Part shown: positions 1-64,000 of the stretch, one piece after another | Layout: every line of letters starts with the position of its first letter | Numbering within the stretch: the first letter of the stretch is position 1 | Source: Novakomyces olei | Lineage: Eukaryota > Ascomycota > Novakomycetes > Novakomycetales > Novakomycetaceae | DNA: 64,000 nucleotides | Reading direction: 5' to 3' | NCBI GenBank assembly: GCA_016906335.1 | Contig: JADEYG010000009.1 | Location: 1,355,001 to 1,419,000, forward strand | Notes under the pieces: generated by a model | What the model was told of the DNA's origin: nothing | The model's input: only the letters and a program-made list of their open reading frames with translations | Database searches by the model: none | Made by a program: the position numbers and the translations under genes

Positions 1-1207
1 CGAGACTTGATTTTGGTAAAATGAGCGTCTTTGTTTTGTAGACACTCACGCATCTAAAGGGCTCTGGGTCCACTGATTCGCTCCCGAGTCCAAAGGATTC
101 TGCCAATAAATGAGCAAACCGCCGATAATAAGGCTTCATGGGCCGCATTACCATCGCCCTTCGATCGCTCTCTGCAAAATTGAGAAACTGCTGTTCGATT
201 CCACGGCAGATATCCCGTGAGTCTTTGCCTGAGCCAAACATTTCCATAATTTCGTCGCCAAAACATTGGCTAGACGGAGGGAGGCCGGTAGTACTAGTAC
301 TAGTATTAGTACCAGTATTAGTATTAGTATTAGTACTAGTATTAGTACTAGTACTAGCAGCAGCAGTACTAGTACTAGCTTTACTAGTCCCACTAGTATC
401 GTTATTCGTATTACCAGTATTACCATTACCAGTACAAGTATTGTCAGTATTACCAGCTGGCCGGCCGGCCAGGATGCTAAAAGCCTCGTTTAGCCGAGTC
501 CTCCTTTGCTCGGCAGCGCAAACGGAATTGCACTCTACTTTACCCTTACTTGCCTCTACTTGGGCACAGGGAACTCGTGCTCTGAGAGTTCCACAGGCAC
601 AGCAAGGCACCTCCACTATAACCCTGCAGCAATTTTGGTCTGTTTCACAGGTAAAAGGAGCGTGGCAAGGCAGCTGGCACGAGTGCCCACAGCCTTTACG
701 CACTTTCCCACAGACTTGGCGGCAATCACGTCCGTCATTTCCCTCTACTCGGCAATCGCCAGAGTGGCAAAGTCTCTGGCAGGTATGGAATCCGCAGGAC
801 AAGGCCCTTCCACAGCGCTGGCCACAGGAAACGCTTTCCCTCGGCCTCCAGCAGCCGATATTGCTGACCCGCTGCCGTCCACAGGCACACAGTTTCTCTG
901 CCAGGTGTGGACATGGAGGGCACGATTCCGTGGACGGATGGCACTTGTGTGGCACAGGCTCGTGTCCACAATTCGAGGCCGTTTGGCAGGGGAAAGGGCA
1001 GTCTGGAACAGCGTTTGATCCACAGGGAATTGGTGGCATTATACTCGTGCGGCCACAGGCACAGGTCACTTCTTCAAAAGACGCATGCACACAAGTGCCA
1101 CACTGACCCCTGTGGCAAAGCCTGTCGCAATAATGGTTTCCACACTGTAACAAACGGCCACAAGGTCGTGTACATATATGCTCAGACTCGTAGTCGGCAA
1201 GGGTTTC

Positions 1208-1251
<44 letters not shown>

Positions 1252-3895
1252 GATTATTATTATTATTATTATTATTATCATTATTATTATTATAATAATT
1301 ATTATAATTATTATTCCTTTTTCCTTTTCTTGTCTGGGCAATCCTTTGCCTGCCTTTAACGAACCCGGAACAGCACCGCTGCCGGCACTGGTGCCGTCCA
1401 CAGTGCATCAGTGTCCCACACGACCGATTGCAAAGCAGAGTGCTGTCTTGCTCACTTGAGCAGACAACTGCTTCGAACAAATTGGCTCCACACTGGCACG
1501 AGCAGGTCACACGTTCCTCGCAAGGCCCACAGGGCCCCGTATGGCATTTCCGGCGGCACAAGTGTCCGCACTTTGGGAGCAGTCGCCCACACTCGCTGTC
1601 GCAAGTGCCAATGGCGTCAGTGCAGGACTGCCTCTGCGCTATTTTGTGCATTTCCACTCGGCCACAGGGGCATTTAGTGATTCGGCTTGGGTCTAATGGA
1701 CAAACTGCCAGTCCGAGTTGCGTGTGAGGATGGCACCGTTGCCTGCAGCGGTGCTGGCCACAGGCAAAGGGGCGGTCACACGTGGTATAACAGTCCCAGT
1801 AGCCGGTAAATTGTATTGCACTAGTATCAGTACTAGTACTAGTAGTATTTGTATTAAGATTAGTACTAGTATAAGTACTGATAATAGTACTAGTGTCAGT
1901 CCTAGTGTCAGTCCTAGTGTCAGTACTAGTATCAGTACTAGTATCAGTACTAGGATTAGTACTAGGATTAGTACTAGGATTAGAACTAGTGTCAGTACAA
2001 GTGTCAGTCCTAGTGTCAGTCATAGTGTCAGTACTAGTATTAATACTAGTGTCAGTACTAGAACTAGCATCAGTAATAGTATCAGTAATAGTATCAGTAC
2101 TAATACCAGTACTAGGATTAGTACTAGTATTAGTACTAGTATTGATACTATTGTCAGTACTAGTATCAGTACTAGCACTGGTTGAGCAAGTGCCAGTTGA
2201 ATCAGCCTGGCGGATTGCCATTTTGTCGTTTGTCTCCATTTGCACGTCATTCTCACAGACTTGCTCTACGCCTTTACTAAACCCTGCATAATCATCCAGT
2301 AGGCTGGCCATAGTATCCTCCTTGCGAGGCTCATTGCAGACTGCAATTCCACAAACCTCCTCACGGCCAAACACGTCCAGGCTTTGTTGGGGAGCAGTTT
2401 GCTCGTAGCAGGCCATATCCCTTGTTTTCCGTCCGCAGTAGCATTTTACAGGCTCAGCTACCCTGCACACTCCGCAAGAGCCGCTATGGCAAACTCGGGG
2501 GCACTTGTGCCGTCCACAGGGCATCTTGTCCGCACAAACTGTCCCACAGGAAAAAGAGCCAAAAGAGCCAGGGCCGGATCCTTCTTCCCTACTGTACACA
2601 GTCTCCGTACAGGGTTTTTGAGCGCTGCTCCGGCCGCAGTGGCAGAACTGTACGGGGGACAGTTCCGTACAGGGCGGGCAGGGGCCCGCATGGCACTCTG
2701 CGGGACACGGGTGTGGGCAGCCAGCGGGTCTGCTCTTTCCGCAAATGCCTCCACAGGAATGAGGCAGGCCGAAATGACGTGAGCGATGTGGAGCAGCAGC
2801 CTCCTGCGTTTGTACAGGGTTTTCTACTCTCCCACACCAGCAGGTATAAGCCTGGGGCAGTACAGTGTTTGCGTCCTTGCACCCTGGGCATTTCCACTCA
2901 CCGAATCCATCTGCCTCGTGATCACGAAGCTTAGCACTGCTGTTTCCAGTGCTGCGCAAAGCCCAGTTGGATATACATTTCAGATGGAAGACAGCGAAGC
3001 AGCACCGGCAGCTCCATATTCTATGCTTTCTTCGAACTGGCTCACAGCAAATCATACACTCGTAAACACCAGTCGCAATCTCGTGCATGATCCGAGTACT
3101 CAGATCAGTACTGTGATTAGTACTGTTATTAGTACTGTTATTAGTACTGTGATTAGTACTGTGATCAGTACTGTAATCAGTACTCTGATCAGTACTCTGC
3201 TCTGCCGTCAAACCTGCCTTAAAGGTTCTGCTGCTGGTGAGCGTAGAGGCAGTAGGCTTGTCCCAGTGCCGTCGACGACGATTGCTCCGGACTTGCTGGT
3301 GCGTCAATTCCTGTATATTTAATGCGCCAGTGGGTTCGGTTTGAGCGTCTCTTGGTCGCGGCTCGTCTTTTGTTTGTACAATTTTAGTTGCTCCTTCCTT
3401 TTGTCCTCTTTTCTTTTGTCCTCTTTTCTTTTGTCCTCCTTCTTTTGATCCTCCCTGCTTCTCTCCTCTCCCTACTTGTCCTCTGTCCATTTGTTCTCTG
3501 TCCATTTGTTGTCCTTCTATTTGCTGTCCTTCCATTTGCTGTCCTTCCATTTGCTGCCCTTCTATTTGCTGCCCTTCTATTTGTTCTTTTATTCGTGCTC
3601 CATCTACTCTTGCTGCGCCTATACTATTCGCAACCCCACAATTTCGCGACCTGTTTTCTTTGGCTTTTGCGTGTATCGTCGCTGCACTGCCGTCCCCTGG
3701 TTCAGCGTTTGACAGCGGCCTCGTTGGCGACGAATCAGTTAAAGGCCGATCGCTGTTTTCGCCTGAATTTGTCTCTCTATCGGCCGCAGAATTTCTGGCT
3801 GTCTGTCGCCGACGCGGCCGACGCGGACGGCTGTTGTGCACAGGTCTCGCCCGCTCAGCGGGAGCAGCCAAAGACACTGCTTCTCCATGGCTCAT
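1..3895 (-). CDS. NFX1-type zinc-finger / R3H protein (FAP1-like), 3' end outside window
   Basis: One open frame runs from an ATG at 3895 down past base 1 (at least 1298 codons), so the C-terminus is missing. The order is: a basic, Gln/Gly/Lys-rich N-terminus; a RING-like Cys-rich domain starting YECMICCEPV and closing with EWKCPGCK (about 3070-2885); a long series of NFX1-type fingers (CG-x-C, HxC and CHxGxCxxC patterns, about 2760-500); then an R3H-like segment ending in RRFAHLLAESFGLGSES (about 150-60). Family members are RING-type transcription or ubiquitin-ligase factors; yeast FAP1 binds FKBP12. The fingers are split by low-complexity tracts: Ser/Thr/Asp/Asn repeats and a poly-Asn run. 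With them the protein is longer than the roughly 1000-1100 residues usual for fungal homologues. Identity is firm; target and function here are inferred. Confidence 0.88.
287..450. repeat. In-frame AGTACT/AGTATT repeat in the NFX1-like gene
   Basis: Degenerate 6-bp repeat (AGTACT, AGTATT, AGTACC) that on the minus strand encodes Ser-Thr/Asn-Thr pairs between the last zinc finger and the R3H segment. Length stays a multiple of three and no stop is seen. Confidence 0.75.
1208..1315. repeat. ATT array encoding poly-Asn in the NFX1-like gene
   Basis: About 36 ATT-type triplets, read on the minus strand as AAT, give a near-pure Asn run broken by single Asp, His and Tyr codons. It lies between two zinc fingers. 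I checked the frame triplet by triplet and it contains no stop. Confidence 0.8.
1818..2184. repeat. Long AGTACT-type Ser/Thr/Asp repeat in the NFX1-like gene
   Basis: About 360 bp of 6-bp units (AGTACT, AGTATC, AGTGTC, AGGATT) encode roughly 120 residues of Ser-Thr-Asp/Asn-Thr repeats on the minus strand, inserted inside the zinc-finger array. Confidence 0.78.
3097..3201. repeat. 12-bp AGTACTGTGATT repeat just before the RING-like domain
   Basis: Eight or nine AGTACT(G)-(N6) units encode QSTD/HSTN/NSTN tetrapeptides on the minus strand, directly N-terminal to the RING-like Cys cluster. Confidence 0.75.
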
Positions 3896-4727
3896 ACCGA
3901 AGGACTCTAGTCGAGTCTGGATAAGGCGAATCTGGATAATTTTTAGTTTCTTTTACAGTTGTATAGCAATAGATAACGCAAAGTTGCGTATATATATACT
4001 AAATACCCTCGAATTATGTCATGGTTGAACGTGTAGAGGGTTAGGGTTTATAAGTACAGTGCGGTGCCTATGATCGGCGTTTGCCTCTCTAAATCGTGTC
4101 GATGATAAATTGATATTAGACTGGTCTGTTGTGGATAAGCTTACTATCAAAAAGACAGAGTTACTCGCAGTGCCGCTAAATTTTGGCCGCACGAGCACTG
4201 ATAATTTTACATTATTGTTACAGTCACATTATCGTTTACAATAACATTATCACTTACAATATGTCTATAACCCACAAAAGCCTACAACTGACAATAAACT
4301 ACGACAAATATGCCACCAACATATAACAAACCAAAATAGACTCGTGAAAAATAGATTCGTGAATTAAAGTGCCAATCAAACTGTCGAAGACCGTAAAAGC
4401 CGAGAGTCTGAGACTCGCGTAGATTTGATGGGAAACGACCGAGTTGGCTGTCGAATATCGATTGTACTCTGCCAGCTGGACACGTTGTCTCCACGCCCAT
4501 ATATATTTTATCTGAACGACGAGAAGATCACGTGACCCAAATTATAATTATAATTCAGGGTTTTCTAGTTGCTACAGCGACAGTGACTGTACAAGTAAAC
4601 AATAAACAAATATACAAATATTTACGCGATAACAGATCCATTTATTTCGCGACAATAAAGAGGCCGCCAGCGTAAACGCCGTGCAACAAAAGACCCGATA
4701 GTAATAGGCATTGCCAAACCAAGGCAG
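3896..4727. promoter_or_regulatory. Divergent intergenic region between the NFX1-like gene and kinesin-5
   Basis: 832 bp that should hold both promoters. Visible sites are a telobox-type GGGTTAGGGTTT (4038-4049), an exact CAGTCACA (4221-4228, same string as HomolD) and a CACGTG E-box in GATCACGTGAC (4526-4536), 190 bp before the kinesin ATG. A 72-codon minus frame at 4282-4500 resembles nothing and is not called. Confidence 0.45.
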
Positions 4728-7700
4728 ATGCCTGTCAACACCAATGCCACGGCTGGATCGGCTCGCTCTGTGCCGAGACCGTCCAGCCGAACATCAGGCA
4801 CAGCCTCAGCGCGAGCGCCTTTGGCTCGATCTTCTTCGCGACAAGGAACCAGTGTTGCAAGGCCACCTTCTCGCCAATCCTCGGCCACTCATACAGTCCG
4901 CAGTGCAGGCAACAGCACTAGTCAAAGCGCCACCGCTTCCAGCGGCCATCGTGCAGCTGCTGCCAAAGCTACAGCGAGCCAAAGCTCAGCGTCAGGATCA
5001 GCTGGTGCTGGAGGCAATGACGCTGAGGGTGCAATCGATCGGGAGACAAACATCAGTGTCGTCGTCCGCTGCCGAGGCCGAAATGACCGCGAAGTCAAGG
5101 AGAACGCTGGCGTGCTTGTCCACACGAGCGGGCCAAGAGGCCGCGAAGTCACAGTGCAGACAAGCCCGCTTTCCGTTCTGTCAAACAAGACTTATTCGTT
5201 TGACCGTGTATTCGGCCCAGAAGCCGATCAATCACTCGTTTTTGATGATGTTGCAGGGCCTGTTTTGAGCGAGGTACCTCTTGATTTTATTCTGTTTTAT
5301 TTTATGTTTATTTTATTATTCTATTATTCTATTATTCTATTATTTTATTATTTTTATAATTTTGTATTTTTGATGCCTGCTTTTACTATTTTCTTGTTAT
5401 GCTCCATGCTAATGTCAGGTCATCTCTGGGTTCAACTGTACAATATTCGCGTACGGTCAAACAGGGACGGGCAAGACGTATACTATGAGTGGCGATATAG
5501 CAGGTACTATGAGCACTATCGTCGACCAGGCAGGTATAATACCACGCACGCTTCATCGGCTCTTTCAGAAGCTGGAGGCGGAGAGCACAGAGTTCAGTGT
5601 CAAGGTCTCTTACATTGAGCTTTACAACGAGGAACTACGCGACTTGCTGGCGTACGAGGAGGACAAAAAACTTAAAATATATGATGATCATTCACGTAAA
5701 GGCGGGGTTATTATAAACGACATGGAAGAAACACTAATCAACAATGCTCAAGAGGGGCTCAAACTGCTGCAAACAGGAAGTTACAAACGGCAAGTGGCAG
5801 CAACAAAGTGCAATGATCTCTCTTCCCGGTCTCACTCTGTTTTCACGATTACCGTCCATGTGAAGGAGCAAACAGACGGGGAAGATATGCTGCGTATAGG
5901 CAAACTCAACCTTGTAGATCTCGCTGGATCAGAAAACATTGGCCGCTCAGGGGCAGAGAACAAACGTGCTAGGGAGGCAGGAATGATTAACCAGTCATTG
6001 CTAACACTGGGCAGGGTTATAAACAATTTAGTGGACCACAGTGCTCATATTCCCTACCGGGAATCAAAACTAACAAGGCTCCTGCAGGACTCGTTGGGCG
6101 GCAGAACTAAAACGTGTATAATTGCCACTATTAGCCCCTCCAAAGTCAACCTCGAGGAGACAATAAGCACTCTGGAATACGCAGCCAGAGCCAAAAATAT
6201 CCGCAATAAGCCGCAGTGCAACCAATTAATGACCAAAAAGACGTTGATAAAAGAATTTGTTATCGAGATTGAGCGACTCAAAGCCGATTTAGCCTCTACA
6301 AGGGCAAAAACCGGTGTCTTTATGACGCAGGAGAGCTACAAGGAGCTGACAGAGGGGAATGAGAGCAATAAATTGCTGGCAGAAGAGCAGGCGAGAAAGA
6401 TTGAGATGGTAGAGTCCTCTTTGCGTACTACTCGAGAGCAATTGGAGGCAGATTCGCAGCAGTTGCGCGATTTGAAACGCGTAAATGAGCGTACGGAAGC
6501 GCAATTGGTTGAGACGTCTGCGCAACTAGTTCAAACGCAAAAAGCTTTAGAGTCAACTGAAGCTCAGCTACACTCTGAAGCACAGGCGCGGCAGGTTTAC
6601 GAGACAAACGCTGCTACTCTGCAATCTGCCCTGACAGATTTGTCTGTGAATTATGAAGCGGCAGTACAGGACGTGTACGCTTTGCAGTCAAAGCTGGAGA
6701 GAAAAGGCAAAATTGAGGCCTCAACAGCGCAAATGTTTACTCATTTCAAGGCAGAAATGGCACAGTGTATCGGCCAAGTGCTGGCGAATGTCCGTGGCTA
6801 TGGCGACGCTTCTACTGCTGGTGCACGAGACCTTTGCCGGACAGTAGAGGCCCTTAGTGCCACTAAAACCGGCCATATCCAGAGTGTAGAAGCCACCTTG
6901 AAATCCGGATTGCAAGAGATTGAAAAGGCATGTCTGCATCACTTTAGCAGCCTTGAGAAGAGCAAAGGGGACGCGAGCAGTTTTATTTCCAGTCTGCAGT
7001 CTCTGCTCGAGTCGACCGGCCAACAGCTGCAAGGCCAAGTGCAAGAAATGGCCAAATCTACAGGCGAATCTGCCCAGCAAATTGCTGTTGCTGCTGGCCA
7101 GCTGCAACAGCAGACGCACAATGCCTACAGCGAGATTGGCCTTAATGTTCGACAGCTGTTTGAGGACACAAAGAGGCACATGGACGTGCAAGCAGCGGAT
7201 ATGGAACGGCTGAGGGACGCTCTTGTTGCGGGTACAAGCACAGCTGCCTCGGGAATAATTGCCTCTGCGAATGCAATGGACTCTGCCCTGCAAGACCATT
7301 CAAGGGCAGTTGAGCAGTCTACTGCGGAAATGATTGAGCAGATTGGAGCTATTGTTCAAGAGCAAATGCAGCAGCAACTGACCCGTGTGGCCAGTACTAT
7401 TGTGGCCAGTACTAGAGCTAAAACGGAGGCAGTTTGCCAGGATATTGGAAGGGTGGAGGAGAGATTTGTAGCCGGAACCGCCAACTGGTCTGGCCGGCAG
7501 CTAGCTTACTTGCGCAGAATGCAGACATTGAAGGGCGAGTTTAAGGAGCATATTGTAACTGCCGCTCAGCAGTCGGACAAGCAGGCAGTCCAGCTTCAGG
7601 CAAGTGCCGGAGCAGTTGAAGACTCGGCCGAAAAGTCGGCTAAAGAGCAGACTGCCCTTGTCCAGGGGAGAGTTGCTGCTTTGGCTCAGCTTGTTGCAAC

Positions 7701-8421
7701 GGCAGACGAAGCTCAAAAGGCAAACTACAGTGCAGATTTGGCCTCGGGCCAATCTGCACTGGCACTGAGCAAGACTGTGAATGCCAATGCCCTTGGAGGC
7801 CTCAGTGTTTGTGCTCAAGCAGCCGATGAAGGTATCGTCCGGATACTGGACGAAGCAGCTGGCCAGTCTGGCCGGGGCCAGGAGTTTTGTGAACGGGTGG
7901 CAAAGCAGCTGGTTTCGGCTGCTCATAGGGTAGAGGAGACAAAGGCTGAGGCCGATACGGTTACCGGGGCAACGCCGAGGAGAAGGACGTTTGCTGCAGT
8001 GCCAGAGTGCCGATTGCTATCCTGTCAAAGTGCAGTTGCTAATGGCCACAAAGCAGCAAGCCAGGAATCGCCAAGGACAGCAGCGCCTGAGCCGAGTTTA
8101 GACAGCCCTTTGAGGGAAGTAAGTGTGAATATTAGGCCACTGTCCTCGTTACCAAACTGCCATGAATTTGGGAACGACAGAGATGGCAGTGCTAGGATGA
8201 GCGATAGAGCAGCAGGAGAAACTGCCGATGGCGAAGACGATGAGCACGATGACGGAGTCGTGGGTGCAGCACAGTTTGTTGTCAACCCAAACAGAAGGAA
8301 GGCTGCTGCTTCGTCTATTCCTCTGTCTAAACGGACAGAGTCTATGGGTAAACTGCGAACTGGAACGGCCGCAGTTGGCCAGGAGAATGGGCCCATGCCG
8401 ATGCACCGGCGGTCGGGATAG
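4728..8421 (+). CDS. Kinesin-5 (BimC/Cut7/Eg5) mitotic motor
   Basis: Two exons, 4728-5273 and 5419-8421, give 1182 residues. The intron ends ATGCTAATGTCAG. After a Ser/Ala-rich N-terminus (about 100 residues) comes the motor domain with VVVRCRGR (usual VxxRxRP), P-loop GQTGTGKT at 195-202, switch I NDLSSRSH near 313 and switch II DLAGSE near 349. A neck and long coiled coil follow. The tail has TGATPRRRTF with Thr1034 in a Thr-Pro-x-Arg context, matching the BimC box that Cdk1 phosphorylates in this family. Family knowledge: homotetrameric plus-end motor that crosslinks and slides antiparallel spindle microtubules. An AAAT array begins about 100 bp past the stop. Assignment to kinesin-5 rests on the motor plus BimC-like tail. 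Confidence 0.93.
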
Positions 8422-8520
8422 GTTGTTTTATATATATATAATTTCGGTTCTGATTCACGACGTTTTTTTAAAAGTTTGCATGATTTGTGCCCGTAAATTG
8501 TGTAAATGCTCATTGACTGT

Positions 8521-8764
<244 letters not shown>

Positions 8765-8832
8765 ATAATTATAACCATATTCTTCAATTATCATCTGTTG
8801 ATCCCACTGCATTACTATAAACATGTTTTATA

Positions 8833-10120
8833 CTAAAGCCTGCTGACAAGCCGATGCTTGACTAAAAAGTCGGCGATTGCCTCAAAGTATCCTGGCTTTA
8901 TTACAGAATCGTTATGCATTCCGCCTTTAACAATGTAAAAGTCTTTACGGTCCAAAGGCACAGGACAGGTGGCAAAGAGCCTCTGCATTTGTACAGGGGG
9001 CACAATCTCGTCCAGTTCTCCTGACAAAAACAAGAAAGGCGGGCGCTTAAGGTTTCGAATAGCACGCTGGAATGTATTAGACTTTTATACAAAATATAGT
9101 AATTGCTTACCTCGCTCTCCCATTTCTCGTGGCACAGCACTGTAAAAGGACGTGCGAGTGGGAGCACGCTTGAATTAGTAAATGGGACATGATTCAATAA
9201 AGCCCTTTTCATTTTGACCTCTTTTCTCTAAACATTTTTGTTTTGACTTTTAATATAGAGTCTGCTTTCTGATTCTGATTCATTTCTTCACTTACACAGG
9301 TATCATATTCGCCATTGACGTAAACGTATTCTCTAGAATAATGCCAGCAACCTTGTCGGGATTGCGGGCAGCAAGAGCAATAGCAAGAGCGCCTCCAATA
9401 CTACTGCCATAAAGCACAATACGCGTATGGTCCACGTCTGACCGGGACCACAGATGGTCTAGGGCTGTCTGCGCATCATTGACGAGCCCTTTCTCTGAAG
9501 GCACTCCCGTGCTTTTGCCATACCTGATGTGAGCAACATGTCCATGGCTGATTTTATTTTATTTTATAAAAGTATTTTATGTCGGATTCAATTTCGCTCT
9601 TGACTTTTCGTCTATTTTTATCTAGTTTTGATTTTCCATTTTCGCTTTATTTGCGTCATACCCCCGATAGGACAAGAGAAACACGTTTGCTCCGATTGGA
9701 TAGCTGTTTAGCGTACGTGCAATAGGCAGTCTGTGACCGATATTGCCCCCGTTCCCATGTAAAAGCAGAATAGTCGGCGCGTCACGACGCGTAGATGAGC
9801 CTATAAAATAGCACGGAAGCCTCTCATGGTCGGGTGTGGTCAATGTAACCAATTCGTACCGCAAGCCGAAAGCGTCTGAATACCATAAGAATTTGGAATC
9901 ACGCCAGCAAGGACCCTACCTGGCGTATCGACCTGGGTTCGTGATCCAGCGGGAAAGTTTGCAGGGTAGATAAGGCTCGCTTGAAAAGTGTACAGTAGCC
10001 CGACAGTGAGCGACAGAGCTTTGTGTATTAACAAAAAGATGCTTATTTGTACATTTAAGTTTATTCATGAGCCAACTTACCTGCGGCCGATCCAACTGCT
10101 AGCTTGTAAACAACGGACAT
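8833..10120 (-). CDS. Bem46/ABHD13-type alpha/beta hydrolase
   Basis: Six exons (10120-10081, 10018-9920, 9875-9662, 9523-9296, 9168-9111, 9066-8833) give 290 residues; all junctions keep frame and introns are 44-138 bp. The N-terminal hydrophobic segment (SAAALSLTVGLLYTFQASL) fits a signal anchor, followed by the family signature IYPANFPAGSRTQVDTP. The oxyanion region is LLLHGNGGN. The catalytic triad is visible: Ser159 in GSSIGG, Asp232 in SGELDE and His264 in GGMHND. Known members sit at the ER or plasma membrane; in Neurospora Bem46 affects polarity, and substrates are unknown. The start is chosen because it opens the hydrophobic anchor and an ATG-led 40-bp exon fits the frame. Confidence 0.88.
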
Positions 10121-10241
10121 TCTGGATTACAAATCGCTGTTTGCCGATTAAACAGTTTTGCATGTGCCCAAGGGTAAAGTCGTCCCCGTATTATGTGCCG
10201 CCGTCATGTCATCAAAGCGGAGTCGACGAGGAGTCCAGCGA

Positions 10242-10640
<399 letters not shown>

Positions 10641-10981
10641 TACCGTTCTACTGCTGCGCCCGCCCGCTACGACGGCCAGATCGCTCACAAAACAAGGCCA
10701 AGCGCGGGTCGTAAAGCCCTGCAGCAAAGTGTGCGCGCTGATCTGATTTGCAAAAAGCAGTCAGTTACGTTTTTAGCGCTTTGCAATTCCAATTTCGACA
10801 GCTCTACGAACCAATTACATTCGACGGCAATGTGGACACTCTCTTGTTTGGACGCTTAGCGTGGCCAGTCCGCTGCCGCCGCTATAGTCTGCATTGCTGC
10901 TGGACTGTTTGCCTTTTACACAGTGGCGATTGCAAGAGAATTGTTTATTTAATTGGAAAAGCACAGTGTTCCGCTTGGGCC

Positions 10982-12869
10982 ATGAGTTTCCCTCCTCCGT
11001 CGGCTGCCGCTCCTTCAAGCACCGCTCTGCCTTCCGGCTCAGCGGCTTTTGCTGTCGATCCACGATCACAGATTGCCGCGGCTGCTCACGGCCACGGCCA
11101 CAGCCACGGCCACCACGAGCCGACAGGCGCTCCGGGGTACTTTTTTCCGCCAAATGCTCCACACGTTTACCCGGGACAAGTGCCTGTAGCGCAACACGCT
11201 CAGGTCGTACAGCCTGTGCCAGAGGCGCAGGCTGCTGAGCAGTTTAGCGCTGCCAACGTCGGTGTTGAGCCCCGTATCGTTCAAGCACCACACCACCCTG
11301 CTGGCCTACCTTTTCGATCTGACCCTAACCCTAACCCTAACCCTCGTCAGTTTGCCGTACAGCAGCCGGCACTGGCGCCCCACCCTTCTACCCTGCCTCC
11401 TGCTGGCGTCGGCGGCAGTGGCCAGTTTAATACTGGCCTCGTGCACCCTCAAACATTTTACTCTACTCAAATTCACGACCCTGCGCAGCCGGGTCTTCAT
11501 AACTATTACCACTCTACTCAGCCGGCACTACTACAATCAAGTGCTGCGGGCACGACTGACCCGGCAGCTCAGGCCTTCAATGGTCCTGCAGCTTTGAATG
11601 CTCAAAGCTATGCTCAAACTGGGCCCGGCCAGCCTGCTGCTGCTCCGGCCCCTTGTCAGGAGGATGCTAATGCTGGCCAGAGCCTGCAAAGCACCAATCA
11701 AAATCGCAACGAAGCCTTGCAGGACGTTAACCACTGTACGAGCGAGCAAGTAAGCGAACTGGAAGCTGATCCTTATGCTTATGTGCCCCCACACGATGGG
11801 CAGCCGCACCTTGACCTGGCAAATTACCCGATAGCAGATCTTTTAGTAATGCTGGCTGCCTTGCTCAACAAGATTGCTACAGCCAATGATTCACTGCACA
11901 GAAAAATGCACCATCATCATCATCGCGACGCACACGGGGCCTCCTCCTCTGTCTTTGCTGCCCGTGATACTTCATTACTTGCCTTTCATGCACGTAATAT
12001 TCCCAGTATAACTATTCACGGCTACCTTGTTCGCATCCTGAAATACTGTCCCACAACGAACGAAGTATTTCTAAGCTTACTAATATATTTTGACCGAATG
12101 AGCCGGTTTGCTACTCACAATTTCGATGCGTCGTGCCCCTCATCGGAGCCTGAGAGCCAAAGGGAGAGGCGGCGGCGGAGGCAGACTACTGCAAGTTTGG
12201 AAGAGGACGCAGAGCCTTCTGACTCTTCTTCTATAAATTCACCACAGGTTGTTTTTGCCATTGATAGTTATAATGTTCATCGGCTCGTTATCGCTGGAAT
12301 CACTGCCGCATCAAAGTTTTTTTCCGACGTGTTTTACACTAATTCTCGCTATGCAAAGGTACGATTGGTAACTTTTATTTTTATCTTGTTTTTAAATAGA
12401 TTTGTTATTATTATTATTACTATAATTATTATTATTATTTTTTTTCATTTTTTCATTGTAATTTTTTCCCCTTTGTTTCAATACATGAGACTATGTGAAT
12501 GGCCAGAACTGCATGGGCATGTATTACCAGGACCGTAATACCAAGAATGTCTGCACAATTAGTCTTATCAGTTATTAATCATTTCTCGAATTATACTAAT
12601 TCAAGGTCGGTGGCCTTCCTCTCGGAGAACTTAATCATCTTGAACTGCAGTTTCTAGTAATGAACGATTTTCGGTTAATGGTTCCCCTGGAAGAAATGCA
12701 GCGGTACGGGGATCAACTGCTGCGGTTTTGGAAGGCAGAGAATAGCCAGACTGTACCAGCGCCTTTAAGCCCTCAATATTCCGAGTTGGAAAGTACTCAG
12801 CAATCGCCAGCTTCATCAGCTACACAGCAAGTTTCGCAAGCGTCGGGAACAGAGGACGCGCAGACATGA
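10982..12869 (+). CDS. PHO80-like cyclin (Pho85-type CDK partner) with long N-terminal extension
   Basis: Exons 10982-12358 and 12606-12869 give 546 residues; the 247-bp intron ends TATACTAATTCAAG. The cyclin box lies in the C-terminal third: ITIHGYLVRILKYCPTTNEV, then NVHRLVIAGITAASKFFSD, and after the intron KVGGLPLGELNHLELQFL. These are hallmarks of the PHO80/Pcl6-7 class, which activates a Pho85-type kinase in phosphate and nutrient signalling. The first 350 residues are Pro/Ala/Gln/His-rich, with HGHGHSHGHH and a His run near 390. An in-frame telomere-like repeat encodes an Asn-Pro repeat. The first ATG in frame is 10982; the frame is open upstream but has no earlier ATG. Confidence 0.85.
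11323..11344. repeat. Telomere-type (CCCTAA)n inside the cyclin coding sequence
   Basis: Three full CCCTAA units plus CCCT, read in frame as Pro-Asn-Pro-Asn. See the related sites in APC1. Confidence 0.9.
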
Positions 12870-13550
12870 AACTGGTAGAGGATGGATTCAGGAAAGTTTG
12901 AAGGCGCTGTCGTCTTTGTATTATAATGATTATGATTAACATGAAATTTGATTGCTGTTTTGGAAACGCCGTTACAGCGTTCCTCTCTTTATATTTGTCT
13001 CTCGAATTGCCGCTTTATGCGCATAAACATACAGTGGAGAATGGCTGCTCTGTTTGTTTAATTTTCCTTTTATCAATTTATCGAGATATTTTATTGGATG
13101 CCTTTACACTTTTGTCTTTTTGCCGTGCCTTGACATTAGGGTTTCCCGCTTTGTTTTCACGAGCCGTACAGGGTTTAGCTGTGGCGTTGTATGATCATAG
13201 ATATATTGTAATAGCTAATAAATGTTCTCACCAAGAATGATACTGCACTGTGATGGTAAGCGTGCCTGAATGCTTGATCACTGTATTTTTTCGTATTAGT
13301 CACCATCGCTTTTAGCAATAAACCTATACAAGATTGCTTCCTTCTCCATGCAAACGTTGGAATTGCCACTGTAAAAAGAGCACCCACCGTCATGCGCGCC
13401 AAATACTACACAAAAATAAATACAAAAAAATTATTAACCCTAACTAACCCTATAATTATCACGCGTATATTTATATTGTATGGGCAAGGAGCCCTATGAT
13501 GTATACAGTTTTGTACACACAGTGCACGTCAAATCCAGAAATCCAGCTGT
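12870..13550. other. Intergenic region, no gene recognised
   Basis: 681 bp between two plus-strand genes. A telobox pair TTAACCCTAACTAACCCTA lies at 13434-13452, about 100 bp before the SVP26 ATG. Short frames on both strands (for example minus 13402-13175) look like nothing known and are not called. Confidence 0.4.
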
Positions 13551-14456
13551 ATGGCCCTCTTGAGCGTCCTTGCCGTGATCGGCACTCTCCTCGGGTTTAT
13601 ACTCTTGACTCTTTGCATTGGTAAGCGGCAAGAAGGCGAGTGCGCTAATGTACAGCGGCCGGGCTCGTGCACGTCTCCGAGTTCATTGAAGAGCATACAC
13701 AGCTTTCGCGACGATTACTCCAGCGGACAATATGGGTAAGAAAGACGAATGATCTTTGAAGATACAAGCCAATGAACAGAGTATAAAAGGGAAACAACAG
13801 CCATAACGGCAATCCTGAAATAAGGCACGAATTAAAAGAACAAGGACACAAATAAAATCAGGAAAAAATAGAAAATAGAAAAAAATAGAAAAAAATAAAA
13901 TAAAACAAAACAAAAAATGGCACGCATTTCTAACAGTCAGGCTGTAATAGGGCTCCTTGTAGCCCTTTGCGTGGTTGACCGACTGCCAGTGTGGCTGGTG
14001 CTTTTGAGCATATTTAGTCACTGGGTCTATTCTCTTCATTTGCGTACTTTCCCCGTGATCCCTGTTGTATCGCCCTTGGCGCTTGCTTCCCTGGTACTCG
14101 TGGTGTTGAACCATATACTCTGGTTCCGTTACTTCAACGCGGTGAATCGTGAAGCAATGGCTTATAATTATGGATCTCTGTACGGAGCTGAGCCGGCTGT
14201 TTCCTTTCGACAGGTTGCGTCCTTTTTCTCTATTTGTGTATGGCTTGTGCCTTGCACGCTATTCGTGTCGGTGAGCACTGGAGAGATGACACTTCCTATC
14301 ATTGGATCAGACGGGGTCCGTATTGAGCCCGAGTCTCAGAGATCTTCGGGACTTGTGAAGCAGATATACAAGAAAATGGGAGAGTATGTAGAGCGCTTGC
14401 TCGAAGCCGTGGGCTGGGATGAACGGGGTCTTTCCCGTGAAAGTCGTTTTGTATAG
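13551..14456 (+). CDS. SVP26/TEX261 family ER-Golgi membrane protein
   Basis: Three exons (13551-13620, 13656-13735, 13941-14456) give 221 residues. Intron 1 is only 35 bp with TGCGCTAATGTACAG at its end. The protein has four to five hydrophobic spans and the family motifs SEFIEEHTQLSRRLLQRTIW, LLSIFSHWVY, NHILWFRYFN and VASFFSICVWLVP. Family knowledge: an integral protein of early Golgi and COPII vesicles acting as export adaptor for type II mannosyltransferases. A short cytosolic C-tail follows the last span. The neighbouring cyclin and LYR/lipoate-ligase genes have no related role. Confidence 0.88.
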
Positions 14457-14945
14457 ATGTGAAAAGTGGTTTCGAACAAGTGGCAGTCTGTGCATGAATA
14501 ATCAGTTTATAATTTGTGAATGAATAAACACATAAACAGGAAAAACTGGATGCTTTTCCATTATAAAGGTACAATACCACTCTTTATAGTCTACAACTCG
14601 ATTAGTCTATCTCTATCATACACAAGATATTATTTGTTGCCGCCTTTGCGCGAATAAATATCCTTTACGCTCGCCTGCCACAGGCTTCCCATTGTTTAAC
14701 AACAAGGAGAACGTGAGTTTCGAATACGCCTAGCAGGCTTTAACCGATTAGAAGAGCCAAACCTTTTGTTACAAGAAGGCCTTATACACTCGCCATCTGT
14801 GAGACTGTCGATTTGAAAAGTTCAAGACTGGCGTTGTACATACAATAGCAACAAAACTGCTAAACTTTTCCAGGGATCAGATATACTCCATTCAACGGGC
14901 CTAAAACTTTCGCTTTACTTTGAATTTGATACCCTTCTATCTAGT
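14457..14945. other. Convergent intergenic region, nothing recognised
   Basis: 489 bp between the SVP26 3' end (plus) and the LYR/lipoate-ligase 3' end (minus). AT-rich, with no open frame of note, RNA gene or repeat array. Confidence 0.4.
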
Positions 14946-17258
14946 CTAATGCTCCACACTCCAAACACGAATAAACGAATTTAAAAACCTTTGTTCATCG
15001 GCCGAGACAGCAAGCTCCTCTGCTTCCTCCAATTGCCAGACTCTTAGCCCGATCAACGCATGAGCCAGGCGGGCAAAGCAGTTGTCGTGATCACGCCTAA
15101 AAGTAGCACTCGCAATGCATCCTGCCTTTAGGGTTACATGAGCCATTATCCCACCGGCATCGACGTCCACAGAAAAGGCGGGAGTCGCACCATAGACCCA
15201 ATCGTCAGACGCAAGTTGCTCCATCGTATCGCGGACAAGGAGCAAGGACTCTGGTGTACAAGTAATATGGCTCACACTGGCTCCCGGATATTGGCGCCGT
15301 AGGCCTCTTGTCAAAATTGCACAAAAAAGAGAGTGAGGGATACGGATATTGGCAACAGGGCTCCTTACACTAGCAATACCTCCGGCTTGGTGAATACTGT
15401 CAGCCATTGGACTGTGCAGGAACCTTCCAAGCTCATGTAAATTGCAGTTTAAAAGCATTGTAGCGTGGTGATAAGCTCCGACTTTGGCCAGTTTAAAGGC
15501 AGAGCCAGAGACTTTAAAACCCCGTGGACCCGTAACGAGATCGTGACGCTCATTGACTCGGACGTCAATTCCAGCACGTTGCAATTCCTGTGCAAATAAT
15601 TGTCCATAATAATCACGATCAAAGGCATTACGGGGCATCATTACACAGAAGTTTGTGTTCTCCAGATCATGAAAGACGGTGCCGCCGCCGCTGAACCTGC
15701 GTACAAGAGGGATATTGCTCTTGTTTATCAGTGGCAAGTTGCACTCCTTCCAAGGGTTTTGGTTGCGGCCGATAACAACACAGGCAGAATTGCGGTAAAT
15801 AAACAGGATTCTTTCCGATTCACGGTGCCGGTGCAGATAGTCTTCGTAAGCCAGATTGAACAGTGGATCGGTCGAGTCGGAAATAACGATTTCTGCATTG
15901 CCCTTTGCAGGAGTCGTAGAGTCATAGAATGTAGAGTAATGACGACACAGAAAAGTGTCAGAATTAGTGCAAAGGTTTATCGAGTGCAGCCTTGATAGAG
16001 AGCTCGATCTGGAGACAGAGCTGACGGAGGAGAAATGCCTTTGGCCTGCAGACTGGCCGATTGTACGGGCCAGGGGCGTTGAGGTATGAACCGTTGATCT
16101 GGCAGGCTGCTTCCAGGCTGCCTTTGGCTCAGAACCAATTTGTTTTAATTTTTTATCCAAAAAACGAGTTGAAAAAGGCCGTGGAAAGAACCGTCTTGGG
16201 CAAGGTTCGTACAGAAACATAGCCCGCTCATACGCCCTTTTGTAAGAGTCGCTAGACTCTGTGATGCCAGTGCCGGCAAACACTATTCCTTTGAGCCAGT
16301 CAAGGTTCCGTGTCCATACAGGGCAGCCGTTTGAATGCGCAAGCATATCGAGGAACTGGCTCTTCCACCGCCGACAGTGGTCGCTGCCGGCTTTAAATCG
16401 TGTGGGAATACGGTCGTTTTGCGAGTCTGGAGAGCCAAGTGTTTGACTTGAACCAATACTTGAGGCTTTCCCATTACGATGGCTCTTTGTATGTGAGCCC
16501 TTACCATCACAAGTACTCGAGTCCACACTGAGCTGCACTAAAACTGCCGGGACTGGCTCTCGGAAGGCTATGGAGCCATTAGACGTTTTGATCAACTCGC
16601 AAGTCTCTGAAAATACGCTCAAATAAGCTCGACGCCAGCGCCGAGCGATGCCTGGGAAATGCCTTTCCATACGTGCAGACTGAGCGATTGACAGCCCTCC
16701 AGCTGCTCCTCTTTGTAAGCGGTCTATAAGGAAAGGCGACAGAGGCGGCCGAATGGCTTCCATAATCTTCTCAAACACCTTCCACTCGTGCTTGGCCCAT
16801 CTTTGCAAGGGAAAAGGCGCACCAACAGAGGCAGCATTATGGACAAATGGAACTCTTGATATTGTCACCGTTCTAGCCAGCTTTTCAAGGATGGGCGGGT
16901 ACACGGGAGGCCTGGAGTGTGGCATTGAGGCAATGTATGGAGCGGCCGCTTCAACAGGTTCCATAAGTAAAAGCTTCAGGAGCGAAGTGCGCCTCGAGCC
17001 CGGCGCGGCTCCGTAAGCCTGTGCCAGTAAAGGCCGCAGAGTTTTTGGCTGACCAGAGATTACATCCTTTATAAACCGCACACGCTGACGAGCCCGGCGT
17101 ATATGCACACACGCGTATCGCTCATCGATCCACGTTTTGCGAGTTCGAAAGCCGTTACGAATCTGTGCGGCCAAAAAGTTACGGACCAGCTCGTCTTCAA
17201 CACAGGCCGCATGACGTAACAAGTTTCGGTATAGCTGAAGAGCTTCTGATTGGCGCAT
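14946..17258 (-). CDS. Fusion: Cup1-like LYR-motif protein + lipoate-protein ligase (LplA/Aim22-like)
   Basis: A single uninterrupted 770-codon frame. Residues 1 to about 190 look like the fungal Cup1-like LYR protein: LYR in SEALQLYRNLL, then TLRPLLAQAYGAAPGSRR and PLQRWAKHEWKVFEKIMEA with an IRPPLSP motif. Residues about 453-770 are a lipoate-protein ligase: RRFSGGGTVFHD near 521-530, the catalytic-Lys region GFKVSGSAFKLAK near 580 and HHATMLLNCNL. Between them lies an Arg/Ser-rich linker that itself resembles mitochondrial presequences (RRFFPRPFSTRF; GQRHFSSVSSVSRSSSLSR). Lipoate ligases attach lipoate to mitochondrial dehydrogenase E2 and glycine-cleavage H proteins; LYR proteins work in mitochondrial assembly through acyl-ACP. 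An internal ATG at 16220 (Met347) could also give a separate ligase with its own presequence. Confidence 0.82.
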   Translation of the reverse strand: MRQSEALQLYRNLLRHAACVEDELVRNFLAAQIRNGFRTRKTWIDERYACVHIRRARQRVRFIKDVISGQPKTLRPLLAQAYGAAPGSRRTSLLKLLLMEPVEAAAPYIASMPHSRPPVYPPILEKLARTVTISRVPFVHNAASVGAPFPLQRWAKHEWKVFEKIMEAIRPPLSPFLIDRLQRGAAGGLSIAQSARMERHFPGIARRWRRAYLSVFSETCELIKTSNGSIAFREPVPAVLVQLSVDSSTCDGKGSHTKSHRNGKASSIGSSQTLGSPDSQNDRIPTRFKAGSDHCRRWKSQFLDMLAHSNGCPVWTRNLDWLKGIVFAGTGITESSDSYKRAYERAMFLYEPCPRRFFPRPFSTRFLDKKLKQIGSEPKAAWKQPARSTVHTSTPLARTIGQSAGQRHFSSVSSVSRSSSLSRLHSINLCTNSDTFLCRHYSTFYDSTTPAKGNAEIVISDSTDPLFNLAYEDYLHRHRESERILFIYRNSACVVIGRNQNPWKECNLPLINKSNIPLVRRFSGGGTVFHDLENTNFCVMMPRNAFDRDYYGQLFAQELQRAGIDVRVNERHDLVTGPRGFKVSGSAFKLAKVGAYHHATMLLNCNLHELGRFLHSPMADSIHQAGGIASVRSPVANIRIPHSLFCAILTRGLRRQYPGASVSHITCTPESLLLVRDTMEQLASDDWVYGATPAFSVDVDAGGIMAHVTLKAGCIASATFRRDHDNCFARLAHALIGLRVWQLEEAEELAVSADEQRFLNSFIRVWSVEH

Positions 17259-17658
17259 TGCTGCTGTTATAATGCATATTGCGCTGCGATTGGGCGCGCG
17301 ACTGAGCAGGACATGAGTGCCAGTCCAGAAAATTAGTTAATTAATTAATTATTTAATAAATGTTTATTTAATTAATAAATTGTTTATTCATTTATTCATT
17401 TATTCATTTATCTCTTCATTTATTTGTCATTTATTATTTATTATTCATTATTCATTATTCATTATTCATTATTCATTATTCATTATTCATTATTCATTAT
17501 TCATTATTCATTATTCATTATTCATTTATAGGTAGAATGCGCTTGCAACGCCTTTTACATGACACCAATATGGCCTTCAGCAACTCTTACAGTTGCTGCT
17601 AAACGTCGAGTCTTGAACAGACGCGTGCGCGTTTGCGCGCACGCGTTTTTTGATTAAT
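17259..17658. promoter_or_regulatory. Divergent promoter with 7-bp repeats and an ACGCGT palindrome
   Basis: 400 bp between the LYR/lipoate-ligase and Trs130 starts. TTCATTA-type 7-bp units fill about 17405-17528. At 17621-17646 lies a perfect inverted repeat with arms ACGCGTGCGC and GCGCACGCGT around a 6-base GTTTGC centre, ending 12 bp before the Trs130 ATG. ACGCGT is the MluI cell-cycle box bound by MBF in yeasts; use here is inferred. Confidence 0.55.
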
Positions 17659-22371
<4,713 letters not shown>

Positions 22372-22814
22372 TTATAGTGGCCCATACCGGCTCTCCTCTG
22401 CCTATTGATATCCTCATATAATAATACATTTATTCTTATATTTATTTTCTTTTATTTTTTATTCTTCTATTTTTTATTCTTCTATTTTTTATTCTTATAT
22501 TTTTTATTCTTACATTTTTAATTCTTACAAATTATTATTCTTACAAATTATTATTCTTAAAGGCTTTACTGTAGCTTCCATAGAGCCTTTAGACTCAATA
22601 ATCTTACGGCACTTTGTACACTCGTACGCGACATGCTTGTACGTGAGATATTGGCATTAAATAATGTTTGACAATACGGGGGTGTGCATATCTCTGATAT
22701 GCGCTAGTGCACAGTGGGTATACACTTGATGCAAATGTAGTCCTCAATCAGACAGACAATTGTGTTGCGAATGGAGATCGATTTAGTAGAATGACAGACA
22801 AAACCGGTTCCTGC
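22372..22814. other. Convergent intergenic region
   Basis: 443 bp between Trs130 and eS28 3' ends. T-rich units of TTTTTATTCTTCTA type repeat at about 22440-22560; no gene seen. Confidence 0.45.
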
Positions 22815-23068
22815 TTATCGCAAACGGCGTGCCTCGCGCTCAGACTCGAGCAGACACAGGATATCATCTTCGCGAACGGGTCCCTTTCACATTAGAATCG
22901 AATCCAAATTATATCATTGTATATACGCACCTTCACGTTGCGAACGATCGAGCGGCTCACATCGTCCATAAACTCGACACGTACTTGTGTAACACCGCCA
23001 CGGGAACCAGTGCGGCCCAGTACTTTGGTGACTTTTGCAAGCTTTACGGGTGCTTTTGCAGAGTCCAT
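22815..23068 (-). CDS. RPS28: 40S ribosomal protein eS28
   Basis: Two exons, 23068-22931 and 22883-22815, encode 68 residues. The 47-bp intron (donor GTGCGT, end TCTAATGTGAAAG) falls after Lys46. Conserved stretches [41 protein letters not shown] and the C-terminal [12 protein letters not shown] leave no doubt. It binds near the mRNA exit and E site of the small subunit. The promoter carries HomolE and HomolD-type boxes 52-73 bp before the ATG. Not obvious as a single frame because both exons are short. Confidence 0.97.
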
Positions 23069-23119
23069 TGTGTATTGTTTGATGTTGCTGTGCTCAAGCG
23101 TCGGTCTAGTTTATCGACA

Positions 23120-23141
23120 TGTGACTGCTACCCTACCCTAA
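23120..23141 (-). promoter_or_regulatory. HomolE + HomolD boxes of eS28
   Basis: In the gene's sense direction: TTAGGGTAGGGT (23141-23130) then, two bases on, CAGTCACA (23127-23120), 51 bp from the ATG. Both match ribosomal protein promoter boxes known from Schizosaccharomyces pombe. Confidence 0.82.
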
Positions 23142-23409
23142 TTTTATACTGATAGTGAGCGTTACCATTATACGTGTAATATTTAAACACTAAATTATTA
23201 TTATTCAAATTATTCATAAATATTATTTATTATTATTATTATTATTAACATTATTTATTATTATTATTGACATTATTTATCAATATTATTAATATTATTT
23301 ATTTTATATAACCTGACGCAGATCATAGACGACTAATGACAGTGCAATTATAGTATGTTGCCGTTTTGCTAAACAGTACCATAGTCATTGCGCAGACTCG
23401 CGATGCGGT

Positions 23410-24529
23410 ATGGAACTTCCTCAAGTAAAAGGCGCCACCCTTGATGAATTGCGTCTTGGCCTTGATAAAGTGGCATTGGCCCCGTCAGCTTTTGATCTTG
23501 GGCGGTTGCGCGATAGCGTTTCTGATCGAGAAGCAATACAGTGGCTCACGGCCATAGTCGCTTCACCGTTAGAGCAGCTAACGCCCGAGCAACGTGAGCA
23601 TATTATAGACGCTGCTAGTACGCGTATCGCCGAGCGTTGTGGGCGCGATGCCGCTCCGTCTATGCTGCGCGATTTTACGATTGAGTGTGGTGGGTCCAAG
23701 GTGCAATTGCGGCTGCAAGAGCCGCAATTGACCTACGAAACTCTTGGGTTCAAGACTTGGGGTAAGCTTGAATTGGTTATACAATAAACCAGAATTGAAA
23801 TAGAAAGCAAACCGGTTTATACACAAGTTTTACCTGTATCTTGTTATTCCTATCTTTTATTTTTATTTTTATTTTTTATTTTTTATTTTTGATGCTGCTC
23901 TTTTGTAAGCATACTTAAATAAAGGTGCCGCCTACCATCTTGCGTGTAACGCATTCGCACTTGGGCTCGGGAGAGATGCAAAAGCTGTAGAGCTGGGATC
24001 CGGGACCGGATTGGCAGGAATGGCCTTGGCCGCTTTGCTGCATTGGCAGGTCATCATGACTGATATAGCGGCAATTGTACCAAATTTACAGTCGAATGCT
24101 GAACTAAATAAAGAACAAATAAACCACAGCGGAGGCCGCGTGAGTGTGCAGGAACTGGACTGGGTGAAGTTTCACAAAATGATTAGCGGCAAAGGCGGGA
24201 ATGATTTCGGCGACGAGGACAATATTATTAGCAAGGAGCATGTAACAGATAACGTCGATGGTGTCATTGTCTGTGATTGCGTATATGAATTGAAACACGC
24301 TCAAATATTGCCGCCTATAATTTCGTATCTAACTCGAAACAGCCGCAATCCGTTTATTGTCGTTTGCTGGCCAGAACGCGACACACATCAAAAGGAAATA
24401 ATGGTTTTCCAACAAGGCCTTTTAGAGATTGGATTGCAGCTCAAAAAAATAGCACGGCAAGAAGGATGGGATGATTGGAACGCACCCGTCAATTTTGTTA
24501 TCGCCGTCTATGCCCGCGTTTCAAATTAG
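23410..24529 (+). CDS. Seven-beta-strand protein-lysine methyltransferase (METTL21/EFM-like)
   Basis: Exons 23410-23761 and 23910-24529 give 323 residues. The SAM-binding motif I is AVELGSGTGLAGMALAALL; then MTDIAAIVPNLQSN and VQELDW are typical of the Methyltransf_16 group, and VIVCDCVYELKHAQILPPII stands where the family has (D/E)xxY. The intron acceptor is GTAAG, giving KTWAYLNKGAAYHLACNAF. Members methylate elongation factors and other proteins; the N-terminal extension of about 120 residues suggests an EFM2/FAM86-like member, but the substrate cannot be read from sequence. An out-of-frame ATG lies at 23403, 7 bp upstream of the chosen start. Confidence 0.78.
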
Positions 24530-24907
24530 TTTGAATGGTAGATTAATTTTATCCATTTGTTCTGGCTCTGGACAACTAACTGGTCCAAATAAAATGTCCC
24601 GTACGAGTCAAGGATATACGCTTTTTTACGTTGCCTATACTTTGCAGAAATCACGTTTAATTCAACGGCCACTAAACAAATTTAAACCAAAGGTTATAGT
24701 CTCACAACACATCTGTAAAACTTCATTACCGTGCGTGCTGCGTGGTACATTGAAGGATTTACTGCTATTGCCCCAGACTGCTAAAGTGCATGTCCATATA
24801 TTAGTATCATGTAATAATGTAATATTATGTGCCGTGCTAAATACAGGCTTATTCTGTATGAACTATTATTAGGAGGACAGCAATATATGAGCAATACACA
24901 GACTGTG
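24530..24907. other. Intergenic region before eS25
   Basis: 378 bp with no convincing gene. A plus frame spanning 24471-24872 is out of register with the methyltransferase and resembles nothing. Confidence 0.35.
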
Positions 24908-24934
24908 TTAGGGTAGGGTTAGACCGCAGTAACA
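24908..24934 (+). promoter_or_regulatory. HomolE + HomolD-like boxes of eS25
   Basis: TTAGGGTAGGGTT at 24908-24920 and CAGTAACA (one mismatch to CAGTCACA) at 24927-24934, 60 bp before the ATG and in the same order as at eS28. Confidence 0.75.
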
Positions 24935-24994
24935 AATGGTATACCAACAAGCGCAACCACACGAATTGACCCACAACCAAAAAGCTAAATCAAG

Positions 24995-25305
24995 ATGGTA
25001 AGATTGGTGGTACAGAAGCGAGGCTAACTGCTTAGGCTGAGGGCAAAGGAAAGAAGAAGTGGTCTAAGGGCAAAGTTAAGGAGCGCAGCCAAAACGCCGT
25101 TCTTCCCGATAAAACGCTGGTTGACCGTATCAACAAAGAGGTCCCCGGTTTCCGATTCGTCTCTGTCTCAATTCTTGTCGACCGGTTCAAGATCAATGGT
25201 TCACTTGCACGCGTCGCTATCCACGACTTGCAAAGCCGCGGTATAATCCGCGAAATCGAGAACCATCATTCTCAAAAGATCTACACCCGTGGAGGTACCG
25301 AGTAA
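24995..25305 (+). CDS. RPS25: 40S ribosomal protein eS25
   Basis: Exon 1 is only the start codon ATG (24995-24997). A 38-bp intron (GTAAGA ... GGCTAACTGCTTAG) follows, then exon 2 25036-25305; total 90 residues. Exon 2 reads AEGKGKKKWSKGKVKE, NAVLPDKTLVDRINKEVP, ILVDRFKINGSLARVAI and HHSQKIYTRGGTE, which is clearly eS25. It sits in the small-subunit head and is needed by several viral IRESs and for frameshifting control. The N-terminal Lys/Ala-rich tail is shorter than usual. No continuous ATG-led frame exists, so the gene is easy to miss. Confidence 0.95.
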
Positions 25306-26249
25306 TGGACAAGCATAATTAATATCATTGCACATGTTTTCATTGAGGCATTTGTATCAGCTGAATCTATTGTCATTGTAATGCCTTTTTCCTGTTTGAA
25401 TACATATCCGTGAATGACGGGCTGCGTCGAATTTGTAAGCATAGCTGCACAAGTGTCCGGCCAAGATTGTACGCCCGGTTGCTACTAGTAGCTTCTGCTT
25501 CATTGGCTATAATCGCCATTGACAAATTCTTTGCTTGTACTTTTTAGGTCTATCCAGTGGAGCCAGCTGAACCTCCTAGTCTCATTTCCTGCTTTTTGTG
25601 CGTGCTCCATGTCGGATAATGTAAGATTTAACCTTATAATTTCGGCCACTATTGCGTCGTTATGAATTTGCCTTTCTATTAGTGTCATACATGCTTGCTA
25701 ATAATAATCTTTTGATGAACACGGCCTGACATCGTCCATTCAGTCGGTTTGTTTTAATTGACTGAAAAATCGATGTAAAACAGCCAATAACCCGAGGCCT
25801 TACTGGACACCAAACTTGAGTCGAATCCGCCAATAAGCAATGCACCTTGAAACTAACTAACCCTAACCCTATACGACTTTTAAGTATCTAGTGTTCATTC
25901 AAGAGTAAGTATTCTACTTATAGTATTCTTGTGAACAAAGTAAGCAGTTTTAAACGCGTGCGTAACATAGATATCTATCTATATACAATGTTACTCATTC
26001 GCACTATTATAGTACTGATAAACGAAAAACAAGTCCAGTATAATAACGCAAGTAAAATACCACACGCTAGCTCAGGACGGCCGGCCGTCTTTCTCCGTTT
26101 ACATTCAGTTAGTGAGTTGTTCTGGCGTGTTGCTAGTTCCCGTGCGAATAGGCTATACGCACGCGGATAAGCACAAGCTCAAGGCTTCAAGATTCACGTA
26201 CTAATAGCGTCTAAGCTTCTCGGCTGTGCCAAAAGCACACACGTACACA
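25306..26249. other. Intergenic region with telobox and one weak small ORF
   Basis: 944 bp. CTAACCCTAACCCTATA lies at 25857-25873, about 380 bp before the next gene. A 62-codon minus frame at 25688-25500 (MTLIERQIHNDAIVAEIIRL...) has protein-like composition but no recognised family and no visible promoter. It is noted as a possible small gene only. Confidence 0.35.
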
Positions 26250-27181
26250 ATGGGCAGCAATTCTGCAGGAGTAAGCGATGCTGATCCTCAATCTCCACAC
26301 CCTCAGCCGGCCTCACATGCAGAGCAAACCAGTGTGAAAAGTATGGATAACACTTTGCTTCAAGATGAACAGCAGCAACATCATCGTCAGCAAGGAGGAG
26401 AAGGAGATTCAGTACAGTCAGCCAAAGTGGAGCCATCACAAACGGAGCAAAATAGATTGGATCAAATAGGAGAAATAGGTAAAATTTCTTCAAACACAAG
26501 TGCAAAGTCCAATCGGGACAAGGGCCAGGTGAAAAAGGCGCGACGGCGGATTATATTCCTACACGAAAATGGCGTTCGTTTCGGACTTGGCGTTCTCCCG
26601 GAGGAACTGATCCAGGCCGCTGGAGTCAAGAATTCTTCATTGGATATAAGCGTTGGTGGCACTGCTGCTCCTCTGGCAGGTAGCAATGATATCGAAGATG
26701 AGTTTGGTGGTCGTCTGGGGACTGTGAAGGCCTTAAAGCGGGTTTTACTATCGCACTGGCCTAGTGGTAAGGATGCCTGTGCATATTTTGCGGCTTGCGT
26801 ATACTAACTTTGTCTAGATTTTGGAGAGGCTCCAGATACGTATGATCGGCTTCGGTTCATATACCTGGGACGCCTATTGATGGATGACCTGCTACTTAAG
26901 GGTATCGATAATGATGAATTAAAGAGGAATTCTAACATGATTTGAAGATGCTCTGAAATTGGCACAGAGTAATGTGGTACATGTGTCCGTGCGGCCGGAG
27001 GATTTTAGTCTCAAAGACGCTCAAGGTTGGTGTTTTGTCTTTTTTTGTTTTTGTTTTCTTCTTCTTTTTTCCTTCGTCGTATCTCTTTGCACCGTTTTGC
27101 ATGTTTTTCGATTGATCAATCAATGCTAATTTCATAGTATCCGAGCCCACGACTACTTCGCGTTGCTGCATCGTCATGTAG
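26250..27181 (+). CDS. UBL3/MUB-type prenylated ubiquitin-fold protein
   Basis: Four exons (26250-26766, 26818-26901, 26948-27025, 27138-27181) give 240 residues. A Gln/Ser-rich N-terminus precedes a ubiquitin-like fold: KALKRVLLSHWPSDFGEAP, then YDRLRFIYLGRLLMDDLLL and SNVVHVSVRPEDF, the pattern of UBL3 and plant MUBs. The small last exon ends RCCIVM*, a CaaX box (CIVM) with a preceding Cys that could be palmitoylated. Family knowledge: membrane-anchored ubiquitin-fold proteins that dock E2 enzymes or sort proteins to vesicles. The chain stays in frame across all three junctions. ATG 26250 is the first in-frame ATG. Confidence 0.82.
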
Positions 27182-28189
27182 TCTTGTGTATATAGTGTCC
27201 CATGAAGCTTGTTTATAGTGGAATTTTGCGTGGAATCTTCGGTTATTGGTGACGTTTTTGTGTAATATTATTGGATTTAACGTATTCAGTAGAGACAGGC
27301 AGCGGTCATGCTCTTGTATTTATTTCTCCCTATTCATTTTGTTTGTATTGCAATTGTAACGTGCTTTGTGAATTCGTTTCTAGAAAAGTATGCAGGCCTA
27401 TCTATTTAATGCTTCTCTAATTGTGCTCATGGCAATTTTTAATCACTAAATTATGGACTTTTTGGTATTTTTGTAGTATTTAGTACCTTTCGAGTTTGTA
27501 GTATTTTTGTGATACAATGTCAACATTATTGATTGTGTTTATTTAACCGCTTTTGCTTCCTTTACTTTAGATACCTTAGCGTTGAACCATAGTCCCCGCC
27601 CAAACTAAAGGTGGGGTAACGACAAATACTGTGTATTGAGATTGTTGTCTGCACACGTAGCAATGCCTCGCTCTGAATCCACTAATCCTCTTTCCGTAAT
27701 AGGAGTGTGGATCCCGAGGCCGTCTTTCACGTGAAATCGAGATTATAACGTCCATATTATTATACATCAGGCCATATGCTATTATTTTAAATATTTATAT
27801 TTTAATTATTTAGCCCTTTTGATGCAATATATCTTCACCTCCGTATCAATTCAAGCTCGATATTCAGTCGGACAGCCAGAAATATTCATTTGCTGCCACT
27901 GTCATTAGCCTACGAATGCCATTATCTATTAATCTGGATCGATTACCTTTTTAGATACTTATCGCCAACTCGAAGCTTGGTTAAAAAGTCCTAATTGCTG
28001 TTATATTGAATGGATAATTAATCGGCTATAATATTTGAAATACAAAATAATAGTGCTACACAAACGATCAATTCCATTCTAGTTAGCGTGTGCTTATCCA
28101 ATCCACTATATTAAGCTTCAATAACTAACGCGTTGACCTATAAACCTGAGTAAATATATTATATTACCGGCTCTCCCATCTGGTGTCTC
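27182..28189. other. AT-rich intergenic region, no gene recognised
   Basis: 1008 bp between two plus-strand genes; only short frames without similarity. No RNA gene or repeat array seen. Confidence 0.4.
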
Positions 28190-29273
28190 ATGTTCAAACA
28201 GAAGCCGACTATACAAGTTCCTGGAGCGTATGCGCTACCAGAACGGAGACCTCGTTTATGGCTTTTTGGGACAGGGCGACGCCGCTGGATTGGAATTGTC
28301 GCTCTTTTGGGGGCGATTATGATCGTCGGTTCAATGGCAGCCATCCATCTTGCACGATTAGAGAACTGCCTTTTGACGACTGCCGTTTTCACGGCAGCAG
28401 CACCAATAAACGGTGGTAAACTAGATCACTTGGTCATAGTTCCTGGGCACGCAATATGGCTTGGCGGTGGTAATGGCTCAACTACCGACGAGTGGTTCTT
28501 GGAATCTTATCAGATGGATGACGCACCGCAATTTACCCATCATATCGATACAGCGGCAAGCATAGTCGAAAATGATGAAAATGCATTGCTAGTTTTTAGC
28601 GGGTAATTTGCACTGAATTTTGTATTTATTTTTCAAATGGTTTGAATATTATTGTTTTTGTGTGTGTGTGTTTTGGCCCGTTTTTTGCCCTGTATATGGT
28701 ATCTATCGAGGGTCTAATGTATTTTAGAGGCCAAACACGACGTGCAGCCGGCCCACGTAGCGAAGCGCAGAGCTACTATGAGCTGTGGAGGACGCGTCAC
28801 ACTTTTCATGAGCGTGTAGCTCTTGAAGAATACGCACGTGATTCTTTAGAGAACCTTTTATTTTCTCTTGCAAGGTATTCCCAATCTTTTCTTCACCTTT
28901 GGTTTACAAGATATTCCCATTAACATGCAGATTTCACGAGTACACAGACACGTGGCCCGGCAAGGTGACCATAGTTGGATTCGCTTTTAAACGGCGGCGG
29001 TTTGAAACTTTACATCGAAGGGCCGTCGGGCTTCCGAGCCATGCGTTTAATTACATCGGAGAGGGCGACGAAGACACGAAGGAGGCTACTTTGGACGCGT
29101 TTGCGCATGATCTTTATGCGTGCCATGATGATACGCTAATGGAAAAGCGTAAAAAACGTAATCCATGGCGTCGGCGCCATGGGTATGACATTTCTTGTCC
29201 CCTATTAGCCCCGCTTCTTGCTTATTGTCCTACGGACGGAGTTTCAGTATACCCAGGGGCATTACCTTGGTAA
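28190..29273 (+). CDS. DUF218 / YdcF-like membrane protein
   Basis: Exons 28190-28602, 28728-28874 and 28931-29273 give 300 residues. A basic N-terminus is followed by one hydrophobic span (WIGIVALLGAIMIVGSMAAI), so it is probably a type II membrane protein. DUF218 hallmarks follow: DHLVIVPGHAIWLGGG, ALLVFSGGQTR across the first intron, RSEAQSYYEL, and later WPGKVTIVGFAFKRRRFETL. The C-terminus NPWRRRHGYDISCPLLAPLL ... YPGALPW is typical of fungal YdcF-like proteins. The bacterial relatives SanA/YdcF are linked to envelope barrier function and SAM binding; the fungal role is unknown. Confidence 0.85.
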
Positions 29274-29520
29274 GATCAACAGGAAAGGATCACAGTGGGA
29301 ATCGGGCATATAGAGATATCAGGCCAGGCTTTGGGATAGTGTGCCCGCCTATGCATTATGCATACAGCTCTTCTTACAGGCTTACTATATATACAGTGTT
29401 AGATATGTGTGCATTCATTTGTGGCCAGAATGAGCCAGTCTTCGTAATGGCTATAGACGCAGACGAAGAGATTGATCTTTTCCAACTAAGACTTTTTTTC
29501 AACTAGATAGTCGTTTAATT

Positions 29521-29551
<31 letters not shown>

Positions 29552-29887
29552 GTCCTTTTAGTTTCGACTTAATTTCATTGCATTACCTATACAAACTTCA
29601 ATTATATAGACTTAAACTAACAACGTATCCCACACGAAATATTCTATATATAAAAATAGTCTGGGTTAATGTAACCAATTTATGTCGGCGCACACTAGTC
29701 ACAATTGTCGAGTACTAGTCTCATAACATAATCCATACACGACAAGTACAGGCTGCTGCCCAGACTCACGCCAACGTGGGTATGACGGCCAACTGCGTGG
29801 GGTAAAGTACAGCGTACGATTACCAATAACTACGAATCAGTTTTCCATAGTTTGACTGGGACCAACAGGCTTCTTGTAAGCAAAGCT
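29274..29887. other. Intergenic region before TAM41
   Basis: 614 bp with a short (ATCA)n run at about 29519-29550 and no recognised gene. Confidence 0.45.
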
Positions 29888-31400
29888 ATGCGAGTTCCGC
29901 GCTTTAGCCGGCCAGCAGTATTGACAAGATGCATCTGCCGGCGGAGCTCCGCGGCTTTTGCGCGCAAGATTACGACGCAGAGGGAAATTGGCCATGGATT
30001 TGACGTCTATCGCTCAAGCTCCGAGCTGCCGATCGGATTTGGGCGCAATCAGCTGATGCCGATCGACGCTGAAATGCGGGAAAGGTTACGTGCATTATTA
30101 TGGGACTTTCGTGCTCCTATTCGCGTCGCTTTTGCTTATGGCAGCGGAATTTTCAAGCAGACGGGGTACGACAACAAGGTACTATTAGTCATTGACTTTG
30201 TCAATATACTAATTTACGTTTAGGAGCGGCCAATGGTTGATCTTGTTTTTGGCGTAACACACGCTCAGCATTGGCATTCGCTCAATATTGCCCAACATCC
30301 CGAGCACTATTCGTTTTTGGGCCGATTTGGTTCGCGCGCAGTTAGTTTTGTGCAAGAAAACATGGGTGCCCGTGTGTATTACAACACTTATGTTCATATG
30401 CACGATATGGTAAGTGCCTGGTCCCGTTCCCGTAGTGGGCGTCCTCTTTATTCATGAAAATAAGGCTGCCTGCAATGGCGCGTACTTTTTTTGTCGTTTA
30501 TACGAACGCGTATGGCCATGTGGTGCTGCTTCATGTTTTGTTACCGGTGCCCCATAAGCATGATCAATCTACGCTCTACATGATCAAGATCGTATATATT
30601 ATAATTAGCATTATTTGTTTGTATTCATGTCTTTTGTTGGCAAATATCTTACTCATCAGGTACTCAAGTACGGTGTGATCACGTTGAGCGACTTGCAGAG
30701 GGACCTTACCGAGTGGGAAACTTTATATATGGCTGGTCGACTACACAAACCGGTAAAAATCTTGAGGGACACACCCGATTTCCGGCTCGGGAACCAGATA
30801 AATTTGATATCTGCCTTGAGGCTGGCACTTTTATTGCTACCTGAGAATTTTACAGAACCACAACTGTATTACGTACTAGCAGGCTTGTCTTATCGCGGTG
30901 ATTTACGAATGGCGCTGGGGGGTGAAAACCCTAATAAAGTGCGTAATATTGTGGAAGCACAATTGCTACAGTTTCAACGGCTATATGCCCCACTGATAGA
31001 ACAACTACCTAATGTTGCCAGAGTACAAGGCGCAAGCGATAATGCAACACTTCAGCAAGACATGGACCCTCAACGCCGTGGAAATATGGTGCATCGGCTA
31101 CCTGCACGATTACGGGCTCTGCTCTATGCGGCTTACCGCCGGGAGGCTCGATCCGCAGAAGAGCAACAGGAAGCTATTCAGGCTATTGCTGCTCAACAGT
31201 CACAGTCAAGCGCAGGAGCAACTGCTTTTGACTTGAGAATAGCACAAGATCAGCGGCTGGCCGATCAATTAGAGCGCGCTGTGACTGCAACAGTAGGCTG
31301 GTCTAGTGCAATTCAAAGTATAAAGGGCCTCCTTACTGCGGGACCCATAAAAAGTTTCACTTATGCCGGCGCAAAACTGGGCAAAGCCAGTCGGCGGTAG
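29888..31400 (+). CDS. TAM41: Mitochondrial CDP-diacylglycerol synthase TAM41/Mmp37
   Basis: Exons 29888-30178, 30224-30409 and 30660-31400 give 405 residues. The N-terminus (MRVPRFSRPAVLTRCICRRS) is an Arg-rich presequence. Nucleotidyltransferase motifs are VAFAYGSGIFKQTGY, MVDLVFGVTHAQHWHSLN, GARVYYNTYVHMHD, VLKYGVITLSDL, LYMAGRLHKPVKIL, and INLISALRLALLLLPENFTE. It makes CDP-diacylglycerol for cardiolipin on the inner-membrane matrix face. Intron 2 (250 bp) contains short meaningless frames. No ATG lies earlier in frame; the open frame extends upstream only through non-ATG codons. Confidence 0.95.
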
Positions 31401-32136
31401 TGTTGCTTGTTATAGATAAAAGTAATGATATTATGCTCAATATGCCCAACATATAGTCACGTGACTTTGTATTAGTCTAAGGTTACTTGTTTGTGACTTT
31501 GTATGTATTAGAACGGGGCGTCGAAATGCAAAATACTAGTAACCCAGCGCCTTTGGCCATTGTCCCTTGGGTGAGCAGCTCATTTTAAGAGACGCGAAGC
31601 TAAACTGTGTATACCAGAATAGCAATTTTGAAGGCGCAATAGTACTTTTGTCTATGCTTTCATGTATTCATTGAATAAAGTATTTGGTATCACGATTGGC
31701 ATTTCATTTGGATCAAGTTTACCGAACCTTTTAACCGAAACTTTTTATGTGACGTTTGCTCTACAACTACAATAATAATCAGTTTAATAATCAGTTTAGC
31801 CATGTACACAGCAAAATATTGGTCACACCGTGGCCGAGATGGAAGATAGTAGAAACGAGGCCAATATTTCAAGCTGAGTCATCGCGAGACTTGAGCTGAT
31901 AGACATGTCGAAACCAAAAATTTGCGCCAATACGATGGGGTTCACGTGAAGTGCGTACGAGATACTTGGGGTTTGGATTAATAAGCGGATAAAGGAAGAC
32001 AGATATGTAGAAATATATTGCAATTAAACCGCCACGAGTCGCATCGTCTTCGACCTTTAACTTGTTCAGGGTCGATACTAATGGGTAACAGCTACAGCAT
32101 TGCGCTGCCAATTGCTAACAAGCTTCCATAATGCAT
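31401..32136. other. Intergenic region between TAM41 and uS14 3' ends
   Basis: 736 bp. A perfect palindrome GTCACGTGAC lies at 31456-31465. Short minus frames at 31690-32111 are downstream of uS14 and show no similarity; probably its 3' UTR and spacer. Confidence 0.35.
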
Positions 32137-32350
32137 TTATCGGTACTTTTGAGTTGTTAGCACCAGTGATAAAGATCCATTGTAATACCTTGGTGAAACC
32201 AATATCGTTCGCCTTCTCACGGAAGGACTGACGGCAGAGATTGATGCCGTACTTGCGGACGATAGCGTTGCGGTTGGACGTGATGCGGCACCGCCGGCTG
32301 CCCTTTCCGTATGTCTTTGGGTGCGAGTTCCAAACGTTTGCGTGAGCCAT
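32137..32350 (-). CDS. RPS29: 40S ribosomal protein uS14 lacking two zinc-ligand cysteines
   Basis: Exon 1 32350-32189 and a 9-bp exon 2 (32145-32137, encoding Tyr-Arg-stop) around a 43-bp intron with GCTAAC; 56 residues. The sequence [20 protein letters not shown] ... IVRKYGINL ... [14 protein letters not shown] is unmistakable uS14. The normal eukaryotic zinc site is C21-x2-C24 ... C39-x2-C42. Here residue 24 is Thr (CRIT) and residue 42 is Ser (CRQS), so half the ligands are gone while all other landmarks remain. It lies in the small-subunit head. The promoter has overlapping HomolD and HomolE boxes. Confidence 0.93.
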
Positions 32351-32406
32351 GTTGAGTAGATGGGAAACGTTGTGCGCCTGTGTCTCTTCACGGTTTGTTA
32401 TGTGAG

Positions 32407-32425
32407 CAGTCACACCCTACCCTAA
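32407..32425 (-). promoter_or_regulatory. HomolE + HomolD boxes of uS14
   Basis: On the gene's sense strand: TTAGGGTAGGGT (32425-32414) overlapping by one base with TGTGACTG (32414-32407), the reverse of CAGTCACA, 56 bp from the ATG. Confidence 0.82.
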
Positions 32426-32444
32426 CGCAAATGGATATTATTAT

Positions 32445-32560
32445 TATTATGTAAGTAACTTGTTATGCATAACATATTAAGTATAACGAATTAAGCGTAA
32501 CGTATTAAGCGTAACGTATTAAGCATAGCATATTAAGCGTAACGTATTAAGCATTATTAT
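32445..32560. repeat. Imperfect TATTAAGCGTAACG repeats upstream of uS14
   Basis: About seven 14-16 bp units alternating TATTAAGC(G/A)TA and (A/G)CGTAT, 95-210 bp upstream of the uS14 ATG. The longest identical stretch (ATTAAGCGTAACGTATTAAGC) occurs at least twice in whole or part. Confidence 0.65.
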
Positions 32561-33708
32561 ATGGCAGATATACCAGCTTATCGTTCAGGCAATTTCAAGA
32601 TTGCACAATTCAAGTTTGACTCAAATATTTTGATTGCAAACTTGTATGACAAAAATCTTACTTATATTGATGTGGGACAGTACACATGTCACTTTGAATT
32701 CATAATATTAAATGTTCAGCAGGTTGCAAAGCTAAGTTTATGGCGAGCGATGATTAATCTGCGGAGTATGTTGTTGCTTGCTGAGACTTTTGAACTAAAA
32801 TAAATAAATAAATGAACGGAATATATAGAATTGTGTCTAGCTCCCAGCTTGTACCAGCCCTGGCCGCCAAAGGCCCCGGAGCAGGCTCGGTTTCCAGATA
32901 GTACCGCGTGGAGGGGTATTAGTACTTCTAACGAGTATTTCTGCTTACTACGTATTATAATTAACGACACTTAATTATATTTTTTGGATGTGGCCATCTT
33001 GAAATAGACGTGAGATCTATGGTAAGCTTTAAATTGTATTTTGAAACTACTTCAAGACGTTCCGTGACACAACTAAAAAACACAATTAATAATAGTACAA
33101 TTTGTAAAAGGTCGCGTTCACGTGACCGTGATTACGAACAGTCAAAGTAACGCGACGAGTATTAGTAAAAGAGTTCAAGTAATCACGACTATACTACATT
33201 ATTATTTTTTAAAGCAGTAGACAAGTGACGATGATTTCTAGGTATAAATTCCAAAATGATAGCAATGTTTTTACTTTCATCAGTCTGGTAAAAGCTCCCG
33301 AAAGGATTATTGATGTATGAAGATCAGAGACGAATGCTTCAACAGTCCATCTTCATTCGGCATTCGGTTTAGAATTTTTTATCGTGATCTCCATGATAAA
33401 TAAACATGGGATACCTGTTACATGCAGATTATGTTTAACAAAAAGTACACATATTTATCAATCGACTTGCTCCAAACTAACAATGCTAAATACTAATGTG
33501 ACATATCATATCATATCTACACTCTATTATGCAATCTAATTTAATAAAGATTGTCCCGTTCCACGACTCAAATCGGTATCGTAGTAAACATAGCAAGCAC
33601 ACACAAACTCGTAGCCGTCATACTTTTAATTTCCTTTCCGTTTGACTAGTCCGTCTAGTCGCCGATTCTTTTCCTCTAATTCCACGATCGACCTCTTTCC
33701 CTTAATCA
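32561..33708. other. AT-rich intergenic region, no gene recognised
   Basis: Between the uS14 upstream repeats and the arylsulfotransferase 3' end. An 80-codon plus frame at 32561-32803 (MADIPAYRSGNFKIAQF...) has no recognised domain and AT-driven composition; not called. Confidence 0.35.
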
Positions 33709-35538
33709 CTAATGTTTTTCCATTGCGATTTCTTCATAAAACCCGTCATTACGCTCACTATCCCAATCTTTCTCTTCCCTTGAATGAGGAAAAAGACGTT
33801 GATGCAAAAGTGCGAAAATGCCCACAAATGCAATACACGCTCCTAGCAAAAGCATAAACCCAGACACGAGCCATCTAATAGAAACCACACGAGGTTCTTC
33901 CCATAATTGCGCAGACGGCTGATTGCTTCGAATGTCCCAGCGCCTAGTTTTGCCCAAAAGCCGACCATCTGCAGAGAACGCGTGTACAGTCACAACAAAG
34001 TCGCCACTGTCTGCTACCTGCATAAAACTTGTAGTCTCAAACCCGGTCCGTGGATAAGTCTGAAGGAGATGTAGCACAGAGGATACGCGATACAAACTGT
34101 AATAAGCAACTTCAGTAGCACCGTTCCACGAGACAGATACATAGTAGCCGTCAGCACTAGACTTGGAATCCGAACTAGCATCAGCATTAGCGGCGGAATT
34201 AGTGCTAGTATTGGCAAAACTACTAGAATTAGCACAATTTACAGTGCTAGAAGAAATAACAAAATCTGTCTCTGGAGGTTCCCCCCGCCATGCGTGTAAT
34301 CGTGTACGATAAGAACCCATAACTCCGTTTGGCCCAAACTGTGCATGATACAGTACCTTTCCGGAAGATCGGCCATGGATGCTGAAATGCGGATCCCAGC
34401 CCCATCCAAGCACAATAAAATCGTCATATAATTGCATACTGCCTTCAGCACGGGAGACAGTATCCACAGTGTACTCTGCCACAGTAGACGCTCGCATACG
34501 CGTCAGATCCAGCTCGAGCAAAAGGCCGCGCGAGGGCCCCCTGCGATCAGGGTCATTTTCACTTTCCGTATGGCCATTGTCAAATAGTGAAACTACATTT
34601 GGGTACTGTTGGAAACGAGCATCATGCTGGTAGCGGAAGGTTGATGATGTGTCAAACGTAAAATCAGATTTCTTTCCGCCAAGTGTCCATATTATTTTAC
34701 CATCTACCCCGGAAACGAGGCAGATAGCGGAATGGTAACGGAAGGAAACGAGATAATCACCGTGTGGCGTCTTTTCAATCGAGTTTATGTGTGCGTAATC
34801 ATACGGGAAATCGTTTCCACGAGGAGCGTTGGGCCGATAAGAATCCCAGTGGGAAAGATGGTCACGAGAAGACCAGGCAAACAGCAGCTCACCCGTTTCG
34901 ATATCAACCTCCTGGAAAAGGCTGTGCAGTATTAACGTTTCATTGGCTCCGTAAGATTTGCTCCAAGAACTAGCGTCAATTGTTTCGTACTCGTATATTG
35001 TAAAAATTGCCGTATCTTGGGCAGTAATAATAAACTCGTGCATGTCGCCCCCTGGAAATCCAACAGGCCGGACGCGTGCCACTTCAATGTATGAAGAGTC
35101 CAAGATGACATAGCTTCCATCACCGAAACCAATGCTTACAATATTACCGTCGAAAAAAGTTAGAACTTGCTGGTCCTTGTACCGCTGCACTGCGAGATTT
35201 TCTGCATTGCTAATGGCCTTTTCTGCTCCAATCCAGATAGGCGAACCTCCGAGGTCCATAATAATGGGTCCACGAAGGGACCAGCCTTCGTCTTCATTAT
35301 GTTCATTGTAAAAAAAATTGCAAAAAAAGAGGTATGCGCTGGGGGGTAGGGTCTCCACGAATGACTTGCCATTCGGGACGGGTTGCAGGATATTGAGCTC
35401 GGGGCAATTTAGCGCTGTGGAATTGAATTTTTGTACGCGAGGCTGATCTGTCCAGCCTTGAGCACGAAAGGACACAGAGTCGCACTGTACAAGCAAAGGT
35501 AGAAATAGTGCTGTTAAAAAGAGACGGACAGGCTTCAT
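33709..35538 (-). CDS. Fungal arylsulfotransferase-family membrane protein
   Basis: Single exon, 609 residues. An N-terminal signal peptide (MKPVRLFLTALFLPLLVQC) leads into a beta-propeller-like domain with family motifs: GPIIMDLGGSPIWIG, HEFIITAQDTAIFTIYEY, FAWSSRDHLSHWDS, YAHINSIEKTPHGDYLVSFR, ICLVSGVDGKIIWTLGGKKS and FRYQHDARFQ. One transmembrane segment (VSGFMLLLGACIAFVGIFAL) and a short acidic cytosolic tail close it. The named bacterial family transfers sulfate between phenols, but in fungi the activity is unproved; the lumenal His and Arg positions here are compatible. A Ser/Asn/Ala-rich insert lies near 34150-34240. Confidence 0.88.
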   Translation of the reverse strand: MKPVRLFLTALFLPLLVQCDSVSFRAQGWTDQPRVQKFNSTALNCPELNILQPVPNGKSFVETLPPSAYLFFCNFFYNEHNEDEGWSLRGPIIMDLGGSPIWIGAEKAISNAENLAVQRYKDQQVLTFFDGNIVSIGFGDGSYVILDSSYIEVARVRPVGFPGGDMHEFIITAQDTAIFTIYEYETIDASSWSKSYGANETLILHSLFQEVDIETGELLFAWSSRDHLSHWDSYRPNAPRGNDFPYDYAHINSIEKTPHGDYLVSFRYHSAICLVSGVDGKIIWTLGGKKSDFTFDTSSTFRYQHDARFQQYPNVVSLFDNGHTESENDPDRRGPSRGLLLELDLTRMRASTVAEYTVDTVSRAEGSMQLYDDFIVLGWGWDPHFSIHGRSSGKVLYHAQFGPNGVMGSYRTRLHAWRGEPPETDFVISSSTVNCANSSSFANTSTNSAANADASSDSKSSADGYYVSVSWNGATEVAYYSLYRVSSVLHLLQTYPRTGFETTSFMQVADSGDFVVTVHAFSADGRLLGKTRRWDIRSNQPSAQLWEEPRVVSIRWLVSGFMLLLGACIAFVGIFALLHQRLFPHSREEKDWDSERNDGFYEEIAMEKH

Positions 35539-35935
35539 ATAGGAACCACAATGCTATTCTTTTTCAGACACAATACAAGTTCTATAAAACGGCAGGCAAT
35601 AAAAGTACATAAAATATACACAAGACCTCTAGAGGTAGAGCAGTGTCATTGAAATGCAAGAGGAACGAACGGTCAGTGCGAAAGAAAAACAATAATCAAA
35701 CAATGATATCAAATGCCAAATAGTGAATCAAAGAAGGTGCGGCATTAGCCTCAAAACTGGCGTACAGCGTCAAACGAGATAAATCAACATTCGATAAAAA
35801 ATCAATTTGATCAGTGGCTTTGCTTTAGGTGATGCATTAAAAAATTTACGCGACCAAAATATAAAACTATATCAAACGATAAATTAGTAAATCGATAGAA
35901 TCTCTACGCCTTTATGGCCTGTTGGGACAACCAAC

Positions 35936-36007
35936 GGTCGCGTGGAACAATGGTAGTTCGCCAGACTTCGGATCTGGAAGTTGCGAGTTCGAGTCTCGTC
36001 GTGATCG
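35936..36007 (+). tRNA. tRNA-Arg(UCG), no intron
   Basis: 72 nt fold into a full cloverleaf. Acceptor GGTCGCG pairs with CGTGATC (two G-U pairs); the D stem is GAAC/GTTC; the anticodon stem CCAGA/TCTGG carries loop CTTCGGA with anticodon TCG; the T arm is GCGAG-TTCGAGT-CTCGT. Discriminator G73, no encoded CCA, and a seven-T pol III terminator follows at 36012-36018. It lies in the spacer upstream of the arylsulfotransferase. Confidence 0.95.
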
Positions 36008-36018
36008 CATTATTTTTT

Positions 36019-36471
36019 TCGATTTGTTTCCCATGTATATTTTACTTGATTATTTGCCCAATGCCTACGTATAAGTGTATAATTTCGATATACACAATCC
36101 ACGATCAGGCTCACCATACACATTGGAAATCGAGCCTTTGGATAAGTTGAAACGCTTGTTCAGAGCAATAGCAAATCAATCTATAGTGGGCCATGAGAAT
36201 CAATAAAAGTATAAATATTAGTATTATTTACGAAAATATAAAACAGCAATACAAAAAAATGCATTACTCCCACAAACCGCTTCAAGTGCATCATCGCCTT
36301 TACAAGCATTCTAGTAAACAAGAAACAAAATTAGATAATGAATCTTTTGCTCACTATTCTCAAGACGATAGTGGCCCAATTCTTGTCACTAGACCATTTC
36401 CGACCTGCAACAGTCCTCCAATGTTCGGAATTCAGAGCTAAAAAAGGTGACAATCAAGTGAACGCTCTCCC
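36019..36471. other. Spacer between tRNA-Arg and PKA 3' end
   Basis: About 450 bp. An 83-codon plus frame at 36193-36441 is antisense-side spacer with no similarity; no other feature is seen. Confidence 0.35.
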
Positions 36472-37971
36472 TTAAAATTCAGGAAAGAGCTGACCATATG
36501 GATCGGCACCTTGTGATCCATATTCATAGTTTTCCTCCGGATACCGATCGTAGAGACTTGCGTCACCACCACCAGCTCGGACGGGCGGAATATAAGGCGC
36601 TTCGATTTCGCGTCTTAGCAACCGCTCCCAGTTGACCTCTTCAAACCACGGATGAAGCATAATGTCCTTGCTGCCATTTGCCAGATTTCCATAACGTTTA
36701 CTCAGATCAGCAACCAATAATTTCTCCAGCAAATCACGTGCCATAGGATCAAAATAAGAAGGATACCGAACTTTACCTTCCAAGATATTTTCGTACAGCT
36801 TCATGGGATTGTCTGCATAAAAAGGCGGATAACCGGCAAGCATTTCAAACGTCAAGATACCCAGTGACCACCAATCGATGCTTTTATTATAGCCCTTGGA
36901 GGATACTACTTCCGGCGCCAAATAGTCTGGTGTTCCACACAGAGTCCACGTGATATCCGGAACCTCTTTAGCAAAGCCGAAATCCGTAATCTTTAGGTGC
37001 CCGTGCCGGTCGAGCAAAAGGTTTTCCGGCTTCAAATCTCGATAGATGATATTGTTAGCGTGCAAGTAGTCGAGGGATAGAGTGACCTCAGCAGCGTAAA
37101 ACTTGGCTACCGGGTTAGGGAAGCGTTGAGATTTGCGTAACAAAGAAAATAACTCCCCACCCTCCACAAAATCCATGACCATAAACAAATTCCTGCTATC
37201 GCAAAAAGTGCCCCATAGAGTAACGAGAAAGGGATGCTTTACTTTGGATAACATGGCACGCTCATCGTTCGTGTGCTCTACCTGCTTCATTTTTATTATT
37301 TGCTGCTTTTTCAACACTTTTATCGCATAAAATCGTTGATTATGCCGAGACTGTACCAAATGAACCCGGCCAAAGGATCCAGTGCCGAGCGTTCGTAGCA
37401 TAACAAAGTCTGGCAGCACATACTTTTGCTTGGTTACGCGTTCTAACGAAGGCTTCGACCGTTGCAACGCGTAAGCAGCGTGAACCGAAGCCTCATTCGG
37501 ATGCCTGCTAGCCTGAATTGCAGTAAAGGCACTAGGCCCCGTTAAAGTAGCAAGCGGATCCAGACTTTCTTGGCCATCTGTCGCAGCTGACGTGGGCAGG
37601 TATAGCGGTTCTCCCGGGATACTGATCGAATCCTGCTGTTGCTGCTGTTTTGCCAACAAATTTTCATCATACCCGAACGCATTAGTGTCCACTGGCGGCG
37701 CGTAATACGAAGCTGCTGATGTATTTATATACAGGTTTGAATCTTCAGGAAACGCGTTTCCAGCTTGGATTGAAGAGGCAGAAAAGTCATTTTCGTCTTG
37801 ACACATACTGCTGTCCAGACCATTATTGCCCGTTGGTACAATTGGCGATTGCTGATGCTGCTGAGGTGCAGTCTGCCGCGATTGCGGTGCCTGAGCGGCT
37901 ATTGGCTGCTGCTGGTTCTTTCTCGCAATTGCGGCTGCGCCTTTGTTTTTAAAGAGGCCAAAAGCGGGCAT
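36472..37971 (-). CDS. cAMP-dependent protein kinase catalytic subunit (PKA)
   Basis: Single exon, 499 residues. A Gln/Ser/Ala-rich N-terminal extension (about 180 residues, with QQQQQ runs) precedes a complete AGC kinase: glycine loop LGTGSFGRV near 195, AIKVLKK, the catalytic loop [18 protein letters not shown], activation loop [14 protein letters not shown] with the PDK1-site Thr, then DWWSLGIL. It ends exactly in FPEF, the C-terminal FxxF of PKA that lacks the extra phosphosite of other AGC kinases. It acts downstream of adenylate cyclase and is held by a regulatory subunit not seen in this window. The single-exon structure and long N-terminus resemble other fungal PKA subunits. Confidence 0.95.
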
Positions 37972-38994
37972 GGCGGGTAATGTGAGCAGCCTCGAATCGT
38001 GGTGCCTGTTACGGCTGCCTCCGCCAAGGCGCTACCGGCCTGCGTCTGATTTAACGTGAGCGTTTTGGCTTGTGTTTATTTTGATCGGGTAAATGTGTAT
38101 TTAGAAGGGTGGTAGATTCTGGCTGAGAGAGGATAGTAGCGAACATTATTATATGATCATCCTATACCGAATACTATTATGGCGAGTATTATAATTAAAA
38201 TGCTCGAAATGTGAAGTGTGATTATATACTAATCTTCAATTATACGTTATTTGCGGAGGGAATAGCCGTGACGATGACAAATCACGCAAGCAATGGACGC
38301 AGCCGTTCATGATTAAAAGCAAAAATGGTATAGAATCCAAATTACTCTTGGCATTGTCTCTGGCATTGTCTCCAATGTCAATGCAAAATCTGCTAGACCA
38401 GCTGTTTTCGCATCTCCTGTCCAGCCAGCCTATAGTGTACAATTATAATTTATAGTATATTATTTATTATTTATTATTTATTATTTATTATTTATTATTT
38501 ATTATTTATTATTTATTATTTATTATATTCAATTTTATACAATTTACTCGTCTTACGCGTTTTATTCTTGGATTTTTATTTTGTCTGCTATACAGCGTAT
38601 GAACAAGCGGTAGACCATTGAAGTGCGGCCTTATTCATGATAAGGTACTGTCCAAGCGACTGAGACAACAAAAGGGAGACGAAAAGACTGGCTAATGCCT
38701 GCGTGGAAAATTTTCTAGAAACTTTTCGGGATCGTTTTAGTCTTCATTGCTCTGGTTGGCAGTCTGTCAATCTACTCACTTGTGCACTTTGCCTGCCTTT
38801 CTCGCAAGAGTTTATTGATTGATTGATTTATTTATTTATTTATTTTGCTGTTTGGTTTTCGAGTCAAATTTGCTCTTTTTCCTGCCGACTGTCACCGGCC
38901 TTCAACAGCTTATCAACACGTTTTATCTTTATCTTTGGATCTCAGTCTTTTCAGCCTTCCAGAGTAGCCTGGCTGTGAAGGAGAAATGAACTGA
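37972..38994. promoter_or_regulatory. Divergent PKA/APC1 intergenic region with 7-bp repeats
   Basis: 1023 bp. A TTATTTA 7-bp array (about nine to ten units) lies at 38458-38526, and short (TTGA/TTTA) runs at 38813-38845. Immediately before the APC1 start sits a two-codon upstream ORF (see findings). No gene is recognised. Confidence 0.5.
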
Positions 38995-41900
38995 ATGGCA
39001 CTTGATTTGCAGCCGTGCCTGCTACCAACCAACCCGCTGCGCGAGGGCAGTGTGACGGCGGAAGAGCATTGTGTAATTGATGGCCGGCGTGTACATTACT
39101 TTTGCGCGGGCAAAAGAATCCGAACTCTACAGTTTGAGCATGATCATGATGATCCTGCTCTTTTCGCCGTGATTAGCACGTTTGAACAAGAGCCCAATGG
39201 ACCAAAGCGCGCTATAGTCGTAGCGTTTGAACGTATTTGCCATGTTGTTTTCTTGAATGGCCCCAGTTTCCTTGTCGCTTTGCCTCAAAGGCCACATGCG
39301 CTTTTCGCAACAGCCAATGGAGTCATTTTCGATACACAAAGGCTGCAGAACCGATTTCTCGTGCTGACAGACCCGTTGCGTAAAATGGGATTCCTTCAGT
39401 TTGAGCGGAAAGATGCAAAGACTGTACAGAAAACTGATCAGCTTGTGTATGTCGGGATCCTCTGTGATCAATGGGTCTGCATTACGAAATGCGAAGCCGA
39501 CAACTCTGTAGCGCTGTGGACGCTTACATATGCTACCAACTTGGATGACTGGCTCATAACTGCGGAAGAGGATTTGCTACTTGGCTCAGAGGCAGAAGGG
39601 GTAGCTCAGCAGCCTGGATTACTGGACAGCACAATACTAGAAGCGGGAGAAAGCGAGATTGAGGAAAAAGAGTCAAAGGCTTCTTCCAAAAGCAAAGGCC
39701 GGAAAGCCAAGAAAGAAAAAGATAAGAAGGAGGATCATAGTATTAAACAACGCGATGAATATATTCATAAGCGTGAATCTTTAGTGCCTGAAAGCAGACG
39801 ACGCTCATCGGCTCACAGTCGGAGCGCCTCCGCCTCGGCTGCGACTATGACAGTCCCCGAAATTGACCGGAGAATGAGCACGCTTTCAGCGACAGGAGCA
39901 GGAATAGAGGGCATTGGAGCAGAGCCAGGCGGATCAGCTTTCACTAATGTATGGATGGAAGGCAGTACAGGGCCTGAAGACCAAGAGTATAGCCCTGACG
40001 CTAAATGCGTATTATTAGAACAGTTTTTCCTGTCGAGTGTGCACGAGCTGGAAACGTTTATTGTGCGGGACACTTCAGTACAGGTTGTCTGCCTTCTCAG
40101 TCCGAGTTCTGAGCAGCTGACACTGCTCAGTTTCCAAAGGCTGCCGTGTCTGCATCTCTCTGATGCCTCTGTAGTGGCTGCAAAGGCAGCTTGTGCTCTA
40201 AGTATGGGGGGACCACAGAGCACTAGAGTCTGTATCCTTTTGCCCAGTGGCAAGGTCACTCTAGAACAACCTATGGCTCCTCGTTTTGCTCTGGAAGGCA
40301 GCCACTTTACAGGCATTAAAAAATTGGCACAGACCCTTTTGTGCTTGGATACGGCCGACAATGGTTCGGTTTACATGTGCACTGAATCGCTGACACATAC
40401 TTGCCGGCTAGTACAACACTGCTTTTATGCATTAAGAGCTGTCTTGTCGGAACGCTCTTACCAGCTTATTGTTACCTGCTACCACTACAAAGTACTGTAC
40501 TATGCTGCCTCGCTAGGACAGGAATCGTCATCAAAACGTGTCCCAGATTCGGTGCAGTTTGAACTTTTTTGCATAGCAATATTTGCTGCCGTTTTGTCAC
40601 AGGGCAATAACGCCGTACCAGCTGCGCCGGATGGGTTCTTGCCTCCCAGCTCTCCACAGTTTCTTTTGCCCATAATATTTGCAGCGCATGAACTGTGTGA
40701 GCACATGGACTTTGACTCTATTGCGCCTGAACTGCCTCTACTGCTTCTGGCTCTGCATGTGGCCTCGGAAGACTTGAAACTGGACGCCGCTGAGCGGCAA
40801 TTGAACAACTGGCTGGTTCCAGTACTGGCTCAATTGGCTATTTGGCTTCGATGGCCGGGGTTTCTGGCCCTATACCGCCTGCATAATGCGGATATGGGCA
40901 ATATAATACTCGACAGTGACCATATAGCCGGACTGCAGTTTCCGGCTCCGCCCTGGATGCCTCCGTCTATCATGGATTGGCTGGCTGGGCAAATGGGACT
41001 GGACGCTCATTCGTTTTTCCCACAATTAAGCAATTTATACCGCGAGCAGCCGTACCTCGTTCAACGCGAGCCTTCCATTGGCGATACTTCTGAGCCAGAC
41101 TTTACCCACAAAGAGTTTGACGGCAATAATAATGCCAACAAAGATTACTACAGCAATGCCGATGGCAAACCAGAAATGGGCAGGATCGGCACACTGACGC
41201 GTGCTTACCGGCTCATACTTTCACAACGGGATTTGCACTTTATTGTGTCCCAACTGGCTCGCTTGCCTGGGTTCCAGCACCTTCTTTCCAGTCTGCCACC
41301 AGGCATAGATGCTCCACTACGCCAAGTCCTGGCCTGGGCAAAAGACACAGCTGAGAGCAGTTGGGCCAGAGCAGAACTCGACCTTGTTGGCCGGAGAGAT
41401 CTAGTGGCACTGTACGACAAGGCTCCAGTGCCTTTTGTTAAAGAGGCCAAGGAGTCTCGACGCCAGGTGGATATGGCTGATTTGATAAACAGCACTTGTG
41501 CTCTTGATCTTTCTTCTTCAACGACTAATACAAGCGATTGGACGGCAGCTTCAGTAACAAATGCTGTGACTGTTGCGTCTCAAAATCTCACTATGGCCGA
41601 TGAGTTTGATCGCGACATTTTCCGTCACGACCGTCGGCTGGACGAAGTGTTTAAATGCCTAGATTTCTCAATTCCCTGTACTGTTTGGCGTCAGTCGGAT
41701 AGAAGCGAAGAGTCTCTCCCAGAGCACGAGCAAGTAGCTCAGCAGAGAGGAGTAGCAATGAGGACAATGGAGCGGATAATGTCGAGCCCTGTTGGCTGGG
41801 CAGCTCTAAGGTACAGTACAAAACAGCCCTCTGTCCTTGAAAAAGTAAGGCCGTCCCGGCTTTGCTTTAGCGTCAGATTACTGCCTTGCGGAACCATGGT

Positions 41901-44319
41901 CACTGTTGAACGAGGACATTTAGATGCATCTGCACTCGCCTGGACAGAATTTCATGCGGGTGTAGCGGCCGGACTGCAGATTGATCCGTCCTCACACGAC
42001 GTTACGGCCTCGTGGATCGTGTACAACAACATAACCAAATTAAATGATAACCCTAACCCTAACGGTAATAACAAGGAGGAGTCAGCCGCTCGACACGCTG
42101 GGCTATTGTTAGGGTTAGGGTTAAATGGCCATCTCAAAGTAATGGCAACCTGGACAGCGTTCAATTACCTTGTCAGCAAGCATGCGCTCGTATCTGTCGG
42201 GGTCTTGCTGGGAATGGCCGCCTCATTTAGAGGCACAATGGACGGCATGGTGACCCGCCTGCTCTCGGTGCATGTTTTGGCTCTTTTGCCGCCAGGATCA
42301 ACTGACCTGAATTTGTTGCCGAGCACACAGAGCGCTGGCCTTGTTGGCATCGGGCTGCTATACATGGGATCAGCACAGAGGCGTATGAGTGAAGTCAGTC
42401 TGGCCGAAATCTTTACCGGCGGTCTCCAGCGAGTGCCTGATTTTGTATTACGAAACATGTACCAGTTATCGGCTGCTTTTGCTCTGGGTCTAGTCAACCT
42501 GGGCAAAGGTGAGAGCAAAGGCCTTGGCGATCTCGAGATCAGCCGCCGGCTGCTTTCTGTAGTCGAAGGCAGTAACGATTATAATACCAATTATAATTAT
42601 AATAGCAATTTTAACAATAACAATTATACGTCTGTCGAAGCGTGCCTAGCGGCCCTGGGTTTAATGTACTTGCAGACAAACAATCGTGCTATCTCTGACC
42701 GACTGGCTTTTGCTGGAAGCAACGAGTTTAGCGCTGACTATTACCCACCGACAGTTGTTCTGCTAAGGCAAATTGTCCGGTCGATTATCGCCTGGGACGA
42801 TGTGCAGCCTACGGCCGAGTGGATCATGGCCCAGTGTCCTCCTGCGCTACTGCCCGGATCAATGGACGATCTACAGAGCAAGAAACCCAGAGTCAAGGAC
42901 CTGATGGTGTACAATATAATCGCTGGCGCCTGTTTTGCCATCGGTCTGCGTATGGCCGGGACGGGGGATGAGGCCGCCAAGGCCGTTCTGCTCTATTTCC
43001 TGTCTATATTTGCCTCTCACTGTGACTTAATAGGAGCCCAAGACGAGCGGAAAAAGAGCAGTAGGCCAAAGCTGCCTCTTCAGCATGAGGATCTGGTATG
43101 CCATCGGTCGTTGCTGAGAGCGTGCGATATGATTGCTCTGTCTGCCTCTTGTGTTATGGCGGGCACTGGTGACCTGCAAGTTCTACGCTGGCTCCGTCTG
43201 TTTCTGCTCAATAGCTCTCCGCCTGCTTTTGCTGAGCAACAGAACTTGCATCCAAGCTCTTGCGTTAATTATGGAGATTATATGGCTCACAGTCTGGCTA
43301 TGGGGCTGCTTTTTGTTGGAGGAGGCAAGTTTTCATTGTCTCGATCTCCTGAAGCAATTGGTGCTCTTTTTATTGCCCTCTTTCCAATGTTTCCGTCTTG
43401 TGCCGGGCAGAACCGGTTCTATTTAGAGCCTTTAAGGCACTTGTGGTGCTTGGCTATCGAGCCCCGTGTACTTGTAGCCCGCAGTTTAAAGGCTCCCCAG
43501 AGTGTATGTATCGGGCTCCCTGTTGAACTTGTGCGCAAAAAGCGTGCGGGCGAGGGAGAAGGAGAGCGGCATAAGCGAGCAGAGAAAGAGCAGGAGAGAG
43601 ACACAGGGGATAGCATTCAGAGCGATGAGCAATATAGAGCAGCAAGGTTGAATAGAAAGGGAAAACAGACGACGGCAAGAGGGAAAATTAATAAGAGAGG
43701 TGAGCCGGTCGGAAAGGAAACCCGAAAGGGAGACTTGACGAGAGCAGGTTTAAACAGAATGGGAGACATTAGCAAAATTGCACAAAACAACAACCGTACT
43801 GCAACTCAAAATAATTTTGAAATAAGCCCTAACCCTAACCCTAACCCTAACCCCGATTCAATTCAATCTCAAGAGGAGATTGTTCGACTCGACTCTCCGT
43901 GCTGGCATCCGCCATTGGACGAATTTTCTACAATACGTTTTATTGGAGACCAGTTTTGGCCTCTGGAAATTGCTACTAGCAGCTATGCCCAACTACCGGG
44001 CCTCGGGTCGATGCGAGGCGTTGCTTGTATCGAGCGGCAAAGCGGTCAATCCGTAGACTGGCTGGCTACTGCAGCAGGAGTCGACCGGACAAGAAGTGCG
44101 GCAGAACAAAAGGAGGCAGAGGCTATTCGCAAAGCATTACTGGAGGCTGTGAATGATGCGACAGAGAGGGATAACTTGGTTATCGTTAAACTTGTTCTTG
44201 GGTTTTATGATAATTTGAGCAAGTTTTTCCCGGGTCACAATCAGCAGGATTTGCTGTTGGCCCCTGAATTTATAGATTCTCTCAAATTGTCCATCTGGCG
44301 GAGGAAATATCAATTTTAA
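38995..44319 (+). CDS. APC1: Anaphase-promoting complex subunit 1 (APC1/Cut4/BimE)
   Basis: Single exon, 1774 residues. The N-terminal part is a WD40-like propeller interrupted by a Lys/Glu-rich disordered loop (near 39640-39850). The C-terminal half carries PC (proteasome/cyclosome) repeats: HAGLLLGLGLNGHLKVM, ALVSVGVLLGMAASFRGTMD, GLVGIGLLYMGSAQRRMSEV and MAHSLAMGLLFVGGGKFSLS. FDYG-like and DHDDP-type N-terminal motifs (LQFEHDHDDPAL) also fit. It is the largest APC/C scaffold, driving ubiquitination of securin and cyclins. A Lys/Arg-rich insert (about 43530-43860) contains an in-frame telomere-type repeat. Its ATG directly abuts the stop of a two-codon upstream ORF. Confidence 0.92.
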   Translation: MALDLQPCLLPTNPLREGSVTAEEHCVIDGRRVHYFCAGKRIRTLQFEHDHDDPALFAVISTFEQEPNGPKRAIVVAFERICHVVFLNGPSFLVALPQRPHALFATANGVIFDTQRLQNRFLVLTDPLRKMGFLQFERKDAKTVQKTDQLVYVGILCDQWVCITKCEADNSVALWTLTYATNLDDWLITAEEDLLLGSEAEGVAQQPGLLDSTILEAGESEIEEKESKASSKSKGRKAKKEKDKKEDHSIKQRDEYIHKRESLVPESRRRSSAHSRSASASAATMTVPEIDRRMSTLSATGAGIEGIGAEPGGSAFTNVWMEGSTGPEDQEYSPDAKCVLLEQFFLSSVHELETFIVRDTSVQVVCLLSPSSEQLTLLSFQRLPCLHLSDASVVAAKAACALSMGGPQSTRVCILLPSGKVTLEQPMAPRFALEGSHFTGIKKLAQTLLCLDTADNGSVYMCTESLTHTCRLVQHCFYALRAVLSERSYQLIVTCYHYKVLYYAASLGQESSSKRVPDSVQFELFCIAIFAAVLSQGNNAVPAAPDGFLPPSSPQFLLPIIFAAHELCEHMDFDSIAPELPLLLLALHVASEDLKLDAAERQLNNWLVPVLAQLAIWLRWPGFLALYRLHNADMGNIILDSDHIAGLQFPAPPWMPPSIMDWLAGQMGLDAHSFFPQLSNLYREQPYLVQREPSIGDTSEPDFTHKEFDGNNNANKDYYSNADGKPEMGRIGTLTRAYRLILSQRDLHFIVSQLARLPGFQHLLSSLPPGIDAPLRQVLAWAKDTAESSWARAELDLVGRRDLVALYDKAPVPFVKEAKESRRQVDMADLINSTCALDLSSSTTNTSDWTAASVTNAVTVASQNLTMADEFDRDIFRHDRRLDEVFKCLDFSIPCTVWRQSDRSEESLPEHEQVAQQRGVAMRTMERIMSSPVGWAALRYSTKQPSVLEKVRPSRLCFSVRLLPCGTMVTVERGHLDASALAWTEFHAGVAAGLQIDPSSHDVTASWIVYNNITKLNDNPNPNGNNKEESAARHAGLLLGLGLNGHLKVMATWTAFNYLVSKHALVSVGVLLGMAASFRGTMDGMVTRLLSVHVLALLPPGSTDLNLLPSTQSAGLVGIGLLYMGSAQRRMSEVSLAEIFTGGLQRVPDFVLRNMYQLSAAFALGLVNLGKGESKGLGDLEISRRLLSVVEGSNDYNTNYNYNSNFNNNNYTSVEACLAALGLMYLQTNNRAISDRLAFAGSNEFSADYYPPTVVLLRQIVRSIIAWDDVQPTAEWIMAQCPPALLPGSMDDLQSKKPRVKDLMVYNIIAGACFAIGLRMAGTGDEAAKAVLLYFLSIFASHCDLIGAQDERKKSSRPKLPLQHEDLVCHRSLLRACDMIALSASCVMAGTGDLQVLRWLRLFLLNSSPPAFAEQQNLHPSSCVNYGDYMAHSLAMGLLFVGGGKFSLSRSPEAIGALFIALFPMFPSCAGQNRFYLEPLRHLWCLAIEPRVLVARSLKAPQSVCIGLPVELVRKKRAGEGEGERHKRAEKEQERDTGDSIQSDEQYRAARLNRKGKQTTARGKINKRGEPVGKETRKGDLTRAGLNRMGDISKIAQNNNRTATQNNFEISPNPNPNPNPDSIQSQEEIVRLDSPCWHPPLDEFSTIRFIGDQFWPLEIATSSYAQLPGLGSMRGVACIERQSGQSVDWLATAAGVDRTRSAAEQKEAEAIRKALLEAVNDATERDNLVIVKLVLGFYDNLSKFFPGHNQQDLLLAPEFIDSLKLSIWRRKYQF
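42049..42123. repeat. Inverted pair of telomere-type repeats in APC1 coding sequence
   Basis: AACCCTAACCCTAAC at 42049-42063 and its exact reverse complement GTTAGGGTTAGGGTT at 42108-42122, 44 bp apart, both in frame. The left arm encodes Asn-Pro-Asn-Pro-Asn, the right arm the conserved PC-repeat core LLGLGL. Confidence 0.88.
43827..43854. repeat. Telomere-type (CCCTAA)4 in APC1 coding sequence
   Basis: Four CCCTAA units plus CCCC, encoding a Pro-Asn repeat within a disordered basic insert. Confidence 0.92.
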
Positions 44320-44451
44320 TGAGGAAAAGTGTTTTTAGAATCGTTGTATATAGACATAAAAAAACAAACAAAAAACTAGAGTGTTCATACTTTGGAAATC
44401 GAAGTTCATGATTTATAGTTACAGTTGCCGCCTTGTTCTATACGCATTCCA

Positions 44452-45701
44452 CTATTTTTTACCAAGACCAGCCGCGTGGTTAGTAGCAGCTTCAATCGTC
44501 CGGGCCAGTGTGCTCCGTACCTTTCCGTCCTCCATTACAAGGATACCGCTAATCGTACACCCACCAGGAGTCGAAACAGCACTGCGGATCTGGTAAGGAT
44601 CGTCACCGTCGAGGACCATGCGGGCTGCTCCTTGCATCGCTAAACAGTTAGAATGAGGAGAGAAGATTGTGATGAATTCCAGACTGGAGACTGAACAGGT
44701 AGACTAGTTTCAGACTGCGAATAAAACCCGAATAATTGAGTTAAAACATAGACGGTGCTAATAATGCAAAGCTGAAATAAAACAGAATTGTAGTGGGAAA
44801 CAACTTGGTAATACTGAAAGCTTCCATACTTTGAGCGACCAGAGTCTGAGCTTCAATGCGAGGCAACCCCATCATGACTCCACCATCGGTCATTGCCTCC
44901 ATCAATACTGCAGCAAACGCTGGGCCGGAGCCACAGAGAGCGGTAGCGGCATTGAAATGCTTCTCGTCCAGAAGCATAGAGCGGCCGATTTGGTCAAACA
45001 TCCATCGAACGACTGCAACTTGTTCCGGTGCAACAGTATCGTCCGCGCAAATTACAGACATGCCTTGTCGTATCTGCTTGTCAGCAACCAAACAGGAATC
45101 ACGCATTTAATGAATGGCAAAGGGCACAGAAATGTAGAATGCAAAGAGCAAATAAACAGGACCAAATAAACAGGACCAAATAAACAGGACCAAATAAACA
45201 AGAATAGTATGGAAAAGAACGAAATTGAAACCAAAACCAAATAAAAAAACGATAAGAAGAGCGTATAAATTCTTATACCCTGCACGGCGTATTCGGCATA
45301 ACGCGCAGCAGCCTCGTAGAGCGAGGAACCAAACTTCGGAGCTGTTCCAAAGTGACACCGGCGCAAACGCTGAACAGCACTTTATTCTCCAAAGCCTCTT
45401 GTACATCAGGAGCACTCAATATTGACTGCACCATGTAAGGCTTGCAACCGAGCATTATATAATCAGCGTCCTTCACGCCTCGCGCATTGCCGCCGGCAAA
45501 GACAGTGACACGGTCTCCGTACTGAGAGCGTACGCGCTGAGCGGATTCTTCACGATTCACACACGCGACAAAGCGCTCAGGAACTGGGATCTCGGGACTC
45601 TCTGCGCCGTCTGCTCCCAACGAATCGAGCACTCCAGACAAAATTGCTCTGCTCATTGTGCCACAGGCGAGCAGACACAAACAAGGTGCTTTGCTTGCCA
45701 T
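44452..45701 (-). CDS. Pyrroline-5-carboxylate reductase
   Basis: Three exons (45701-45279, 45073-44830, 44639-44452) give 284 residues. Motifs: an N-terminal strand CLCLLACGTMSRAIL in place of the usual GGGxM, DADYIMLGCKPYMV, SVCAGVTLEQL, RVMPNTPCRIRQGM across intron 1, ALCGSGPAF, VAQTMQGAARM across intron 2 and the signature STPGGCTISGILVMEDG. It catalyses the last step of proline synthesis with NAD(P)H. The usual N-terminal GxGNM is here ACGTM, a noteworthy change in the cofactor loop. Intron 1 holds a 15-bp AAATAAACAGGACCA repeat. Convergent with APC1, 132 bp apart. Confidence 0.92.
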
Positions 45702-46228
45702 TGCGACTCGGTGATCGGTTGGAAAACTGAACGTTTCAGGCAAAGACAATTGCTCAACTGTGCGGCGATAATGCTTATCAATTTCTTTATATTTATATAT
45801 TTAAAATAAATAATAAATAATAAATAATAAATAATAAATAATAAATAATAAATAATAAATAATAAATAATAAATAAATAATTACTTTGTTTATCTACAGT
45901 ACAAATCACCGGTTTGCTTTATTATTATCCGTTCCTATAATATGTGGATAGTGGGTGGATAACTGTGATTAAATAAAAATGAATAGGTCCAAAAACTGGA
46001 TTAAAATAATTAATAGTATACGGCAGCCACAATCAACCACGAGAAGCATCGCAATTACCAGAAATTAATGCACGCTGTAAGCGCAGGACACCGTAATTTT
46101 ACAAGACACTCCCTACTTGACACCTGGGCTCTTGGACTACTGTGCTACCATATTCTTTTGCTTAAATATCATGTTTATTGTAAGCCCTGTGGAGAAAATC
46201 ACATTAAATACTTCAGTACTGGACCATG
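45702..46228. other. Spacer with (AATAAAT)n 7-bp array
   Basis: 527 bp upstream of the P5C reductase start and downstream of bL12m. About eleven AATAAAT units lie at 45804-45884. No gene seen. Confidence 0.6.
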
Positions 46229-46857
46229 CTACTCGAGCGTAACTTTTGCACCAAGCCCCTCAAGAACCTTTTTGACATTCTCAGCGTCCTCCTTTGGCAC
46301 GTTATCTTTGAGCAGCTTGGGCGCTGCCTCCACCATCTTTTTCGCGTCTACCAGATTAAGTCCCAAGAGAGTCTTGACCTCTTTGATGACCTTTGCCTTT
46401 TGAGCAGCATCAAAGGCTTCCAATTTGACATTGAACGAATGCTTCTCCTCTACTTCTTCTTGTGCTTCTGCGGGCGCCGCTTGAGCCGCAGCAGCGCCGG
46501 CTGCTGGCGCTGCGGCTGCCGCCGGCATTGCGATCTCTGTGATATTAAGCCGAGTCTTTTATGTCAGCATTGACAGAATACAACGCAGTCAACTCCTACT
46601 TTAAGCTCAGACACAAGGCTCGCTGTCTCGAGCAGTGTGAGCTGTGAAATCGAATCGACAATTGAGCTGATTTTGGGATCGGTACTCGCTCCAGAATTGA
46701 AACGAATATTTCGCAAACTGTGCCGCGTTAGACGTCTCAGCCAATAGTCTGTACAGAGATTGCTGCCAGCATCAAAGCACGGCAAAGGCACTTACACTGG
46801 TCGGCTTGCTGCCAATGCGCAACGCCGTAAACCACAAACACCGTGTCTCGAGGCCAT
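46229..46857 (-). CDS. Mitochondrial ribosomal protein bL12m
   Basis: Three exons (46857-46796, 46762-46600, 46534-46229) give 176 residues. Intron 1 is only 33 bp. The N-terminus MASRHGVCGLRRCALAASRP is a presequence. DPKISSIVDSISQLTLLETASLVSEL is the N-terminal dimer domain, followed by an Ala/Pro hinge and the C-terminal domain FNVKLEAFDAAQKAKVIKEV, then KEVKTLLGLNLVDAKKMVE and ENVKKVLEGLGAKVTLE. It forms the mitoribosome stalk that recruits translation factors. Intron boundaries at the short hinge exon are my best fit; an alternative acceptor a few bases away would change two residues. Confidence 0.9.
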
Positions 46858-47140
46858 CGTGTACTCGGTATAAATTTTTGCTACTGATTTTAATAATTTA
46901 ATTAATTATTTAAAATAAAGAAAGGCAGACGTTTACACTGTATTATTATACAATTGGCGGGTTTCTTTTTCGATAGACTTTTAGAAATAGTGACCTTACA
47001 GTAATAGTGACTTTACAGTATAGTTAATGGAGTATATTCATAATAAGATATAGGTGCCGTATATAAAAAAATAAAGCAAAAGCAAGAGAATCAAAGCGCA
47101 GGCGGATTCGTCAATCAATCAGGTTTCCAGCGCAGTGACC

Positions 47141-47553
47141 ATGTCAAACCAGTACTGCCTGGAATGCAACAATATGCTGTATCCTAAAGAAGATGTGCAG
47201 CTGCGGCAGTTGCGTATGGCGTGTCGCAACTGCGATTACTCAGAAGTCGCACGAGACCCACGTGTATTCTACAACGAACTCCAGTCGCATTCGGGCGAAA
47301 CGGCCGGTGTGACTACCGACGTCGGTGCTGATCCTACTCTGCCGCGCAGCAACAAGGAGTGCCCAAGGTGCCACGCTCAAGAGGCAGTGTTTTTCCAGTC
47401 ACAAGCTCGGCGAGCCGAAACAAAGATGGTAATAGACTCATACACGACTATGTTTGCTTTGCCCTACTTGCTGCTAACGTTTCTCCCATTTAGACTCTGT
47501 TTTTCGTCTGTGTACACTGCGGAAAAATCTTTGAAGACGAGGCGGCAGATTAA
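47141..47553 (+). CDS. RPB9: RNA polymerase II subunit RPB9
   Basis: Exons 47141-47428 and 47494-47553 give 115 residues. Zinc ribbon 1 is YCLECNNMLYPKED ... ACRNCDYSE; zinc ribbon 2 is KECPRCHAQEAVFFQSQARR with AETKM joined to TLFFVCVHCGKIFED across the intron. This is the TFIIS-like arrangement of RPB9, which supports transcription fidelity and start-site choice. The 65-bp intron contains TGCTAACG before its TTTAG acceptor. The frame is open two codons upstream but without ATG, so 47141 is chosen. Confidence 0.96.
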
Positions 47554-47696
47554 CTCTGTCGGGCGGATACCCTTTGTAAAAGTTGTCGGTTTTATGTTTT
47601 TTTATGTGTTTTTTATGTTTTTAATTGATTAATTAAACAAATAATTGATTGATTGATTAAATAATTTATTTTTTGGTTGGAAATATCGCAGAGCCT

Positions 47697-47908
47697 GATT
47701 CCGCAGGTCCTTTGCCGAGCTTGTGGATGGATCTCTTGAAAACAAACTTGGAATTATTAATAAAAGTACAAATGGCATGACTATACTGTCGCTTCTTGAA
47801 TATGCGCTTGCTTTGCGCTGTGGTGCTACGCTAGAGGATAAAACCTTTAACCCAAATGAACGCTAATAGGATACGGAGCTCAATATCGCAGTAGACAATT
47901 TTGTAAAG
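47697..47908 (+). CDS. Possible unassigned coding exons downstream of RPB9
   Basis: A frame of about 53 codons (47708-47866) reads SFAELVDGSLENKLGIIN ... MTILSLLEYALALRCGATL with protein-like composition, preceded by a plausible acceptor (TTCCGCAG). After TAATAG, the same frame reopens with DTELNIAVDNFVK (47870-47908) and CGCTAATAG could be a branch site plus acceptor, GTAGAA a donor. I recognise no family and see no start exon. It could be part of a small unannotated gene, an RPB9 3' UTR, or a decayed gene. Confidence 0.25.
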
Positions 47909-48043
47909 GTAGAAATAAATATTAATTCATATAAGCTTTCTAGAGTGTTGTTGCACGCTTCGCGTCGGGTCAGCCGAGCATTCGACACTATACTACTTTC
48001 TCCGCGATGGCCAAGATCTTGTTGTGACCCCGCCGCCGTAGAT

Positions 48044-48495
48044 CTAACGATACTGGGCCTTTAGATTAGCCACAATTGCCACAAACTCCAGCTTACCATT
48101 AATGCGGGTGCCAATAGGCTCCTTTTTATTGTTTACGAGAACACAAGCGCTGTCGTCAAACCTAATGTGCCGGCCGTCATTGCGTCGGTCGTTTGTTTTG
48201 GCTCGTACAACTATAGCGCGCCGAATATCGCCAGGTTTCACTTTTTCTTGGCCCCTCTGCATACCCAATATCCGTGCTCTTTGCACTACGACTGTCATCT
48301 CATCGCCTAACGCAAAACTTAGTCCCAAGCTGACAATATAAATGTGCCTTACCCACTCCGGCCCAGCGACCCGCCTTGATAACCTTGATGCATTCTACTA
48401 GCTGAGCACCCTGGCACAGTGATTAGATATACGACGCCGAAAATTAAGCTTACCGAGTTGTCGATGCAGCGCACGATGCTTTTTAATTGCAGCAT
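48044..48495 (-). CDS. Mitochondrial ribosomal protein uL14m
   Basis: Three exons (48495-48454, 48410-48353, 48306-48044) give 120 residues. The spliced protein begins MLQLKSIVRCIDNSG, then AQLVECIKVIKAGRWAGVG, joined to DEMTVVVQRARILGMQ, then DIRRAIVVRAKTNDRRNDG and HIRFDDSACVLVNNKKEPIG. All are conserved uL14 features, and the protein is slightly shorter than bacterial uL14. It contributes to the intersubunit bridge of the large mitoribosomal subunit. Introns are 43 and 46 bp. The first two exons are too short to stand out as frames. Confidence 0.94.
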
Positions 48496-49363
48496 CGCTG
48501 TGAGACTGCTGAACTTGAATTTAGTCTCAAAGGCCGTCCGTTCCTTTGACTGAAATATTATTTATTACCTTTTTTTTTATCCAATATGATACACATACAA
48601 TAGCGTATGGCGCCTAGTGTAAATTATCTTTGTCAATTAATTGTCAATTATTTTAAATTATTATTGTAAATTACTATTGCCAATTATTATTGCCAATTAT
48701 TATTGCCAATTATTATTGCCAATTATTATTGCCAACTATTATTATATTGTAAATTATTGTCAATATTAACACGCCAAATTAACACGCCAAAACACTATTA
48801 ATAATTGATGAACAAATATTGGGGTCTCCTTTATATTTACGCATCTACGTGACGGTGCAACAGAGGGCAAACGGCCAATAGCCATTACTGTCCGCGCCGC
48901 CGTCGGGAGAGACAGCCTGCACACACTTTGATTGGCCAGTCTGAGTGTATCAGCTACAAAGCCTTCGAGATCAGACAGAAATAGCGGATTAGAACGGGAT
49001 TGTTTGAGAGCAAACGGAGCCGGAGACAGTTGGGGCCGATATTTTGGCCAAGTGATCGGGTTTTTGGCTGTAGGGACCAATTTTCATGCTTTGCTTCTGG
49101 ATCTTTAATCGTCAAAACTATGTTGCCAGCGAGAACCACACTATTTTTGAAAAATAATGCACCTAGTCGAGCATCGAGATAATATCTAAAGTGAGCAGCT
49201 GACGTCCGTGGGCATCGCGGTATTGATTGTTCGTTGCGTCAGGTTTTGGCACTCTACTTTTTAACGTCCCGACTATTAAAGTAAAGCACAGGTATTGTGG
49301 GGATTGAAGCGTGACTGTGCTTATTGCCACAGTACTCGTGGCAAATATAGGCTCTACGCCATT
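48496..49363. promoter_or_regulatory. Divergent uL14m/Set9 intergenic region with 12-bp repeats
   Basis: 868 bp. ATTATTGCCAAT-type 12-bp units repeat five to six times at about 48660-48740, each holding ATTGCC. No gene is recognised; short minus frames between 48766 and 49139 show no similarity. Confidence 0.5.
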
Positions 49364-52292
<2,929 letters not shown>

Positions 52293-52302
52293 GGCAATTC
52301 TG

Positions 52303-53736
52303 TTACTCTTGCATGAAATTGACCACCTGTTTGACCGTACACTCTCGAGAATTGGCGAGCTCAGAGACCTTTTCAAGATCCGGTAGTGCAATTTTCCGCC
52401 AAAGGCCGTCGGTGCTCGTGCACAGCAGATGCTGATTGTGCCACGCAAGCCGTTTACGACTCATATCAATAACGCTGCGTCTGTCTGCCGGTGCAAAGTG
52501 AGCCTGGAACGAGCTCCATTCGCTCGTAAAATAGCCGCCGGGCAGAAAACTGCCTAATCGTTGTAGTCGTGAACGGACGTTTGTACTTTCTGCGTCAAGT
52601 TCAAGATCGAAAAGGTGAAGAGTCGGCTTATCCGAAGCTACACATAGTAACTGCCTTCCATTGAGGGCAGCAATTGGCGGAGAGAACACGAGATCATCTA
52701 TTCTGGCATGATCAATACCTCGACGCAGCTCTGCTAGTAAAACACATTTTTGTGTGTCCCATACTCGGATCAATGTGCCTTTGACTGAAGCTGTAGCGAG
52801 TAGGGAAGCATCATTATTCAGAGCAAGACAAGCAATAGTAGAGTCATGAGCTCTAATTAGAGAGACATTGGGGGCAGAATGGGGCTGGCTCGCCTCAGCA
52901 AGAGTCACGAGCTGCACGTGACCAGCCTGACGGCTCTGAAAGGCCAGCAGTCGCCGGTCGTTTGTAACAGTAAGGGCGCAGGCGCCTATTCAGCATTAGT
53001 ATGTATAATATTTATTTTGTTATATATAAATCAATAAATACTTTAATTAAATAATTCATTAATCGAAATTGCTGTTTGTTTCAAGACTCACCTTGTGGAT
53101 TGTCTGCTGTCTCGTAAAACAAGCGTTGCTGCAAAGGAAGCGTGTATACGAATACAGCGTTGGCGAGAGACACGGCGATCCTGAAATAGTTAAAAGATGG
53201 CAAAAGATAGGAAGAATACTACCATTCCCTCGTGAGACATACGCGTTTCACGTCCGTTCGGAACTCCGCGTCAGCTATAACTCGGCCTTTTGTATCGTCC
53301 CATAATTGTATTCTGTTCAAAGGGAATTTTGGTGCTTTTCCTCCGCCAACAAGCACGAGCAAGTTACTGCGGCCTAACATTTCAGCCATACCAAGGCCTC
53401 CGTACTTGCCAAAGCCTGGACACGTGAGTAGCTTGATACAAAATCTTCTACAGTAAAACAAAAAATAATTAAAATAATTAAATTAAATTAAAAAAACAAA
53501 TAAAAAAAAGACAATAAATGTTAGAGGCAGATTGTGGAAAAGAAATGTTTCTTCCTTGTTGACTTACTCCGTGAAGCCCGAGGTCGCGGAGGATCGGAAG
53601 AAAAGACGCGGAATCCATTGTCTGTCGCGGCTGTGAAGAAAGACCCGTCCCGATTGAACGAGACACCCAAAAGTGTAAGCGCAGGAGTGGCAGCGGGCGG
53701 AGTTCCACGCGAGGAAAAGGCGCCGCCTTGGATCAT
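52303..53736 (-). CDS. PROPPIN beta-propeller (WIPI3/4, Hsv2-like)
   Basis: Four exons (53736-53568, 53415-53223, 53180-53092, 52985-52303) give 377 residues. Reading through the joins gives GVSFNRDGSFFTAATDNGFRV, GLGMAEMLGRSNLLVLVGGG, LTREWIAVSLANAVFVYTLP, RQAGHVQLVTLAE and GTLIRVWDTQKCVLLAELRRG. The phosphoinositide-binding L/FRRG motif is LRRG at 237-240; ELRRG rather than LFRRG points to the WIPI3/4-Hsv2 branch. It binds PI3P on autophagic or endosomal membranes. The stop codon lies only 10 bp from the Set9 stop. The exon 1/2 junction is the least certain. Confidence 0.87.
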
Positions 53737-54415
53737 AATATATTGCTCATTGCTCCACGTGCAAGCGTAAACAAACAGGTGTGGAGTAGATTGTGTCGAT
53801 AATATCCTTATATTCAAACACACATATATCAAATCCAGTTAACCCTAACCCTTGCTCGTCGTATAACGATCAGTGTCTGAGAAAAGTAAAAATATGAGAA
53901 GGCCTCATCTGCTATTATCAATGACTAAACACGAGTATTTTTGTATGAAAATAAAAGACCAAACGGCCAAGCAACGTGTATTTCGATCAACGTACTATCT
54001 CACGTTTCTCCAATGTACCACGCAAAGAGAAAGATGTTTCAGTTGCCGCTCATACACAGCTTTTTAGCGCTGTTTGGCCTTTATGATTAAGGCTTTTCTA
54101 ACCCTGACATTGGCTACTCGCAGCCAATGAAATGCCAATTCTACCCGCAAATCTACCCAGTATTACCATTTTTGGTAAAAAAGAACTTTTTTATGTGGGA
54201 TGGTTGTTGTCTCGGAAAGCCGCACGTAGAAACAGTATGGCAAACAATTAATGTTATTATTGAATAGAGTTATTATTGAATTGAGCTATAATTGAATAAA
54301 GTTATAATTGAATTAAATTATTGAATTAAAGTAATAATTGAATTGAAAATGAAATAATTGACATTTGTCTCCCCACAGACAAATATTAGCCGCGCTAAGA
54401 GCGCCCGGGATTGCA
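53737..54415. promoter_or_regulatory. Divergent PROPPIN/MFS intergenic region with telobox
   Basis: 679 bp. GTTAACCCTAACCCTTG lies at 53838-53854, about 100 bp upstream of the PROPPIN ATG (AAGGGTTAGGGTTAAC in its sense). AT-rich (ATAATTGAAT)-type runs lie at 54260-54350. No gene recognised. Confidence 0.45.
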
Positions 54416-55864
54416 ATGCAGCCGGAAAATAATACAAAGCTCGACTGGCGGCAGCACAAAAAAGCATTGGCTGCCGCCATTTTTGCAATGCTGTATGCTG
54501 GGCTGTGCGATGCTACTTTAGGCGTAAGTGATTTGAAATGGAATATTATTTAAATTGGCAACGGCCCAAAGAATAAGTAAACGCTTTCCTGTCTAACTGT
54601 CCAGTCGCTCCTTCTTCATCTGCAGCAGTTTTACAATCTTAATTACTCTGAAGTATCGGTGATTTTTCTCGTACAAATTGTCGGCTATGCGACATTGTGC
54701 CTCTGTAGCGGATGGCTATATTCACGTATTGGAGAACGCGGACTCGGGCTGTTTGGTGCTCTTTTGGGAGCCGTTTCCATGTCAACAGCGGCGGCTGCTC
54801 CTCCGTATTTTTTCATATTTGTCGCAGCTTACGTTTTACAAGGCTTTGCAATTGGATCAATGGAATCGTTATACAATGCTATTGCCGCCTCAATGACGGA
54901 TTCAATTCATATCATGTCGACTCTGCACGGCTTTTACGGACTCGGTGGCACTTTGAGCCCAGCGCTTATTTCTTTTTCGGAGACTACGCTGCACCTGCCG
55001 TGGAACGGTTACTACTTTTTCCTTACTTTTTGCGCTATCGTCCTCATAGTCCTAGTGTTGGTAGGTTTGAGGGGGTCAAGCCCAGATGCAGCTAAAGATT
55101 ACTCACTCGTCCCGGACTCTGGTTTCGACGAGGAGAGCATTGAACTCCAACACACTTATGACGCTGACAAGGAAAATGAGGCAGCCGAAAGAGCGGACCA
55201 AGGAGACAATGGTCAAAGGAATATTAGAAATAAACGCGAGGATAGCACACACCAGCACGGGGAGCTGATCAAAGCAGATCAAGGGAGCATTAAACAAATA
55301 CTTGGGTCACGAAACATTCGACTGCAAGCGTGCTTTCTCATGTGCTACCTCGGCTCGGAGATTTGTTTGAGTGGCTGGATTATTGCGTACATGGTCCGTG
55401 TCCGAGGCGGCCAGGCCACGCAAATGAGCTGGGTGCAAACGGCTTTTTGGCTAGGGCTCACTGCAGGCCGTTTTGTCTTTAGCCATTTTATTGTATGGGC
55501 GGGAAGGCAAGCTGCCATGTACAGCTTCCTAGCGCTTTGCCTAGTTGCCCTGCCTCTAGTGCACTTTTCACCATGGATTCCACTCAGTGGAGTCGCAGTG
55601 GCAGCAATCGGACTCGCATTGGGACCAATGTTTCCCTTGCAAATGAATATTGCCACTGAATTTCTGCCCCCGGCTCTTCACGTCTCCGGAATCGGGTTCC
55701 TTGCCGCTTCTGCTGCCATTGGAGGAGCATTACTGCCTTTTTTCCTGGGTCTTTTAGCCAACGCCACCGGACCGGGTGTGCTCATTCCCTACCTCGGCGC
55801 CTTGATGGCGACAATGGTACTTTGCTGGTCAATGCTTAGGCACGAAGTGTCTGTAGCAGGATAG
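54416..55864 (+). CDS. Major facilitator superfamily transporter (Bsc6-like)
   Basis: Exons 54416-54523 and 54605-55864 give 455 residues with twelve predicted hydrophobic spans and a central Glu/Asp-rich loop (near 55130-55300). Motifs include KALAAAIFAMLYAGLCDATLG, LGLFGALLGAVSMSTAA, HGFYGLGGTLSPALISFSE and GIGFLAASAAIGGALLPFFLG. Sequence style resembles the fungal Bsc6/FHL1 group of MFS proteins (substrate unknown). The 81-bp intron ends TGTCTAACTGTCCAG. Substrate cannot be inferred. Confidence 0.85.
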
Positions 55865-56079
55865 ATAATTGTTCTCGTGAGCGAGGAGAGGTGGGTGTAT
55901 CCATTGCCATAGTTGTTTGTGCATAGAAAAAAGAAAGATCAATTGGCAAATTCATTCGCGGTACAGTAAACATGATTCCCACTTTAATCAGTGTGTAGAA
56001 AAGGCTGCTCTTGACATGGCGCAGGATCGACGACGAGAAAATATATATTCATTTATTATATAAATAAATGAATATACAT

Positions 56080-56577
56080 CTATGCTTTCTGCGGTTCCTC
56101 CATACAAATCCCCTCGTCAACTGCCGTCGGCTCTTCACCTGCCGACTCTTCATCAAACCACCGATCTTGAGCATCACGTGACACGATATCAATATCGTCA
56201 TACTGTTCGTTGTCATCGACCTGTTTGTAGTACTCACTCCACTGAGGATCGCAAGTGCCGATAATAAACTGCTCACTCAACCGTTTTTCCCGGCGAGAAA
56301 CACGTGAGCGCAAATCTTTTGCTTCTCCATCGTCGTCCTCGCTCTCGCTGTCGCTCTCGTGAGAGTCAATACGATCTTGCTGCAGTCGCCAGCGGTCATA
56401 GTCGTCCAGTACGGGAGCACTCAAGGCGCCGCCGATAGAGTCGGCTCTGCTATTCTCCTGCTGAAGAACTCCAAGCTGCTGAAGCGCTATTTGCCGGATA
56501 AAGTCTGGATGCATTTGCAGGTAACGTAAGCGGCGATTACGGACTGTCGTCGACGGCCACGCGCCGCTCGATGACAT
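56080..56577 (-). CDS. CCDC97-like (DUF2052) protein
   Basis: Single exon, 165 residues. VRNRRLRYLQMHPDFI near the N-terminus, and EQFIIGTCDPQWSEYYKQVD with DNEQYDDIDIVSRDAQDRWF at the C-terminus, fit the coiled-coil-domain-97 family, which associates with the SF3b spliceosome component. A Ser/Asp/Glu-rich stretch (SHESDSESEDDDGEAKD) lies between. First ATG in frame is 56577; upstream codons are open but without ATG. Identification rests on recalled motif similarity only. Confidence 0.6.
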   Translation of the reverse strand: MSSSGAWPSTTVRNRRLRYLQMHPDFIRQIALQQLGVLQQENSRADSIGGALSAPVLDDYDRWRLQQDRIDSHESDSESEDDDGEAKDLRSRVSRREKRLSEQFIIGTCDPQWSEYYKQVDDNEQYDDIDIVSRDAQDRWFDEESAGEEPTAVDEGICMEEPQKA

Positions 56578-57119
56578 GACCTTTTGATAATTGCAACTGG
56601 CCAAGCTTGGCTAATACGCCATACTATATGAAAATATATATAGCGAATAAAAGCGAAATATAGGGAATATTACTACAGGAATAAATATATAAAGTCTAGT
56701 GCGCCTGTAACTGTGAGGGGAACACAACCTTGCGCATAACGCAACAGTCAATTCTGATTACAATGCCGCACTCTACACTTGACGATTACATTTTAATCTC
56801 ATAGTGCATCAAGCCATTCTATTTATCAAACACTTTTGTTTATAAACCATTTATCAACCAATTTATTCATGAACAATTATTATTTACAAATAATTTATCA
56901 ACATTTTAAATATTTATCAACAATTATCTTTCAACAATTATTTACCAAACAATTTATTTATCAACATTTTAAATATTTATCGACAATTATTTATCAAACA
57001 AACCTGTTTATCAACAATTTATTTATCAACCATTTATCAACATTATTTAGCAAAGCCTGTGCAAGGCATCTCGATAATTATTTACAAAATATACATTATC
57101 CAGTAGGCGTGCTCAAGTG
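56578..57119. other. AT-rich spacer with TTTATCAAC-type repeats
   Basis: 542 bp between CCDC97-like start and CENP-L stop. Degenerate units of TTTATCAACA(A/T)TT occur 10-12 times at about 56840-57060. No gene. Confidence 0.55.
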
Positions 57120-57905
57120 CTATACAGTCTCGTGCTCTTGCTTGATGGCAAGCAAAACACTGTCGACGCATTCAGCAAGGAAAAACTTTACACGGCCGCC
57201 CACGCTTAAAAGCAGCCCACCGCAAGCGATACTACACAATTGCAGCCCTCCTTCGCTGGCAAACGGCATGGTAGTAACGCGCTGCAAGTGCTGGTGGACG
57301 AGAGCGGTAAATAAGCCATTCCCACGAATAGTGCTCACATCGTTCTGGCTCAGGCCGACGGTGAGCGTATTAAGGCGGCCGCGTACGGTCGCTGGGGCAG
57401 AGTAGACACATTCAACGGGCTGTGCTTCGCCCGACTGTGCCATATAACTGTCCAAGACAGCGGCAAGCGTTGCCGCCCGCACACTTACGACGGCCAAGTG
57501 GGCGTCAAAAGTGGCAGAGAGGTAGTGCACCAGTGCATTCGCCAGCAGAGGCGGCATTTTTACGAGGAGTAGAGGGTAAATGGCAAATTCGGCAAATTCA
57601 CTGCCAGCGCTCGGCATATGCAAAAGCAGAGCCGTATGGGTCCGCACCCGCTCGCCGCCCGTTGAAATCTCAAACAAGATCACGTGGTCAATGCCACGTG
57701 TCGCGTGGGCGCGTTTCTCTATGCGCACAGAGACGATATCGATGTGGGAGGAACGCGTCTCTTCGCGTACAAACGCGTCCAGATCGCGCGAGTAGGTATG
57801 CGCGTGCAGAGCGGCAGTGGAAAAGCGGAACAGCGGTGACACGCGCCACACGGTGAAGGACGTATTGAGGAAAAGATCACTGACCGGTCTTTCTCTCGTC
57901 GCCAT
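57120..57905 (-). CDS. Kinetochore protein CENP-L / Fta1-like
   Basis: Single exon, 261 residues. The N-terminal LFLNTSFTVWRVSPLFRFS is the typical start of Fta1/CENP-L proteins, and the rest (FAIYPLLLVKMPPLLANALV, LLLSVGGRVKFFLAECVDSV) fits the family's alpha-beta fold. It would belong to the constitutive centromere-associated network with CENP-N. The open frame continues upstream through a 15-bp repeat but with no ATG, so the start is 57905. Assignment is from pattern only. Confidence 0.7.
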   Translation of the reverse strand: MATRERPVSDLFLNTSFTVWRVSPLFRFSTAALHAHTYSRDLDAFVREETRSSHIDIVSVRIEKRAHATRGIDHVILFEISTGGERVRTHTALLLHMPSAGSEFAEFAIYPLLLVKMPPLLANALVHYLSATFDAHLAVVSVRAATLAAVLDSYMAQSGEAQPVECVYSAPATVRGRLNTLTVGLSQNDVSTIRGNGLFTALVHQHLQRVTTMPFASEGGLQLCSIACGGLLLSVGGRVKFFLAECVDSVLLAIKQEHETV

Positions 57906-57911
57906 TACGCC

Positions 57912-57976
57912 TATATCATTGCCGCCTTTAAAATTGCCGCCTATAAAATTGCCGCCTATAAAATTGCCGCCTATAA
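57912..57976. repeat. Four 15-bp repeats just upstream of the CENP-L ATG
   Basis: ATTGCCGCC(T/A)ATAAA-type units occur four times in a row, 7-70 bp upstream of the start. On the sense strand each unit is GGCGGCAATTTTATA, holding a TATA-like core. The first unit has diverged. Confidence 0.85.
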
Positions 57977-58569
57977 AATTGCACAATCACACGTTAAAGC
58001 GTCAATTGCGCGTCGCTCAATTGGCAATCGCTGTTTACGCGTTTGCACACACACACATTGATTGTCTCTGCAGTTTTATGCCGTTTGCGTATACAAACAA
58101 TTAAAGGCAATTTTTAGTATCGCAGACTCGCCCGTTTTCTCCATCATCCACCCACGTTTCTTGACGCTGTGCATAAGTAATAAACCTAGAAGTTTGTGTG
58201 CCATAGGATATTGACAGTTAATAACGTTTAAAAGGGTTATTACACGTGATAATATTAGTTTGTTTATATGCACATTAATGTACAGATATATTTTTATATA
58301 CAATTAATATATAAAATGTATAAAATATATCAATAAATCTGTTTAGCACGGCAAAGTACATTTGACGCTGCTGAAACGGCCTTTTGGCCATTGCTGGCAA
58401 TTATTGGCGCGCGCTAGGTCTCTTGTGTATCTCGCCAGAGTCTAAGCATTTAAACTGTCTTTACGCGCTCGGATTCCGGCTCGGATTCCGGCGCAAAGCC
58501 GTTCATTTTAATAAGGCGCGATCGTAAAATTGAACAGAAATCGCAGCCTCGTTGAGCAGCGACGACGCG

Positions 58570-59115
58570 ATGAACCATAAAGACTTTGCCTACTATGGGG
58601 CACCTCCAGGGTATTTAATGCACTATTGGACTCGGCCATAGTTTAGTATTGCGATAACTAACCTCTAGACCTCCAATGGGTCCTGCTCTGAATATCGGTT
58701 ACGACCATATGGAACCCGAGCCGGTGGCTACAGCACCGACTCCTGTTTTTGATGGGGAGGAAGAGCCTTTGTTTGTGAACGCAAAACAGTACCACCGAAT
58801 CCTCAAGCGTCGTATTGCTCGTGCGCGCCTCGAAGAAACCTTGAGGATAAGCAAAGAGCGAAAGGTAAACTCTATTCGAAATTTAATGCCGTTGCTTATC
58901 GTCAGCCATATATTCACGAATCGCGGCACAAACACGCTATGCGCCGGCCCCGCGGACCTGGTGGCCGGTTCCTTACCGCTGAGGAAATTGCGGCGCTTAA
59001 CAAGCAAAAGGAGCATCAGCCCGCTACAGAGACAGCGAATGATGGATTAAATTCTGGAGCTGCTGATGCCTCAGCACTGGCTATGGGACAGGCCGGTGAA
59101 GGTACCGAGTCATAA
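58570..59115 (+). CDS. CCAAT-binding factor subunit NF-YA/HAP2
   Basis: Three exons (58570-58610, 58669-58864, 58906-59115) give 148 residues. The spliced protein carries the whole NF-YA core: subunit-interaction helix EPLFVNAKQYHRILKRRIAR, then ARLEETLRISKERK joined to PYIHESRHKHAMRRPRGPGG and RFLTAEEIAALNKQK, the DNA-binding part that reads CCAAT. Introns are 58 and 41 bp. The protein is short, with no Gln-rich activation domain. The second intron falls between the interaction and DNA-binding helices. Works with HAP3/HAP5 (not in the window). Confidence 0.95.
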
Positions 59116-59149
59116 TATACTACGGCACGCTCAATCAATTCGTGTACGG

Positions 59150-59197
<48 letters not shown>

Positions 59198-59930
59198 ATA
59201 TTTATAATTTTTTGTGAGTGCCAAGCGTGTCGAGTCTACTCTCGCTTGCTGAGAAGAAGGAGCGCAAAATCGACGGTCGAGTTGGGGCTTTAAATAAAAA
59301 ACATTGAACAGCCTCATTAGACTAGTCGAGTGTGAAGGTGTAATTTATAGTATATCAGGATGCAGCGAGGCACGTTAAATAATTTAGGTATTTTCTTATC
59401 ATCTTGGCGATGTAGAGTTGTATGAAGCGTTTGCCTGTTGATTGGAAATCCTGTTTTTTTAATATCGTTGTTGTTTGATTAAAACGTTTATCAGATTCAC
59501 GTTTGCACCACCAGTAGCACATAATCTCTCTCTTAACCTTTTTCAATGTTTCGCGACGCTGCCTTTCTTCCTAATATACTACAACTGTTTCGACTATACT
59601 TGCTAGCAACTGTAAATGACTTGCACTGGCAGCGTATTTTGTTGCGCCTACGCTGGTTGCTGATGGACAGCATTTCCCTCAGAATCAATCAGGATCGAGA
59701 CGCGTTCATTGACTATCGATACATTGTCGTCAATGTCTAGTACCATGAAATTAATACTGCTAAGGGCCCCGTCTGTATATTATTTAATAAAATATTATTT
59801 AATAAAATATTATTTAATAGAATATTATTTAATAGAATATTATTTAATAAAAAATACGTAATAATAAATTCGCGATAAAGGTGCAATCACCGATAACTCC
59901 AATTTGATATGAGCTTTGCCCAAATAAAAC
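59116..59930. other. Spacer with TA microsatellite and 17-bp repeats
   Basis: 815 bp. (TA)n lies at 59153-59193. Four to five units of TAATAAAATATTATTTA lie at 59782-59850. A 64-codon plus frame at 59546-59740 has no recognised similarity and is not called. Confidence 0.5.
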
Positions 59931-60495
59931 ATGTCAGAGGCGACGATACAGCCGCGCATTGCGGCTGTTATAATAATGAGCCGACGCAATACAATTCTCT
60001 TCATGCGCATTGTATCACAAACACCGCCGCGCAGCGACGCTAGTGCAGCAGAGCGGATAAAGTTTGAGAAACTTGCCGCACGAAGTAGCGATGTATTTGC
60101 CGAGCGAGGTAAGGTAAAGTGCGGTATTGAGATCTAATCATCTGCAAAGTTGCTTCTGGCGAAGTAATTACAGACTCGTATTTTGGGATTCTGACGGCTG
60201 ACGAGTCCTTATCGGTATACGGCGCACAAACAAACACCGGAGTCAAGATAATGCTGGTCGTGCACGAGACGGATTTCATTATACGCGACACCGAAATTAA
60301 ATTGGTATGTACACTGAAGAGTCTATTATTAACCTGCTCCAGTTGCTGAGGCGGGTACATACAGCGTATATAAACCAGGTCATGAATCCTTTTTTCTCTA
60401 TCGACTTGGACACGCCTATCACAGGCAAACGGCTACCACAAACCATTGACCAGATTGTTCGGAACTGGCGACCCGCATCAGGTGCCCGTACCTAG
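59931..60495 (+). CDS. TRAPP subunit TRAPPC2L / Tca17
   Basis: Exons 59931-60108, 60150-60304 and 60343-60495 give 161 residues of longin/sedlin fold: AAVIIMSRRNTILFMRIVSQ, then VASGEVITDSYFGILTADES and NTGVKIMLVVHETD, DFIIRDTEIKL joined to LLRRVHTAYINQVMNPFFS. This matches TRAPPC2L, which stabilises TRAPPII. Introns are 41 and 38 bp. Of note, Trs130, also a TRAPPII subunit, lies elsewhere in the window. Start 59931 is the only ATG-led option. Confidence 0.88.
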
Positions 60496-60679
60496 AAATG
60501 CCATCTGATTCATTGGAATGGCGAAAAATTTGAGTCCAAATGATTGAACACTCAAAAATAAATTATTAAATTATTAAATTATTGAATTATTAAATTATTA
60601 ACTTATTAAATTATTAACTTATTAAATAAATAAATAAATTAATTAATTATAGCGATATACTATTCCAAAGATCTGAGCA

Positions 60680-61459
60680 ATGCCTTCCCCGCATGAGTGG
60701 GTACCGCTCGAGTCAAATCCAGAGACGCTTACTTCCTTTGTACGCGGCCTGACTGATTCAAATGCCTTAGAGTTGTATGACGTGTTTAGTCTTGAAGAGC
60801 CGCCAGAGTATATACCTCGACCGATATACGCTCTTTTGCTTGTCTTCCCAGTGTCAAAGGCGCGGGAGCAGTTAATGGCCGAGCAGGACCGCGGCCGCCC
60901 ACCGTATTCTTACAACAGCAGTGGTCCAGAAGACACAGAAGAGGATGCAATTTGGTACCCACAAACTATACCAAATGCCTGTGGAACTATTGGCCTTTTA
61001 CACGCTCTTTCAAACGGCCAAGTTCCAGAGCTAATTGGTTTGTTTTCCTTTTGTACTCTGCTACAACGCTAACGTGTAGGCGATTCACCACTGGCAAAGT
61101 TTATTCAAGAAATTAAATCCAAGTCTTTAAAAGACCGCGCTGCTGCTTTTGAAAATTCTTCTATTATTGCACAATTACATACACAGGTTGCCCAGCAAGG
61201 CGATACAAGGCCGCCAGAACCAGGAGAGGACGTCGATCTGCATTACGTGGCTCTCGTTAAGGGCCGAAGCTCTAACAAGATTTACGAAATGGACGGCCGA
61301 CGTGCTGTTGGTCCCGTCGTGAGGGCGACACTGCCCGAAGGTGAAGATCTCGGCGGGCCTACGTCATTGGCAGTCGTCCGTGAATTTGTCGATGCAGAGC
61401 GTGATAATCCACAATTTTCTATGAGCTTTAGTCTTCTGGCTCTGGCTCCTTCGAGCTAG
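60680..61459 (+). CDS. Ubiquitin C-terminal hydrolase, UCH family (Yuh1/UCHL3-like)
   Basis: Exons 60680-61037 and 61080-61459 give 245 residues. EWVPLESNPETLTSFVRGL opens the domain. The active site is complete: Gln95 (WYPQTIPNACGTIG), Cys101, His174 (LHYVALV) and Asp191 (YEMDGRR). A crossover loop lies between. UCH enzymes release small adducts from ubiquitin and, for Yuh1, process NEDD8. The 42-bp intron has donor GTTTGT instead of the usual GTAAGT and ends GCTAACGTGTAG. Confidence 0.94.
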
Positions 61460-62039
61460 AGCGCGTGAAACGAAATTTAAATCGGAGGTTTCCCTCCTTT
61501 TAATCGAGTCTTTCAATCTATATGTATCCAAAAAAATCTACACTGCAGAAGCCGCATTCAACGGCAAAGCAATATTTTGTTGCCGCTAAATCCTCTACTG
61601 AGATCAGAATAAATGGTTTTTGTTTTCAATTACCATATCATCTCCGCACTATCTACCTTAATCTCCACCGTTTTTTACTCAACCCTTGCATCCCATTCCA
61701 AACTTTTCTTTAGTAAATATTCACCAGTCAAAAGACACAGATAAAAACGATTGCTTTCCACCTCAAGCGTACCCGGCTAAAACACGCAAAGTCAAAGAAA
61801 TGCACAGTCAAAGAAATGCGCCGACTGTACATTCGACAATAGAATAAAAGCTTGGCCGGGAGCTCAGTCCTTTTTTGATCAAGGCTGTTTCCGAAACTAA
61901 AATAATTTTCCAAGTTTCGGTTTATCCCGCACTTGAACAGACGCAGGAATCAAGCTGATTTTAAAAGCCATGACAAAAAAAAGAACATAATATATAAATA
62001 AATCCTGAAACGACTAAACCAACGTAAACCAACCCTTAA
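61460..62039. other. Convergent intergenic region
   Basis: 580 bp between UCH and DRE2 3' ends. Short frames on either strand show no similarity. A small duplicated motif (AAAGTCAAAGAAATGC/ACAGTCAAAGAAATGC) is at 61790-61818. Confidence 0.4.
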
Positions 62040-62969
62040 TCAAATATCGTCCGCTCCCCATCCATTCCGGCCAATCGTGACTTGTTCGCCAGGCTTGAAC
62101 GCGGGCATACCCAGGTAAGGGCACGATGAGCATCGGAAAGCATCGCCGAGGTAGCAGCTACCACAGCTAGAAACCGGCTTCCCTGGTTTTGTAAAATCCA
62201 CCTCTGACTGATCCATTCCCAAAGAGCTCAGGCTTACTGCCGCCTGCGTTGTGGCCCGTGCATTCTCCTCCTCTTCTTCCATCTCACGCAGGCCACAGGT
62301 ACAGTTCTTGCACGCCTTCTTCTTTTTTCCCGGCTTCGGTTTACATTCTGGAGGCTGCACAACAGGCCGAAACGAATCCATATCGTCTAAGAAGGTGTCC
62401 TCGTCTATTAAATCATCGTCATCTCCTTCATTTTCATCATCAATGGAGAGGCCTAAAGCCGCCATCCGTGAGTGCGAAGAGCCATTCTTGTTCAGCTGCC
62501 TTTGCTGGCGTAGTGGCACAGCCGTCGCTGCCGCCTCTTCTGGCTTTGTCAAGTAAAGCAGACCAGCCTTCTCCTCGGCAACAAAGCCAGACATAATAGC
62601 AGCAGTCCGTAAGGCGTTGCTCTCAGCCGACACGACTAAACTTTTGCCCATTTTTAGAGCCGATTTGATTTTTGGTAAAAGCGAGATAAACTGCTGCATA
62701 TCATTTTCGTCAGCAGCAACATAAATGTGATCGTATTTCTGCGGCGGCAATTGCGCTATACCCATTTGAACACGGTCAATCATTTGTAACTCTTGCCGCT
62801 CGGGAAAGGCTTTCATCAGCTGCTCCAGCTGTTGGGCTTCTGTAGCAAAAGCAGCAGTAGCAAGTATGAGGCCCTGACCCCGCGCTGATTTTGCGGCCGC
62901 CAGCCTTGCTTGTGAGTTGTTCATTTGTGCAGAGGTAGTGTCCCTGCTGTCGAGCAAAACTACCGTCAT
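62040..62969 (-). CDS. DRE2: DRE2/CIAPIN1 (anamorsin) cytosolic Fe-S assembly factor
   Basis: Single exon, 309 residues. An N-terminal degenerate methyltransferase-like domain, an acidic linker ([20 protein letters not shown]), then both Fe-S motifs: ECKPKP ... [10 protein letters not shown] (binding the [2Fe-2S] cluster) and [19 protein letters not shown] (CX2CX7CX2C, [4Fe-4S]), ending in [14 protein letters not shown]2 with Tah18 passes electrons into the cytosolic iron-sulfur machinery. The first in-frame ATG is 62969; earlier codons are open only via GTG. A telobox lies about 260 bp upstream. Confidence 0.95.
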
Positions 62970-63412
62970 TTCGTGACTAGCGGAGACTGATGATGGCCTC
63001 GTTTTTGCCTGGCGCAAACAGTCTTTTAAAAGATCACTCACTAATTATACAATTTTTTCTTTTTCGTTTCTTGTATGTCTTATTACTAATGATGAATTTG
63101 CGATGGTCGCCTAAGGAATAAGAGACGTTTGATACGCTAATGCCTATTTGTAAATATCTATTAGTAATGAATGAGTAATATATCAGCAATAGCTTTACGT
63201 AATATAATATAATAGCAAATAGTGACCTATTAACCCTAACCCTTGGTCGTAATTATAAAAACATTTCAACCATGTTGCTGGTAACAACCTTGGTTATCAA
63301 TAATTGAGGCACTACAAGTAGAGATTAACTTTTACACTTGAAAAATTGCTAATAGAGAGAATCCGCATAGACAAGTGTTGTCCAAACAATCATATTAGTA
63401 TTATCCGTTTTT
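62970..63412. other. Spacer upstream of DRE2 with telobox
   Basis: 443 bp between DRE2 start and CLF1 stop. TTAACCCTAACCCTT at 63230-63244. Nothing else recognised. Confidence 0.45.
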
Positions 63413-64000
63413 TTAGCTCTCCTCGCCATCGCCATCGCCATCGCCATCGCCTTCTGCGTCGACCTGTTTGGCTTCCTGTCTCCGTTTCTGCCACTCTTGT
63501 GCCATAGCCATCATCTTCAGCATCTTACCAGAGCCCTCATCGCGATCTCCAGGGAAGATATAGTCATGGTACTCCTCTGAAGAGCCATCTTGAAGGCGCC
63601 GACGCTTAGTCACTACCCGTGGCAATTGCGCTTTCACTCTAGCCTCGGATTCCTTGTTGCCGTGTACGCTCTCAAAGGCCTGCCAGGCTTCCAGCAGCAC
63701 AAGACGCTCCTCCCGTAGTCGTAAATCGCGCAGACGCTCTTGCGCTTTGACAAAGACCCGGCGAGCCCTCTCGATGGCTGTGGGTGAAGCTTCGTCTTCA
63801 CGCTCTGGTTCTTCGTCATCGTCCTCCATGTGTGATACTTCAAAGTTGGCAAAACTGACCCAAACTTTAACATGATTTGTACGCTCCAGAAGCCTTTCGT
63901 ACAGAGCCCGAGCACGCTCATACTCGTCTTGCTCAAACTCATAGTCGATGTACGCCTTCCACACTGCCTCGGGCATTTCTAATACAGGCTGGGCAATGGC
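63413..64000 (-). CDS. CLF1/CRNKL1 (crooked-neck) spliceosome protein, 5' part outside window
   Basis: C-terminal part only; the frame runs off the window's right edge. HAT repeats are visible: PVLEMPEAVWKAYIDYEFEQ, then ARALYERLLERTNHVKVWVS and ARRVFVKAQERLRDL. LLEAWQAFESVHG, VKAQLPRVVTKRRRL and YHDYIFPGD are typical of the CRNKL1 C-terminus. It belongs to the Prp19-associated (NTC) complex. The extreme C-terminus is a Gly-Asp repeat made by a 6-bp repeat (GCCATC) at about 63424-63451. Confidence 0.93.
   Translation of the reverse strand, partial: AIAQPVLEMPEAVWKAYIDYEFEQDEYERARALYERLLERTNHVKVWVSFANFEVSHMEDDDEEPEREDEASPTAIERARRVFVKAQERLRDLRLREERLVLLEAWQAFESVHGNKESEARVKAQLPRVVTKRRRLQDGSSEEYHDYIFPGDRDEGSGKMLKMMAMAQEWQKRRQEAKQVDAEGDGDGDGDGEES

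Follow-up and report, generated by a model that had tools for sequence, protein, structure and literature searches.

A LYR protein and a lipoate-protein ligase in one open reading frame of Novakomyces olei: a predicted tandem mitochondrial precursor

Tandem mitochondrial precursors are a known kind of protein. A review reports internal cutting by MPP for Arg5,6 of S. cerevisiae and, for Rsm22-Cox11 of S. pombe, matching signals identified in silico (PMC8847149), and the separation of Rsm22-Cox11 after import is stated in Angerer 2015 (PMC4381221). The latter paper also deals with predicted fusions of LYR proteins. Its Table 2 presents nine of them, a selection of 30 predicted, and none of the nine has a lipoate ligase as partner; the same paper raises help with import and balanced expression as possible benefits of LYR fusions, and cautions that many predicted ones may be annotation errors (PMC4381221). 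A 2024 survey in Open Biol puts the LYR proteins with extra domains or fragments at about 7% (PMC11293456), and S. pombe Cup1 is described as a LYR protein of mitochondria whose gene is essential (PMC12811382).

Here we have analysed a gene of N. olei that joins a LYR protein to a lipoate-protein ligase, a pair that our literature search, conducted partly on titles and abstract openings, did not find. The gene lies in a stretch of 64,000 nucleotides, which we call the window and whose coordinates are used throughout. We think it reasonably probable that its product is a tandem mitochondrial precursor, from which cutting after import would release a LYR protein and the ligase. A fusion of genes is a pointer to proteins required jointly by the cell, and this one would tie a little-understood branch of the LYR proteins to lipoate metabolism.

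Two protein families in one frame

The fused gene occupies 14946..17258 on the minus strand and consists of one frame of 770 codons plus a stop, read from an ATG and carrying matches to both Pfam families, inside a stop-to-stop frame of 796 codons. A stop-free frame of 770 codons with an N-terminal LYR domain and a C-terminal lipoate ligase had been described in the original prediction, and the Pfam searches confirm it on the minus strand, 17258..14946; the plus strand, read in the given frame over 14946..17258, is full of stops. The whole frame stayed open in none of 3000 first-order Markov simulations, and the linker of residues 231-440 (210 codons) was stop-free in 8 of 20,000. The open frame is real and beyond chance expectation. 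Six-frame searches of the 14.34-Mb, 15-contig genome, in which introns were ignored and only the best candidates were scored, returned the fused frame as the only whole-protein match. An upstream ORF of 15 codons plus stop (17267..17314, minus) stops 8 bases short of the start ATG and could dampen translation of the fused gene. Further along the window, a large coding frame (18274-22371) contains long tandem repeats of NHSVDKS-type units at about 21270-21900, and these repeats can also be read without a stop on the opposite strand and in a second frame, in the ORFs 20908-22176 (minus) and 21144-21944 (plus).

The LYR domain comprises residues 1-92 (16983..17258, minus) by Pfam and by the AlphaFold2 model. 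PF20263 (LYRM2-like) matches residues 9-92 with 36.1 bits against a curated cut-off of 26.8, and membership of this family is further indicated by the LYR motif L9-Y10-R11 (17226..17234, minus) and by F37, both of them present. The phenylalanine, the last residue of I33-R34-N35-G36-F37 (17148..17162, minus), lies downstream of the LYR motif, and the possible importance of a residue so placed is raised in a passage of Angerer 2015 (PMC4381221). Complex1_LYR (PF05347) matches residues 5-57 with 23.3 bits on the whole protein, slightly below its cut-off of 24.8, and with 28.1 bits on the fused frame in the genome frame search. Three helices are modelled, at residues 3-18, 23-38 and 46-67, with a block pLDDT of 53-78 over residues 1-70. 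The domain had been called Cup1-like: its place in the LYR family stands with a score over the cut-off, and the label given by the library is LYRM2-like (PF20263), a family which we take to include the Cup1-like LYR proteins. Residues 93-346 (16221..16982, minus) are partly helical and were searched against Pfam up to E 10 without a match; helices continue at low confidence up to residue 349 in the AlphaFold2 model, and folding residues 1-346 as a single sequence gave no usable model (mean pLDDT 39). We regard this region as the probable C-terminal portion of the LYR protein. Judged by eye, the start of the LYR half (MRQSEALQLYR) is without a classical presequence, so that the front half has to rely on a different import signal. 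Family membership is what suggests that the LYR half is complete and mitochondrial. At the level of the genome, the fused frame is the sole match to PF20263 over the cut-off among three at E up to 10, and Complex1_LYR has eleven at the same limit; eight of these are flagged over the cut-off, including one that passes only together with its neighbours in its frame. A second LYR-bearing frame (L014:1429-2772, 447 aa) has 19.6 bits for Complex1_LYR, below the cut-off; its C-terminal region is very long and matches no family over a cut-off.

The lipoate-protein ligase, with a catalytic and a C-terminal domain, comprises residues 442-770 (14949..15935, minus). LplA-B_cat (PF21948) matches residues 464-639 with 168.8 bits against a cut-off of 27. 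The active-site motif RRFSGGGTVFH, from R520 to H530 (15669..15701, minus), has eight residues in invariant columns, and K582 (15513..15515, minus) is the invariant lysine of the alignment; R520, R521, H530 and K582 are among the 23 invariant columns of 60 aligned sequences, the window included. We take these to be the LplA-family motifs RRxSGGGxVxHD and the lysine of K-x-S-G-S-A, which can also be seen in our alignment. Residues 453-768 of the model align with residues 1-337 of 4tvw_A, and residues 455-766 with residues 5-347 of 2e5a, structural comparison with the full model being informative for residues of about 440-768 only; by these alignments the C-terminal accessory domain is present. 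The Pfam family PF10437 gave no score in this ligase, nor in 64 of 120 listed relatives (the ligase relatives considered throughout are 120 listed of 2017 matches, from candidates of up to 1.75 times the query length, about 742 aa). The NCBIfam equivalog TIGR00545 scored 204.1 bits and did not reach its cut-off of 280; since that library was built for bacterial and archaeal annotation, the family homology stands and the equivalog label does not. Judged by the modelled fold and the invariant residues, the ligase half is complete, and by homology it is a member of the LplA/LIPT1/Aim22-type lipoate ligase family. Its closest known counterparts are the fungal lipoate-protein ligases or lipoyltransferases (Aim22/Lip3, LIPT1, LplA family). 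Elsewhere in the genome, a search at E up to 1 brought one further LplA-B match, a separate frame of 245 aa with what we take to be a LipB-type signature, RGGLTTYHGPGQL.

The join between the halves

Could the fusion be the product of an unseen intron or of a sequencing indel that joins two neighbouring genes? We hold this to be very unlikely. Three introns of this window, in genes which we take to be kinesin-like, cyclin-like and SET-domain-like, start with GTA and end with CTAAT and a further 5-6 bases that include the final AG. The one in the SET-domain-like gene, at about 50009-50170, is filled with a long TTTA repeat. The 3΄ splice signal CTAAY-N(1-7)-AG does not occur on the coding strand of the fused gene, so that the linker has no such acceptor; the window has 74 of these signals on its two strands, which by our arithmetic predicts about 1.3 in the gene, and this absence alone is not strong evidence. 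A very loose branch-plus-AG pattern, which would favour an artefact, occurs 16 times in the gene and three times within residues 231-440. An intron had been named beforehand as a possible maker of the join, and no canonical intron signal was found there. One candidate was rejected in the LYR half (16672 to 16568), weak and with a branch-to-AG distance longer than in the three introns; its 105 bases are a multiple of three, so its removal would keep the frame and leave the fusion untouched.

The same was asked of a sequencing indel. Runs of T and of A, 5-6 bases long, at residues 362-370 are possible places for one, and stops of the other frames follow at 368.7 and 371.3. Against this, after Met347 no ATG occurs on the strand up to residue 445, whichever of its three frames is read: after a stop near 370 the ligase would be left without a start, one indel cannot split the fusion into two ordinary genes, and a frame in which it would do so was not found. 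The presequence-like stretch up to RHYS, moreover, lies in the frame of the ligase. Taken together with the missing CTAAY-type intron end, these checks on the sequence speak against an annotation error for this LYR fusion.

Base composition and codon usage were also considered. At a GC content of 0.48-0.53 the linker is no AT-rich spacer; six stretches that we took for intergenic have 0.31-0.46. The hexamer ATTAAA occurs at residue 371, which counts against the tandem-precursor reading, and AATAAA is absent from inside the gene. In-frame codon scores on the LYR side were 0.037 (residues 1-92), -0.020 (93-230) and 0.013 (231-346), and on the C-terminal side -0.127 (347-440), 0.067 (441-640) and 0.070 (641-770); windows of 116 codons served as the yardstick, with means of 0.115 (sd 0.067) for the true frame, scored on the same ten pieces used for training, and -0.143 (sd 0.066) for a wrong frame. 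Residues 231-346 have the highest score of the six frames, yet one that is 1.5 sd below true coding sequence, and residues 347-440 have the lowest of the six frames and are not coding-like, a point on the side of an artefact. This non-coding look might fit a presequence of odd composition; codon usage leaves the linker unsettled.

A processing-type motif before the ligase

The R-3 rule for presequence processing underlies the pattern R-x-[YFL]-[SA]. Residues 347-441 (15936..16220, minus) form a linker that is disordered and presequence-like by its pLDDT and motif density: residues 348-448 have a pLDDT under 50 in the AlphaFold2 model, and the 95 residues of the linker hold three such motifs, at R360, R407 and R439, against a background of 1.23 per 1000 counted over 6508 residues from other ORFs of the window. 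The fourth motif of the ORF, at R520, lies inside the active site of the ligase. Two presequence-like segments, residues 355-366 and 405-417, had been predicted in the linker, to which RHYS at 439-442 adds a third site. The linker also contains an acid-free stretch, residues 378-433 (15960..16127, minus), with 56 residues free of Asp and Glu, 7 K/R and 19 S/T. It is the longest such run in the fused ORF, nine other ORF pieces of the window reaching 29-99, and charged amphipathic 18-mers number 7/94 in residues 347-440 versus 14/92 in the LYR domain and 35/330 in the ligase. Acid-free length and amphipathic 18-mers were rejected as hallmarks of the linker, since other ORFs and domains equal or exceed it.

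The presumed R-3-type site R439-H440-Y441-S442 (15933..15944, minus; RHY followed by S) was examined for its position in the ligase relatives. In a first count, the motif was found 10-45 residues before a conserved proline in 44 of 99 relatives among the matches listed, 7 of the 120 having been left out for want of the marker and 14 for short N-termini. R439 lies 29 residues before the invariant asparagine of the ligases (N468 in the window), and within 23-32 residues before this asparagine the motif occurs in 41 of 94 usable relatives (the 120 listed and aligned, minus one without the Asn and 25 with fewer than 33 residues upstream), while 500 shuffled controls averaged 4.6 and never exceeded 10; the range was set after viewing the table of the first count, and the relatives are not independent. 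Distances peak at 25 (14 relatives) and 29 (15) among those listed, and the relatives listed that bear the motif span basidiomycetes, ascomycetes and early-diverging fungi. The prediction of internal presequence-like segments thus gains support from a cleavage-type motif in a position shared with these relatives. The N-terminus before the conserved proline has a median of 48 residues in the 99 relatives among the matches listed and, with no ATG between Met347 and residue 445, the usual start methionine of the ligase is missing. Hence a presequence-like segment with a processing motif stands before the second protein, as looked for in a tandem precursor. Apparently the ligase half has retained an ancestral presequence cleavage site within the fusion; this suggests that a tandem precursor can arise when the downstream gene is deprived of its start codon while its import signal survives.

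A different use of the same frame would be through alternative starts: the fusion would be made from the long transcript, and a mitochondrial ligase with a long presequence would be made from Met347, by leaky scanning or on a second transcript. This we regard as unlikely. Met347 (16218..16220, minus) is the only in-frame methionine between 305 and 540, has G at -3 as Met1 does, and is followed by MFLYEPCPRRFFPRPFSTRF and later by the acid-free residues 378-433, and the presequence site is kept in the ligase frame downstream of it. Its extension before the conserved proline, however, would be 118 residues against the median of 48, a length reached by 2 of the 99 relatives among those listed; the GC content of 0.52 over 16000-16567 leaves no AT-rich, promoter-like spacer before it; a predicted helix of low confidence (337-349) spans it; and translation from Met1 would still yield the fusion, because no stop intervenes. 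The earlier suggestion that Met347 could start a separate ligase stands as to the candidate, the sole one in frame with the next methionine at 540, and its use is unsupported.

We propose instead, as the preferred explanation, that the gene specifies a tandem precursor. One mRNA would give one chain, with the LYR protein in front (residue 1 up to about 350-440) and the ligase behind (442-770); this chain would be imported into mitochondria and cut there by the matrix processing peptidase between Y441 and S442, with further cuts perhaps between 362 and 363 and between 409 and 410, and two separate proteins would be released. The LYR half would then bind acyl-ACP and act as an assembly factor, the ligase would lipoylate dehydrogenase and glycine-cleavage proteins, and synthesis as one chain would hold these two proteins, both dependent on mitochondrial fatty-acid synthesis, at a fixed ratio.

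It is doubtful that the halves stay joined for good, with the LYR domain docking acyl-ACP beside the ligase so that octanoyl supply or the acylation state of ACP controls lipoylation. Such a permanent fusion would agree with the presence of the LYR motif and its downstream phenylalanine, with a ligase complete by fold and invariant residues, and with the dependence of both halves on mitochondrial fatty-acid synthesis, as set out in parts of the LYR literature (PMC11293456, PMC4381221). It is opposed by the cleavage motif at a conserved position between the halves, by the about 100 residues of very low confidence that separate them, and by the separate LipB-like frame in the genome. To our knowledge, LplA-type enzymes use free lipoate, lipoyl-AMP or CoA/GcvH donors, not ACP, which also counts against it. 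Equally doubtful is a product that remains partly uncut, in which the acyl-ACP-loaded LYR half would be an in-cis gauge of fatty-acid synthesis and set the activity or position of the ligase; were this true, acyl-ACP sensing would be physically linked to protein lipoylation. Two readings had been offered for the locus at the outset. The precursor cleaved in mitochondria is the one favoured by the motif counts in the listed relatives, and the link from acyl sensing to lipoylation has found no direct support. The fusion would be a natural test of co-regulation between acyl-ACP status and lipoylation.

Relatives of the fusion and known systems

The 120 listed ligase relatives were searched for a LYR family at E up to 0.1, and not one carried it. 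Homologues that are always split had been held out as a sign against the fusion; split they are among these 120, and this does not make the fusion an artefact. The absence of LYR from the listed relatives shows a fusion that, in the sequences compared, is rare or lineage-specific. A whole-protein search returned no fused relative among 7997 candidates, a weak result, as its words came from the first 500 residues only and it also missed ligases longer than 423 aa that the ligase query found. The search with the LYR half gave no relative among 2416 candidates, so no full-length LYR relative. Other domains were seen in predicted lipoate ligases: a rhodanese match over the cut-off in P0077 of Umbelopsis (a predicted protein) and, below the cut-off, a CHCH-type match in P0047 of Entomortierella and a deaminase-like match in P0066 of Rhizopus. 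In a ligase tree of 55 rows (the window plus 54 of the 120 listed relatives), the window stands on a long branch beside Pneumocystis, Protomyces and one further row, weakly (80/64), and the rows closest to it by path are basidiomycetes; from this we read a fungus, perhaps of the Taphrinomycotina.

Similarly to Arg5,6 of S. cerevisiae and Rsm22-Cox11 of S. pombe, the gene of N. olei holds two unrelated proteins in one frame, with an internal presequence-like segment and a cleavage motif. It differs from both in that the pair is a LYR protein and a lipoate ligase and that its cleavage is predicted. In this genome Rsm22 and Cox11 themselves lie on different contigs, which counts against the tandem-precursor reading. 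With the Aim22/Lip3, LIPT1 and LplA ligases the C-terminal half shares the two-domain fold, the invariant residues and an R-3-like site in place, and unlike them it follows a LYR-bearing front half of 350-440 residues. With the LYRM2-like proteins of PF20263 the N-terminal half shares a LYR domain above the cut-off, and unlike them it runs into a ligase. Finally, as in the multi-domain LYR proteins (Angerer 2015, Table 2; Open Biol 2024), a LYR domain and another domain occur in one predicted protein, and in contrast to the nine fusions of that table the partner here is a lipoate ligase.
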